Notes under the pieces: generated by a model
What the model was told of the DNA's origin: nothing
Databases searched by the model: none
What the model saw: only the letters and a program-made list of their open reading frames with translations
Translations under genes and position numbers: made by a program
Shown: one piece after another, positions 1 to 64,000 of the stretch
Numbering within the stretch: position 1 is the first letter of the stretch
Layout of the letters: the number at the start of each line of letters is the position of its first letter
NCBI RefSeq assembly: GCF_000003815.2
Contig: NC_049981.1
Location: forward strand, 6,849,041-6,913,040
Reading direction: 5' to 3'
DNA length: 64,000 bases
Source: Branchiostoma floridae
Lineage: Eukaryota > Chordata > Leptocardii > Amphioxiformes > Branchiostomatidae

Positions 1-946
1 TGGGAACAAGATGGCGTACATTTCTGGCATAATTCTCTTGAATGGGAGGAAATAGGACGCCATATCAAGATACTCCAAACAGATATATGCACGTATTAGT
101 ACATTCATTAGGCCTTGGTAGCTTAGCTCGTATCGAAATCATAGTGCTTTACCCAAGGCATGGGTCGGTGCCTATACAATTAGTGTATATTACATCCATC
201 TCTCTTCAGTCTAAACCATGATTCAGCGGTCACTTCGATTTAATTTCAATTTAAATCAAGGACTGATTTACCAGTAGGTAATTATACATGCATTTCAGAG
301 TCGCAACGGAGGTACTTATAGCATAATTGAGACCACCTGTCGCAGCGCAATTCAAAGTGTGTGTGTGTGTGTTTTTCTCTCAAGATTTTCAAGAAACTGA
401 TATCTGTCTACAGCCCTTCGACTGCTAACGCCTGATCTCATAGGTTGTCCAAAACACAGCAAAGAGTACCAGGGATATCCATGAAGCTGATTGCATTATA
501 TGATTAGGGTCAAATGGTCTGGGTATCGCGTTATCCTTTATCCCACCAATGGTTTACAAACGTGTGCAAAGTAAAGAAATTCAATGTTTTTTCTACTTGC
601 CACGTAGCTTATATTACAAGAAGTCGTGTCAGGGCCGTTTTCATTAACACTCGACCTCTCTAGCTAGGTCAAGCGGTTTCCAATCTCTGTGCAACCATTG
701 ATTTTCTTTAATTGTGTGAAACCTAAGAAAATGTTTGATGTTCACTTTCTGATCAATTTGTAATTGCTGCAAGTCACGTCACTTGTGATACAAGTCGCTG
801 TGCAGGGGACCCGTACATAAACACTTTTATAACAATGTAAAATGGTTTTGAATCTAACCCACTACTTTTTTTTGCAGCATAACGTTTCTATCTCGTACTA
901 TACGACCTCGAGAGTGAATAATAGAAATGATTTCCAACAAATTGTA
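1..946. other. Non-genic stretch
   Basis: AT-rich sequence with a short GT microsatellite near 357-372. I see no reading frame, splice-flanked exon or RNA gene. Its right edge passes into the tandem array that starts at 947. Confidence 0.5.
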
Positions 947-1725
947 GTGTCAGGGACACTCGCATAAACCCCTTTGCTTTTGCCTCAAAAGACTTTGAGT
1001 CTGTTCACTTCTATCAAACCATCGTTCGATGAAAGATACATTTCGCCAGCTTTCTAGTCACGTATGCAACCACAGAATGATGGACAGTGTCGCGGTGTCA
1101 GAGACACTTTTATCAACTCCAATTTTTTGCTCAAATGTCTCTTTTCAGTTTGTCACATCATGATCATCGTTCAATAAACTTTGCAAAATTCATGACAACT
1201 TTCTAGTCACGTACTAGACAACCGCTTGATGATGGACAGTGTCGCAGTGTCAGGGACACTTTTATTAACTCCATTTTTAATTGCTCAAATGTCTGTTCGC
1301 TTCTATTACATCATGATCATCGTTCACTGAACTTTGCAAATCCATAACTTTCTAGTCACGTACTAGACAACCACTGGATGATGGACAGTGTCGCAGTGTC
1401 AGAGACACTTTTATTAACTCCATTTTTTTTGCTCAAATGTCTGTTCACTTCTATCACATCATGATCATCTTTCAGTGAACTTTGCAAAATTCATGACAAC
1501 TTTCTAGTCACGTACTAGACAACCGCTGGATGATGGACAGTGCCGCAGTGTCAGGGACACTTTTATTAACTCCATTTTTAATTGCTCAAATGTCTTTTCG
1601 CTTCTATTACATCATGATCATCGTTCACTGAACTTTGCAAATCCATAACTTTCTAGTCACGTACTAGACAACCGCTGGATGATGGACAGTGTCGCAGTGT
1701 CAGGGACACTTTTATTAACTCCGCT
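947..1725. repeat. Tandem array, ~150-base unit in a dimeric order
   Basis: The motif GTGTCAGGGACACT, itself a near-palindrome, recurs at 947, 1095, 1247, 1396, 1548 and 1697. Spacings are 148, 152, 149, 152 and 149. Odd and even units share different variants (for example 'tttttaattgctcaaatg' against 'tttttttgctcaaatg'), so the real repeating block is a ~301-base dimer. Units also share TTTCTAGTCACGTACTAGAC. The first unit is the most diverged. No coding potential is seen. Confidence 0.9.
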
Positions 1726-2429
1726 ATCTGTGGATCAAATAGTCTTCAGTCCGTGTTACGCTCCATCCCACCAGTGGTTCACCTTTATCCCCTTCTTAAA
1801 TTACCCATATCCAAAAGGTCGGAGAAGGTCGGGGTAATTAATGATACATCTTGAGATGATGAGGAGCGGATTGCAGTCATACGTCTTGTGGAGCCCGGGG
1901 GAACCGGTAATCTTTGTATGGGGAGAGCTGGTGGTGAAGAGGTCGGGTATTCATTGACGTAGATTGTAGCGTGATCGTTACTGTTGATACATTCTTGTGG
2001 TTTTAGGTTGTATAAGGTAACGATGATTTATTCATAAGATGGCAAGAGAATTTGGTTGTTCCGTTCGTTTATGAATGGGAACTGCCAGACTCCAGGAAAG
2101 CCTGTTTTCGTTAACACTCCACTTCCAGTAGGACGGCGCTTGTTATGCGGCCTAACATTTGACATATCGCTCAACGAAGTGTTTAGTATAAAGAGACGAA
2201 TCTTTTTCCGGTTTTTAAGTTTTCCTTTTCAGTCACAATCTAACATTGTGTTGGCATACTTAGTATAAAAGTTTACCTATACCGCTTTAGTTAGAGCGCA
2301 GCGCGATCGCAGACTAGCGGAAAGGGAGCCTAATTTTTTTCAACATGTTCACTATACAAATCAGACGTAATATTTCCTTGTGACAATAGTTTGTATTGTT
2401 TCAGAACGTTCTTTTGTGCTGAAGAGAGT
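1726..2429. other. Non-genic stretch
   Basis: No supportable gene. A GC-richer patch at 1858-1910 can be read open for about 17 codons up to a GT (ACCG|GTAATC), but nothing upstream supports an exon. The small open frame at 2056-2268 looks random. Confidence 0.4.
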
Positions 2430-2562
2430 AAATATGACTTAGAAGACAACAAAATACAAAAAAAGGTAAGAAAATCCGTTCTTTATCTCTGAAATTTGTT
2501 TAGTATCTTTCGAACGCCTCAGTGACGCAGGGTTAACACAAGTGCAGTGAGAGTGTACCTTT
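2430..2562. mobile_element. MITE family B, half copy
   Basis: This matches the right half of the palindromic MITE family at 51016 and 54669. It has the core TATGACTTAGAAGACAACAA, then TCTCTGAAATT, then the terminal part with GACGCA and GTGCAGTGAGAGTG. The left half is missing or too diverged to see. Confidence 0.7.
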
Positions 2563-4007
2563 AACTTTTCAGGTTTCCTTCAAGTTGACTTTCGGCACGT
2601 TTTCAGTAATCAGGTTAAATCAATTCTCGCAGGGGTCCCATCTATTAAATCACGCTTAGTTACCAAAAGTCGAAAGGTGATATTGATATATGTGCACCGG
2701 CCCATTTAATAGATATTAGGCATCATTGTTCCCTTGTGTGCGCGAAATAACGACCCTAACGTTTAGACGTTTAACGTTGATCTGGTCACAATCTTTTTGC
2801 GATGAGTTTATAACATCGAACTGAAAGCGTTCTTGGGACAGTTGTGGGACATTCAGTTGCGTTAAAATGGAATCTGCAAGCGCGTTACGTAAAGCATGCG
2901 TTAAATAGCTTTTCCTGAATTTACGCATGTGAAGGTTTGCTTAACTATTGCTCAATCATTTGTCCTGTTATTTTTCCAGCGACCTGAAGACCTCATAGAG
3001 GCTAAGAGCTTCATACTGACTTCACGCGGACTTAAACATACACTCGAATGTGAACCCATATCATAGGTATCTTGTATGTGCAACCTGTAGTATTTCTAAA
3101 CAGTTTGTCCCACTAAAATTCCTCCTACGGAACCATAATCACATATATGTAACTGCTCGTTACACGAGATATGGATACGTTTGACTTATCCTTCTAGTAT
3201 GACGTATGACGTATCAAGATATTGCACCTATATCTATAATGAGTATCATATCTGCATCTATAATGAGTATCATAATACTGTATTCCTATTCCTTACATAA
3301 CCAATTTTGGTCAGTAAGTAACATATAGCGATATATACGGACATATACTCAAGCCGACTTAAATTCGAAGGTTTAACACAATATGCATGCATGTCTTTTT
3401 GGAGTAAATCCGTTTTCTGGACACACTTGGCCGTACCAGTGGGTGGGGGAATTGAGTATCGGCCTATGAGTCATCGTGAAAACGTCTAAACCTTTTTTCT
3501 AATGTGACATATAAGGCTCTTGCTTTTATTATTTTTATCGTTATGTATGCATTCACGGAATGATTGATTTTAGTTTATTCAGTAAAGCCATACTTTCCAC
3601 GTCTGTTTTCAGGAAATCGTTTTCTGGACACACCTTCTGTTCACAACAGTAGGAGGTGTGGGATGAATGGGGTATTAACGTGACGCTAATTTCCCACAGG
3701 ACACGTCATAAGACCGGATACTGCACCAGGTGGCTCATTATTCCCCATTCCATCCGCTAACGTCACCATTAGTGCATAACCACCTGGATGCGTTTGCACA
3801 GCTAAAACGGCCTGGCAGATTGTTTGTTGAGCAAATATACTCAGGAATTTATATGGTAGGATTTCCTGAAATATACGTTGCTGTATACTTGATGTTTACT
3901 GTACAATTTCCTGTGACTCTTACACGGGAGGCTACTGTGTGATTTGCTAGAAAAGAATGACTGGTAAAGGGCAAGTATCCTAAAAAAGAGCGTATCCCAC
4001 TTGCACT
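2563..4007. other. Non-genic stretch with a diverged direct repeat
   Basis: No gene seen. CGTTTTCTGGACACAC occurs at about 3410 and again at about 3618, each followed by a G-rich patch, suggesting two diverged copies of a ~206-base unit. The short frames at 2716-2928 (-) and 3730-3942 (+) have no recognisable features. Confidence 0.4.
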
Positions 4008-4240
4008 AAGTGTGGTATGTCACTTCATTTGGAACACTGTTGTGGCACTGCGGGGTTCGTTCCCTGTGTTATTTTCGCCTCTTTTTATGAATAAGATATT
4101 GTGTAATACGTAAAAGATTGACTTAGAAAACAGCAAAATACACAAAACGTAAGAAAATAAGTTCTTTATCTTTGAAATTCGTTACCTTTCGAACCCCGCA
4201 GTGCCACACCGGTGCCCCAAGTGCAGCGAGATACCACCTT
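4008..4240. mobile_element. MITE family A copy
   Basis: Terminal inverted repeats related to AAGGTGGTATCTCACTGCAC flank an AT-rich core containing GACTTAGAAAACAGCAAAAT. The right end keeps GTGCCACACCGGTGCCCCAA; the left end is degraded. Confidence 0.75.
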
Positions 4241-5189
4241 AAAGCTAAGGTTTTGCTGCCGCTGTGCGATTTGAAGCAGTGCAAAACTAATTTTACCGAT
4301 AAAAACGAATCTTGTTTCGTTTTGTGTGTTTTGTTGTCACAGTGGAACGTTTGGGGTGATATTCTCTTAGTCTTAAGTAGAAAGATCCAATTTAGGACGT
4401 AACGTGCCCGAAAACGTGCCATAGCTTTAATTCGATTACTCAAGAGGTTGCCTTGTTTAAAAAGGATGCATATAGATCGAAAAACATCCATGATGATAAA
4501 CGATAAACTCAAGACATTAAAGCCAACCTTATGTTTGATTCGTGGAGAAAATGTTTTTCTTTTTCTTTCCTTTGAAATCGACAATTGCAATTCATGGTGG
4601 CTTTAGGGTATCGCTATCAAAAGCAAAAATCACATATTTCATATCTGATGTTTTTTCTCTTTTACGTACATTAAATACGTGTTTTATTACTTAGTGGTTA
4701 TGCTTTAATGGCAGTTTCCTATGATCTATACAAAGTGCGTCATACCTTTTTATCGCGAACATATGTTGGATTAAATTGACCTTTACAAAACATAGCATTG
4801 ACGTGTATCATACGCATACAATGCCAACTCATTGCTAACTGCCAGGACTATAAAGCTTTGATTTTCTTCTTTGGTTTTGCTTGTTTTTGCTGCGTAATTT
4901 TTACATTATACTGCGACATATTGTTTTGTCTCTATATCATTTATTCCATGCCGTTGAAATATTAAACCCGCTTGCCTTACGCACGTACGATGACAAGCCT
5001 TCCCAGGGGAAATTGAATACAAATAGCGCTGATTATAATCATAATAACGCCTATTACCCCGACTCATCCGTTATGTATTACGTTTGCGAGAGATAGAATT
5101 ACTCATCGATAGCTGTAGACACTTGCGTTGATAGCGATTCTGTTTCTGGAATGGTAGGTCGTGAGTTCAAATCCCAATTTTTGCCACTT
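4241..5189. other. Non-genic stretch with a possible tRNA-like relic at its end
   Basis: No gene seen. Near 5150-5172 the sequence GTTCAAATCC resembles a pol III B box, with an A-box-like stretch upstream (GATAGCGATTCTG). This could be the head of a tRNA-derived SINE, but it does not fold clearly as a tRNA. Confidence 0.3.
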
Positions 5190-5440
5190 AAGGTGGTATC
5201 TCATTGCACTTGTGGCACCGGTGCGGCACTGCAGGGTTCGTTCACAACGGCACTGTTGTGTTATTTTCGACGATTTTTTAATGATTTAGATATAGCGTAT
5301 TACGCAAAAGTATGAAATAGAAAACAAGAAATACACAAAACGTGACAAATTTTGTTTTTTTTTATCTCTGAAGTTATTTCAGTAATCTTTTGAACCCCGC
5401 ATTGCCACACCGATCCTCAAATGCTGTGAGATACCGTCTT
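5190..5440. mobile_element. MITE family A copy (251 bases)
   Basis: Starts AAGGTGGTATCTCATTGCAC and ends with the reverse complement of the same motif (GTGAGATACCGTCTT). The core is ATTTAGATATAGCG plus a run related to GACTTAGAAGACAAC. Its length matches the other full copies. Confidence 0.9.
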
Positions 5441-6513
5441 TACTAGGCTTGTACACTATTATATTTCATACGATATTAAAATAAGTTTTGATTCGTTTCC
5501 CTTCTCAAAAAAGTCGGAGAATTTGGCGTTAAACAACAGATATATTTTTCAACAGTGATAAACTCGCATACAACTCAACACAAAATGCGAAGTACACAGC
5601 TAAGAATATTCTAGTAAAGTTTGATACTACAAAATGAATGACGACAGCTTCTGCCTTCAGCTATATGAAATTATACTCCTCCCCACGACTCGAGGATAAA
5701 GAAAAGCTACGCTTTGGGAAGTGCAGTGATGGAGAGGTTATCTTTATCGTGCATTACATTGCCCTGCCTGAACACTAAAGGATGTGCATGATTTACACCA
5801 CATCAGCGGACCTCGACAACCTTATTCCATTCATGTAGAGTCCAAACCACACACGACATCAATCACTCTTATCGTTTTCAATAGCCCAGTTATTGTAAGT
5901 GGTCGTGGGTTACAAGTATTTGTCCTCTCATGTCATTCTGCAAACATAAAAGACAGGCGTTTTAGCCTGATGTAACGGGCTCAGAATTTGATGTTATGAA
6001 GGGTTATGGCTAGGAATTTTCCTTGAGAGGATCTAAATCAGGTCTGATATCACATAGATGATGGCCATTTCCGCATCGGTTTTGTCTATTGTCGTGACTC
6101 GAATCTTTATTTCAAGCAGTTTTGCATGCCTAGCTTTACAAAAAGACATTTTGTATGTCTATAAGGGCTTTTGGAATGACGTGGAATAAGTATGAGTGGT
6201 GGGTAAGTATGATATTTTAGCATGTGGATAAATGATAACGGTACATAAAATCGCAATGGTTGGGCAATTATGATTGCGGGTGAGGGTTTCAAACAGCCTG
6301 TCATCAAAGAATGCAGGGAAAAAATACATTATCGATGGTTTGCACGTTTGTTGGAGCTATTTTACTTATTTTGCGTGTATCTTTTCAAAACGTTATCTAA
6401 CCAGCACATATAACATTTATATTTGTCAAGAAAAAAAACTCCAGTTTTGAAAACTGTTTGCACAGCCATATTTTGTTATTTATCCCTGGTTTGGACAACT
6501 ATAAGACACAGTT
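5441..6513. other. Non-genic stretch
   Basis: No exon, RNA gene or clear repeat recognised. Short open frames at 5784-5975 (+) and 6107-6307 (-) look random. Confidence 0.4.
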
Positions 6514-6728
6514 AAGGTGGTATCTTACTGCACTTGCGGCACCGATGCGGTGAAAGATTACTCAACGAATTTCAGAGATAAAGAACTAATTTTGTCACGT
6601 TTTGTGTATGCTGTTGTCTTCTAAGTCATACTTTTGAGTATAACGCAATATCTATATATTATAAAAGATCGGCGATTATAACACAACAGTGCCGCACCGG
6701 TGCCCCAAGTGCAGTGAGATACCACATT
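6514..6728. mobile_element. MITE family A copy, core reversed
   Basis: AAGGTGGTATCTTACTGCAC at the left and GTGCAGTGAGATACCACATT at the right. The core reads in the opposite orientation from the 5190 copy, with ACTCAACGAATTTCAGAGAT near the left. It is 215 bases long because part of the left terminal repeat is lost. Confidence 0.88.
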
Positions 6729-6929
6729 TAGATATATGCAGTGCGTGGGCGTGACTAGTTCTCCAGCCATACAACCATCCATTGCCGCGTGCCACAAAAA
6801 TCTGATGTGTTACGCCTCAGGGCGGTTTTACCCGACTGAGTAATATAGATGCACGTACAGATATCGCCAAACCCCGAGACAGTTATATCTTATTATCCGT
6901 GAAGCTTGAATCACAACTTAGAATAAGCT

Positions 6930-7095
6930 TATAGCTTTCTTAGATTGTGTATTACAGTTAGATATGCAGGGATTAGCATGGTAGGTTGTTCGGTGTATTG
7001 TAAACACCCTATCCAAGAAGTCTACGCTTGCGAAGCTGGTGTGTTATGCCGAACGGCGGCAATACCTGTTGACTATATACAGATTTATATACGGC
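6930..7095 (+). mobile_element. LINE 3' tail, diverged
   Basis: GCGAAGCTGGTGTGTTATGCC, followed by a cggcgg stretch and GACTATATACAGAT, matches the tail after the LINE stop codon at 8198. It is probably a 5'-truncated insertion. The frame at 6945-7271 runs through it and is not a gene. Confidence 0.5.
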
Positions 7096-7412
7096 TTTAC
7101 GCAACACATCTAGGATGTGGAAAATCCTTCGGGTTTCAATACAAGGCTGACACCTTCAGAAATATGAATGCAGTTAAAACTACTCATGGGACCGATAAAA
7201 TCTGGTTTTTGCGGGAAGGTGGTCATTATAAACAGGGTTCTTTATGCTTGTGGCAATGGGGAATTTTCTAAGGGACCGGCAAAAAGTGGTCAGATTTGGC
7301 AGGAGGTTCCGATGAGGAGGCTGTCACGGTATTTTTAATTGATGTCTGTATCAATGAACAAAATCATCTTAGGGACCACATGAACCGGTCTTCATGTAAG
7401 AGGGGATAAATT
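7096..7412. other. Non-genic stretch
   Basis: Lies between the LINE tail and the next MITE. Nothing recognised. Confidence 0.35.
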
Positions 7413-7664
7413 TTGGTTATATCTCACTACACTTAGGGCACTTGTGCGGCACTACGGGGTTCAAAAGATTTCTCAACGAATTTCAGAGATGAAGAACGAA
7501 TTTCCTTCCTTTTTTGTGTATTTTGGTATCCTCTAATTCATACTTTGACGCATTATGCAATGTCTAAATTATTTTTAAAAATCGGCGAAAATAACGCAAC
7601 AGTGCCGCAGTGAACGAACCCCGCGGTGCCACACCGGTGCCCCAAGTGCAGTGAGATACCCCTT
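7413..7664. mobile_element. MITE family A copy (252 bases)
   Basis: The left end is a degraded TTGGTTATATCTCACTACAC. The right end is well kept (CACCGGTGCCCCAAGTGCAG, then GAGATACC). The core is reversed, with TCTCAACGAATTTCAGAGAT near the left and AAAATAACGCAACAGTGCCG near the right. Confidence 0.88.
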
Positions 7665-7929
7665 TAAATGTCCAAAATTCGTTGCTCCAATACAGTAGTA
7701 CGGCAATTTGCTTCTTCTTTTTCTTTCTTTTTTTCTTCTTTTTTTGCTAAAAGCTTCCTCCAGAAAACTTTGCCATGCATCTCTTTTATCTATACATACA
7801 CACAGCGGTCCTGGATACGGATAAAGATTACCTTCTGACCTCGGGGTCTGGCTGGATTTTCTTCTAATAAAGATAGGATATGATGACTTGGCGTCGTGGC
7901 CAGAAAAGGTTATGAATAAAAGATGCAGA

Positions 7930-8200
7930 CATCACCATACGTAGGGGCGGTGAATCGTATGATATTACGGCCAAAGAGGGGGAAGTATATGTTTATGATA
8001 GACTAGAAACAGTCATACCTTCAAGTGCAAAAGTTACCAACCTAGGATTGATATGCTAAAAAAATTCGCATTTTCACAGAATTATAAGAGAGTGGAATAT
8101 GTTATCACCAAGTACAATAGGGGCATCTTCTCTGGATAGTTTTAAAGAACACTTGCAGATAGATGTGCAAAAGTTAGGTGTGACAGGTCGTTCAGTGTAA
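7930..8200 (+). pseudogene. LINE reverse-transcriptase C-terminus, frameshifted
   Basis: From about 8066 to the stop at 8198-8200 the plus strand reads a tail containing RIIREWNMLSPSTIG, ASSLDSFKEHLQ and GVTGRSV. The pattern 'IREWNxLP/S...SLDSFKxxL' is the usual end of CR1/L2-type LINE reverse transcriptases. Upstream codons (SYQPRIDMLKKF) continue it only after a one-base shift, and earlier sequence decays further. It is a 5'-truncated, dead insertion. Its 3' tail continues to about 8390. Confidence 0.7.
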
Positions 8201-8390
8201 TAAAACTAGCTGCTGTCGCGCCGCATGCCTGCGAAGCTGGTGTGTTTCACAAAAGGGCGGTTATACCGGCTATATAGAAACAAATACAGAAGATAGTGTG
8301 TTACGCCGAAGGGCGGTTATACCGGCTATATAGATACAGATACAGAAGCTGGTGTGTTATACCCAGGCTATATTGATACAGAATTGAGTC
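8201..8390 (+). mobile_element. LINE 3' untranslated tail with tandem copies
   Basis: Directly after the LINE stop codon comes GCTGCTGTCGCGCCGC, then about 65-base units with GAAGCTGGTGTGTT, GGGCGGTTATACCGGCTATA and ATAGATACAGATACAGA. The unit occurs nearly three times. The same tail is found at 24463, 6930 and, reversed, at 56040, which ties those fragments to this LINE family. Confidence 0.7.
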
Positions 8391-8583
8391 TCAAGACTTC
8401 AGCGGGCACAACCAACCATCCTAGCCCTCCTCTAGCCTCGGTTTGCTCGTCACTTTACCGCAAAATAATGTAGAGGTCATTAAAAGAGAATTGACGGGTG
8501 TTTGAATATTGAATATAAATTAAACAGGAAAACCATCGGAGCAGTTGACGCGAGCTGGAATCAGAGTGGCTACTCCCACGCGT

Positions 8584-8693
8584 CTATGGACGCAGACGCA
8601 GCCGCAAAAGCAACAGATTTTCAAGTGGACCACGGCACCACTTGCCGATAAGTTGCTTGTAGTTTTGGGAGTCTGTGTTGAAATCAAGAATCC
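8584..8693 (-). CDS. Very tentative exon 2 of the secreted-peptide gene
   Basis: After GGTTTTGCAG the minus strand is open for 35 codons to a TAG at 8584-8586, in the phase needed to follow the signal-peptide exon ending at 10220. It reads ILDFNTDSQNYKQLIGKWC and then a Leu/Arg-rich tail. Only the phase and the acceptor support it. The Leu/Arg end reflects a simple CGCAGACGCAGCCGC stretch on the other strand, so chance is a strong alternative. Confidence 0.15.
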
Positions 8694-9248
8694 CTGCAAA
8701 ACCAACGTGTGTGGCACAGATTGCTTGGACTATCTAGTAGCTAACAATGCCCATCCTATGTCACACACCGGTAGGGCAAGTAACTTTGGCGTGGGCGTAT
8801 TGAAAACCGAATTTTTCACGCTGCTAGCGCGGTTTGTGGTCATTCTGGATGGGCGTCGCACGGCCACCGCGGCGTACCAGTCAAGTCACACCTACAAACA
8901 CCTTTTTGTGCACTCAAAAGAGTAGGGGTCAACCGCTGTGTGCACTAGATTAAACCAATAGTGCTGGCTGAGTGGGCAAGAAAGAAATATGAACGGTAGA
9001 CGATATAGCCTTTTAAAAAAACTACAGTAGCTGGCTAGTATAAATGGCTGGCTGTTTATTCCTGCTAAAATTGCTTGACCTTATATGAATTGTTATATAA
9101 ACAAAAAGCTTGACCTTTTTTTTTTAATTCTATAAAGCGTGATATCAAGCTCATGTTTCTCCTTTCCGTTGTAATGAAGTGTTATATGATCCGTTTTAGC
9201 CCATGCAATTTCACAAATGTACTTTCCAAGAACGCACTGTAGACGTAG
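8694..9248. other. Non-genic stretch
   Basis: A 126-codon plus frame (8545-8925) covers part of this, but it has no recognisable domain, no splice support and mixed composition. No gene is called. Confidence 0.35.
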
Positions 9249-9500
9249 CCTCCGTCACCGGCATCTCTAAGGCCTTGGCGAAAGTTAGTTCTTTTTTTTT
9301 TGGGGGGGGGGGGGGGCGTCGATTCGCAATTTTTATCCGGGAATACGACGGAAAAGGAAAATATGCCGGGAAAGGAAAAATGCCCGGAGAGTAATATATG
9401 CCGGGGGGCTTGTACCGGCCCTAGTACAAGCCCCCAGGCATACATTCCACCAAAAAAACAACTTTCACCAAGGCCCTAGAGACACCGGTGAAGGAGGCAA
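9249..9500. mobile_element. Foldback/MITE element with ~47-base inverted ends
   Basis: The left end (from GCCTCCGTCACCGGCATCTC) pairs with the right end (CACCGGTGAAGGAGGC) over about 47 bases with few mismatches. Inside the left arm is a T10G15 run at 9292-9316. The centre holds a second inverted pair (GGGGGCTTGTAC and GTACAAGCCCCC). The small frames in the element are simply the repeat. Confidence 0.8.
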
Positions 9501-10219
9501 CTGTAGACGCGTGGAAAATGACAAAGTTCATTACAGCGCGGCGCTTCCATGGAGCTGGCTCTGCTGGGAATTCGCGTCGCAAACGTGTGAATCAAATGAT
9601 TTGACGTGTTAGTCCTGGGCGTGAGCATTGGGATGGAATAGCAAATACTAACAGATGTCAAACGTAATCCTTTTAGCAGAAAATATGATAGATTTTTCCA
9701 CTACCGTCCGTCAATATGCACCCATAGGAACTTAATGTTCTAACAGTTATTAGCTCCTTTTCTGCTTTGATATTTGCACGGTGTTCATAGCAATTTTAGT
9801 TCAGTATACCACTAACGGAAAATCAGTATTTGAGCACAATTTTCGGGAAGTTGACTGGCGATTATTTTGTGCAAGCTTTTTGCCAGAAAAGAATTGGGCA
9901 GCCAAAAACGCCAAGAGAACATTCCCCTCATTTGCATGCACAATTATTCATACGTCTATACAGGCCCTAACACAGTAATGAATATCAAGTGTTGTTTTTA
10001 GATACACTTTTATGTATTGATAATTTAGCAAAAATCAGATTTCTCTCCTTTTTGAGGATCAAGCAAAAAGATCTCTTCTCACAAACCTACAAGTATAAGA
10101 AATCACATTGACTAAACAAAATGTAAAAACATCTGGTTGAGACAGAGCACCCAGCATGGTAACGCACTACGGGATATCATTATGTTTACATTACCCTGCC
10201 GTAATCAGAGCGCGCTTAC
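9501..10219. other. Non-genic stretch; probable intron of the secreted-peptide gene
   Basis: If the signal-peptide exon (10220-10307, minus) is real, this is its first intron, since the exon ends with the donor G|GTAAGC. I searched the minus strand for a phase-matched continuation and saw none that was convincing. Confidence 0.35.
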
Positions 10220-10307
10220 CTTTGTTCACGGGGGCAGCCCGGGCGACGCCGAAAACGTAGCATATGGCCAGCGTCAGGACGCACACACAGACTGCAGACT
10301 TCATCAT
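10220..10307 (-). CDS. Signal-peptide exon of a small secreted protein (partial)
   Basis: The minus strand starts ATGATGAAG at 10307 and reads 29 codons to a clean donor, AAAG|GTAAGC. The peptide is a textbook secretion signal: short polar start (MMKS), a Cys/Val/Leu-rich core (AVCVCVLTLAICYVFGVA), and a small-residue cleavage context near ARA/APVNK. The exon ends in phase 1. The mature part must lie at lower coordinates and is not securely identified. The exon is much more GC-rich than its flanks, as expected for coding sequence. Two adjacent Met codons leave the start ambiguous by one residue. It could be a neuropeptide or other secreted precursor; the family cannot be told. Confidence 0.6.
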
Positions 10308-11360
10308 CTGGTACTCTTCGGCGATTTTTTAAGGGACAGAGATAAAATGTTTTGTTGACGGAAATCAGAGAAAAAAACGGGTTAGAAAATTAAGACGATG
10401 AGTGGGATAGAATTGCCGGTACGGTAGTTGAGATACGGGGTATAGCGAGAGTGAGTCACGCGCTCGTGCCTGCTCCTAGGGTAATAAAGCCGCTTAATGG
10501 AAGCGCGGAGATGAGATGAGTGGACGGGTCCATTTACTACGTGCGGGGATGTCAATTTATCTCTTCCCTATTTTTGCCATGCACTTTTCTTATTGTATCA
10601 GATCATTTCCGTTTAGATACTCTTCAGCCCATGTAATACTTCTTTTGCGTCTAGAAGAGTATCATGCCGAACGATTGAAACTTAATGAAAAAATGTTTAT
10701 GAAGAATGATTAACCTTACGAATATCGTGAAATCGACTCGTCCAACCCACGATATTTATGCTAATAAGCTCTTGACGCAAATGCGGGTGTCCATGTCAAA
10801 AGAGTAACGGATGTGTGACGGCCCCGGCACATGGCAGCGACTTTGAATGGGAAACGAGGGCGCCGGAAGGCAAAAGGGTGCACTAATGGAAATGTGCCCT
10901 GTTATCGGATGCTCTCGCAAGTCTCTTGAAGTTGTGACGTCAGGAATACGTCACATCATGGCGCCCGGTGTGAGATACCGCTGTGAAAAAAATATGATGA
11001 AAGGGTCTAACTGCGAGAGGCGCTTTCGATGCTGTTATACATTCATAACACCTGGCGTCGCTGAATTTTAGTGTCTTTGATCGAGAGGCTTTGAGAGGCT
11101 TTATTTGTCCATTTGCTGTAATACAAATTCTAAATTGTACGCTGCTAGTCTTCCTGGACATATATAAAAGTACACACATGACATGACATAACGTAACACA
11201 TACAAATACTTATGTCTGCGATGGGATTTTCAGCAAATACAGCGGCCGATACAATAGGAGACTGCTAAATTTGCACATAGATCTAGACCCGCGGCACAAT
11301 TGGATATGTAAAATCTCGCTAGAATTAACATAAACATAAGTACTGTTTCTTGTAAGTGTA
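10308..11360. promoter_or_regulatory. Upstream region of the secreted-peptide exon
   Basis: No other gene seen. A perfect CRE palindrome TGACGTCA lies at 10935-10942 and a TGAGTCA (AP-1-like) at 10452-10458. Both motifs are common by chance; I list them only because they lie upstream of a secreted-protein start on the minus strand. The frames at 10847-11071 and 10940-11179 look random. Confidence 0.25.
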
Positions 11361-11440
11361 GGGTCGTGTAGCGTAATTGCTTGCATAGTGTTTGGCCCGT
11401 AACCCATAGGTCCTATGTTTGAACCTTGTCATGCTATACC
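11361..11440 (+). repeat. tRNA-like relic (possible SINE head)
   Basis: TAGCGTAATTGCTTG resembles a pol III A box, and TCCTATGTTTGAACC about 40 bases later resembles a B box with the T-arm. The stems are too degraded for a working tRNA. Confidence 0.3.
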
Positions 11441-11498
11441 GCGATCTAGCTTGTGCCATTGCAAAATGCACTTTACACGACTTTCCTCACTCCATCTT

Positions 11499-11645
11499 GG
11501 TAATATATATACCTGACTTCGGTTGGGTTGGTAAAAATCGATGGGAAGAGAGAGATAGGCCTTGCCTCCCAACACCGTGCCACAGACACAGCTGATAACA
11601 ACCCACTGCTCTTCGATACCGCCTTCATAAAGCTATGGGACTACC
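11499..11645 (+). pseudogene. Coding-like fragment, unidentified
   Basis: The plus strand is open here with coding-like composition: YLTSVGLVKIDGKREIGLAS, then a short gap, then LLFDTAFIKLWDYHYLV. There is no start codon, no clear splice sites, and the frame runs into a MITE at 11655. It may be a piece of a decayed transposon or gene. I do not recognise the family. Confidence 0.2.
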
Positions 11646-11654
11646 ATTATCTTG

Positions 11655-11881
11655 TAACGCTAGTTCACCTAAATCCGTGAGGTAACCTAAATTCGTTGTT
11701 TCAAAAAAAAAAAAACCTGGGTATTTAGAGATTTCAAGTCAACGACGTGGGTTTCAATTGTCAACATTTCCAAAATATTGCAATGTGAAACTACCTTCTA
11801 TCGACTTACCTATCCCCGAATACCCTATCTTTATATATAACGGATATAGGTTACCCTACGTATAAATGTGAACTAACGTTA
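11655..11881. mobile_element. Palindromic MITE family C copy
   Basis: Ends in TAACGCTAGTTCACC and, inverted, GTGAACTAACGTTA. Internal arms hold GGTAACCTAAATTCG and CGGATATAGGTTACC, then a second inverted pair around GGTATTTAGAGATTTCAAGT. The same element recurs at 30315, 31731, 33385 and 35769, where it sits around or inside the Rab gene. Confidence 0.75.
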
Positions 11882-12211
11882 AGTCCTTAAGTGTCGAATC
11901 TCATTTGGATTTAATTTCAAGAACAAATTTGCTGTTGCGACAATCAACAGTTTCTAGATTCAGTCTGTACTAACAAGATCAGTCAGGATCGAATATCCCA
12001 TGATGTAATTTATCTATTCAACGTATTTTTCCAGTGTAAATTGAGGTCAATGACCCGGTTTTGTTAGGTATTCCTGGCCTATAAGATGGAAATCAATACT
12101 ATGCAATTATGGCTGACGCTTGCTGCACACATATATATATATATGCGTCTCACCTAGGTGTGATGTTTCGCTGATTGCCTGTAGTGAACATCAATCGGTA
12201 TAATTTGCCTA

Positions 12212-12464
12212 AAGGTGGTATCTCACTGCACTTTGGGCACCGGTGCGGCACTGCGGGCTGCGTTCACTTCGGTACCGTTGTGTTATTTTCGCCGATGTTT
12301 TTTTAAAATTCAGATATAGCGTAATGTGTAAAGTACGACTTATAAGACAACAAAATACACAAAAAGTAACAAATTTTGTTCTTTATTATCTCTGCAATTC
12401 GTCGAGTCATGTACTAACCCAGTAGTGCCGCACCGGTGCCCCAAGTTCAGTGAGATACCACCTT
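12212..12464. mobile_element. MITE family A copy (253 bases)
   Basis: AAGGTGGTATCTCACTGCAC at the left and GTTCAGTGAGATACCACCTT at the right. Both arms keep the inner CACCGGTGCGGCACT palindrome. It is one of the best-kept copies. Confidence 0.92.
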
Positions 12465-13630
12465 TACGAACGCTGGTTTTAACATTTATGATGGATGGAA
12501 GATGATTTATCTACTTTATGATTTGTCTGCAATCTTTTGGCAATAAAACACGAGATGAATCATTGTCTATGATGATGTCCATTTGTGTACAGCCCTGCAC
12601 TTTGGAATTTGATATGGTGGCAACAACACGAATGTCTAGATAGAACTATAAAATTCAAATGTATCTTTTGTTGTTTCATCAGTCACGTATGGCTTCATAT
12701 AGTGATTTTTTTCAATCAGTGACAGTTTTGAAAGGCAGAATTCATACAGGAGATATGTGCTTAATGTCTTTCAAAATTGTCACTGAATTGAGAATATTCC
12801 ACTTACATATCTTTTTTTCTCATGGCACATACAATGTACGCACAATGCAAGGTCTCTCATGCAAATGAATTTGAATTGTTTAAACATTTCACATATAGAA
12901 ATATCAAGGGGATTTAACCACCAAATCTTACCACCTAAAATATTTTCCCCTGTAATACTAGTAAATAGCTCTTTACTAGTAAATCATTAACCAAATTAAT
13001 CTTTCGCTTGATCATTCACCAAATCAAATGTGAACCGTCTCGGCATTATTCACATTAACATATAGAAAGATTACTTGATTGACCTACCAAATCTTACCAC
13101 TTAAAATATTTAGCCCTATAATACTAATAAATCGTTCCATTCTTCTAGTTACACAGCGGCTTCTGTTTTAGTTTTTGTTCATGAAAGGTAACATTTGTCA
13201 AGTAGAACAATTTACTATCTTTTTCTTCAAATCAAGAATGTCTGATAAGATAGACCGACTAAATCTTACCACATGTATGTCTTATACGTAATTAGTTTTA
13301 AGAGATGCATCTAAACTTAATCCTACAAAATTCAAAAGAACTATGCCATATATATGGTAATAAATGCGTGTACCATATGTAAAATGAGCTTAATATCTCA
13401 TTCATATTCAGTAGCGCAATCCCTGCCACTGCCGCTTTGTTAAGTTAAAGTCCTTTCCACACCAAATGGTGCATAGGGTGGCGCCCATCTCCGATTCTGT
13501 ATCCCTTGGCCACGCAGTTCTGTGTCATCACTGCAAAAGGGGGCTAGTTTACTGTGTATGGCGTGCGTTCAACGTTCTTCCACACTCTTTCCCAAATGCT
13601 GAGTGCTAAGCAGAGAAAGCAACATTGGTA
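12465..13630. other. Non-genic stretch with a diverged direct repeat
   Basis: Phrases such as ACCAAATCTTACCACCTAAAATATTT (near 12920) and ACCAAATCTTACCACTTAAAATATTT (near 13085) show a ~165-base unit repeated at least twice, with a third weak copy near 13260. No exon seen. Confidence 0.45.
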
Positions 13631-13877
13631 TAGGTGGTATCCCACTACACTTGGGGCACCGGTGCGGCACTGCGGGGTTTGAAGATTACTCAACGAATTT
13701 CGGAGATAAAGAACGAAATGTTCTTACGTTTTGCGTATTTTGTTGTCTTCTAAGTCTTACGTATTACGCATATCTAAACTAGAAAAATATCTAAACTATA
13801 AAATAACACACTAGCATCGCAGTGAATGAACCCTGCAGTGCCACATCGGTGTCCAATGTGCAGTGAGATACCACCTT
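13631..13877. mobile_element. MITE family A copy, core reversed
   Basis: Left end TAGGTGGTATCCCACTACAC; right end GTGCAGTGAGATACCACCTT. The core is reversed, with ACTCAACGAATTTCGGAGAT near the left. Confidence 0.9.
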
Positions 13878-15058
13878 AAGCAGAGAAAGCAACATATAGC
13901 TTTGGTATGACTACTTGGAACCAAGTATAATGCCATAAACGTTTTCACCTTCTATAAATCTGTATAAGATTTATTCAGTGCATGCTCATGCATGCGAACG
14001 ATAAAAGGGCTTAACCCACCACATGTTGTTTAACCTTTAAAAGACAGTCAACAGAACCGTTGCCATACTCATAATTTAAATACCATATGCCAAATGTGCT
14101 TGATATGAAATACGCATGGAGCCCCATAATCCTTCCCACGCTGTAACCATCACGTCTGGGATCAAAGGGTTGGCTTTAAGCATAGCCACTGGTGATCACG
14201 GCTTCCTTTTACATGATTAAGGTCTATAAGCTTTATCCTTGGTGTTTTATACAGGTTATCTGCGCACGCTTCGTGTAACTTAGCGAGTATACCAGGAAAT
14301 TGTGACATTGATGCATTTCGTTTCTCAGAAAATCAGTAGACATAATGTTAGTACAGTTTACTGACCAGTTATAAAAATTGTAAATGTCGTGCAAAATTTT
14401 GAGTGCATGCAACCGCCGGCAGGCTTGTACCATATGAATTTATGATATATCAATATCCTTGCCGTAACATCAAAACACCAGCCACTTTTTCTATGAGTTA
14501 TGCAGGACAGGCGACGCATTTGATGAATATTCTTTAATATTAAAATCCTGGTCATTGACGCACACGTATCTTAATTGAGTTTCCTGAATGCGTCAGCTAC
14601 TCTTTTATGTCAGTCAAAAATCATAGCCCCCCCCCCCCAACTTGATCTATGCTGGGAATCTGTAAGGTATGTATGGTCGTCATTATTTTCATTTATCGAC
14701 AGATTGATGTTGATGTGTTTTCGAGAGCATAAATAAAAGATACTAGCTTGTCTATTATGAAAAAAAAAACGGCACAATATTATATGCGTCGATGCGTCAG
14801 ATATCCTAACATGATTCAAAAGCCATAAATTCCTCCCAGCTTCATTCGCGCTTGGAATCTCTAGTATCCAAATTAATCAAGGCAAATATTACATTTTGTT
14901 TGCCATGAAATGTAGTTAGGCATGCTCTTGGGACAATAAACATAGCAACTGGTCCATAAAGTGAACATTTTTGTTTTCCACATTACGAGTGAGTGAGCAC
15001 GGCCCGTAGTAAATAACCTCTGGCATTTGGAGTCCTGTCACTGATTCACTAGTCTCTT
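13878..15058. other. Non-genic stretch
   Basis: AT-rich, with a C12 run at 14627-14638. Several short minus frames (14233-14819) show no recognisable features. Nothing called. Confidence 0.4.
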
Positions 15059-15275
15059 AAGGCACCGGTGCGGCACTGCGGGGTTCAAAACATTACTCAA
15101 CGAATTTCAGAGATAGGGAACGTTTTGTGTATTTTGTTGTCCCCTCAGTCATACTTTTTACTTAGTACACAATATCTAACACATAAAAAAAACAGCGAAA
15201 ATAACACAACAGTGCCGCAGTAAACGAGCCTCAAAGTGCCGCACCGGTGCCCCAAGTGCAGTGAGATATCACCTT
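15059..15275. mobile_element. MITE family A copy, left end truncated
   Basis: Begins at AAGGCACCGGTGCGGCACTG, lacking the outer ~18 bases of the terminal repeat, and ends GTGCAGTGAGATATCACCTT. The core is reversed. Confidence 0.88.
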
Positions 15276-16074
15276 TACAGCGTCTAGGAAGTATCAGCTT
15301 TGCGCATTGCTTATTCAACATTTTGTGGAATCTGCTTAAAGACCTAATACTACTATGAGATAGGTGCAGGAGATTATTCTTATAATGTACGGGAATTATG
15401 ATCCTCTATGTCATTGTCAACCTTTGCAATTCTAGAGCCGACTTGCTCTTGGCAATAGAAACCGCCCGCGCTTCATCCCTGCATGTCGAAATTTATGGAT
15501 CTCCTTTGAAGTGTTCACGCAAATTTGATAAGGTAAATATTCCCCAAAAAGAATGACGGCGATACGTCATTGCCCGAGGTTCTTCGCTAAAACAGCGAGC
15601 CTGCGATAATGTTTGGGTGGTTCCCTAAGTACTAAGTAACGGCCTATACGTTGTGAACTTTGATAAATCCGTATGATGTTTATTGAGTGCCTCAAGGTGC
15701 TTCAGCTTCGCGGTCTTATTTTCTAGTTCAATCTTAAAACCCTCTTCGGTGGGTAGGCCGAGGGTAGGGTTTAACGTTTGCAGTCCACTTAGAATTATGT
15801 CGCCCATGGACAAAGCTAAAGCTAGATAAATGTTTTGGTAAATCGTATTATGGAAAAGTCTTAAGTTAAGACTAGCTGAATAAACCCATCACCATTTCGA
15901 AGAAAATCGATTTTGAACACCTCCATCAAAGACAGCGCTAGTGGTACAGAAACTGGCAATTGACGAATATCTGGCTTTTTCGCCCTGAAACCCCTCAGAA
16001 CGGGGAAAAATAGGCTATGCGTTCTGGCTATGGCTATGAGGGGTGGGTTCTGGACCAGTCTAACATCTTTGTTA
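15276..16074. other. Non-genic stretch with one coding-like minus frame
   Basis: A 62-codon minus frame at 15625-15813 has a helix-like composition (EGFKIELENKTAKLKHLEAL). It has no recognised domain and no splice support, so I do not call it a gene. Confidence 0.3.
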
Positions 16075-17126
16075 GGGGCGAAATCACTAGCGATCTCGCC
16101 CTCCCCGGCTAGGGATCTCGCCCCCCTACCTCACCCCCCTTTAGCGATTTCGCCCCCCCCCCCCAAAAAACGGGTTTACATGACATTTTAGAAGTAATTG
16201 GGATAAATCACAAAATGCAGTTATAGAATGATATAAGTACACGAGTTTGATACATAACTCCATTCATAGTATCAATATTAACGTAATTACATGGTAATAA
16301 GATAGTTGAACTTGTTTCAGACAAGGAGGATTGGGTCCCTCTTATTCCCATTATTGCATATACCTGAGTCTTGACATGAATACATGTATTTCATTGTATT
16401 CACCTGTCCTCAAGCAACCTATATATTTCCAATATGAAGTCTCTACCATGAAGTGACCACAAAAGAACCATGTAATGTCTTTATTAATTATGGATATATT
16501 AGATATTAATTAGAATAACGCACATTTTGGTATATGCACCTGGCCAAGGGATATCTTCACCTCCAACATGACTGTTTTTTTCTAGTATGTAGGAACTGAT
16601 GCATTTACCCGTGTTTCTTAAGACTGATACTTTACCGGTGTTTGTGTAGCATTTAGCAACAGCTACATCAACTTGCGCGTAGATAGTGTTTATAATGAGA
16701 AACTATTATTCACGTGTGTTTTTGTTAGTGCTTTGGAAATGTTTCCAGCACAAGAAAGAAAACACTGTGACAAATTGAAAACATATAGCTGATGTATTCC
16801 GTACCATAGACGGTGTTGATTTATACGTCCGCAGTAGCACTTTTTTTATGCCACCTCAGCTGCAAAAATTTTCTTTTTCATTTCAATGTCATGTTTGCAC
16901 CGAACAATATAGTATCGACTTTCGAGGTATGACATCTTACGGTACGGTAATAAGGTGCCACATAGGTACCAGGTAACACACCATATACGTTACTCCCCAG
17001 GTGCAGTATAGTACCAGGTAGCGCACCTGTAATATGTAGTAACCAGCTGCTCTTGGGGGGGGGGGGCGAAAACGCTAAAGGGGGGGGGGGCGAAAACGCT
17101 GGGGGGCAAAATCGCTGTCACACCGG
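16075..17126. mobile_element. C/G-tract nonautonomous transposon, copy 1 (~1.05 kb)
   Basis: Nearly the whole interval matches 58842-59897. Both copies start with TAGCGATCTCGCCCTCCCCGG-type blocks and a long C run, share an AT-rich middle (for example GGGTTTACATGACATTTTAG), and end with a long G run, GGGGCGAAAACGCT and CGCTGTCACACCGG. The outer ~60 bases of the left end seen in copy 2 are missing here. There is no transposase frame, so it must be mobilised in trans. Confidence 0.88.
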
Positions 17127-18332
17127 TACATAGTACTCAACCCTAGTTGCTATTGTTGTCCGTGTCTGAGTGCGAATGTTTCTATCAGTATCACACGGCA
17201 GCTATTTTTTCCGTCGGACGGACGGAGGCTAACGAAATAGAATTATGATCGAACAGAGAAAGACCTTCGGTATCGGTCTATTCACTTTCTGTTTATTCAC
17301 TTTCTTAATGAAATACATCAAAGATAAACACATGATACATATTACATAGAACACAATACAAGAGCAATACATAAAAAAAGTTGCAGTAGAGAAAAAACGT
17401 ACTATAGCTTCAACTGGGCCCTTCTCCCCTGTAATAGACTAAATAAATCACAATCGATAAAAAATACAAGTAAGGCAATATACATAGTGTGGTAACGGTA
17501 AATAATGAATAAAATGAATAACGATAATCAAGTAACGAATGATGATAAGATAGGAACTGAACATATCCTCTACCATATCTTTGGTCTACTTTGGTCCGAT
17601 TGACCAGAACACATGAACTGAAGGTAGTATGACGTAAGCATTGGGACAAAATGTGTACTTACTTCATTGTAATTTAACCTGGTAGGGTATTCGTGATGAT
17701 ATTAAAGAGAATGCGTCATATAACTGCAGCTTGTCAGAATTTGGATGCAGGTAATACAATCTAATTGGAATTGACATACACATATGCAGCAGAAATATTA
17801 ACGTACATGCTGGCAGACAGATGGTTTTGACAAAATATCATAGAGCCGTTATTCTGCATTTGCTACCAACTGTTGACTTTCAACTATCACCATGAGGTAT
17901 CGTTTGGACCTAGCAATTACTATAAAATTCACACCTGAATGAACCTGTACTTCAGTAATGTCGAGAACATGGATTGACTTGCTCATTCAGATGATACGCA
18001 GAGACAGTCCTGCGCATCAGTAGACACATATTGAAGTTTGGGACATGATCCAACAACTGTCACTCGGGACGAGGATTCTTGGAAATTTGGAGCCGCTCCT
18101 TGGAAAATTACAAGGCGAGTGGAAACTGTGATGTATCAAGTGCAAGTTTTCCCAATCACGTCTTATTCAAATTATTCGGCTGTATAGAAAGAATTACAGC
18201 CAGCGCTACCCAACTAGCCGGAGGCTATTATCAGGGGCTAGCCTGGTGCCTGTGCAATACACAATTAAGGTTTAATGACCCGCCCCGAGGTGTATATGGT
18301 GTCATAACGCCTGGTCCTTTGCTATAACCACC
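17127..18332. other. Non-genic stretch with one isolated relative of the 185-base array
   Basis: At about 17990-18120 there is CAGTAGACACATATTGAAG, then CATGATCCAACAACTGTCAC and a TTGGAAAATTACAAG tail. This is a diverged single unit of the array at 19630-21480. No gene seen. Confidence 0.4.
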
Positions 18333-18377
18333 GAATAAAACCACCGAGTGAGCGAAGCGAACGAGGTGGTTTTATTC
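18333..18377. repeat. 45-base hairpin palindrome
   Basis: GAATAAAACCACC is followed, after GAGTGAGCGAAGCGAACGA, by GGTGGTTTTATTC. The arms are perfect over 13 bases and the centre is partly self-complementary. It may be the end of a mobile element that includes the decayed coding stretch at 18485-18690. Confidence 0.7.
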
Positions 18378-18484
18378 AGTACATAAATTTGAACAGTGAA
18401 TTTGAACAACATAAAACTTGTACGTGAAATGTATTTCTGTTCCAAGGCTTGAAATTAGAACAAAGTCGATTCATTATGTTACAA

Positions 18485-18690
18485 ACTGTTGCACGCTCCG
18501 TATTTCTCCACTCGCCCATTCTCTAGTTTGTCGAGTTCGTTCGTATCAGGCGGTAAATCTCTGCCGGCTTTCCTGAGGCATTCCGGGATCCCTGTGCTTC
18601 ACAGCTCGTGAGAATCTCGTTCACTTCGAACTCAGACACGTCTTCTCCGAAGAAAGGTAGCATTTTGGTCCTCCAGCGCCATGACCGCTA
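18485..18690 (-). pseudogene. Decayed coding fragment with a frameshift, unidentified
   Basis: On the minus strand an ATG is followed by LPFFGEDVSEFEVNEILTSC. After one frameshift the sequence continues GIPECLRKAGRDLPPDTNEL, then KLENGRVEKYG and a stop near 18485. The GC content and codon pattern stand out from the AT-rich flanks. I do not recognise the family; a transposon-encoded protein is likely given the palindrome beside it. Confidence 0.35.
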
Positions 18691-19629
18691 CTCAATGGCG
18701 GACCGTGGTGTTATTGTCGTCTGAACTTGAATGGGCGGGGGTGCAAAAAAATTATTTTCCATTTGCAGTTTAAATTGGACATGACTTGAAATAGATTTTA
18801 TTGTTTTAAATATCATAGGTAATTCAATATTGTTTTAAGACGGCAAATGTTTTCTTTGAACAAAGAAACACGCACTACCGATGTTAATAGAGGGAGCCAT
18901 CCCCCCTGCCATGCTTGTACTTATTCCCCTATCTTGGCAGATGGACGATTCCTGAATATCTCATTCTGATTGGCCAGCGTCCTGTTTGTCTGTCCTTCTG
19001 ATTGGTTCAAACTTTCATAAGTCATTAATGCACACGTGCAATAATCAAACATTTAATGCATGGTCGTTACGGCGTCATAACCAGCATGAAATGGGGCCCT
19101 CTGATTGGCCCACGTCCCCTGGCTATATGATAATATACAATAAAAGCATAACGTTTACCGATACATGAGGTTTGTTTATCAAACTAAGTTATAAAGACAA
19201 CGCAGAATACGGATAACTATAGATATGGAGACGATCTGTGTTTACTAGCTACTCTAGAAGTCGTACTACCTGTGATACTCTATCTATAACAAATACATAA
19301 TTATAACTTGTAAAACTTAAACCGATGATGATGATGATGATGATGATGAACTTGTAAATTCTGATATGTAGATACAGCTTGGCCCATTCCATGGTGCCCA
19401 TTCGTGAAAATAAATTAGATGTATAGAATTATCCCACAACAGACACTTAAACAATAATTATATGATAATACATTTGTAATAATTATATACGTCTTTTTGT
19501 GCGAATTCATGACCAAGTGCTAATTGTAAGTAACATGAAAGGGGACAGAGATAGGGAAATTCTTTAGAACAACATCGTCTACTCTAGTATAAAAGTTAGC
19601 TCTAAACCCTTATCTATTTGGTTCGACTT
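18691..19629. other. Non-genic stretch with a GAT microsatellite
   Basis: A (GAT)n tract lies at 19324-19349. Near 18960-19110 TCTGATTGGCC-type blocks repeat about three times. No gene seen. Confidence 0.4.
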
Positions 19630-21480
19630 CATTTTTGGAGACAGTGGAAGATGAAAGACTTAGCTTCATGATTTTGGTCACCCACAGACTGAGTCTAACG
19701 CCGCAACGCCATAAGTCGAAATGTCAACTGTTGGAAATTCCGGAACGCTTCAAACAACTGTCACTTTATTATTCTGCGAAATTTGGGTCCACTTCTCAGA
19801 AAATTACAAGCAGATAAAAAACACAGAAATATCTCTCGAAGATTTGGGAAATGCTTAACTTCTTAAATTTTAGTTATCCACAGACACAGTCTAACGCCTC
19901 ACTCAACCAGTTTATACATCAAATGTTGGGAACGCATCCAACAGCAGTCACTTTACCATTCTCCGAAATTCAGGGCCACTTCTCAGGAAATTGCAAGCAG
20001 ATGAAAAACAGAAAAAATACGTCCCATGAAGCTTTACTTCCTCATTTTAGTCATCCACAGACACAGCCTAACGCCTTCCTCCATCAGTTAAAACATCAAA
20101 TGTTGGGAACGCATCCAACAACAGCCACTTATTTTCCGTGATTCATGATCAGGGCCACTTCTAAGAAAATTACAAGTATATCAAAAACAGTAGAAATAAC
20201 TCTTGAAGGTTTGAAAATAATTTGTATTAACTTCTTTATTTTTAGTTATCCACAGACACAGTCTAACGCCTCCCTCCATCAGTCAAAACATCAAATGTTG
20301 GGAACGCATCCAACAGCAGTCACTTTACCATTCTCCGAAATTCAGGGCCACTTCTCAGAAAATTGCAAGCAGATCAAAAACAGAAAAAACGTCCCTCAAA
20401 GCTTAACTTCTTAATTTTTAGTCGCCCACAGACACATTCTAACGCCTCACTACATCAGGACAAACCTCAAATGTCGGGAACGCATCCAACAGCAGTCACT
20501 TATTTTCCGTGATTCAGGGCCATTTCTCAAAATTGCAAGTAGATAAAAAAACAGGAAAAATAGCTCTTGAAGGTTTGAGAAAACTTATAACTTTTTATTT
20601 TTAGTCATCCACAGACACAGTTTAACGCCTCACCAAGTCAATCTAGCCATCAAATGTTGGGAACGCATCCAACAGCAGTCACTTATCATTTTCCGAAATT
20701 CAGGGCCATTTCTCAGAAAATTGCAAGCAGATCAAAAACAGAAAAAAAAACTTCTCATGAAGCTTAACTTCTTAATTTTCAGTCGCCCACAGACACAGTC
20801 TAACGCTTCCATACATCAGTACAAACCTCAAATGTTGGGAACGCATCCAACAGTAGTCACTTTATCATTCTCCGAAATTCAGGGCCACTTCCCATAAAAT
20901 TGCAAGCAGATAAAAAAAAGAAATAACTCTTGAAGGTTTGGACACAGTTTATAACTTCCTTATATTTAGATACCAATAGCCACAGTCTAAAACCTCACTC
21001 CATCATTCAAAACATCAAATGATGGCAAGGCATCTAACAACGATCACTTATCATTTTCTAAAATTTAGGGCCACTTCCCAGAAAATTACAAGCCGATCAA
21101 AGACCGAGAAAAAAAGGCCCTTAAAACTTATAAAATTCTTCATTTCTAGTTGCCCACGGACACAGTCTAACGGCTCACTCCATAAGTCAAAACATCAAAT
21201 GTTGGGAACGCATCCAACAGCAGTCACTCAACAGCAGTCACAACAGCATTCTCCGAAATTCAGGTCTACTTCTCAGAAAATTGCAAGCAGATCAAAAGCA
21301 GAAAAATAACTCTTGAAGGTTTGGAAACAGCTTATAACGTTTTTATTTTATTTTTAGTCATCCACAGACACAGTCTGACGCCTCAACTCCATCAGTCAAA
21401 ACATCAAATGTTGGGAACGCATCCAACAACTGTCAGACTCACTTTGTAATTCTTCAAAATGTAGGCTCAGAAAATTGCAA
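19630..21480. repeat. Tandem array, ~185-base unit in a dimeric order
   Basis: About ten units, each with a pyrimidine-rich TTTTTAGTCATCCACAGACA start, then CTAACGCCTCACTCCATCAG, CAAATGTTGGGAACGCATCC and CAGAAAATTGCAAGCAGAT. CCACAG starts fall near 19682, 19878, 20055, 20250, 20426, 20609, 20787, 20979, 21154 and 21362. The early spacings alternate (196, 177, 195, 176), and long and short units differ in the linker, so a ~372-base dimer is the higher-order block. The open frames here (19851-20414, 21019-21309) are repeats of the same unit, not genes. Confidence 0.9.
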
Positions 21481-22320
21481 GCTAGGGATGCCTAAGTATT
21501 AATATGACATTAAAAGTGGAAATATTCTGGATAAGGCAATCTGTTTCATGGTGACATTTACTGCACCATATTACCACATTTACATAGTTATTTCATACTT
21601 TTTGAGAATGGAAATTTGCTCATAAACAAGACGTACAAGGAATGCTCTAATTGTTGGAACGCAACAACCCCCACCGCTATAAAAGATGCACACTGAGTAT
21701 TACTGCGTTCTGCGTTTGATATCAGATTTTTGCTCCATTAATGTTGGTATGGAATGGAATAGAAATGATTCCTCTTTTTAACGTAGAAAATAGACAAAAA
21801 CAATTCATTTAAAGATTGAAGTTTGGGCAAGACTGGCATCCCTTAAGTTGCCCGTAAGAATCGAAAGGCTTTAAAGCACCTAATATTTGGATCGGATCCA
21901 AAAAGAGTCACTCAGACGATAAATGTCTAAAATTCAGTGCCATGATACATTTCCTAAATACAGGGCCATTTTCCAGAAAACGTGTTATTTTGGGTTATCT
22001 ACAGACACAGTCTGGCACATAAGTCTAAATATAAAATGTTGGGATCCATACACGGCCACTTTAGACGATAACTCTTCGTAATTCAGGACCACATCTTGGA
22101 ACATTGCAAGCCGTTTAAAGACTGTGCCTCTAAAGTGTTTTCAACATTTCTTACTTTACTTTATATAGTCAAGTACAGACGTCAAAACAGTCTGGCGCAT
22201 CAGTCAGAATATACCAAATGATGGAAAAATGATATTATCCAACGACAGACAATACAGACGAGAATTTTTTAACTTCACGGTAATGTCTTGTATGTAAACT
22301 TCCAAGCTGATCAAACTAAG
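21481..22320. repeat. Degenerate edge of the 185-base array
   Basis: Recognisable pieces remain: CTACAGACACAGTCTGGCAC near 22000, AAATGTTGGGATCC near 22035, and AGTCAAGTACAGACGTC near 22170. Spacing stays close to 185. Divergence rises to the right, as expected at the edge of an array. Confidence 0.6.
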
Positions 22321-24435
22321 TAAGCACGTTTATTTTTAACGAGCAGTCTCTATGGGGCGGTCACCGGAAATTGATGCGCTGATTGCAGAAACGCGTATGT
22401 CAATTTCGTCAAATTACATCGTTTGAGAGGCCACTACTAGTGACAATCTACCAGATTACGATTTTATCATTTGAGACGAAGATGTCACAACAGCGTAGAA
22501 ATGGCCATTTGCATCAGGTATTAACCCTAGTTTTGACGTCATTTTGACGCCATTGATGTCTCTATTGGCAACACAAGTCGTAAAATACTGTTATCGACTT
22601 TTTGTAGCACAAGATGAAGTTTTCTGAGAATACTTTTTTCATGGTTCCAGCCAATACAACCAAAATGTATCTCACGCAAACAGATTTCACGCACAAAGTA
22701 TGTGAACTTCAATTTCTTGTTGAAACATCGTGTTAATTGACTTTGTCATCTGCTTCTTCTTTCCAGTTTTTCTAGTGTGCCATTAGCAGAGCACATATGA
22801 CGTGCGAGCGTATGGAGGACCCTTAGTGACGCACGTGTTAAGGGCGCGCTAAATGTCATAGTCATGATGGATTCGTCGGCATTGATAGATGACACATCTC
22901 GAAGCTGAATTGTATTATCACGAAAGCTCATCTGTGTCGCTAATAATCATATCTTCAACGACCACTAGTCGTCTTTGTCATGATCAATCACGCCCAACTA
23001 CTTCAGAACGTAAACTCCCTAGTGTTACTGACACGTGATCGTATAAACACGTGACCTAACGGATAAGTGACGTCACCAATTGGCCAAACGTGCTGAATAT
23101 ACGTTACAATGCATAACAATTTCAATCCAAATAGAATTGTTTATACGTTGAACATTTACCTTTTGACCAACGGCATTACTTTACTTTCCGTTCAGACCTA
23201 AATGTACAAAATTGATCTAGCCCATTTCAATGAAGGACTGTATACAACGAATTTCTAGTTTTGTTGTTGTTGTTGTTTCCTCTGGTTTGATAACTTATCT
23301 CGGCTTTATAACTCTCTCCAGAGAAAACTAAGGACGTTATACGTTACATAATATGTTAGCAGTAGGGATCGCTTGGGGGCCACTTACACTTCATGCGCAT
23401 GTTGTATCCCAGATATGCTTCTATCATAGACGCGCTTCGAAGCACATCTTGGATATCGAGAACATATCGCAAGCGAAGGAGCGCGTTCTAGATATCTAGA
23501 ATGCGCTCCGTTTGGGGCGCAGCTTGGATAGGAAAGGTGATTATCCAGAACATGCACTTTGGGAGCAAATTATGTTATGGGACTCCAAAAAACACTTCAT
23601 ATAATCGGCAGAAATGTAGATTTAAAAAAGTACATTTCCATCACAAGTATGCATTCATCATCAGATTGCGGTCCTGTCAATCACTATGATTCACTATGGT
23701 GCGGATTCTGGACAGTCATCCAGAATGTGCTCCGATCAGAGCGTGGCTGGGATGGAGCGCGTTTGGGACAGATCAGCGAACAACGGAACGGATCGGATTT
23801 CTCTTGAAGGAAGCAAAATTACCTTAAGAACCACTTCTGCAACCAAAAGTTGCGTGGGTTTCTTGTCGAAAAAAACCCTCAAAGACGTATTACTGGATTT
23901 TCGTGATTCAAGTTTGCATTATTTTATTTCCATTCTGTTCACATAAAAAGAGCATTGGATAAGCACAAAGTGTACACTCAAGAATCTTTCTAGAAAGTTC
24001 AAATTAGCTAGACCGGATATGCAGCTTGCACTGTTTAAAACAAGCCTGATTTGTGTACTGGGTATGCAATCTAAACCATCAAATGAATCTACCAGTATGG
24101 GACATGTGACGTGACATGAGAACACCCTATGGATGTTACAGACTAGGTCTGACCTCTGACCTCACATTATGAGCGAACCAGAATATGGACTTAGAATATG
24201 AATAATGGCCAAGTTCTGTAGCTGTTACATAATGCAATAATATATGTTCTGTAATGTATATATGACGATGTACACGTGTTCTTCTCAGAGTCAAATTATT
24301 TGAAGCGGTGAAATAACACTGAAATGGACCAGTCTAGTTAAAGAAAACTGAAATAAACAGGAAAGGCCGATATTTGCTCGAGAGCAAATACAAATATTTC
24401 AGCCATATCCCTCACCATGCAACAATAGATGGTGT
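22321..24435. other. Non-genic stretch with one palindrome
   Basis: A 32-base palindrome with one mismatch lies at 23478-23509 (GGAGCGCGTTCTAGAT and its complement). Several overlapping plus frames at 23501-23946 show no domain. No gene called. Confidence 0.4.
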
Positions 24436-24459
24436 TTGTGTGTGTGTGTGTGTGTGTGT
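24436..24459. repeat. (TG)n microsatellite
   Basis: An uninterrupted TG run beside the start of a LINE tail. Confidence 0.95.
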
Positions 24460-24462
24460 ATT

Positions 24463-24553
24463 GTGTAATATAACCAGCTGCTGCCGCGCCGCGAAGCTGG
24501 TGTGTTACGCCGAACGGCGGTTATACCGGCTATATAGATACAGATACAGAATA
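24463..24553 (+). mobile_element. LINE 3' tail, 5'-truncated copy
   Basis: Matches the LINE at 8195-8340 from its stop codon onward: GTGTAATATAACCAGCTGCT, CGCGAAGCTGGTGTGTTACG, GCGGTTATACCGGCTATATA, then GATACAGATACAGA. It ends at the tandem GATACA tail typical of CR1-like insertions. Confidence 0.75.
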
Positions 24554-26536
24554 GTTTCAAAATCACCCATGTGCGAAAATGGAACACTTCTGCTTAAAAA
24601 TCACTTCTACTAATCACACTTTAGAGAGAAGAAAGAAAGAAGCAGATACTTTACGAATACAATATATTTCACCACGCCTGTACTATGTTTGAAATATAAC
24701 GACTAAATAAAAGGATGCAAATATCCTTGGTCCTATGCAGACCGTACAAGAGCACAGCGGTTTTGCTACAGCGTCTTTACATCTTTAATGGGACGCTTTG
24801 GACGATAGATTATGACAAGTGAATAAATCATCACCGAAATCAGGCTGGTAAGTGCGTTCTGCCCAAGGAAATGCGATATAGCGCCCCCTGTGCGCAAAAG
24901 CGCTGCTTGAGTGATTTTGCGAAGGAAAGCGTTATCTTTGCTTTCCAAAGACTTTCTTCAGGCTGCTGATCCTTCATTTCAAACCTTATCTATTATGATC
25001 ACAGTGTTACAAGGCTTTTACATATTGTATAAGTAGTGATTTGATAGAGATAGCTATTAGAGATACGTGTATATAATGGATGAAATTGTAGCATGAAACC
25101 GTTCCTATTTGTGGTAAGGTGTACGATAAGATCTTGTACTGAGAGAAATTTATTATTCGTGGCCATTAATATTTCCTTCTTTTAAACATCACCAGTGCTG
25201 CCGTTAGTATATCAGAACAGATATGATACCCACTATTTTCTGGAGGCTTTATCCATACATTGTACCTGTCAGTACAATTATAGAGAGTTTTATTTCTAAA
25301 ATTATACCCGAGGGCTAATTCCACGAAATAAGATTAAGGTCATCCAGCACCTAACATTAGTTTATAATCTACTATAATGTACCGCTGTAACGTTTACTAT
25401 TGTAGGGTTTGACTTCTTCTTGGAAGGCAGTGGTTAATGAATTGTCCCGCTTTCTGAAAAATGAGTGGGAAAAATATGAAATTTTGCTGATCCCCAGAAT
25501 GGTTGAAGCTCAGTGGAGTTGAAGCAGCAGTTTGAAATACAATCTGTTTCTTTCAGCCTTGTAGTTAGGGCACTGGCTTATTAAGTAAAGTATTACCTTG
25601 GTCCCTGGAAACAAAGAACAGTCTCTCTTCTTTAATTGTGATATACTCTGACCAGGAATGGCACATTTACTGTTTTGATGCTTCACCGAACATTTTCATT
25701 TCGCATTGTCCTAACAGATCACCCCAGCTCAACGCCCACGGTTTGAAAACCATCCATGCATGCTTGAGTCACGAGAGACAGCAACAAAATCAAATTTTCC
25801 GCAATGGTTCGTGGGTTAGCTCAGTTCAACTTGAACATCAAATAATGGCCATCCGTGAATGGTTTCATCAGGTTGGTACGTCACTGAATAAAGAGACTCT
25901 TTTTACACAGCAATTGCTTTATTCACACCGACGTTTCCGTGACCGTCTGTCACCTTCTTCAGGTCAATTCTGACTGGTTCACATTGTACTGCAGGACAGG
26001 TGCCGCTGCTCACAGCTCAGATGCGGTCACAAAGCGTAAATTATTTACATATGTACAGACAGATCTATGCAAAATATTTACCATACCAAACACTGTAAGT
26101 AATGATCAAAGTATGTAATCGCTGAACGAGAGGTAGTGGATGTCAGTATCATATGAATTTATAATTTTATTGTCAGTTTCGACCCAAGATAATCTTTTCA
26201 TTTTGTCTGGTTAATTTACATTCCATTAATTGTACAAAATGTTTGTTTGATTAAGACTACGCGTGCCAATTGATAAATTGATCTCTCTAGAAAACTGGTA
26301 TTTGAAAAATAATTATATAGCTTCGAAAACATAAACATGTAGATGAAAACTAAAACCTCCCCGTGCTTAATTGGTGGGATATCCCATTAACCCGTGACCT
26401 GCAATGTCCGTCTATTGTCCCGCAAGGCTGATGAATTGCTAATTCCGCCAACTTTGAACTCAACTTCCTGTCACAGCCGGCTAGTCGCAATTCGGATGGG
26501 CCTTCCTTCCTGTCATTGTGCGTGACGTCTCTATAC
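24554..26536. other. Non-genic stretch
   Basis: No exon recognised. A 111-codon plus frame at 25638-25973 has no known domain. Its end (CACCTTCTTCAGGTCAATTC) resembles a phrase common in invertebrate dispersed repeats. Confidence 0.4.
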
Positions 26537-27005
26537 CAGTCTCCACAGGATGCTGGAAAATAGTAAAAATTGGCCAAATATACAGATACCATGCCAGAGG
26601 AGAACATTTTTAGTCTGTATCTACTCTACTAGGCTCCACAGGTCGCTGGAAAAATAGTAGAAATTTGCCAAATAGACAAATAACATCCTTGCGGAGTAAG
26701 CTTGCCGAGTAGTAATGTTTGAAACGGCCGACTAACTTCCCTGACATAGTATCATCTTTGACAGAATGGCTTTTTTTAGACGTTTAGGTCTGTCTGTCTG
26801 TCAACAGCATAACTCTAGAAGCCTTGGATGGATCCTGATGATATTTAGTAGGTGGGTGGGGGTCGGCAAAACGAAGGTCCAATTTGATAATGGGCCCCTG
26901 GCGGCTTGTTAATGTACTGCAGTGGAATCAGACTTTTTTTTAAATATCTCGTTTATCTATTTGGCTAATTTCTACTATTGTTTCAGCGACCTGTGGGGTT
27001 CGGTA
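26537..27005. mobile_element. Inverted-repeat element with a duplicated left end
   Basis: CCACAGGTCGCTGGAAAAAT, followed by AGTAGAAATTTGCCAAATAG, at 26637 is repeated in reverse at about 26947-27000. A further direct copy of the left end lies at about 26546-26600. The middle (GTCTGTCTGTCTGTCAACAG and TGATGATATTTAGTAGGTGG) resembles a dispersed repeat core found in many invertebrates. Confidence 0.7.
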
Positions 27006-28189
27006 CAGGCAGGAAAAACAATACCTGCATACTCGGAGGAAAAATAGAATCTGGTACACGCTGACTCGGGGAGGGTGAATGACCAGGCGAGACGCCATAT
27101 AGTCCTCAGCATTACATTTACATAATGCGTGGGCGAGATTGATTTCTTCTCCATGACTTATTGAAGGATAGCTGACATAGTTTTTCTCATAAAATTTGAA
27201 ACAGTATGATAAACCAGCTGATGATTCCTCTTATATATGGACCCCTGGAGCAACTAATAGAGTAACTAACCATGTGAATACTCTTTGAAAGAGCAATAGA
27301 TATGTATTAATGTAAAACCATAATTATATATGACATGGATTTATTAGGATTTTACCATGGTCAATATTGACCGAAGGAGGCCATATACATAAGATATAAT
27401 GGAAACCATAATTGTGCCCTTTAAGTCCCCGTATTTGGCCCGTATTTCACACATTGGTTATTATATTTCAACGTACAATTTGTTGATATTAATATTTCAA
27501 GATTCGCTCTCTTACGCAGGATCTGTACGGGTCTACTGACGTACGTAAGAGATTATTGACGTTAGACAAATTGACGTTTCACAACATGGCGGATTTTGAG
27601 TGGGCGTTCTATATGGAAACAGGTGGACTTGCAGTATGGGGTGAACTGCATGGGGGCGTGGTTAGCTGAAAGAGACGAGACGGTTGCTGAGTGGGCAAAG
27701 GGCAAGAGTGAAGAGCAAGTGAGGAGCAAGTGAGAGGGCTTCGGTCTTCATGATGGCTTGATCCAAACCAACTCAGCTTTGTTTACCTAGATTGGAGACT
27801 CGGTGTCCATTTGTTACCACAAGACAACCATATCCTACCTAAGCTACGATACCGTTATACTATGCATTGCACTTTACAACCCCTGAAATAAAATTTAATT
27901 CGTTAAATTTTTTCCTTAAATTTTAAATGGCGACTTCCTTAAACAATGCAAAGAAGCATTACAAGGTCACCCTTCGACGTACTTACCGAGGTAAATCGCA
28001 AGGTGGCGCTACCTAGGATGGCAGACGAATGACATCCAACAAGAGAAACAGGCCTTCTCTACAAAGTGCCGTAGACACTAGCAACAGCATATCACAATGA
28101 CTCGATGCATACTACAACTGCACTTGTTTGTCTCAACTCATTAAGGCATTCTTTCATCAAAACCTCTTTCCCACGCCTCAATATCACAA
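27006..28189. other. Non-genic stretch
   Basis: No splice-flanked coding sequence recognised. A GC-richer patch at 27585-27760 has no open frame of note. Confidence 0.35.
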
Positions 28190-28640
28190 TTCTACCTATA
28201 AACTATATCGATCGATTGAGCATGTAATGACCTCAAACAGCTGTATGTCAGAATAATACGACTAGAACAACATACATATACCCCAGCTGATACTAATAGC
28301 AAATATTTGATTATCCAACACTATATCTTATAAGTTTAAATCGGCGACAAAAGATGCTGTTTTAAACAATATCGATCGAAAAAAGACCACAAACAACTGC
28401 ACACACGTTTTAGAACTAATACGGCTAGAACTACACGATCCAGTTGATACTAGAAACAGATATTTGATTATTTTATTCTTTCTTTTCAAACGCTTTACAT
28501 TCCTGCTAACCAACCTGCCAATCAAATCAAATTCGGTAGATAGAACATAGTACAAACAAATGTGTGTCAAAATGATACAGATAGAAGTACACTCTTTACT
28601 CGACACCACACGAAATGTTAATATTTGATTACCTAATACT
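28190..28640. repeat. Tandem array, three ~150-170-base units
   Basis: Each unit ends with a phrase like ATATTTGATTATCCAACAC and carries ACGGCTAGAACTACACGATC or a close variant, then a GATACTAGAAACAGATATTTG-type stretch. The third unit is the most diverged. The minus frame at 28328-28609 is part of the array. Confidence 0.65.
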
Positions 28641-28689
28641 TTCCTAGGTTTATAAAGACCTTTAAACTAAGCCACTTACAGTCTGCCCG

Positions 28690-28893
28690 AGTTATTATAG
28701 CGAGGGTCACGGGGACATTCGATCGGGGGTGAGAGGCGCAAAGTCCGGGTCTAGATCCGGTTTTGCCTAACGCCCCTACATCGGCACGGTACGGACATCT
28801 GCAGTACAGAAAAACACCGCCGCTTCCGTAGGAATATGCCTACATAGAAGTATTGCTTGGCTACTACTGCTGTTGTTTCTTTGATGTTGAAAG
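28690..28893 (+). promoter_or_regulatory. Possible promoter and 5' untranslated exon of the Rab gene
   Basis: A GC-rich patch ends in TGATGTTGAAAG|GTAAGTG, a near-consensus splice donor. The next strong acceptor in the right place is TTTGTTCAG at 32004, ten bases before the Rab ATG. The two could join a noncoding first exon to the coding exon. This is inference from splice signals only. Confidence 0.3.
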
Positions 28894-30314
28894 GTAAGTG
28901 AAATTGAAATAATTGTTTTTATACTTTTTATTTTCATTTTTTGACAACAAAAGTAACGCCCAATACCGACACACGCAGCACAGAAAGATATGGCGACCTT
29001 TGTTTTTAATATTATGTCTACATCGATGTATCTCTCGACTGCTATCGTCCTTGATAAAACGTGTATGTTTAATGTATGGTTTTAAAACGTTCTTAATATA
29101 ACAACCAAATTAGCTGTTGCCAAATACTTCTCAGACATCTTGCAGTCACGTAGAAAAGGTAACATGAATAATATGGACTCCTAAGATTGGCAGTATTAAA
29201 ATGAAGCTTCCTAAATAACGTTACATTTTTTGTGTATGTAAGAAAAATCTGTTCAGAAAGTGACATTTAATCTTTAGTTGAGTAAGGTGCCCTCCTTTTA
29301 CTAAGGACAACTGTTACACAGTTTTATGTTGTGTCGGTGTCTATGACGTAATCGTTGGCTGTACTTTGATCAGTGGTGACGTCATTGTTCGGTTAATGTT
29401 TTCTGTGAGTTGGCCTTCTCGAAACCGTACTGTGACATATGCACGGTAAGGTGGTTAAATATATATCTTATCATCTACACACAGTGCCTAGATTTCCAAT
29501 CTTCCAGTGCTCTTTTTTGTGAATATTTACGTTTAGATTTAATTTGGACTTGAAGGCACACAGCAAGTATAGTAAAATAGGTGAACATACGGTACTGGTG
29601 ATCGTTTTTGGTTGGGGAGGATCATTCGATTCATTTCATTGTATGAGAGTTGTAGACCAATATCTCGTGCATACAATATGTATTCTACAAACACTAACAC
29701 GAGGATATCCACGTATAATTTCCAATAATCTTCATCGATCAGCAACATTAATGACAACGACTAACATTGCTATCATCACAACTTATACATTTACAGACAA
29801 CACACATAAGTGGGCATGGTATAACAATGCATGCCATAACTACACTGTATACTGTGTGTTTCCTGTCACTGGTATATTCAACCCATTGTATGCCTTTTAT
29901 TGTATTATCCAACATGCCAACACTTAACCCAAAATACCGTTCCGCCATCCACTTATACCATACAGCAGACGGCACTTGACCAGGGTTTGTTTACAGTAAG
30001 TCGTAGTTATGACGCAATGTGAGGGCCCGCAAAGGGGATTTGGCGACGCTTAATGGTAAATTTAGGAGTCCGACAGTGTTTAACGTTAAATGTTTACGAG
30101 CATTTATGTACACATTGCTCTAGATTCGGGTATCTCAAGTGGTAAAACTAGGCTGGAGACACAACCGGCCGTTCCGTTGTGGCTTTTGAACAATCCGGCG
30201 TTCGATCACGCTATAGTATACGTATTACTTGCCAATGACGTTTATAGATGACGTGCTATGTGGAGTTTGAGTGAACAAGTACGCTTCATTCACCGACAAC
30301 ATCTAATGCCACTC
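28894..30314. other. Non-genic stretch
   Basis: Overlapping frames on both strands at 29539-29979 show no family signature. If the 5' exon guess is right, this is the first intron of the Rab gene. Confidence 0.35.
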
Positions 30315-30541
30315 CAGCTTTATTAACGGGGTAACCTATATCGATATCGTTTGTTTTTAAAAACATAACAGCGGGGTATTTAGGAATATCAAGTAGAAGG
30401 AAGGCCGTTTTAAACTGCTATGTTTTAAAATTACTCAATTTGAAACGACCGTCCATTGACTTGATTTCCCTGAATACACCGGCTTTTAAAAACAACGGAT
30501 ATTGGTAACCTCGCGGATAATGGTCAACTAGCGTTAACGCT
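30315..30541. mobile_element. Palindromic MITE family C copy
   Basis: GGGGTAACCTATATCG near the left pairs with CGGATATTGGTAACCTCG near the right, ending GTCAACTAGCGTTAACG. The inner arms GGTATTTAGGAATATCAAGT and ACTTGATTTCCCTGAATAC are also inverted. Confidence 0.75.
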
Positions 30542-31012
30542 AAATAAGAGCGGGAGGAGGGGCAACTATTAACATTGAATCAAAATAGCTCGGCACGCCT
30601 CATGGAAAACGCCATGCACACCCTTCAGTACGTGTCGGGTGATACAGGAATCCCATCGCTAACCGGATAGACGTGCTTGTGGGATTACTGCGCTTTGTTT
30701 TGACAGCGGATGATTTGTTAGGAATAAATATCTGCCAAACAACTTAAGCTTGGCTACAGATAGACTGCATTGTTTTGCAGTCATTGATCGATGCAACCGA
30801 AGCTGTTGTTAAGTAAAACTCAATATAAACTTTGAGTTTTATCGAGGCATATTTCATTTTTTCAATGAAAATCTTCATTTTACATATGTAATACACATAC
30901 TGGGTTTAGTACAGGTAACAGCAAAAGAATAGTTGACATATACCTAATATATGTACTGTTAACCTAACACAAGAATGTCAAGCCGGCAGTTCAAGCCGTT
31001 TTTTGTTACTAC

Positions 31013-31064
<52 letters not shown>
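31013..31064. repeat. (TA)n microsatellite
   Basis: About 26 TA units, broken once near the left end. Confidence 0.95.
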
Positions 31065-31068
<4 letters not shown>

Positions 31069-31730
31069 ACTAGTGAAAGCACTGAAAACCTACCTATCCT
31101 GGCACCAAGGACATGTTGTCATGACACTCTCTTTGAGCCAACCATAGGCCGTACACCTGTCGCTATCGATTTTTTATGCTGTTACGCATCAAATAGCTTA
31201 ATCCTGTAACATTTGTGTTCTCCTCCCTCAGTCAAAAACTATACACGCGGTTACTGCACCATTTTTTAATCTCCAGGTTTGTGAGTATTGTGTAACGTTA
31301 CATTACCTCTGTCATTATTGGATCAATCCGTTAACTGTGACTAATGATTTTCTGAATTACAGAAGCTGTGCCGACAGGGTTAGTTTGGGGTTAAAGTGAA
31401 CAACATACTGCGCTCCGACGGCCCCTCCCCACTAGCCGAAAACTGTCGTTTCTGTTGGGTTATAGTCTACATCAGGTCGGTAAAGTATAAGATAGAATAG
31501 AATAGTCTATTTTTGGTGTCTACAACCAAGATTGTTCATATGTGGATTTTGTAGTCTTTCTGCCACTTGATTTTGGTAAGACGTAGCTAATAATACACAG
31601 CTCGGAGAAATGTATACTGATGTATACTCTTGTATTGCTTCTACAGTTGTGTCTATCGTTGAGTCTAGCTTGTTATACATGGATGTTTCCGACGTAATGA
31701 TATAACATGCCTAGTTCAGTCCTATCCCTG

Positions 31731-31952
31731 TAACTTTAGCTCGCCATATTCCGCTAGATAACGTATATCCGTTGTTATACTGGACAGCAATATTTTTTAA
31801 TATTGGCGTAACCCATATCCGTTGTCATGTCAAGCTGTGCACAATATCTTTTAGAAAATATTCCAGTTTGAAACCACCGTCCATAGAAATGATATCCCTA
31901 AATATATCCCCAGTATTGGTTACCACGCAAATAAAGGTGAAGTAGCAATAAC
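31731..31952. mobile_element. Palindromic MITE family C copy, just upstream of the Rab coding exon
   Basis: TAACTTTAGCTCGCC, then ACGTATATCCGTTG at the left; CAGTATTGGTTACCACGC and AAATAAAGGTGAAGTAG at the right. The inner GAAACCACCGTCCATAG arm matches the 35769 copy. It ends about 50 bases before the acceptor of the Rab exon. Confidence 0.7.
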
Positions 31953-32014
31953 TTTTGTAGTGTTTGAGTGACAATTGAGAAAGATTATTTGTCTATTTGT
32001 TCAGGTTTGTGAGG

Positions 32015-32138
32015 ATGAGTAGTCCACGCGAGCGGATGTACAAGGTTGTGATGGTGGGAGACTCCGTGGTGGGGAAAACCAGCTTCATCCTCAGGGTCTG
32101 CAGGGACGAGTTCAAACCCAACCTCAACCCTACTATAG
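32015..32138 (+). CDS. Rab exon 1: start and P-loop
   Basis: Encodes residues 1-41, [10 protein letters not shown] followed by the P-loop GDSVVGKTS, and ends in phase 1 at ATAG|GTATG. Confidence 0.92.
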
Positions 32139-35100
32139 GTATGTTTCGATGGTAACTGTTCGTTTCGCCACAATTTTAGTTCGCCAACGTCATTTCACCA
32201 CAAGGCAAGTAGTTTCGTAGCAAGGCACACGTCGTTTCGCAACAAAGCATAAGTCATTTCGCCACATTTGAATTTTGTTTCTCTAGATTGCCTAATAGAA
32301 AATAGAAATCGTATTCCTAACATTATTTACTATCCACTACCTGCAAAAAGCTTAAGGCCACCATTCCATAAGATCTCACTGGGACCTAAATTAGATTTGT
32401 GCAACTCCTACCTTCAGAATAGGAATGTCATGCAACATGTACAAGTATGACTGAAAACAACAAAACACAAAAATGTACTTTTTTCCTTGAAATTCGTTCA
32501 TCACAATTGCACTGGCAAAGTTCAGGTTGCTGCGCGGTCACAACGAGGTCGCTGCCATAGTAGAATACTCCCACGACCGCTGAGCGAACCAAATATTTGA
32601 TCAACGGATTTTTTAGATTATAAATAATTTTTCAACATATTCATCAGTGTTTTGTTCTCTTTTAAATCATGTGTTTAATATTTCCGATCTTGCATCATGT
32701 TCAGAAAGTAAGATGTTTTTGTTTTGACAATAGAAAACATTCATTCCAATTTTGAAATCAATTGTAACACAAATGTATGTAATCCTGGTCTTTGATCGCC
32801 GTCTAGTTGAATGGGGTTTAGGACGTGCCTTTGTGACAATACGAGCCCTTACTAAGGTTTATCGATCTGTTTTTACTGTAAAGCATTTTGTTCATGCTGG
32901 AAGTCAAACAAGCACATAATCCCTGAAGTCCTCGTCACAAAGCATGAAAATCGATCGGCCGACGAGTCTGAGAGCTCTAAATGACATTTTTGGCAGTAAA
33001 ACGTCCGGTCTCCTGTGACGTTTTTGGCGACGCCTCAAGGGCTAGCCTAACAGAATAGTGTGCGTTTGTCAAGACTTCCCAAAATTCTACACGTATGCCT
33101 GGATTTTTTACGCGCGTGCGAAGAAGCACCATCTGTGTATTTCCTAAGGAATTTTATTTAGAGATCCACCGATCTTCGCAAGTTCTCAAGTCCAATATAA
33201 TAGGGTAGATTTTCAAAAAAACAATACTTGATTTTCTGGCAGGTACGACGACCTTTTAGTGATCAAAAAATATTTTAATGTATCGATAGGAAATTAGGAC
33301 AATAGCAATGTGTAAACTGGAGATTCCATCATAATTTGTCTTTAATATCAGTATTATTTGGTGGAGTGAAATCTCTGTACTGTACCGTCAGTTCATTTTT
33401 ATCCGCGGGTGACCTATATCCGTTGTTATATAAAACTGCAATATTTGTTTTAAAATATTGCAGATTAAAACCACTATCCGTACGGTGAAAGACTTGATAT
33501 CTCTATTTCTATACCAATGGATATAGGTTACCCCACGAATAAAGGTCAACCAGCGTTATGTATGCAACCCTATACCCTTATCAATAAGTGTAGGGGTAAC
33601 AGTATAACCCGGCAGTGCACTAAGCAACCACTAGCAACCACAAAATCATTGTAGAGTAAACCTAAGAACAAAAATGGCGAAGACAAAATTTATAAAATCA
33701 CATCACGCGGTAACCCAATAGGAAGCTGTTTTGTCGCTTTGGGCCACCGTAGTTATCATGACGTCTTCTCCACAGGTGTTGACTCTCAGGTAAAGACGTT
33801 TGACGTGGACGGAGACATGGTGGCGCTTCAGATCTGGGACACGGCGGGGCAGGAAAGGTGATTATAATGCATACCTTATCTATCATTCGCCTTCACATCG
33901 TAAACCATTGTTTGTTGTGACTATGCAATTGCATGGTCCATTGAGTTCTCTCCTGTCGGTACAGGGTGACATTGCAGGAATGTAAGTCAGTCATGTACTG
34001 CAACCCGCAAGTGATTATTAGAAAAGCAAGAACCGGCCTGAATTTCAAAAGTCTCCATCAGAATTATTTAGCATCTAGAAATTAAAAGTATTGGAATCAC
34101 TCACTTACTCTGATCATCAAATGTATACAGTTTTAGGCTGAAATAAGTCCTTTTTTAGCATTTATCTATTTCGCATAGTTCACTATGCATATGCGGGAGA
34201 CAGGATTTCTGGGTAATATGTCAAAGGTGAAAGCCCCATGAACGTAAACATTCCGCGATTTTGCAGGCGCCATCGACAGTGTTATGCAAATTAATTAATG
34301 GTCGAGACGAGATTGTTTTTAATACTTCCAATGAGCTTATGTAGACATAATGGTCCTTTACATTTGACATATTACCCAGGATTCCTGTCACCCGCACATT
34401 TGTACTGAACCCTGCGAAAGGGCTGCTAGCTTTTTTTGTCTCACGATCTTCCCCCTCCCCAAACCAGGTTTAGAAGTATCGCTACGTCATACTTCAGACG
34501 GAGCGATGGCGTCATCCTACTGTATGACGTCACGTATGAAGCGTCATTTCTCAATGTTAGAGACTGGATCACAGCTGTGGAAGTAAGTTCCTTCTTTATT
34601 TATTTAATTCTCTCTTTCGTTCCCTCTTGTACAACATGTATGGAGGTTACCCATAAAAACAAATAAAATGTAAGTTTTGCAGAAGATCCCAGCCTATGCT
34701 GCCTTGACACGGTTTGTCTTCTAAGACAGGGGTACATTAGCTATTTTCCCCCTTTATTCAATTAATATGTACAAGATGACTGTATTAGCACAGAAAGTAC
34801 AGTCTCTGAATACTGTACATTACTTTGTCGACACCAAACTTTCAGGGTCTGACAAACTTGAACTTGTTCTGGTAACAAAATGTTCACCGCGTGGCTGCAG
34901 GTCTATGAACTAGTCTATGTCTAAGTCTATGAACTATTTATTATCCGTAATGATAACTTAACTTTACAGGCGTCATCGTAAAAGCTGTGAACATAAAAGT
35001 ACGGTAAAAAAAATCAGGAATTACAATTCTGTTGATGCAAATCGTTATTGATAGGACGGTGCAGGAAAGAAGCTTCCCATCGTGCTGTGCGGCAACAAGA

Positions 35101-36142
35101 CAGACCTGAGACCGACAGCTGAAAAGTACGGAAAGAAAGTCATATCTACTGAAGCGGGGAAGAAATTAGCGAAGGTGCGAGTCTTTTGATTTCACTTCTC
35201 CCCTAAGGAAATTGAAGTTTTTTCTTCCGTTTCTATAATAAGGAGGATGTATCGTGTGTATGTACTTTTGTTTATATATATACATATATGTATGTGTATG
35301 TGTGTGTACATGTCAGTCTCTGTGCATGTATGGTAGTATGTCTTATAAACTAACTGTCCATGTGTTCATACGACTGTGAATACAAATAGATCAAAGTAGC
35401 CTTACTTTTAATCGGGCTTATCCTTCAACTGACACATTAACTCTGCTCTGCCCCTGCTACTCAGGCAGCAGGAGCCATCTTTTTCGAGACGAGTGCGAAG
35501 GAAGGATCCAACATTCAAGAAGCAGTCTTAGGACTTGCAAGGTGGGTGTCAGATATTGTAAACACTCTGTATACATGTACATGATACATATGTAACACTG
35601 TTCTACATACGTACCAGTCTCTACATTGTTTGTCGGTGTAAAACGGAAAAGATACTGATTTTGAATTATAAGTTTGTTCTAATAATTTCGGTTCTCATTT
35701 AGTTTTTGTTATTTTCACAATAGAGCTGATACATTCTTAGTTTGTCAATGTTTGTTTTTCTCTGTCTGAAACGCTAGCTCACCTTTATCCGTGAGGTGCC
35801 CAATATCCGTTTTACTAGGGATATTAAGTATACATGCAGTGGTTTCAAGCTGTAATAAAAGTATGAAAAATAGTACAATTTGAAACCACCGTCCGTCGAC
35901 TTAATATCCCTAAATACATTTTTAGGGCAAAGTTGAAAGGTTACCTCTCGGTTACCTTACGTGTTTAGTTGCAGTTAGCCTTCGGATGCAATAAAAGTCT
36001 TAAACAATTGTATGATAACAGTGCGTTTGATGATTTGCCTTTCAGGAGCCTCAGACAAGAAGAAGACAGAGAATCCAAAGCTTTAGCCTTACAACTCACC
36101 AACCAAGTCGAGCCTGCAGAGAAGCCCAGTCAGTGTTGTTAA
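32015..36142 (+). CDS. Rab-family small GTPase, RASEF/Rab44/CRACR2A-like (six coding exons)
   Basis: Exons 32015-32138, 33776-33857, 34468-34582, 35055-35174, 35465-35541 and 36046-36142 join in frame into 204 residues, all with GT-AG ends. P-loop GDSVVGKT (residues 15-22), switch II WDTAGQE (~61-67), guanine-base motif NKTD (~120), SAK motif ETSAK (~154) and a C-terminal CC for double geranylgeranylation are all present. [20 protein letters not shown] and SFLNVRDW strongly resemble the Rab domain of the EF-hand 'large Rabs' (RASEF, Rab44, CRACR2A), from knowledge of those families. Its likely job is membrane traffic, switching between GTP and GDP forms. Oddity: the usual Phe after IGVD is Ser here. 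The ATG at 32015 is the first in frame after a likely acceptor at 32004, so an upstream coding exon remains possible. No EF-hand exon is visible. Confidence 0.93.
32139..33775 (+). other. Rab intron 1
   Basis: 1,637 bases. Its start (32160-32262) holds four diverged ~27-base units built on GTCATTTCGCCACAA. A family C palindromic MITE sits at 33385-33557. Nothing coding seen. Confidence 0.75.
33385..33557. mobile_element. Palindromic MITE family C copy in Rab intron 1
   Basis: CGGGTGACCTATATCCGTTG at the left pairs with ATGGATATAGGTTACCCC at the right. The inner TTGCAGATTAAAACCAC arm matches other copies. Confidence 0.75.
33776..33857 (+). CDS. Rab exon 2: switch regions
   Basis: Enters in phase 1 and leaves in phase 2. 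Encodes [13 protein letters not shown] and QIWDTAGQE. The acceptor is TTCTCCACAG. Ser replaces the usual Phe of the Rab motif IGVDF. Confidence 0.93.
34169..34419. mobile_element. MITE with ~60-base inverted ends in Rab intron 2
   Basis: TTTCGCATAGTTCACTATGC, a gcgggagacagg stretch and TGGGTAATATGTCAAAGG at the left are mirrored at the right by TTTGACATATTACCCAGGAT, CTGTCACCCGCACATTTG and GCGAAA. It is 251 bases long. It ends only ~50 bases before the exon 3 acceptor. Confidence 0.85.
34468..34582 (+). CDS. Rab exon 3
   Basis: Phase 2 in, phase 0 out. Encodes [20 protein letters not shown] and [13 protein letters not shown]. The donor is GGAA|GTAAGT. Confidence 0.93.
35055..35174 (+). CDS. 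Rab exon 4: guanine-base motif
   Basis: Exactly 40 codons, phase 0 to phase 0. Encodes [20 protein letters not shown] and [14 protein letters not shown] is the guanine-specificity motif. Confidence 0.92.
35465..35541 (+). CDS. Rab exon 5: SAK motif
   Basis: Phase 0 to phase 2. Encodes [20 protein letters not shown]. The acceptor is GCTACTCAG. Confidence 0.93.
35769..35955. mobile_element. Palindromic MITE family C copy in Rab intron 5
   Basis: AACGCTAGCTCACCTTTATC at the left; the inner arms ACTAGGGATATTAAGT and GACTTAATATCCCTAAAT are inverted around GTGGTTTCAAG. The right end is degraded. Confidence 0.7.
36046..36142 (+). CDS. Rab exon 6: C-terminus
   Basis: Enters in phase 2, encodes a polar tail ([15 protein letters not shown]) and ends PSQCC with the stop TAA at 36140-36142. 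The two terminal Cys residues are the expected prenylation site. Confidence 0.92.
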
Positions 36143-36950
36143 CATAGCATATTAGGGATCAAACCATTTTAAAAAGTATATCTAGGCTAGAGCAAGTACA
36201 TTTTATGGATAACATCCTTCTAAGTTAGTTGACTGCAAAAATTATAAGATAGGTAAAAAGATGGGCAAAAAAAAGATGGCTAAATCTCAAAATAGACACT
36301 TAAACGTTGTCACAAGAATTAAGGTGACAAAAAGTGGCATTGCAAACAAAAAGGCATTAATTTCTGTATTCAAGCTTAATTGCAAGAGTGTACTAACTAG
36401 TGTGGTATACTGGTATCACTTACAAACTTGGTGGCAACTGCACTCAAGGCTTCTATATTCGTACCACTTTTGCAACTATAGCGAAGAAGAAAATCTTATA
36501 TTTGAACTCGGGTGAAAATTAATCAAAGGGCTGTTGTGATCTATAAAGTTTACTTGCTGTGGCCTGAATTGTGATTTGCCATATATGAAACTATATCTAT
36601 TGCTTTTTGTAAACAACTTGCGTTATTGTTTAACCTTACGTCTGGAGTGGTGTTGTCAGTTACCTAAATTCAACTAAGAGGTTCGATTTTCATGTTGTTA
36701 ACGTTAGGATCGCAAGGAGGCACTGTGATACCATTTACGCCCGTCGAAGCGCCACCTACTTAATGCACTATGTATATATCGTTTACACAATGAGTACATG
36801 TAGGTTGACAAATATATGTGGAAAACATTCACTTTTCCTAATGGTTAACAACTTTGCTCTCTAACTAAACTGCTCATCCGCTTATATGTGGTAGTAGAAT
36901 ATCAGCGAAGCTAGGTCGTTACAGAAAATAAACATAACCATCTTTTGCCC
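36143..36950 (+). terminator. Probable Rab 3' untranslated region with a poly(A) signal
   Basis: AATAAA occurs at 36927-36932, about 790 bases after the stop codon. It is the first clean canonical hexamer I noticed. The frame at 36261-36515 in this region looks random. Confidence 0.35.
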
Positions 36951-38689
36951 CATCTGCTTGCTTGCAACCTCCTCCAACTTTCTACGACAACTTTGATATT
37001 TTGCTTCTCCATTGATTCGCTAAATAACTAGCCATATTACAAAATGCCACACGAAAACTCTGAAAGAAGTAGCAGATAAAACGACCAAAAAAGTAAGAGT
37101 ATTCGCAATATCTTTATTATATCATTCAGAATAATTCATAGCCAGGGTTTAGCTAGGTAGAATCTTCAACGTTCCACAGCAGAATGTACATTTTTTTGCC
37201 TCTTTGCTCATCATAATATACAAGTTAAAAGGAAGAAAATTTGTGCCTCAATAGTTTTCTATGTGTGATTAAAACTGTGCACTTTGCCGATTGATTGTTT
37301 GACTGATTTCATAATTAATGACACTATCACGTTACAATACCTGATCATGGGGTGCAGATATAAGCTAGGTGGCGTTTTGAAGTGCGTATGCGTATTATAA
37401 TGCAATGTGGGTAATAGGTCAAAGTTCAAAGTACATGTTGATACACAAAGAATAACCTTGGGCCTTCAGCTTTGACCTATAACCTACAATGGGATGTTAT
37501 GCAAACTATGATTACTGAAAACTACATGATAAGTAGCTTATTACTGTCCACATAGTGGGTTAGTAATGTTATTAGTTCTTTAATGCATTACTGTTACTGT
37601 TAGTTGTATTATCTAGGTACAACAAGGGAATGTTCAAGAGTCATTAGGCATCTACTATTATTCTCTCTGACCAACAATCACTTCAAATAGCTCGATTTTT
37701 CGACCTTTTTCGTTACTGACCACCAGTATTATGTTTCAAACAAGAATTGTGCTTTTCCTCATTGTACTAAAAACATGATTTGTTGTATTTTTATGTAACT
37801 AGACAAGGCAGACATTTATAACTATCACACTTTTTTGCATATTTCGTCAAACTTCCTTTTTTCGATTCTATACCAATTCAAGGCATTTCAAATCAAGTAC
37901 GCACTAGTCTAATCTTCTTTTTATAAAATGAAAGCAGTGGCAATGCCTAGTGCCAGGTCCTAATAATATTAGGCTACAGATCGGCCCGAGAAATTTCATA
38001 AAGGTATAATTTTAGCATCACCTTTTTTTTAGTGTCAACTGCTCTAAGTCCCTATTAAAAAACGGCAAAATGTCCTACGCTTCGCAGTATCTGATGCAGA
38101 ATATAGACCACAATACCTTAAATTTTAAGATATTCTTCCTATAACTTTGTATGACTACAGAAACGACGAGCCATATATGTATCAAGTTTATCTCGTACAT
38201 GTACATTCAAGATCTAATTTAGATATAATCTTCGCTACCCTTGCCAAAACTACTGCAATGAAGTTATCAAAATTGCAGGGGAAAGACCACCCATTACCTG
38301 TATACCATTATAAAGATTTTTTATACACCATTTTCGTACACAAAGTAAAACAATCACCAACAAGATTTCGACCAGTCCTCTGAATCCTTTCAAGCTGGAA
38401 TGACCAAAATTCTATGTCACGTGACCTTAACGGAATAACCTGTGACGTCAGCAATGGGTCAAAGGTTCCGGTTGTAGGTATCGGCCCCCGTCTCGGTATA
38501 GGGATGCTTGATGGGTTCTCATATATGCGGTTTTTTTTTTCTTGTCAGAAGACCAATTAAAAGCTTGTTGGTAGGGCATTACTTTGTATACGGAAATAGT
38601 GTAAAATGCCTTTACAATGTCAATTCGTTCGAATACAGTATATACCATTGCTGTATCAAAAAAAAAGCTCCCAATTTCGCACAATTTGT
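36951..38689. other. Convergent intergenic region
   Basis: Lies between the Rab 3' end and the receptor stop codon at 38690. The receptor's 3' untranslated part must begin here. A pair of inverted phrases at about 37405-37495 (GGGTAATAGGTCAAAG and CTTTGACCTATAACC) resembles the ends of the MITE at 34169. Nothing coding seen. Confidence 0.45.
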
Positions 38690-38941
38690 CTAAACCTTAG
38701 TACTGGTGTCTATTACAGTATCTGGCAAGTTCCCGTTGATCTTGAGACTCCCGGCAGAGCGCGAGTTCTTAAAGTCGCCGGATTTTGAGGAGCTTCGACT
38801 GAAGGATCTCTTCTTGACGTTGTTCTTCTGTTCTTGTTGTTTCCTCCGCCGCTTGGCGAGGGTCGGGAACCAGTTCTCCTCGATGTCGCGCTCTAAGATC
38901 GTCAGGCGTCTTCTGAAGGCCTCGAGAAAGGTCTTGGGAGC
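38690..38941 (-). CDS. Receptor exon e18: cytoplasmic tail and stop
   Basis: Phase 0 in. Starts APKTFLEAFRRRLTILERD, then WFPTLAKRRRKQQEQ, then a Ser/Lys stretch (KKRSFSRSSSKSGDF), and ends VIDTSTKV with TAG at 38690-38692. The acceptor is CTTTTTACCAG. The basic, Ser-rich composition fits an intracellular tail with phosphorylation sites. Confidence 0.92.
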   Translation of the reverse strand, partial: APKTFLEAFRRRLTILERDIEENWFPTLAKRRRKQQEQKNNVKKRSFSRSSSKSGDFKNSRSAGSLKINGNLPDTVIDTSTKV

Positions 38942-41900
38942 CTGGTAAAAAGGAAGAAAATCGTATCTAGGAGGCAAGGTAGCTAGGGTTTATAGATTTC
39001 AAATCTAGAAGCTATGAGATGGAATCCTAATAAGGCCACAATGTTTTGCCATTGAGAAAGGCGCTTTACGACTATTTTCTCACTCTACCCAGGTAAAGAT
39101 CCGTGTATGAGGAGAGTCACACCTCAAACTCGTTAAAGGACCAAACCACGTATCGACAAGAGATGGAGGTATTTTGAGAATCCTGGAGGCTTTACTTCAG
39201 CATAAAATCCGGTTTTGTATCTTGTCCTGCACATGCTATGGTCATGTTTTTTTTGATGGCAGATTGTGTTCAATTATGAATAAGACGTGTTGTAACTTTT
39301 TGTTCCCTTTTAGCTTTTTTTAGCAGCAGGAACTTTTGACATGTCAAAGTAATATTATTATACCTCTTGGTCAGTCTGGTTCACCGCTATTATGCACACG
39401 ATCTACCATTCTAACTTTAGACCTTCACAGGGCATTCCTTTTCCCCTGTTGTATCACTTGCCACATGGTTCCTCTGTAGGAATGGTTAATTGTACAGGTT
39501 TGACCATACATTTTACATTTCACATGTCAAAAAGGATTATATGGTAAAACTACGGAGGCTTTGTTTACATACCTCTGGGTCAGTTTGGTCCACCGCCATC
39601 ATACACGCGACCACCCACTCCACGATCAGCACCACCACGCTGACCGCCATCCCAACATAGATGATGTAGAACACCCCCAGCAGCTTGGACACGTCCATCT
39701 TGTCATTGGTCACCGTCGTGGCCGAGTTCTGGTCGTGACACTCCCCAGTGTACCTGGGGACGAGGAGGGAACGAGAGTCATCTTTCAGAACAGGTCACGT
39801 GACAGCCTTGGTCGGAATCCAGGTCACTCTGGGTTACATTTTAAAAAATCTATAGACCGATCCCGAATGACAATCAAAGTTAGCAGCTAAGCCAATACGA
39901 AAATACTTGTGACCAAAGCCATTATCTGTTGATTTTTCTTAATTTGAGTCATTAGAAATAGAACCAGTCAGTATTGTCCTGAGGAAGGTATTACAACAAA
40001 CACTAGAACTTCTGCTCAGATAGAAACATTTTTGGTTCTGTACGGAAAACGTTTTATTTACTGATTTTGTTTATTTTGGGCTAATTGTATATTTAGTTTC
40101 TCTAATATTAAAGAAAACATGAACACATCGAGAGCAAGAATTGACTTCACCCTTGAAATATTGAAAACCGGCTTAGGCCAAAGATGTGTAAGGGTTATGT
40201 AGAGGTCGAAAAAAATTAATTTGCCCCGGTGACTTAGGCGAAATGGTGTTAATGATTTTAATCTAAGAATTCCAAGAGCGTTTAGAGGTACGGGATCGGT
40301 CTATTGTTTTAAAATAGCTTTGTTCGGAAAGTCGGCGGCTAGGGTTTTTACGCTGAGCTTTCATACAGCTAACTGACAACTGCTGACTAAGGCATGCACT
40401 AGCGGGGTCCCAGAGTGTCACTGGTATTCCGTAACAAAGGCTATCTACTTTTGCCGTTGGACTAATGAACACCACCACTACCTGCACGTTGAATGCAAAT
40501 CGCTAGGGGGTGCTGCAACACTACGACGGGGGCTTTGTTACCAGAAACGGTCTGTCGATCTGTGGAACAAACAATGGCAGCGCGGGATATCATTTCGGAA
40601 TGATGAAATAAAAGATTTTAGATGGAAATAATTAAATGCAAAAAATGAGATATATGCTGGCATTTGACCTTGTTCAAAGTTGATGTATGAGTCCAATTTC
40701 AGCGATTGAAAACAGCTTTCAAGCAAATCTTATTACGAAACACATTTTATTGCGAATTGCTCATTTAAACTGGATGGAAGAACAGCACTGTTTAAAGAAG
40801 TCACCACGACCCACATGAACCCATATTCGTTCACCGGTAACGGAAATAGCTACTTTTCACGGACTTATTAGATTTAAAAAGTGAAATTGAACAAAAATAT
40901 TTCTAAACCCAAACCCAAAATGTCGAGAAATGGATTTGCATAGTTTTTTTTTTTTGCTTCGATAATGTCAATCAACTGTACATTGTCAAAGGTGTGCCCC
41001 CTATGTTTTTACCATGTACTTGCAAGAACTGGTACATACATTTCCAGTGTATAGCACCACAAGAAAAATGTGTCAAATTTGTTTGTGCTAAGAAATGGTG
41101 ATAAAAATGTACTAAAAATCATTTATCGTCCCAAAATGAAATTCACCACGTGCTGTGCCAAGTGTTTGTCCCCCAGACCCAACTGACCGATCCCCAACTT
41201 TCCGACAAGGATCGTTTCCCCGAAGACTTTTCAACGTTTCGACGAAGGCGTGCCACGTGTAGTCCTTCCGCTCTGACTCCAAATCAGGACTTCCGCAGGG
41301 ACCACCGAACCTGGCGGTCAGAGTTAGCAGTACAACATTGCAGAAACTTAGATTAGAAATGTTAATGTAGCGACTTCCGGGAAAGTACAGATCATATTGC
41401 AGCGACTTCCAGTAAACGATAGATTACCTTTACGTTTTAAGATACAAGCTATAAAGGCTTATGTGGTAGAAAAGATACGGTCAGAATCAGTGGCGCAACA
41501 TTGCATTTGCAGGAAATTCCAGAAAATCAGTGATGACATTAGTCATTACATCAACTTCTAGGAAATAATAGATTACAGCATCACACAGTTTCAGTACAAC
41601 TTTAGGCGTACATAGTGGAATTCCGAAAATGTATGGTCAGAATCATTGGTACAGCATTGCAGTAGCTTTCGAGAAAGTGAAAACGTATCAATTTCCAAAA
41701 ATTGCTTTACATGAAAGTTGGTAGATCATAGGCAAATAATACACTTGCTACAAAGCCAACTGCATATTTGAACGGACTTAGATTTGGACTTAGTACCAGA
41801 TCCGCATTTTTGTCGGAATACTACCATGCGGTAGCTGAAGCGTAATCGACACATTAAGCATATAAATAGTGTTTAGGTTCGGCTGTCATGAGAGCATTAA

Positions 41901-44900
41901 TTTTCTGTATTAATCTCGATCCTGAGTCTTCACCCACAGAAAAGCTACATTGATTATATTTTTCCACTATTGCAACAAGACGCTGTGTTGTGTTCATGTG
42001 TACATGTTTAATTGTTTGTCTTATTTACTCGAGCGTTGTCAGGGCATACACGCATCTACAGTAAACTACGAACATACACTTATATCATAAGATATTATTG
42101 GATACTAGTGGCAAGGGAGTTTTCTAGCTGATAATGAAGGCAAAGGGAATTGATAGTAGTCCCGAGTTCAGAACATGTAGTAAATATTGTACAAAATGTA
42201 TCGACCATTATGAATATACAAAGAGCAATCTACAGCTGCAATATGTTGAATGGTTTAAATGGTTTGATTTCATCTGATTTCCTCATGTTACACATCTAGT
42301 AATATTGGTAGAAACGTGGCTGACTCACCATTTTTCTTTCAACTTATCCAAATACCCTGACTCTCTGGCTTGTAGGATAGCGATGGAGAAGGCATCGGTG
42401 TAGGCGGAACCTTTCTGGAGGCCGAATCCGAAGCCGATCTTCCCGAACAGACGGCCGACTGTGCGGAGGTTACAAGGAGGCTGTTTGACGACATAGTCCA
42501 GCACGGCGCTGTCCCAGATAAACGCGTACCTCTCCTCACGCGCTTTTTCTATGCCGTCTGGTACCAATAAAGGGGCATAAATGAACGTACGAATTAAGCT
42601 AAACATACATCATTTACTCTCTCTGCTAAGAGCTATCTACTACTAAAGTAACAGGACAATTGCATGTCTAGAACTCGAGGTATCAAATTAGGAAGTTACG
42701 CTGCAGTACTATAACAAGCCCCTAGCTATAGGCAGCCCAAAACTTCCAGTTCTTTTAAAATTCACGCAACGTATTCACCATACGGTGACATTGTTTGGGA
42801 CATCAGGATTCACACTTTGACCTTTGACCCTGTCCTTTACAAACAAAGTATAAACACGTTCATGTTTCTGAGTACGCATGTGCAGCGACAAGAATTACGG
42901 TTGATATGTCACAGTAAAGATAAATGAGACAAATCACGCCAGAAATTTGTTGTGCAAATCAACACAAAGGTCTAATAGCTAAAGCGGGTCCTTAGGGCTA
43001 TATTGGAGGGTTGATATTTTTCGTATTTATCTTGGTCTCTCTTAACTTCGAATACATTTTGAAAAGCTGCTACATTATTTAAAGCAAAGCCGAAATACAA
43101 CTCGCAGTAAGATTTCAAAGACGTACCTTCGAAGGTCATAGGTTAAATGCCTGATTATTCAAATAGCCTTACCTCGTGAGCTCATTGTCAGAGTGCTGTG
43201 AACCTTCATGTAGCGAGCCATGGTCTCGAATGTGTGGATACTGGATGACTCAAAGAACGATAGGGGCTGACTGTTTTGTACCGTCCCATACTGGACGAGT
43301 TTCTGTGGGTGTACATACATTAAAGAATTGTGTAGACAATATAAAAATCAACCATATTAATAGATTTTTTTTCAATACAGGTACCTGCGGACATTATATT
43401 CGGGACAACAAAATGTCATAATTCACGTCTCTCTTGACGCAAATGTACAGTACGTCATTTAGTTGTAAAGTACGTGTCTTCAGTCACGGACTACCTTAAG
43501 ATATACAAGCTTAGGATTGTCGCCATTGTAAGATACATGCTATAACATAGATATAGATATCATGAAGATATGATCCATTTTAGGATGATGTCCCAATATA
43601 GGTTATGATGTTAACCAATGGTCTTACGTTACATGCTATTTCTAACTGGAAATGTATCTTCTAATGATTTAATATTTCTGACATGTACTTTTCACGAACA
43701 AGCTAACAATCCGTCACCTCTAAAATGTAAAACGGGGAAAATGTTGTCCCAGATAGATATATAGTCTAAATGCCAGACCCTCGTGCGGGGTCTAACTAAG
43801 GAGGCCGATTGTTTAATTTTCTTATGGGCATGTTGGCCCTGGAGCCAAGGAGTTGGCTTGTGTAGGGCCTCTGAACAACCTGGCATCCAGGCTAAAGCAA
43901 GTAACAACATGTGCGTTAGACGTGAACCCACCTGAGATACGAGATCCTCTACAGAGTTGATGTCCGTGTCCATCCGGGAGACGGTGAGAAAGGCCGCCAG
44001 GTTAGCCGTGTACGTGGCGACAATGATGACTGTCACCAGCCACCACAGGGATGCAGTGATCCGACCTGCGGGATACACACACACACAGTCAGGAACAAAT
44101 GTCTCAGTAGGCGGAATCCTTTTAGTATATCTACCCTGATGATATCTATAGCTATTATAGCAATGTCGTGTCTTGGATCAACATTTAAAGGATCATCGTA
44201 CATACGGTGTTATCATTGCTATTATCAGGTAAGTATAGGTCATGGGTGAAAACCTTGAACGTATACTATAGGTCAAAGGTGACAAACCTGATGACCATAG
44301 GGTTTACACTGTACTGTGCTTGTCTTACTAGTATATAGAAAACAATTGTTCAGATACGGGTTCATTGGAATGTGTAGAAGCATATCGACAGTACGTTTAT
44401 AAAGTATAGGTTGAGACAATGGTAAAATAAGAATGCATTTGCGTGATAAAAAATGACATAATGTGCAAATTAGGGCAAAAAAGGCAAAAACTGCTTGTAC
44501 TTGCAAGACCGACCAAGTTCTATATTCCAGTGTGTACGTGCACACATGTGTCATGACTACTATAAAGAAGCAAACTGATACTAGTGTTTCGCCGACTGAC
44601 AGATGTGCGTTTTTAGTGAGACATGATAGTTGACCCACTTACCTGGTCCGCTCTTTGGCAAAATGTCGCCTCCTTGGAATAGCAGAGAGGCCACGGCAAA
44701 GTACAGAGCGTTGTTCAGACTCATCATCCCGATCATTTCCTTTTTCTTCTCTTTTATCTCTGCCGGTTTTTCTTCCTCTGCTAACAAGGTCGGCCTGTAT
44801 GAATGTAAAACAAACGTTTACTAACCTGGCGTACTTCTTGGGTACACATCCCCTCCTTGTTGAAGCAGGGAGGCCACCGCGAAGAACAAGGCGTTACCCA

Positions 44901-47900
44901 AACTCATCATTCCGATCATTTCTTCCTTCTTTTCTTGGATCTCTTCGGGATCTTCCTCCTCTTCTAATAACTCAGGCCTGCAAGTGAGAGACATGTCGCA
45001 AGATGGCGTTCGTGACCCGTGCTACCCTGGGGACCTGCTCGGTAAGCTTAAAGATGGTTGTAAGTACAGAATTCTTACATGACCTATGGTCTTATTTTTT
45101 TTGTCTCGACTAGCCTTTCAAAATCAATCCAACATCAACAATATTTCTTTGTAAATACCAACTGAATCTAACGTCTATCCGAAACATGTATCTAATATGT
45201 ATTAGTAAGTAGTCAGATGTAAGTACATTGCATTAGCAGTGAAACACACACCTTAGACCATCAAAATCTGTGCACGACGTTTCTTTGTTAACACATGGTA
45301 GCAATTGGCACATAATCGTCAGCAAGCCATTACCAAATTATGTAACACAAATAACACAGTAGCGACACCATATGTACACTGGTGCCCCAAAACTATCAAC
45401 ATTCATGCGTTACCTTTTGTTTCGGAAACCTTGGTTATGCAGAATCCTCAACTAGCCATTAACAAAAACATGGTTGTTACTGAAAAACATACTTACTCTT
45501 CCTCCTGGACGAAGTGTCCATGGTAGCCTGACGGACTCAACTTGTTCACCAACGAGATGAAGAAGGAGACCGCCAGCGTGCTGCACAGGACATGAAATAC
45601 TTTCTATAAAAACATCTAGACATCTACAGTTCACTGTAAAAAGTGTCTCGGAAGCAAAAACCAGTCAGATGACCGATAAAACATTTTTTCTATGCGGACA
45701 AACGGTCAACATGTGAACAGGATTTCTAAAGCGAAAATTGTTTTGCCATGTTGGTAGATCATAAGATATCGGAGTTTTCTTTTCCACGACAAGCTCTAGC
45801 CTTAAAGCACAGGCATACATCGGCTACAAATAGCGACGAGAAGTAGCACTTTAATTAGAACCTCTGAGGCAGATGTGCGAAAGGCAAAGAAACACTAGAA
45901 AGGCAACATTTTTGAAAAAAATGCAGAATGTGGGCGAAGGGAAAAGAAAGCAAAAATCGGAATAAAAGAAGCATCAAGAAAGGCAACATTTTCGCCAAAA
46001 GGCAGCAAAAAAAAAATTAAAAAATATTATCTATCCACTTATTCGATCCCGGAGCGTTGGTTTCCCACGCATGAATAATACCACTAAGCTAGTGCTACAA
46101 AATGTCACAGTAGGACGTTTTAACAGATATACAAATGTATTGCGTAGCTTGAACACGTCCGTTCACCGTTGAATTTGCAAGATTCCAAGGTCCAATTTTC
46201 TGAAGATAATGTTTTTGTGTGAAAATTTATCAGTCTCGTTCATTCCATGGCCGGCAACATCTTCCTTGAGCGCCTGTTTGGTCGTCTCAGCTGCTATAGT
46301 ATTATCAAACTGCATGCCGAATGCCATTTTGTGTTCTGTGCGTTGATTTGTTCACCTCTGCGTACACCCGAGACAGTCCGCGACTTTATTCCAATCAAAA
46401 AGCTGGAAACAAGAGTATATGTTTACAGCTTCCATTTTTCTGAGTTCCGATTGGCTATTATTAAACTCGATGCCGATTGTGTTCTGTGTGTTGATAGGTT
46501 CACCTCTGACGTAAAACCGAGAAAGTGAGACTGTAAGCCAATCAAAAAGCTTGAAACGTGGAGTACATGTTTACAGCTTCCATTTTTTCTGACTTCCGGG
46601 TGGAATATGCAAATATCTGAGGAAAAACTAAATGTGTTGCTTCGCCCACATAAAAAGCAGGTAAGACGTTACTGGTTGTGTGTGGAACTCAACAATATCC
46701 CATGATTCTTAATACTTCTGTAGATATGGGAAGGTCCTTCTGTAGAGGTCCTTCTGTATACGTAGAGGTGGTCACTAGTAAAGGTTTAACTATATATCTT
46801 TGTCCAGGTGATCGTTATGTAGACGTAGTCACTACTGCAGGTTTGACTGTAAATCAATGGTAAGGTGGTGCTTATGTACAGGTAACTACTAGTTCAGGTT
46901 TGACTGTACAGCAATGCCCAGGTGGTCGTTATGTAGAGGTGGTCACTAGTGCAGATTTGACTGTATATCAATATATAGGTGGTCCTTATGTACAGGTGGT
47001 CACTTGTACATGTTTGACTGTATACCTATGGCCATTTGTTCCTTATGTAGAAGTGCTTTTTGGTACACGTTTGACTGTTGTCATTATTTAGATTTAGTCA
47101 ATTACACAGGTGTGCTCGGTTTACCTTAGGAGAATGAAGAGCCACAGATTGGGTTCGAAGACGTCTAAGAACTTGAACGGACGATCCTCCTTCTCTATCT
47201 GGTTACTGAGCACGAACGTCAGCCCGATGTCGATGTACGGTTTGGTGAAGTCGATGTCCTGCTCCCGCTCGTAGCTGATGGTGAACGATGCAGCCGCGAC
47301 GTCAGCTTTCTGGGAAAGGCAAAAAAATAACGTTTATAAAACTTATATTCGTATGGTCTCCAGCATTTGAAATCGATAGTAACAATAAAACATTGTCAAG
47401 TCAGAAAAGGAAGGCATGTACACCTGTGCCAGGTATGCTTGAAAAAAAACTTGTCTTGCTGATCCCGTATATATACGAGATGCACATACATGGTCCCCCT
47501 ATGTGGGTCAAATATTTGTATGTGTTTGTGGCATTTCTCACTTAAATGCTGCATTCCGCAGTAACGCGCAACAATTAGGAAGGTGAATCTGCAGTAGCAG
47601 TACAAAATAGGTCAAGTTTTACTGATCTTAAGCTACTAATGAACCAGCTATGGGAAGTTGAATACTCAGTAGGATAAGGGTTAAGGAAAAGTTAGACTAA
47701 AACCATTAATGCATTTGAGGTTGAGGGTGCTCGAGAAGTATAAGAATCGGTGCCTAGCTCTTTAACAAAATAATGCAGGAGAAATGTAATTTCCAAACAC
47801 CTGGGCTCCACATTACCATGACTAGCTACTGACAACGCGTCGAGAAGCCAGTCAAGGAATAAGTTTTTCCTTCAGTAAAAAGAAATGATGATAATCCAGT

Positions 47901-50900
47901 GGGAATGTTTACCTTAACGACAAGGTCTCGCACCATCCCGTTCCACTTCCCTGTGACCGGATCCCTCGCACCGAAGTTCTTATCCTCCACCATGTACATC
48001 TCGTACTTAAACCCCAGGTGTTTACTGAAGTGTTCCAGCATATCCTTACAAAACCCTGTATACAAACAAGCAAACAAATAAATAAATAAATTAATATATT
48101 TGATACTTTATCAAGTCCATTTGCTAACAAACAAATTTCTAAGCAACTCATCTTCCAGGACATAAAGATACAAACATAAAACAATATCAAAGTTGTACAC
48201 ACAATGTTCACAGGCTACATATATCTACTGATTTATATGTCGTAGCTGCTCCAAAAACTTGCACATAGAAGCTTAATCATGAAAATGTATGTTATTAGGC
48301 TGTCTTTTCCATATAGAGATGAAATTGATGGTCAGTTCAAACGGTTTTCATACAGGCATCAGAGTATTCAAAACTTGACCTTTCGAATGTGACCTCAAAA
48401 GGTGAGGTCCCTGATGGCCGCGATAATAGCACTGTACTGCACTCCATTATATATACTTTGCTATTATGAGATACGTGTTCGAAACGAATATGTAGAGACG
48501 TGACGGTCACACGTTTTTTTTATAGAAACAGGGGCATAATGTACGACAAAGGACATTCTGTGGAAATTTCTGGAAATATATTTAGTATTGTGACATCAAT
48601 CTCATAATCATATCAAAGAAGGGGCGAATGTCTACTAGACAGACACGTACCATAAAATCTGTCGTTCCCATTTCTTGGCCGCCCGTGCTCGTCCTTCTCG
48701 CTGTAGAAGATGAAGGGGGGTTCTTCTATCGTCACGACCCTCAGGGTCCTGTTCATCAGATCGCTGACGTAATCCACCACACTGTCCGCCCCGCCCATGA
48801 ACCGTACGGGCGGGTTGTGCATGATCAGCCTCGTGTCCTCGCTCCAACTGCCAACCTACAGAACAATCAGTCACAGTTACATTTGGCATTCAACGTTCTC
48901 GCCTCCTCGACAGACTTGATACTTTCAATATCCCTGTGTTAAATGTCAAAAAGTTATCTTGTATTTCTTTTGTTAACTTATTACAGTAAAGTTAACCCTT
49001 GCTAACGTTAAAAATCAACGCATAATTTCTTGTCATATCTCGGCAACAGCTACTTGAAACCAAACGTTTTCAGAACCCTCAAGTGCTCCGATCCCCGTAT
49101 CCATACATATTACATTTTCCTAAAACTTTACCAGCCTCATGCCTTCGCTCCAACAGCCGACCTAACAAAAATACCTCGTGCCACTGCAAAATATTCCCAT
49201 GTCCATTTTACACATATTACGTTCTCCACTCTTGCATAGCATTTGGGAACAAATGTGGACCTGAGCCAACACAGTCTGACGGAACGCATTTGAACCCTAG
49301 CTCACCAACACAAACAGACTGACTGAAAACAATAGATACTTTTTCACTGAGGTCATAAGGCACACCACAGCAAACAAAGAAAGAAAGCTACATTTAACAA
49401 CTTCAGGCACAGGAGGGGTAACCACAACTTCTATCTTCAAAGATTCTAATATTTCAATTTTACATAAGCTCTGTGACCTTATAAATAGTATATCAGATGA
49501 TATATTAGTATCAGCAGCACGCCTAGGACTGTTCATTCATGATGGGCGCCAAATATAGGCTTTACTAAACGCTCTACAAAGAAGGCTTTAAAAGTAGTGC
49601 TATAAGATAGAAACAAAGCTGCGAAAGAGGAACGCCATACATAAAGGATGACATGCAATTCATTACCACAATCTATATTTAATTCGTAAGTCAGCCCCTG
49701 GTCTGAGAGGAGCGTAGTACACGTAAAAGCCCTCCTTTAGAGGATTACAGAGTCCATTACAGTCTTTTATTTCCAGCTCGTCAGTCATAAAGATGGATTT
49801 CTATGTCCTTCGGGTTATTCTGAAATGCTTAACGTAAAACAGAGCCCAGGATTGGTGCATTGACATCCGATGAAGCGAGGTTTGTAAGATATGGATAAGT
49901 TTTTTATTGCAGAGGATTTATTGTACCGTAAGCGAGATGGAAGACGGAGCGTGTCGAATGGAAATTCTTGCAAAATCTGCTTAAAGTACTTTTTCCTACA
50001 CGTGTAGGGCCCGCCAAGTGGGCAAATATGATTTTATATGTATGAATCTCAGACGCATTCTTCACAGTCAGATAATACTGTAATTCCTCACGTCATTATC
50101 TAGGCTTTGACGTTCTATACTTCTTATCTTCATACTTGCAAATCAGAAGGAAGAAGCTTTGCTCGTAGTCTTTTACTAGATCACTTTAAACCTGTTGGTC
50201 TACAAGTGTTTTGGTACAAACATAGATCCAATAGATCCCCGATTATTCATGATGTACCTCTCAGCATGTAAACAGGTATTACATGTAGTACATGCCATGA
50301 GTTAGCAAACAAACATAAGGCAATGCCCTCGAAGTCGTATTTACCAAAGTCTTGATCTTTAATTTTTTTTTTTTGAAAAAACAAAACATTAATCATATCA
50401 GCTCATGAATATAATTTTCTATTAAATGGCTGATCCAGATACTTAAGATGGATAAAGATTCAAGAAATGAATTAAGGCGAAGAAAAACTCAATAAACACT
50501 TTAGACTCTCCGGGAAGACAAAATGACTGAAGACTGTGAATTCAACTCGGCGCAACATCCTTGTCATTTCGGCCGGGATAGGGTACGGTATTGGGCCGAG
50601 TTGGTATGATTAGTCATAGGCCGAGTTGGTAAAGGGCCGAAACGTCAAATATTTATTTCTTAGAAATTGGAGGTGAATTTTATCTTTTTACTTGCAAATC
50701 AGAAACGTGTCGAATTGGATTGTTTTAAACCTGTCTACTAAAGTTTGATATATACTCAGACAAAACCGACTTAATCCTCGATTATGAAATGTATCTATGA
50801 TACCCGCAGCATGTGAACAGGTACTTATAAAAAGCATAACTGTAATCTTTCAGTAAGAACATTAGTTGACGTCTATTGTTCAAATATCATATGTAGCTTG

Positions 50901-53900
50901 TATATCTGTTTGCTTTCCGCCGGCTGATTAATCAGAATTCTAGAATTCTGATGTGAATAAAAGACGTTATCACTTATAATTAATTCCGGGGAATGAGGCT
51001 GCTATTGCTTTAAATAAGGTTCCCTCTCACTGCACTTGCGTCAAGCTTGCGTCACTGCGGGGTTTATTCAGTGCGTCATTGTTTTGTTTGTTTTTTTCCG
51101 ATTGTTTTACAATTTACATATTGCGTAATATGTCAAAGTACGACTTAGAAGACAACAAAATACACATAAAAGGTAAATCAGCTCTTAATCTCTGAAATTC
51201 GTCAAGTATATTTAGAACCCCATATTGACGCAAGCTTGACGCAAGTTCAGTTAGAGTGCAACTTTAGGGTGAGCAAGTGTAGTGAAAGTGCATCTTTACC
51301 TTCTTCCAGCCACTGCACAGCAGGTTCATGATCCCGTAGCTCGGGTTGTTCGGATGTCCGTGTCCGGAGAACCGCAGCCGCCGCATCACTCCGTCCTCTT
51401 CTACCTGTAAAGAGAACACATGGCTTAGGCCCAATTTACACTTGTTTCATGTAGTAGAGTGGTAGTCTACAGATTCGCGCCCGGTTTACACTCACTAACA
51501 TGAAGCCTAGCAGAACATTTGCTGTACGTTCACTGATTGCCCAGAAACTGTAGTGACCGAATGTGACCTGTTGTGACCTTGGAGTAGGAACTTCATCACG
51601 CTTTGTATTTGTGAAAACGTATGATTGTTTTCTGATGAGAGGCACCCAGGAAAAAAAGCCTGAGTTGGTTCTACAGATAAAGCTAGTAAAGGATCACAGA
51701 TAACGAACGACAAATAGAACGCGCGTTCAGTTCGAATTACGTCATATCTCATGAGTCTTGCATTCTAAGAGTAGTCTACTAAAAGTTTTTGTTTACACCC
51801 AAGAAGACTAATAGAACTTCTAGCTCTGTTGAACTTTCCATGAGTTTTTGCCGGCTTTTGGTCTCATGAACAAATGTATCTACGTGATCCCTACTTATTG
51901 AAAAGGTTAAACAATATATTGGAAGATTCTGTCTTTTGTATTGATGCTAGATATCATCATTACTGTGCTTAGACGTAGAGAAACTACATGGCAGTCTTAT
52001 TTTAGAGTAGCTTGTCCTAACTCCCAGTTAGTCTATCTTGCTTCAAAGGTGACGTTTATGACTAAGGATAAAAACTTTCATTAACGTTACAGTTTTTTCT
52101 ATGTAAGTCGTACCGTTGGTATCAATACTTTGTGATGAGTTGACAGTTGAAAAAAAAAGTAGAAAGCTGCTTATCAGTTAGAAAAGCCCATGACCTTTTT
52201 GAGATATTCCAACACCAGTTTGCCGTACTTCCAGGGTCGCTTCTCCTCACAGCAGTCCAGCTTCTCCTCCTCTATGTGGTGTCCGTCCCGGAATATGTTG
52301 TCCAGAGCATGCGCGATAGCTAGCACCGCATCGAAGAACTGACCGAAGTTGGACTGAAAAGAGAAAAATAGCATTGAATCGATATTGCTACTAACCTATA
52401 CGTCATTTTAGTTCATGTACTACAAGAATATATTGAAGGCACTGTGACGATGCTTAGAACTTGAACCGAACAATATGATGGTTAGAGGCAAAGGAAATAC
52501 CTTAAAAATTTACTTTTGCTGCGTGCACAAAATGTACCCACTCGAATGTTGGTGGTCAAATGAAGCATGTAGTATAAACGATTAATGATTATCATCAATC
52601 GATCTATCGTTTTCAGTTTAACATCATTCCGATGCGTAGAATCTGTCAATAGTATTCAAAATCTTATTTGTTGGTCTTCAATATTACACATCTCCATCGT
52701 TAAAAGATTAGACATCACCTGCGATCATTGTCATCAAATGTGTTAAAAGGTACAATTTTTTTGAAAGATAAAATGTTATATTCCTCTTTACATGATCATG
52801 AGTCAAGTGAAAATATTTTTCAATAATGCAATACTGAGGGGCCCGAATAGGATTTGACCCATCAGATTTAGATTTAAACCAAATTCCAAAGCTACATTGT
52901 CATCTTAAACTTTTACGTCACTAATAAAGGATGTCCAGAAGTACTCTACCTTGTGTTATGGACGTTAGACGTGAGATTAGCCGTAGCTTGTCCAGTCAGC
53001 CGGGAGGTGTCAATGACCAGGGCAATTACGTCTGAACCAGATTCTACTCTTCTATCAACAGCGATGGCACACGTCTCAAGACCTTATTGATCAACTCCGT
53101 CGGGGAACAGGGGTCGATATTAGGACCCTACTGAAAAATCGATACCTTCTGCTGTTTCTGATTGTCTCGTGACTCCTCCAATTTACGAGTTGATGAGATT
53201 CACCCGCTGCCTTATGTAAGACAACATCTTTAATTTGAAGCATCAACGATTGTGGTGCCATGTAACCCGTACCTGAATCCGTATGGTCGAAATAATTGCG
53301 TAGCACTCCAGCTTCTGTAGCTATGCGTGTTGATGGTATGACCGCCGGTTTTGGTTTAATACATCGATTTTTGCAGCTGGTTATACTATACCTAATGTTA
53401 CAACCTATTGCGCACAACAATTGCACCTCTAGCTCCAGGTGTTCTTGAAATATATATACTGAAGTCACCTCTATTGTCTTTTTAGTTAGCAAATTTGGCA
53501 GCTAGTTTTGTTGTATAGTATGAACTGACTTTACAACTATGCGTATCTACGATACAACCACCAGCTTTTGTGTATTCATTTCTGTAGTTGGTTATATTAG
53601 TTAAAACCAAATGTTACAACCATTGCACTCATAACTCCGTTTTTTTTTAAACTATATCTACTAAAGATGCCTCTTTTTTTTATTTCAGTTAGCAAATTCG
53701 GCCGCTAGTTTTGTGGTAAAGCACTGTTAATTATACACTTTATGCAACAATATTTAGAGGGACCTATCTAATGAGAATGATATACGATACTATCACAATG
53801 TCACAATGACTTCCACTCTATAGTTGCTTTAACACTGTGCACTTACAACACCTATCTGACATCGACGCCTATAACCCATGCCAAGCCCATATGTCTTTAT

Positions 53901-56900
53901 CAGTTATAATAGCGTGACCTAGATCACGTAGGGTCCCGGGTGATGTATCCTCTGCTTCGTCTGCTTCAGGCACCGATCGTTCATGCATCCCCTGGTGGTT
54001 CTTACCTTACGGATTCTTCGCGCCAGCTATAACCTGAGTTTTAAGGTGCTATTTCACTGCACGTGGGGTACCGGTGCGGCACTACGGGCTTCGATTCGTT
54101 CACTGCGGCACTGTTCTGTTATTTCCGCCAATTTATAACTTAGATATTACGTAATACGTAAAAGTATGACTTAGAAGGCAACAAAATACACAGGGCGTAA
54201 GGATATTTGTTCTTTAACTCTGAAATTTGTTGAGCAATCTTTCGAACCCCGCAGTGCCGCACCGGTGCGCCAAGTGCAAAGAGATACCACCTTTAACACC
54301 TTATGCTAAACCGTAACTAAACATGAAGGCCAGAATTACCCTTTTCAACCTGACCAACAAAATGGGTAAGACAGATTATTTTTGCTTAAATCATATTAAC
54401 ACCCTTATGATTCCCAAGGCGATCCCCAAGTCATCTAGACCTAAATGAAAATTTTCATAACAGATAGGGCTGCTTTAATATCATTTAGTTGTATTTGACA
54501 TACTTGTTCATCATGACTCCCTGGGCAGCCCCTTTTGCTTTAATCGATAAATTGCCACAATCTGTTATACCCTGAGCTATGCCTAACTATAAAGACCAAA
54601 CTGATTTTTTTTATGATGAACATATCTCCCTCGAGTAGAAGAGGAGTATTCGAGTTATTTCTATATCATCGTCTCCTACAGTTGCGTCAAGCTTGTGTCA
54701 CTGCAATGTTCGTTCATTGCGTCACTATTTGCTCCGATTCTTTATGATTTAGATATTGCGTTATACATAAAGTATGACTTAGAAGACAACAAATTACACA
54801 AAACGTATAAGCAATTCGTTTTTTATCTCTGAGGTTCGTTGAGTATCTTTCAAACCTCGCAGTGACGCAGGCGTGACGCAATTGCGGTGAGAGTGCACCT
54901 TTTAAGTTGTAAAGATGAAAAGATTTAAATCTTTTCATCCTTACAACTTACTGAATATTCTGCTCCAGTTGCAACCAGATCTAACCTGCGCCCCCACCTC
55001 TATTTTAGCTCAATGCATATCTATCACGTACAAATCCCATGGCCTATTAAACATACAAAGTCATTATCGGAAGACTGCTACAGCCTTGGAGCGAGTTTTC
55101 TACATCTCTCAAACATACTGAATATTACGTGTGGGTAAGGGTCATATCTCACCTCCCCATTGTAGCCCAAAGATTCATATCTAACAGGTACAAGTCCCAG
55201 GGTGAACATACAACGCCATTATCGAAGACTACAAACGCCTTGGAGCGAAGATTTACATCTCTACACTCTACTGAATATTCCGAGTGGGAAAGGACCAGAT
55301 CCCCCTTCCGGAAGATGTATAACTATCGCGCACACGTCTCATGGTCAATCCCACATATTGCAAAGTCATTATCGGATGACTGCAAACGCCTTGGAGCGTA
55401 GTTTTCACATCTCTACAACCTCCTCAACATTCTATGTGGGTAAGGATAAGATCCCCTCGCCATCGTAGCCTAGAGATGCATATCATCATATCTATCACGT
55501 ACAAGTCCCATGGTCTAATAAACATACAAATTTAAGTTATCATCCAATGACTGCAAACGCCTTGGGGCGAAGTTTCTACATATCTACAACTTATTGAATA
55601 TTCTATGTGGGTAAGAATCAGATCCCCCCCCCCCACCCCCTCCCCACTGTAGCCCAAAGATGCATATCTATCACGTACAAGTTCCACGGTCAATTCAACA
55701 AAAAATGTCATTATCGGCTAACTGCATAGTCATTGGAGTGAGACTCCGATACGGCCACCCATCCGGGAAGACTTTAATTGCTTGACAAGTAGGTCATCCA
55801 TTGCCATTGTCAAATTCGGAAAGGTCAAGTTCGTGGGAAGCACGACAAGTGCAACATTGAACATGACGTTGTTGTACTTCACGCTTCGGGGTCTTTCGTC
55901 ATTACCGAGGATATTGCCAGAACAGAGGTCAATGCTATCTCCAAGTACATGTAGATAGGCAAGCTCGTAACGCTATTCAGCCTTTCTGTTTTCTTTCACT
56001 GGTGATTATACTGGGAATAGGGGAATATTTGTCTCCCTGTGGCTGATAGAGATAGGATATGTATCTGTATAGCCGGTATATCTGCTATTTGGCTTATTAC
56101 GCCAGCTTTGCAAGCAATTGAGGTGGAAGCAGCTGGGTACATTACACTCAACGGCTTGTCACACTTAACTTTCTGCACATTACATGACTTTTTCTTGTTC
56201 TTTTTGAGCTGGTATTAGATACATATCAGTCTATATCATCATTAGTTCATCAGTTATTTGTACGTCATTCAAAATATAGACATCCCTGTTGTAGTGTTTT
56301 GAGCAGAATGGGTCGATGAGCATATCTGGCTAAATTCCAGGTGCTTTATTGCTAACCAGAAGCGATGCGGCGGTATTTCAAGGATGGTTTCAAGCAAACA
56401 AAAATCGATGGTTTACTTGAGCGTCTTTCGGGGGCACACATTACGGCAAGTCTTCCAGAAACCCCGGATCAAAAAGCCATGTTTTTTACAGAACAGATAG
56501 CGATGACACCGAACTAATTTGAATTATGGATTCCTGTCTCTTTCATCGGATTTTGAAGACGGTGCAGCGCTTGAAAAGTTTGGATGACGAAGTCAAATTT
56601 TACGTCATAGATCGCTGGCTGTGAAACAAAAGTAATCTGAGTTATAGATTTCCGATTATGTCAGAGGGTTTCTAAAATAACTGATATGCTTGTAAATCTG
56701 ACAGAGATACCCAGATTATACGAAAATTTGAGTATCACATACACATGTCTAAGTTTTGTACCTATTCCACCAGCAGTAGAACTAGACGGAGTAAAATCTG
56801 CTCCTTTTGCATTGATATTTTGAGTCTGAATTGCGGCTGTTATTCAATTTAATGCCATTTCCATCTCTAAAGGAAGACTAAAACCTACTGTAAAATCATT

Positions 56901-59900
56901 CACTGTACTTGTATCTAAAGGTACGGTGCCTCTATCACCCCCATGCTAAATAGACGTTACAAGTTTACTAATCATATTTTAATATATTTTTCGAACAGAC
57001 TAAGACAACGTGGCACTGCACTTAAAATCTAGTAACTTATTCTAACAGTGCCACATACAAAATACAGAAAGAAGGTAAAGATAGCATCAACCTCCTCAAC
57101 CGATACCCATTTTTACATCTGGGTGAATGTCGTGATAAGTGTCTTTCCCAAGGGCAAAACTTCGCCTTCGGGGCACGGGGCCTCTGGGTTTCGAGCCCAA
57201 CACTGTACACACGACGCCACACAAGTTTCTAACACTACAAACTTTTTTCTTGGTTTTTGTTTGTTTAGTTGTTTGTTTGTTTGTATGTTTGTTTTTATGA
57301 GAGACAACCTGCAGAAACACCTAGGCCCCACCTGGCCACAGATTACAATATGCAGAAGAGTCTGGAGTAGGGTTGGGTACCAGTACAGAAAATTCAGGTC
57401 CAGGTCCGGTTCAGGTCCGGACCTGGACGTGATCCTCTGGACCTGATTCAGTATGTGAGAAGTTATGAATGGGCGATACTCAAAACAATGGTCCTTTTTG
57501 CTATAAAGAAATCTGTTTTGTGGCGTATTCGACTCCCATTGTCGTTTTAAAATTCATCTGTACGATTTACTGTAAAACTTGGTAGAAATGATATAAACCC
57601 TACAGGAAGACTCCACAATACACACTCCAAGGTGGCTGACTGTGACCCACAAGCATACGGACTGGTCATGTTACCTTGGAAAATTCAGCGACTGCTACAA
57701 TGTAAGCAGTAGATATTGGTTCAAAATCCGATCATAAACTGTGCATTACATTTGTCTTGACCATATGCTAGTCTTTTGATGAACATGAATAAATCTACAA
57801 ATATTCTGTAAATTGTATCTTTGTCTCCCCGAATTTTTTCAGGTCCGGTTTTCTGGACCGGTCCAATAAGAAAAACCGGTTTTGGTGTACCGGTATCCAC
57901 CCCTAGTCTGGAGCAGTTTAAGGGAGGGGTTCTTCAGATAGTGACAACGCCCTGCGATGAGAGTTTTCCTACCTCCACCTCGAATTGCCCCGCATGTGGA
58001 AACCGGCCCCGATCAGCGTTCTCCCACACCTGCCGGACCTCCCTGAGCAGTGTGCCCTGCGCGATGTCCGGGTCCGTGCCGATCAGGCCCTGGAGATAGC
58101 TGGGCACCGGTGATGTCAGGTATGTGGTGTTCTGAAACAAAACAAAAAAGATGTTGAATACTGTAAATGCATTTAATTTCGCGGCAGCGGGGAAGAGGAC
58201 CGTTCGCAGTGGTTTTAAGTTCGCGGTAGCACCAAGCACTGTAATCTCTTACTGCCATGGAAAAATGTTCGCCGTGGTTTTACGTTCGCGGTGAAGACAA
58301 TTTCAGAGGTCCAATAGAAAACGTTAAAATCGGAAATCGTCTTCATTCATAGTTAGAGTATAAAAGACCTGTTTCTTCCAGATCATTTCAGTGTCACAGA
58401 CGAAAACTGGTGGATTCCAGTTGAAACGTCTGACCGTTTCCAAAATCGTATCCAGTTGCTTGAGTAACTGCTTTTTGGCATATCTTATTACCTCAATGTC
58501 TAACCTACATCGACGTACCCACCTTGGTAGTGACGCCATCCGTGACGACCCAGGCCCAGCCTCGGCGGGTCATCCCGAGATGCTCTGCCTGCTGTAACAC
58601 GCGCGTGGCATGCTGGGCCAGGCAGTTCAGAATAACCACGCGGACACCTGTTGGAAATAAATTTCATTTTTTTTTAATTTAATAATTTAAAGGCATTGAA
58701 GAACAGATTTCAATAGTTTTGGAATTCCAGGCAACATAATAAGGCTCCAATAGCTAATCCCCAAGCAGATGCAAATTGTACAGGTGTGACAGCGATCTCG
58801 CCCCCCCGTGATCTCGCCCCCCCGGGGGCGAAATCACTAGCGATCTCGCCCCCCCGGGGCGAAATCACTAGCGATCTCGCCCTCCCCGGCTAGTGATCTC
58901 GCCCCCCTACCTCGCCCCCCTTTAGCGATTTCGCCCCCCCCCCCCAAAAAAAAACGGGTTTACATGACATTTTAGAAGTTGATTGGTATAAATCACAAAT
59001 TTCAGTTTCAGAATGATATAAGTACATGCGTTTCATACATAACTCCATTCATAGTATCAATATTAACGTAATTACATAACGTAATAAGATAGTTGAACTT
59101 GTTTCAGACAAGGAGGGTTGGGTCCCTTGTATTCCCATTATTGCATATACCTGAGTCTTGACATAAGATGCATTTCATTGTATTCACCTGTCCTCAAGCA
59201 ACCTATATATCTCCAGTATGAAGTCTCTACCATGAAGTGACCACAAAAGAACTATGTAATGTCTTTATTAATTATGCAAATATTAGGTATTAATTAGAAT
59301 AACGCACATTTTGGTATATGCACCTGGCCAAGGGATATCTTCACCTCCATCATGACTGTTTTTTCTAGTACTTAGGAACTGATGCATTTACCCGTGTTTC
59401 TTAAGACTGGTACTTTACCAGTGTTTGTGTAGCATTTAGCAACAGCTATGTCAACTTGCGCGTAGATGGTGTTTATAATGAGAAACTATTATTTACGTAC
59501 GTGTGTTTTTGTTAGTGCTTTGGAAATGTTTCCAGCACAAGAAAGAAAACACTGTGACAAATTGAAAACATATAGCTGAAGTATTCCGTACCATAGACGG
59601 TGTTGATTTATACGTACGCAGTAGCACTGTTTTTATGCCACCTCAGCTGCAAAAATTTTCTTTTTCATTTCAATGTCATGTTTGCACCGAACAATATAGT
59701 ATCGACTTTCGAGGTATGACATCTTACGGTACGGTAATAAGGTGCCATATACGTTACTCCCCAGGTGCAGTATAGTACCAGATAGCGCACCTGTAATATG
59801 TATTAACCAGCTGCTCTTGGGGGGGGGGGCGAAAACGCTAAAGGGGGGCGAAAACGCTAGTGATCTCGCTGGGGGGGCGAGATCGCTGTCACACCGGACA

Positions 59901-62540
59901 TTAAACACAGACACTGTCTTGGCCGACCTAGCCAACACATCGGATTGCAGCAGTATGTTTAACTAATATAACGACCGAAGTGTGTACGAAGTGTGTTTTA
60001 CTTTTGGCAAGAAGGCTATGTTTTCGGTTATGCCATTGTGATATGAATGCGGATCAATGTGTGACAACTCGAAAATTTTTTTGATGGATCATTATATTTT
60101 TCTTTTTGGATTAGTCTAATATAGAAATGACAAATGTACCTCATTAAAGCTTACAAGAAGATTATTTTAAGATCTTATACAAAGAGTTTCCCGAGTCAGA
60201 TTAACATTTAAGTTTCATCGTCAGCGCATAATAGAATTGCAATGAAAAGAGACAAGTACCTGTTCCGACTATGTGTTTCAGTTGTGACGTAGCGTTGACG
60301 GATTTGACGTCATTTCCGGTCTGGAACTGCTGGACACTCACAATGCCCCACTTCTTCCTGGCTGCAATAGCTTGAAATTCCACTAAGCCATGGATACCTG
60401 ACGAAGAAAAATAGATATCCTTGTACCCACCACTTGCTTTCGTCAACTACAAAATGATTGGTCACTTTGTTTAAATCTTTGTTTATTCATAAAAGCTCAA
60501 ATCGACCCGCGGGCCACTTTTCGTTGAGGTCATCATGAGGGAAGAGGCAAGGGTCAGACAACGTATATAACAGAGATACATCTTACACCATAAGTCCTAA
60601 TGAGTCTTAAGAGTCTATATACACAATTTTACATAGTACATAGTACAGACTAGAATACATTGACGAAAGATTTTAGTACTACAGTAGACACTGTCCTTGC
60701 TTTGTATAACAATGTAGTCTTGTGCAAAATCGTTGTTACTTATCGTTAGTTTGAATACCATCTACTGGTTTTTAGTTTATTGTAAATGTACGGTGCAAAT
60801 TGTCTTTTTCTTCTATTTTGAAAATTTGTTAATGAAATAACGGTTTACCATAATCGTCGCTAGAAGTGAGTATTGCCATGTGTGTCCACCCGAAATACGT
60901 CACCAAGTCCACGAGAGCCCGACTCTGCACCGAGTCCGGGGCAGACATTCGGAGTAGATACGGGAAAAACTCTGGGTTGGCTGGAAATAGAGAGATATCA
61001 AAGTTACTCACAGGCTGGAGGCAATAGGACTTACTCGGAGTACGACTGTTTATGATAGGCTACTGCAGTCGTCATTGTCTACAACGTACAGCCATCGTTG
61101 TGCACATTCACTTAGGTCTATACGTTTAAAACGGCATGCTGGAAAGAAACTGCAACATTCCTAAGCTAAATGATCGAAAAGTAGAATAGACATGTGAAAT
61201 ATTAAGTTCGAAATAGTTAATAGTTTAGTATTTACTGTGATATCCCACTCGATGTAATTCACTATTAATGTAGTAATTAGAAGTCTCGTTATATAGTACA
61301 TGACTGTAACTTTTTACCTGTACATTGCCATACAGTCTGTAGTACTTCCTAACACCAAGTGTCTTTTTTTCCTTTGTTAGTTTTTGTGCTCTTGGTTATT
61401 ATTATTATGGTTATGGTTACGGTAATGAGTATTGATATTGATATTAATATTGATATTGGCATTATCGTTATGAGCATAAAGGAAAAGCTTCTTCTTCACC
61501 AAGGGTGGGGTCCGTCGCAATGGGTGCGATGTGCGGGATGTGCAGACCGGAACACACGGCGTTGCTGAACTTAACCCCGGAAGAGGTTCCCGGTCCGATA
61601 ATGGCGACCACTCCGGAGCGAGCCTGGTGACAAACTGTTAACGAGGCATCGATTTGGATTGTATGCTTCATGCGTTCACCGATGGTGGTTTCTTAACTTC
61701 GTATCTGACTGCACTTGGGGCACTGGTGCGGCACTGTGTGGTTCGTTCACTGCGGCACCGTTGTGTTATTTTTGCCAGTTTTAAAAAAAAGTATGGCTTA
61801 AAAGACAGCAAACTCATTCTTTGATATTCTATATCTCTGAAATTCGTTGAGCAATCTTTCGACCCCCGCAGTACAACAACGGTGGCCCAAGTGCAGTGAG
61901 ATACCACCTTCTGTAGTACATCAGAAATGATCATTTTCATACTCACAAAGCTGTTAATATTTCTTATCTTATCGATTTTATATTTGGGTGATCGCCAACA
62001 CAACTTTCATTGGTTTCGATATCCATTTCGAGTATTTGCGACATCTGTATTCTTAATCAAAGTAACTGTTTTGCATTTGTTGTAATATTTTTGTGGAGAG
62101 GAATTTGTTCCATCCATCAATCAACGACTAGATGATATAGATGTTTAAAATGCGTATTTTATGTACACTTTGAGAGAAACTATAACATATTGATATATTT
62201 ATGACTTCCATGCTCCTGGTTTTCTATCATATCTTATAGCATTTATAACCGTTTGGTTGATGAATGGTAAAATTGCTACATATGCCGTAAATGTATGTCA
62301 TTTTTGGTAAACCTTAACGTCACCTTCTTATATTTCATAATTCATTTTCTAGTCCAAAATATGTTTTCAAATCTCAGATACCTGCTTGTATGCCAACGAA
62401 TTCTGGCAGCAGCATGGTTCTATTGATAATGTAGTCAATCCGGGTTCTCGGCAGCAGTTCAGGCATCATCTCATTTACATACATCACAGCAAACTTAAAG
62501 GCCTCTTCTTCAATCTTGTTCTCGTGGGTAAATATTCCAC
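38690..62540 (-). CDS. Ionotropic glutamate receptor subunit (18 exon positions; N-terminus missing)
   Basis: Joining e1 (62540) to e18 (38690) with one pore exon gives about 934 residues in frame. In order: amino-terminal LIVBP-like domain (e1-e7, ~1-335), linker (e8), ligand lobe S1 (e9-e11), M1 (LWLFILLSTLAVSFFISLV), pore loop M2 (e13a or e13b), M3 with TYTANLAAF (e14), lobe S2 (e14-e16), M4 (e17), basic Ser-rich tail (e18). The conserved ligand Arg is present in YEREQDIDFTKPY, and Asp (FIWDSAVL) replaces the Glu of AMPA/kainate receptors, as in glycine- or D-serine-binding GluN1 and GluD. Overall it resembles GluD/phi or epsilon-type invertebrate receptors more than AMPA; the exact subfamily is uncertain. 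It would act as a tetrameric ligand-gated cation channel in the plasma membrane. The signal peptide exon was not secured and may lie beyond 64000. Confidence 0.93.
39362..39413 (-). pseudogene. Relic copy of the 3' end of receptor exon e17
   Basis: On the minus strand this stretch matches the last 52 bases of e17 at about 41 of 52 positions, including the donor (CAAGAG|GTATAA). In the e17 frame it reads EW-stop-IVCIIAVNQTDQE, so it is dead. It lies in the intron just downstream of e17 and is a remnant of a tandem exon duplication. Confidence 0.75.
39573..39753 (-). CDS. Receptor exon e17: M4 helix
   Basis: Phase 2 in, phase 0 out. Encodes YTGECHDQ, a polar segment, then the M4 helix KLLGVFYIIYVGMAVSVVVL and IVEWVVACMM, ending DQTDPE. 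The Cys in YTGEC matches the conserved S2 disulfide Cys of the family. Confidence 0.93.
41112..41310 (-). CDS. Candidate alternative last exon of the receptor, without M4
   Basis: Between e16 and e17 the minus strand has CTAACTCTGACCGCCAG, then an open frame of 65 codons to TAG at 41112-41114. It is entered in exactly the phase that e16 leaves (TG|G). Spliced to e16 it reads KEKW-FGGPCGSPD, like the W..xGxC pattern of e17 and family members, then SERKDYTWHAFVETLKSL and no hydrophobic helix. The product would stop before M4. A cassette reading is also possible: a GT at GATCG|GTCAGT would return to the e17 phase. The GC content and codon pattern are exon-like. No transcript evidence is available. 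Confidence 0.4.
42329..42557 (-). CDS. Receptor exon e16: ligand lobe S2, second part
   Basis: Phase 1 in, phase 2 out. Encodes DGIEKAREERYAFIWDSAVL, then CNLRTVGRLFGKIGFGFGLQ and YLDKLKEKW. The Asp of FIWDS is at the position that contacts the ligand amino group. The GFGFGLQKGS stretch matches the conserved G(Y/F)GIxxxxxS motif. Confidence 0.94.
43173..43302 (-). CDS. Receptor exon e15: ligand lobe S2, first part
   Basis: Phase 0 in, phase 1 out. Encodes KLVQYGTVQNSQPLSFFESS and HTFETMARYMKVHS. The YGT(V/L)xxS start and FF are conserved, but the Ser-Thr pair that binds the glutamate side chain in AMPA receptors is replaced (NSQPL). Confidence 0.93.
43932..44065 (-). CDS. Receptor exon e14: M3 gate helix
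   Basis: Phase 1 in, phase 0 out. Encodes GRITASLWWLVTVIIVAT, then YTANLAAFLTVSRMD and NSVEDLVSQ. TYTANLAAF is the near-invariant gating motif of the family, with Thr for the usual first Ser. Either pore exon can join it, as both end CCA G. Confidence 0.95.
44643..44794 (-). CDS. Receptor exon e13b: alternative pore loop (Phe-Gln)
   Basis: 152 bases, phase 2 in, phase 1 out, acceptor ATTCATACAG, donor CCAG|GTAAGTGG. Encodes an E/K-rich M1-M2 linker (TLLAEEEKPAEIKEKKKE), then MIGMMSLNNALYFAVASLL and FQGGDILPKSGPG. It is a tandem homologue of e13a with the same length and phases. Its Q/R-site position is Phe. The linker is less acidic than in e13a because of added Lys. Confidence 0.92.
44795..44825 (-). 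promoter_or_regulatory. 31-base spacer between the two pore exons
   Basis: Starts with the e13a donor (GTTAGTAAAC) and ends with the e13b acceptor (CATTCATACAG). At 31 bases it is far below the length at which animal introns are normally spliced. The only branch-point-like stretch (TAGTAAAC) overlaps the donor. This should physically prevent joining e13a to e13b. Confidence 0.85.
44826..44977 (-). CDS. Receptor exon e13a: alternative pore loop (Gln-Gln)
   Basis: 152 bases, phase 2 in, phase 1 out, acceptor CACTTGCAG. Encodes a strongly acidic M1-M2 linker (PELLEEEEDPEEIQEKKEE), then MIGMMSLGNALFFAVASLL and QQGGDVYPRSTPG. The first Gln of QQG is at the Q/R site of AMPA/kainate receptors. The first codon needs GA from e12 (GA|G); read in any other phase it meets an immediate TGA. 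Confidence 0.93.
45497..45580 (-). CDS. Receptor exon e12: end of M1
   Basis: Phase 2 in and out, 84 bases. Encodes STLAVSFFISLVNKLSPSGY and HGHFVQEE(E). The donor is GAAGA|GTAAGT. Confidence 0.92.
46031..46100 (-). repeat. tRNA-like sequence (SINE head or pseudogene)
   Basis: On the minus strand TAGCTTAGTGGTATTATTC is a good A box. GCGTGGGAAACCAACGC can form an anticodon arm with a seven-base loop. GGGATCGAATAAGTGG resembles the B box and T-arm. The acceptor stem does not pair clearly, so it is not called a working tRNA. Confidence 0.4.
46270..46610. repeat. Tandem duplication, ~160-base unit
   Basis: CAATCAAAAAGCTGGAAAC, ATGTTTACAGCTTCCATTTT and TTGTGTTCTGTGCGTTGAT each occur twice with small changes. 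Confidence 0.7.
46690..47085. repeat. Minisatellite, 66-base unit, about six copies
   Basis: The unit core is GTGGTCACTAGTGCAGGTTT, then GACTGTATATCAATG, CCAGGTGGTCCTTATGTA and a return. The period is 66 bases (22 codons), so most units stay open in one plus frame, but stops and lack of context argue against coding. Confidence 0.85.
47125..47309 (-). CDS. Receptor exon e11: lobe S1 end and start of M1
   Basis: Phase 0 in, phase 2 out. Encodes KADVAAASFTISYERE, then QDIDFTKPYIDIGLTFVLS, a charged linker EKEDRPFKFLDVF, and EPNLWLFILL. Thr of FTI and Arg of YERE correspond to the residues that bind the ligand carboxylate. The usual Pro before them is Ser here. Confidence 0.95.
47913..48055 (-). 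CDS. Receptor exon e10: ligand lobe S1 core
   Basis: Phase 1 in, phase 0 out. Encodes GFCKDMLEHFSKHLGFKYEM, then MVEDKNFGARDPVTGKWNGM and VRDLVVK. This is the diagnostic 'GFCxDLLxxxAxxLxFxYE...GxWNGM' signature. Confidence 0.96.
48651..48855 (-). CDS. Receptor exon e9: linker to S1
   Basis: Phase 0 in, phase 1 out. Starts VGSWSEDTRLIMHNPPVRF (the end of the amino-terminal domain), then MNRTLRVVTIEEPPFIFYSE, which opens S1 with the typical L+VxTxxEPPFxxY motif, and ends NDRFYG. Confidence 0.94.
49131..49161 (-). pseudogene. Relic copy of the 5' end of receptor exon e9
   Basis: After an acceptor-like TTTTTGTTAG the minus strand reads VGCWSEGMRL against VGSWSEDTRL in e9, 25 of 31 bases identical, then stops within three codons (VKF-stop). 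It lies about 280 bases upstream of e9 in the same intron, as a remnant of tandem exon duplication. A GT straight after RL could in principle act as a donor for a 10-codon microexon. Confidence 0.65.
51016..51265. mobile_element. MITE family B copy beside exon e8
   Basis: AAGGTTCCCTCTCACTGCAC at the left, inner GCGTCAAGCTTGCGTCACTG, core GTACGACTTAGAAGACAACA, inner right TTGACGCAAGCTTGACGCAA, and a right end with GAGTGCAACTTT. A further terminal fragment (GAGCAAGTGTAGTGAAAGTG, then CATCTTTA) continues at 51269-51298, up to the donor of e8. Confidence 0.88.
51300..51404 (-). CDS. Receptor exon e8: end of the amino-terminal domain
   Basis: 35 codons, phase 0 to 0. Encodes VEEDGVMRRLRFSGHGHP and YGIMNLLCSGWKK, matching the 'FxGxTGxVxFDxxGxR' strand region. 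The donor GTAAAG lies against MITE-derived sequence. Confidence 0.9.
52195..52353 (-). CDS. Receptor exon e7: amino-terminal domain
   Basis: 53 codons, phase 0 to 0. Encodes SNFGQFFDAVLAIAHALDNI, then HHIEEEKLDCCEEKRPWKYG and LVLEYLKK. The 'YDAVxxxAxAL' helix and the C..PW motif are typical. Confidence 0.92.
53310..53720. repeat. Tandem duplication, ~220-base unit
   Basis: TTTTTAGTTAGCAAATTTGG with CAGCTAGTTTTGTTG, and ACTATGCGTATCTACGAT or TAGCTATGCGTGTTGATGG, each appear twice, along with GGTTATAC/T and AATGTTACAACC. The minus frame at 53091-53492 overlaps it and is not a gene. Confidence 0.65.
54043..54293. mobile_element. MITE family A copy (251 bases)
   Basis: AAGGTGCTATTTCACTGCAC at the left, GAGATACCACCTT at the right, inner GTACCGGTGCGGCACTACGG and GTGCCGCACCGGTGCGCC. 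It has the same length as the 5190 copy. Confidence 0.92.
54669..54903. mobile_element. MITE family B copy
   Basis: Inner GTTGCGTCAAGCTTGTGTCA, core TATGACTTAGAAGACAACAA, right end GTGACGCAGGCGTGACGCAA and GAGAGTGCACCTTT. The left terminus is degraded. Confidence 0.85.
54904..54949. repeat. 46-base near-perfect palindrome
   Basis: Two 23-base arms with one mismatch, AAGTTGTAAAGATGAAAAG and its complement, meeting at GATTTAAATC. It begins at the base after the MITE end (54903) and abuts the tandem array. Confidence 0.92.
54950..55750. repeat. Tandem array, ~150-167-base unit, about five copies
   Basis: Each unit has CTACTGAATATTCTATGTGG, a CCCC-rich stretch, AGATGCATATCTATCACGTA, CAAGTCCCATGG and TGCAAACGCCTTGGAGCGA. 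Starts fall near 54951, 55118, 55271, 55422 and 55588. The frames at 54915-55468 are repeat sequence. Confidence 0.88.
56040..56120 (-). mobile_element. LINE 3' tail, reversed copy
   Basis: On the minus strand: GCAAAGCTGGCGTAATAAGC, then GATATACCGGCTATACAGAT and ACATATCC. It matches the tail of the LINE at 8201-8340. Confidence 0.6.
57368..57905. mobile_element. hAT-type nonautonomous transposon (538 bases)
   Basis: Flanked by a perfect 8-base target duplication, GTCTGGAG at 57360-57367 and 57906-57913. The ends are inverted: TAGGGTTGGGTACCAGTAC at the left and GTACCGGTATCCACCCCTA at the right. Eight-base duplications and TAGGG(G/T)TGGGTACC-like ends fit the hAT superfamily. CAGGTCCGGTT-type sub-repeats lie near both ends. 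There is no transposase frame. It lies 67 bases inside the intron after e6. Confidence 0.88.
57973..58131 (-). CDS. Receptor exon e6: amino-terminal domain
   Basis: 53 codons, phase 0 to 0, acceptor TTTTGTTTCAG. Encodes NTTYLTSPVPSYLQGLIG, TDPDIAQGTLLREVRQVWEN and GRFPHAGQFEVE. A GT six bases earlier (57978-57979) would remove only two residues, so the exact donor is uncertain. Confidence 0.88.
58523..58647 (-). CDS. Receptor exon e5: amino-terminal domain
   Basis: Phase 1 in, phase 0 out. Encodes GVRVVILNCLAQHATRVLQQ, then HLGMTRRGWAWVVTDGVTTK. This is the typical 'R(V/I)(V/I)(V/I)L...A..(V/L)L..A..LGM...(Y/W)xW(V/I)(V/L)T(D)' strand-helix-strand. Confidence 0.95.
58648..60259 (-). other. 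Receptor intron e4-e5
   Basis: Almost 70% of this 1.6 kb intron is copy 2 of the C/G-tract transposon (58781-59897). The frame at 59633-59938 lies within that element. Confidence 0.8.
58781..59897. mobile_element. C/G-tract nonautonomous transposon, copy 2 (1.1 kb)
   Basis: Complete ends: CAGGTGTGACAGCGATCTCG at the left and CGAGATCGCTGTCACACCGG at the right, an inverted pair extending through runs of GATCTCGCCCCCC (left) and GGGGGGCGAGATC (right). The middle matches copy 1 at 16075-17126 nearly base for base. No clear target duplication and no transposase. Confidence 0.9.
60260..60397 (-). CDS. Receptor exon e4: amino-terminal domain
   Basis: 46 codons, phase 1 in and out. Encodes GIHGLVEFQAIAARKKWGIV, SVQQFQTGNDVKSVNAT and QLKHIVGT. 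Acceptor CTTCGTCAG, donor ACAG|GTACTT. Confidence 0.94.
60849..60980 (-). CDS. Receptor exon e3: amino-terminal domain
   Basis: 44 codons, phase 1 in and out. Encodes ANPEFFPYLLRMSAPDSVQS, then VDLVTYFGWTHMAILTSSDD and YG. The 'F.R..P.DS.Q..A..DL...FGW' pattern is diagnostic of LIVBP-like receptor domains. Confidence 0.96.
61500..61634 (-). CDS. Receptor exon e2: amino-terminal domain
   Basis: 45 codons, phase 1 in and out. Encodes VCHQARSGVVAIIGPGTSSG, then NAVCSGLHIPHIAPIATDPT and L. The acceptor GTTAACAG at 61635 is chosen because it is the one in phase with e1. 'GVxAIxGP...IPHI' is the conserved core. Confidence 0.93.
61695..61910. mobile_element. MITE family A copy, 60 bases upstream of exon e2
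   Basis: Degraded left end (AACTTCGTATCTGACTGCAC), good right end (CAAGTGCAGTGAGATACCAC, CTT). The core is shortened to 216 bases. It sits just before the e2 acceptor on the minus strand. Confidence 0.85.
62382..62540 (-). CDS. Receptor exon e1: first secure exon
   Basis: 53 codons, phase 1 in and out, acceptor TGTCTTTTTAG. Encodes GGIFTHENKIEEEAFKFAVM, then NEMMPELLPRTRIDYIINRT and EFVGIQA. 'GGIF...EE.AF.FAV...N' is the classic start of the mature receptor, so only the signal peptide and a few residues are upstream. Confidence 0.94.
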
Positions 62541-64000
62541 CTAAAAAGACAAACATATATTTTACAATACTTTGCATAGCATTGCGTAGACATTCTTTTT
62601 ACATCAGCTGTCTTTGGCAGTATCGCAAGATAAACATGGAAGTTCATTTTTGTTCATGTAGTAATCATAGTACAATGCAGAACTTTCTTACAATACAAAG
62701 GAATGCTCAAATCAAATTCACCGTCTCGGTCCAGAAGTCATCACTGAGCAGAGACGGAGGGAGTTACAAACTTCCTAGCACATTTGACCAGTTGCTGACG
62801 TCACGTGTTAATAAGATCACATGTGTCTGTTACTCTCGCACGTTAACATCCTGGAGTGATTGTTCAGTATTGATCCTAATAAAGGCGCCAGTGGTCGGCG
62901 AAAAATTTATCTGTGTATGCCTTTGTGTTAGAAGAAAGTTCAGCAATGACCTAGTGTCGTCGCATATCAACTCGGGGAGCTTAGATTGCTTTTCGCCACT
63001 CATCCATGTCCTCCTTCTGCGCTATTTTTCTAAACTTGTCTGTGGCTATGCCCATTTTTTTTCCATTGGTCTATTTTGCATGAAAAGTACTGTTCAATGT
63101 TGAGGGATGTGTTAATACCAAGAAGCGTGAAGAAGCCGCGGACTTATGCGTTAGACTTGGTCTGCGATATTTCTATATGTATATGTATTATTTTTTGTCT
63201 TCTGGTGACCTGTACTTAGCTCGGTTGGGCTGAAATATACAGTAAAGGTCTTGATTCATTCATATATCTTATATTCGTCATATATCCTACCACAGTATAG
63301 GAAAGCATATCAAAACAACTTATTTTCGGTCAAACAGAACTTCTCTGTGCATCCCTAACTAATGGTGGCAGCAAGCCTGTTCCAATATGAAGGTTCCACA
63401 CAAGAGTGTAACAGTGCGAAAACTTGTTCTTTCATCCCTTTTCGCCAAAGTACCTTCTCTCTACACTTCTCTATACATATATACTTATTTAGGTATCAAG
63501 CTAAGAAAGTTCTTTAAGGGCTGAGCTTTAAGGAAGTCCATAGCAGGTAAACAAAATATAGGCACAGGGGTAATACAGGTGAATGGAACTGCACCGATCC
63601 TTATTTGAGTCAACTTAATCATGTTTTCTTTTACCCAACCGTGCGAAAATTGATTAATGGTTGTCGCACCTCCCAATTGTCCCGCTTCAATCGAATCAAT
63701 AAAGGTCACAGGTCACTATTCCCCCAGCTGCCTCAATCACGGAAATGATCGGATGTGATTCGGTTATTCCTGCGGCATATGGACCTCTGTAGGTTTGTTT
63801 TGGGACAAGAATTTGATTTTATGGAAAACATTTGTCAACTTATCGATTTGGAACTAAACTCGGCACAAAAAAGTTTGTAATGTCGAATTTAGTGGTCATA
63901 TTTCCGTTTTTTCTGCATCTATTTCAACATGCTGTATATCAATATAGAGCGTGAGTGATTTTCTTTCCGATGGTATCAAATTCATTATGTTGTAAGCTGA
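62541..64000. other. Upstream region of the receptor; first exon not secured
   Basis: A minus frame at 63485-63709 contains KLTQIRIG directly before a GT at 63594, in the phase that e1 needs. This would give IRIG|GIF, the usual receptor start. However, the frame has no hydrophobic signal sequence and the donor (GTGCAG) is poor, so I do not call it. The 195-codon plus frame (62516-63103) opposite e1 has no known domain. Confidence 0.4.

Follow-up and report, generated by a model that had tools for sequence, protein, structure and literature searches.

The 64,000-nucleotide stretch of Branchiostoma floridae DNA analysed here (the window) contains an ionotropic receptor gene, most likely the Epsilon-type GluE1 of a cephalochordate, with a glycine-type pocket and two tandem pore exons. 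We put at about 0.8 the probability of this reading, in which the exons are mutually exclusive alternatives that would give the channel either a Gln or a Phe pore. The site concerned, the Q/R site, is the classic case of a single ion-channel residue under RNA-level control, known as RNA editing. If both exons are used, the pore of this channel can be changed by splicing in place of RNA editing, and an exon switch at the Q/R site in a chordate outside the vertebrates would stand beside editing as a second and independent solution.

The two homologous exons, hereafter exon Q and exon F, are both 152 nt long and lie on the minus strand between the M1 and M3 exons (Table 1). Each is made of 1 + 150 + 1 nt, is entered in phase 2 and left in phase 1, and has an AG acceptor and a GT donor. 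In alignments with GluA3 and GluK2, the Q/R site falls on the first Gln of QQG in exon Q and on the Phe in exon F. A sequence-only reading of this DNA had given the positions, lengths, phases and peptides (SLLQQGGD and SLLFQGGD) of the two exons, all of which were borne out, and the alignment to AMPA and kainate structures upheld its proposal that the gene offers Gln or Phe at the Q/R site. The swap is nevertheless not limited to that site: the two exons differ at 13 of 50 residues, some of them in the linker, and the net charge of the M1-M2 linker, counted per subunit, is -9 with exon Q and -1 with exon F (8 fewer negative charges).

Table 1. Exons of the receptor gene of the window, the intron between its pore exons, and the second pore exon pair found in the genome (positions are those of the window unless a contig is named)
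Feature	Position	Strand	Detail
Ligand-binding domain exon S1a	48651..48855	(-)	
Ligand-binding domain exon S1b	47913..48055	(-)	
Ligand-binding domain exon S1c	47125..47309	(-)	Ligand arginine (SYEREQ), into M1
M1 exon	45497..45580	(-)	Donor GA|gtaagt, phase 2, fits either pore exon
Pore exon Q	44826..44977	(-)	M1-M2 linker, pore helix, pore loop SLLQQGGD; Q/R-site codon CAA (Gln)
Intron between exons Q and F	44795..44825	(-)	31 nt; if retained, TAG TAA immediately; probably too short for splicing
Pore exon F	44643..44794	(-)	Homologous copy, SLLFQGGD; Q/R-site codon TTC (Phe)
M3 exon	43932..44065	(-)	Gate motif TYTANLAAF; phase 1 acceptor fits either pore exon
Ligand-binding domain exon S2a	43173..43302	(-)	YGTVQNSQP (Ser at 653, Pro at 655)
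Ligand-binding domain exon S2b	42329..42557	(-)	FIWDS (Trp 704, Asp 705; Phe at 732)
M4 exon	39573..39753	(-)	
Last coding exon	38690..38941	(-)	Cytoplasmic tail and stop
L033 tandem pore exons, kainate-type gene	contig C9, 3561538-3561682 and 3561741-3561879		145 + 139 nt, 58-nt intron

The gene was rebuilt from eleven exons, ten per isoform, which cover the ligand-binding, channel and tail parts; the amino-terminal domain and the start codon lie outside this model, and upstream exons are seen as fragments. With exon Q alone or exon F alone, each isoform is open over 564 aa to the stop, and both score above the Pfam cut-off for PF10613 and PF00060. The gate motif in M3 is one residue off SYTANLAAF.

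Translation of the spliced models showed that the frame is lost when exons Q and F are joined, and also when neither is included, and retention of the intron between them brings in two stops right at the exon Q donor. This intron is 31 nt long, whereas the gene's other listed introns, nine in all, range from 519 to 2575 nt. A 31-nt intron is probably too short for a spliceosome. The pair is thus adjacent and homologous, has the same phases, and breaks the frame if both or neither are taken, as mutually exclusive exons do; on account of the 31-nt intron it would belong to the steric type. Mutually exclusive use, as first proposed from the sequence, is strongly supported by this frame logic, by the short intron with its stops, by the intact splice sites and by the constraint on both exons described below.

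The 31-nt intron contains the string TAGTAAAC, at a distance of about 22-23 nt from the acceptor of exon F, where it overlaps the donor of exon Q; it could be the branch point for exon F. An intron this short, with a donor overlapping the putative branch point, makes steric exclusion the simplest mechanism we can infer for the exon choice. After tandem duplication of the pore exon, the copies would be spliced as alternatives because the exon Q 5' splice site and the exon F branch-point region overlap, leaving the spliceosome unable to use both, and the out-of-frame products of double inclusion or double skipping would form a second safeguard beside steric exclusion. As for RNA structure governing the choice, the exon region (44600-45000) folds no better than its shuffles (z -0.17). 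Judged by eye, exon F has a donor (CAG|gtaagt) nearer to the consensus than that of exon Q (CAG|gttagt), and our guess on this ground is that exon F is used by default and exon Q under regulation.

Exons Q and F are identical at 108 of 152 nt, and their differences fall 10, 9 and 25 times on the three codon positions. The same amino acid is specified by 37 of the 50 whole codons, 18 times via a different codon. Synonymous sites are saturated (pS 0.758), replacement sites are not (pN 0.172), so that both exons look old, constrained and functional. It is very improbable that only one exon is in use today and the other is left over from an old duplication, as the weaker exon Q donor might suggest: at such an age a relic should have decayed, whereas replacement sites are conserved despite synonymous saturation, neither exon has a stop or a frameshift, and the splice sites of both are intact. 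Gln and Phe are, besides, both in print for the GluE1 of another species (PMC6307864, PMC12226733). The chance that the pair is an assembly artefact or a recent copying error is negligible; the data do come from a single assembly, but the 44 differences follow a coding-type pattern and each exon was found once genome-wide among the scored matches.

A tree built from ten short pore peptides pairs exons Q and F as sisters (100/97, the sole well-supported of 7 inner branches), while a wider group that adds the one Gln exon of the C2 paralogue has weak support (75/86). This C2 gene, the nearest paralogue by M3 (78%), has one pore exon, with Gln. The sister position of Q and F suggests that the duplication most likely postdates the separation of the gene from its paralogues, and at its Q/R site Gln is likely to be ancestral and Phe derived.

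The sequence-only reading had recognized a glutamate-receptor-type gene, which holds, and had discussed its Q/R site in terms of AMPA and kainate receptors, to neither of which the gene is likely to belong. AMPA and kainate chains do rank at the top among solved structures in a phmmer search. The pocket, however, has Ser653, Pro655, Trp704, Asp705 and Phe732 (numbering assigned via alignment to GluA3 and GluK2), and Ser653/Pro655 in place of the glutamate-type Gly653/Thr655 led us to reject an AMPA or kainate identity. Ser653, a hydrophobic residue at 655, Pro included, and Phe732 make up the glycine/D-serine set according to PMC12226733. In B. lanceolatum, GluE1 has Ser653 and Trp704, from which glycine was predicted as the ligand, and it is glycine-gated (PMC6307864). 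The window gene has this GluE1-type set in full, namely Ser653, hydrophobic 655, Phe732, Trp704 and an acidic 705. Epsilon proteins are also described with an insertion in the M1-M2 loop (PMC6307864); compared with GluA3 and GluK2, the window gene has a longer M1-M2 linker, which would fit that description but is not diagnostic.

Among 11 further loci and the window gene, the combination Ser653/Pro655/Trp704/Asp705 is found in four genes: the window gene, C2, C7 and C14. In C2 and C7 the pore exon carries Gln at this site, with Glu at +4; for C14 none was identified. Exons Q and F both have Asp at +4. Since Asp at +4 is, among the four, known only in the window gene, this gene is the best candidate for GluE1. 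The Phi class is disfavoured because a Gln exon is present, whereas for Phi no Gln at 586 is reported in PMC6307864. Residue signatures, together with what these two papers state, make the Epsilon receptor GluE1 the most likely identity of the window gene, in preference to an AMPA or kainate receptor.

The likeness to B. lanceolatum GluE1 thus includes Ser653, Trp704, predicted gating by glycine and Asp at +4, and extends to the Q/R/N site, on which the two papers conflict: Gln at 586, with Asp at 590, was given in 2018 (PMC6307864), and Phe in 2025 (PMC12226733). The window gene could encode both residues, each with Asp at +4, so that an exon pair would explain, and may settle, the conflict, each paper having perhaps described one isoform. 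Misreading of FQG in either paper is about as simple an account. A difference from the window gene is that the main text of PMC6307864 presents no splice variant of GluE1 ("splic" has 0 occurrences there). If the two-isoform account is true, the published GluE1 recordings cover just one of two natural channels.

What the swap might do to the channel can be predicted from published mutants. Replacing the Q/R/N Ser of the Epsilon receptor GluE1alphaA by Gln raised Ca2+ permeation about tenfold, and in GluA2 Gln to Ser lowered it; loss of the +4 Asp abolished enhanced polyamine block, and Phe is expected to keep strong polyamine block, from earlier GluR6 mutants (all PMC12226733). GluE1 homomers show strong inward rectification (PMC6307864), which fits either isoform. 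By these effects, the exon Q isoform, with Gln as in the close paralogues read, would be Ca2+-permeable and polyamine-blocked. The exon F isoform, in which Phe lacks a side-chain carbonyl oxygen, is predicted to carry less Ca2+, an extrapolation from Gln/Ser/Asn data, and would still rectify because the +4 Asp, common to both isoforms, should preserve polyamine block. Vertebrate Q/R editing loses Ca2+ permeability and rectification together, whereas the Phe form, if the prediction is true, loses Ca2+ yet keeps the block. The exon swap would also replace a strongly negative cytoplasmic linker by a near-neutral one, a change that could affect ions or partners near the inner mouth, and graded pores are possible if subunits mix. 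The two full isoforms of one receptor are open to expression and comparison.

Editing of GluA2, GluK1 and GluK2 affects the same pore residue and Ca2+ permeability at the RNA level (PMC8257547); there Gln becomes Arg by deamination, while in the window gene the choice of exon would set Gln or Phe and bring 12 other changes with it. That exon Q is edited as well, from Gln to Arg, giving three pore states in all, is highly unlikely. A-to-I change in its CAA codon would read CGA, which is Arg, but a search of 43900-45620 for ungapped inverted pairs of at least 14 nt, which would miss imperfect or distant complements, found no complement covering the Q/R codon. The one pair it gave is 16 nt long and leaves the codon outside, with its near arm about 24 nt further downstream; the unremarkable folding of the exon region also speaks against editing.

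Alternative pores by exon choice are already known from NALCN, and the case proposed here would extend them to a glutamate receptor. In invertebrates, NALCN exons 15a/15b, and a pair at exon 31, are likewise mutually exclusive and swap a selectivity-filter residue of a cation channel; T-type channels too show exon choice at the filter, and amphioxus NALCN is given with one pore type only (PMC3557258). NALCN differs in being a four-domain leak channel, not ligand-gated, with one of four pore loops changed, against up to all four in an ionotropic glutamate receptor tetramer. AMPA flip/flop exons are also mutually exclusive exons of an ionotropic glutamate receptor gene, but they alter the ligand-binding-domain dimer interface and the S2-M4 linker, outside the pore (PMC8257547). 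The open-licence literature searched yielded no ionotropic glutamate receptor with paired pore exons, which is weak evidence of absence.

Other receptor loci were collected by a genome search with Pfam (102 matches) and with an M3 query (59). The pore scan covered 58 loci, corresponding to 48 distinct places, and did not take in every Pfam match. A pore-like match of at least 8 bits was present in 36 of the 48 places (some of them partial, or weak with a best score as low as about 11 bits) and absent in 12, many loci ending about 1.5 kb from M3. Tandem pore exon pairs occur in at least 2 of these 36 places, the window gene and L033; a third adjacent pair was not found among the best-scored candidates of four whole-genome pore-exon searches. 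By eye, the Q/R site is also aromatic in L021 and L027 (Trp) and in L035 (Tyr), which refutes an aromatic residue there as unique to the window gene; Phe itself was seen only in the window gene among the 36 pore-like matches. With Trp and Tyr at this site elsewhere, Phe need not be a special adaptation.

L033, called kainate-type from its pore and M3 sequence, repeats the frame logic of the window gene: each pore exon alone is open from M1 through M3, and both, neither or the retained intron are out of frame or stopped. Its two copies share 23 of 46 aligned residues (pS 0.795, pN 0.304) and both have Gln at the Q/R site (QQGSD and QQGSE). To judge from these comparisons, pore exons have been duplicated independently in two receptor genes of one genome.

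This second pair bears on a different account of the first, namely that the exons are mutually exclusive as proposed and the Q/R change is incidental, selection acting on the linker or pore helix (assembly, trafficking or intracellular partners) with hardly any difference in conductance. L033, which keeps an exon pair with Gln in both copies, is in line with it, as are the spread of the Q-F differences over the exon and the shift in linker charge. We consider it unlikely, although it is the most serious of the alternatives, as the close paralogues read have retained Gln at the site and Ca2+ permeation depends on the Q/R/N residue both in an Epsilon receptor and in GluA2 (PMC12226733). We tentatively propose instead, at somewhat less than even odds, that in a glycine-type chordate Epsilon receptor the choice between Gln and Phe exons separates Ca2+ permeability from polyamine rectification, and that pore-exon duplication, having arisen twice (Epsilon and kainate), is a recurrent route to pore diversity in ionotropic glutamate receptors.

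A kainate-type receptor gene elsewhere in the same genome (locus L033, contig C9) carries a second tandem pair of pore exons, independent of that of the window gene. The two exons are separated by a 58-nt intron, both encode Gln at the Q/R site, and their frame logic is that of mutually exclusive exons. On the same contig, at least seven receptor loci are clustered, and their pore exons share 88-97% identity with the VQLGPEF query.

Features and their coordinates
Feature	Position	Location
Pore exons, kainate-type receptor gene	L033 5533-5677 + 5736-5874	contig C9
Receptor cluster	11.08-11.15 Mb	contig C9
S1 exon part, two copies	~191-262 and from 338	L048
Two M3-segment matches	17794490-17794679	contig C17
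Inverted repeat arms	44821-44836 and 43990-44005	window
Open frames	31979-35600 (+)	window

Reading by eye the Q/R-site residues at other receptor loci, we found Trp at two (L021 and L027), Tyr at one (L035) and Arg or Lys at four (L012, L013, L019 and L023); these aromatic and basic residues are encoded in the genome itself.

Another Epsilon-like gene (L048) has two tandem copies of part of the S1 exon (KADM..VTDLTITAEREEDVDFTLP). On contig C17, two adjacent M3-segment matches overlap slightly in different frames, perhaps through a frameshift or because the segment was partly copied in tandem.

In the window gene, a 16-nt inverted repeat (88%) has its arms at the exon Q donor and in the M3 exon; it could mask this donor, or be due to chance. 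Near this gene, open frames presumably resemble a Rab-type small GTPase.
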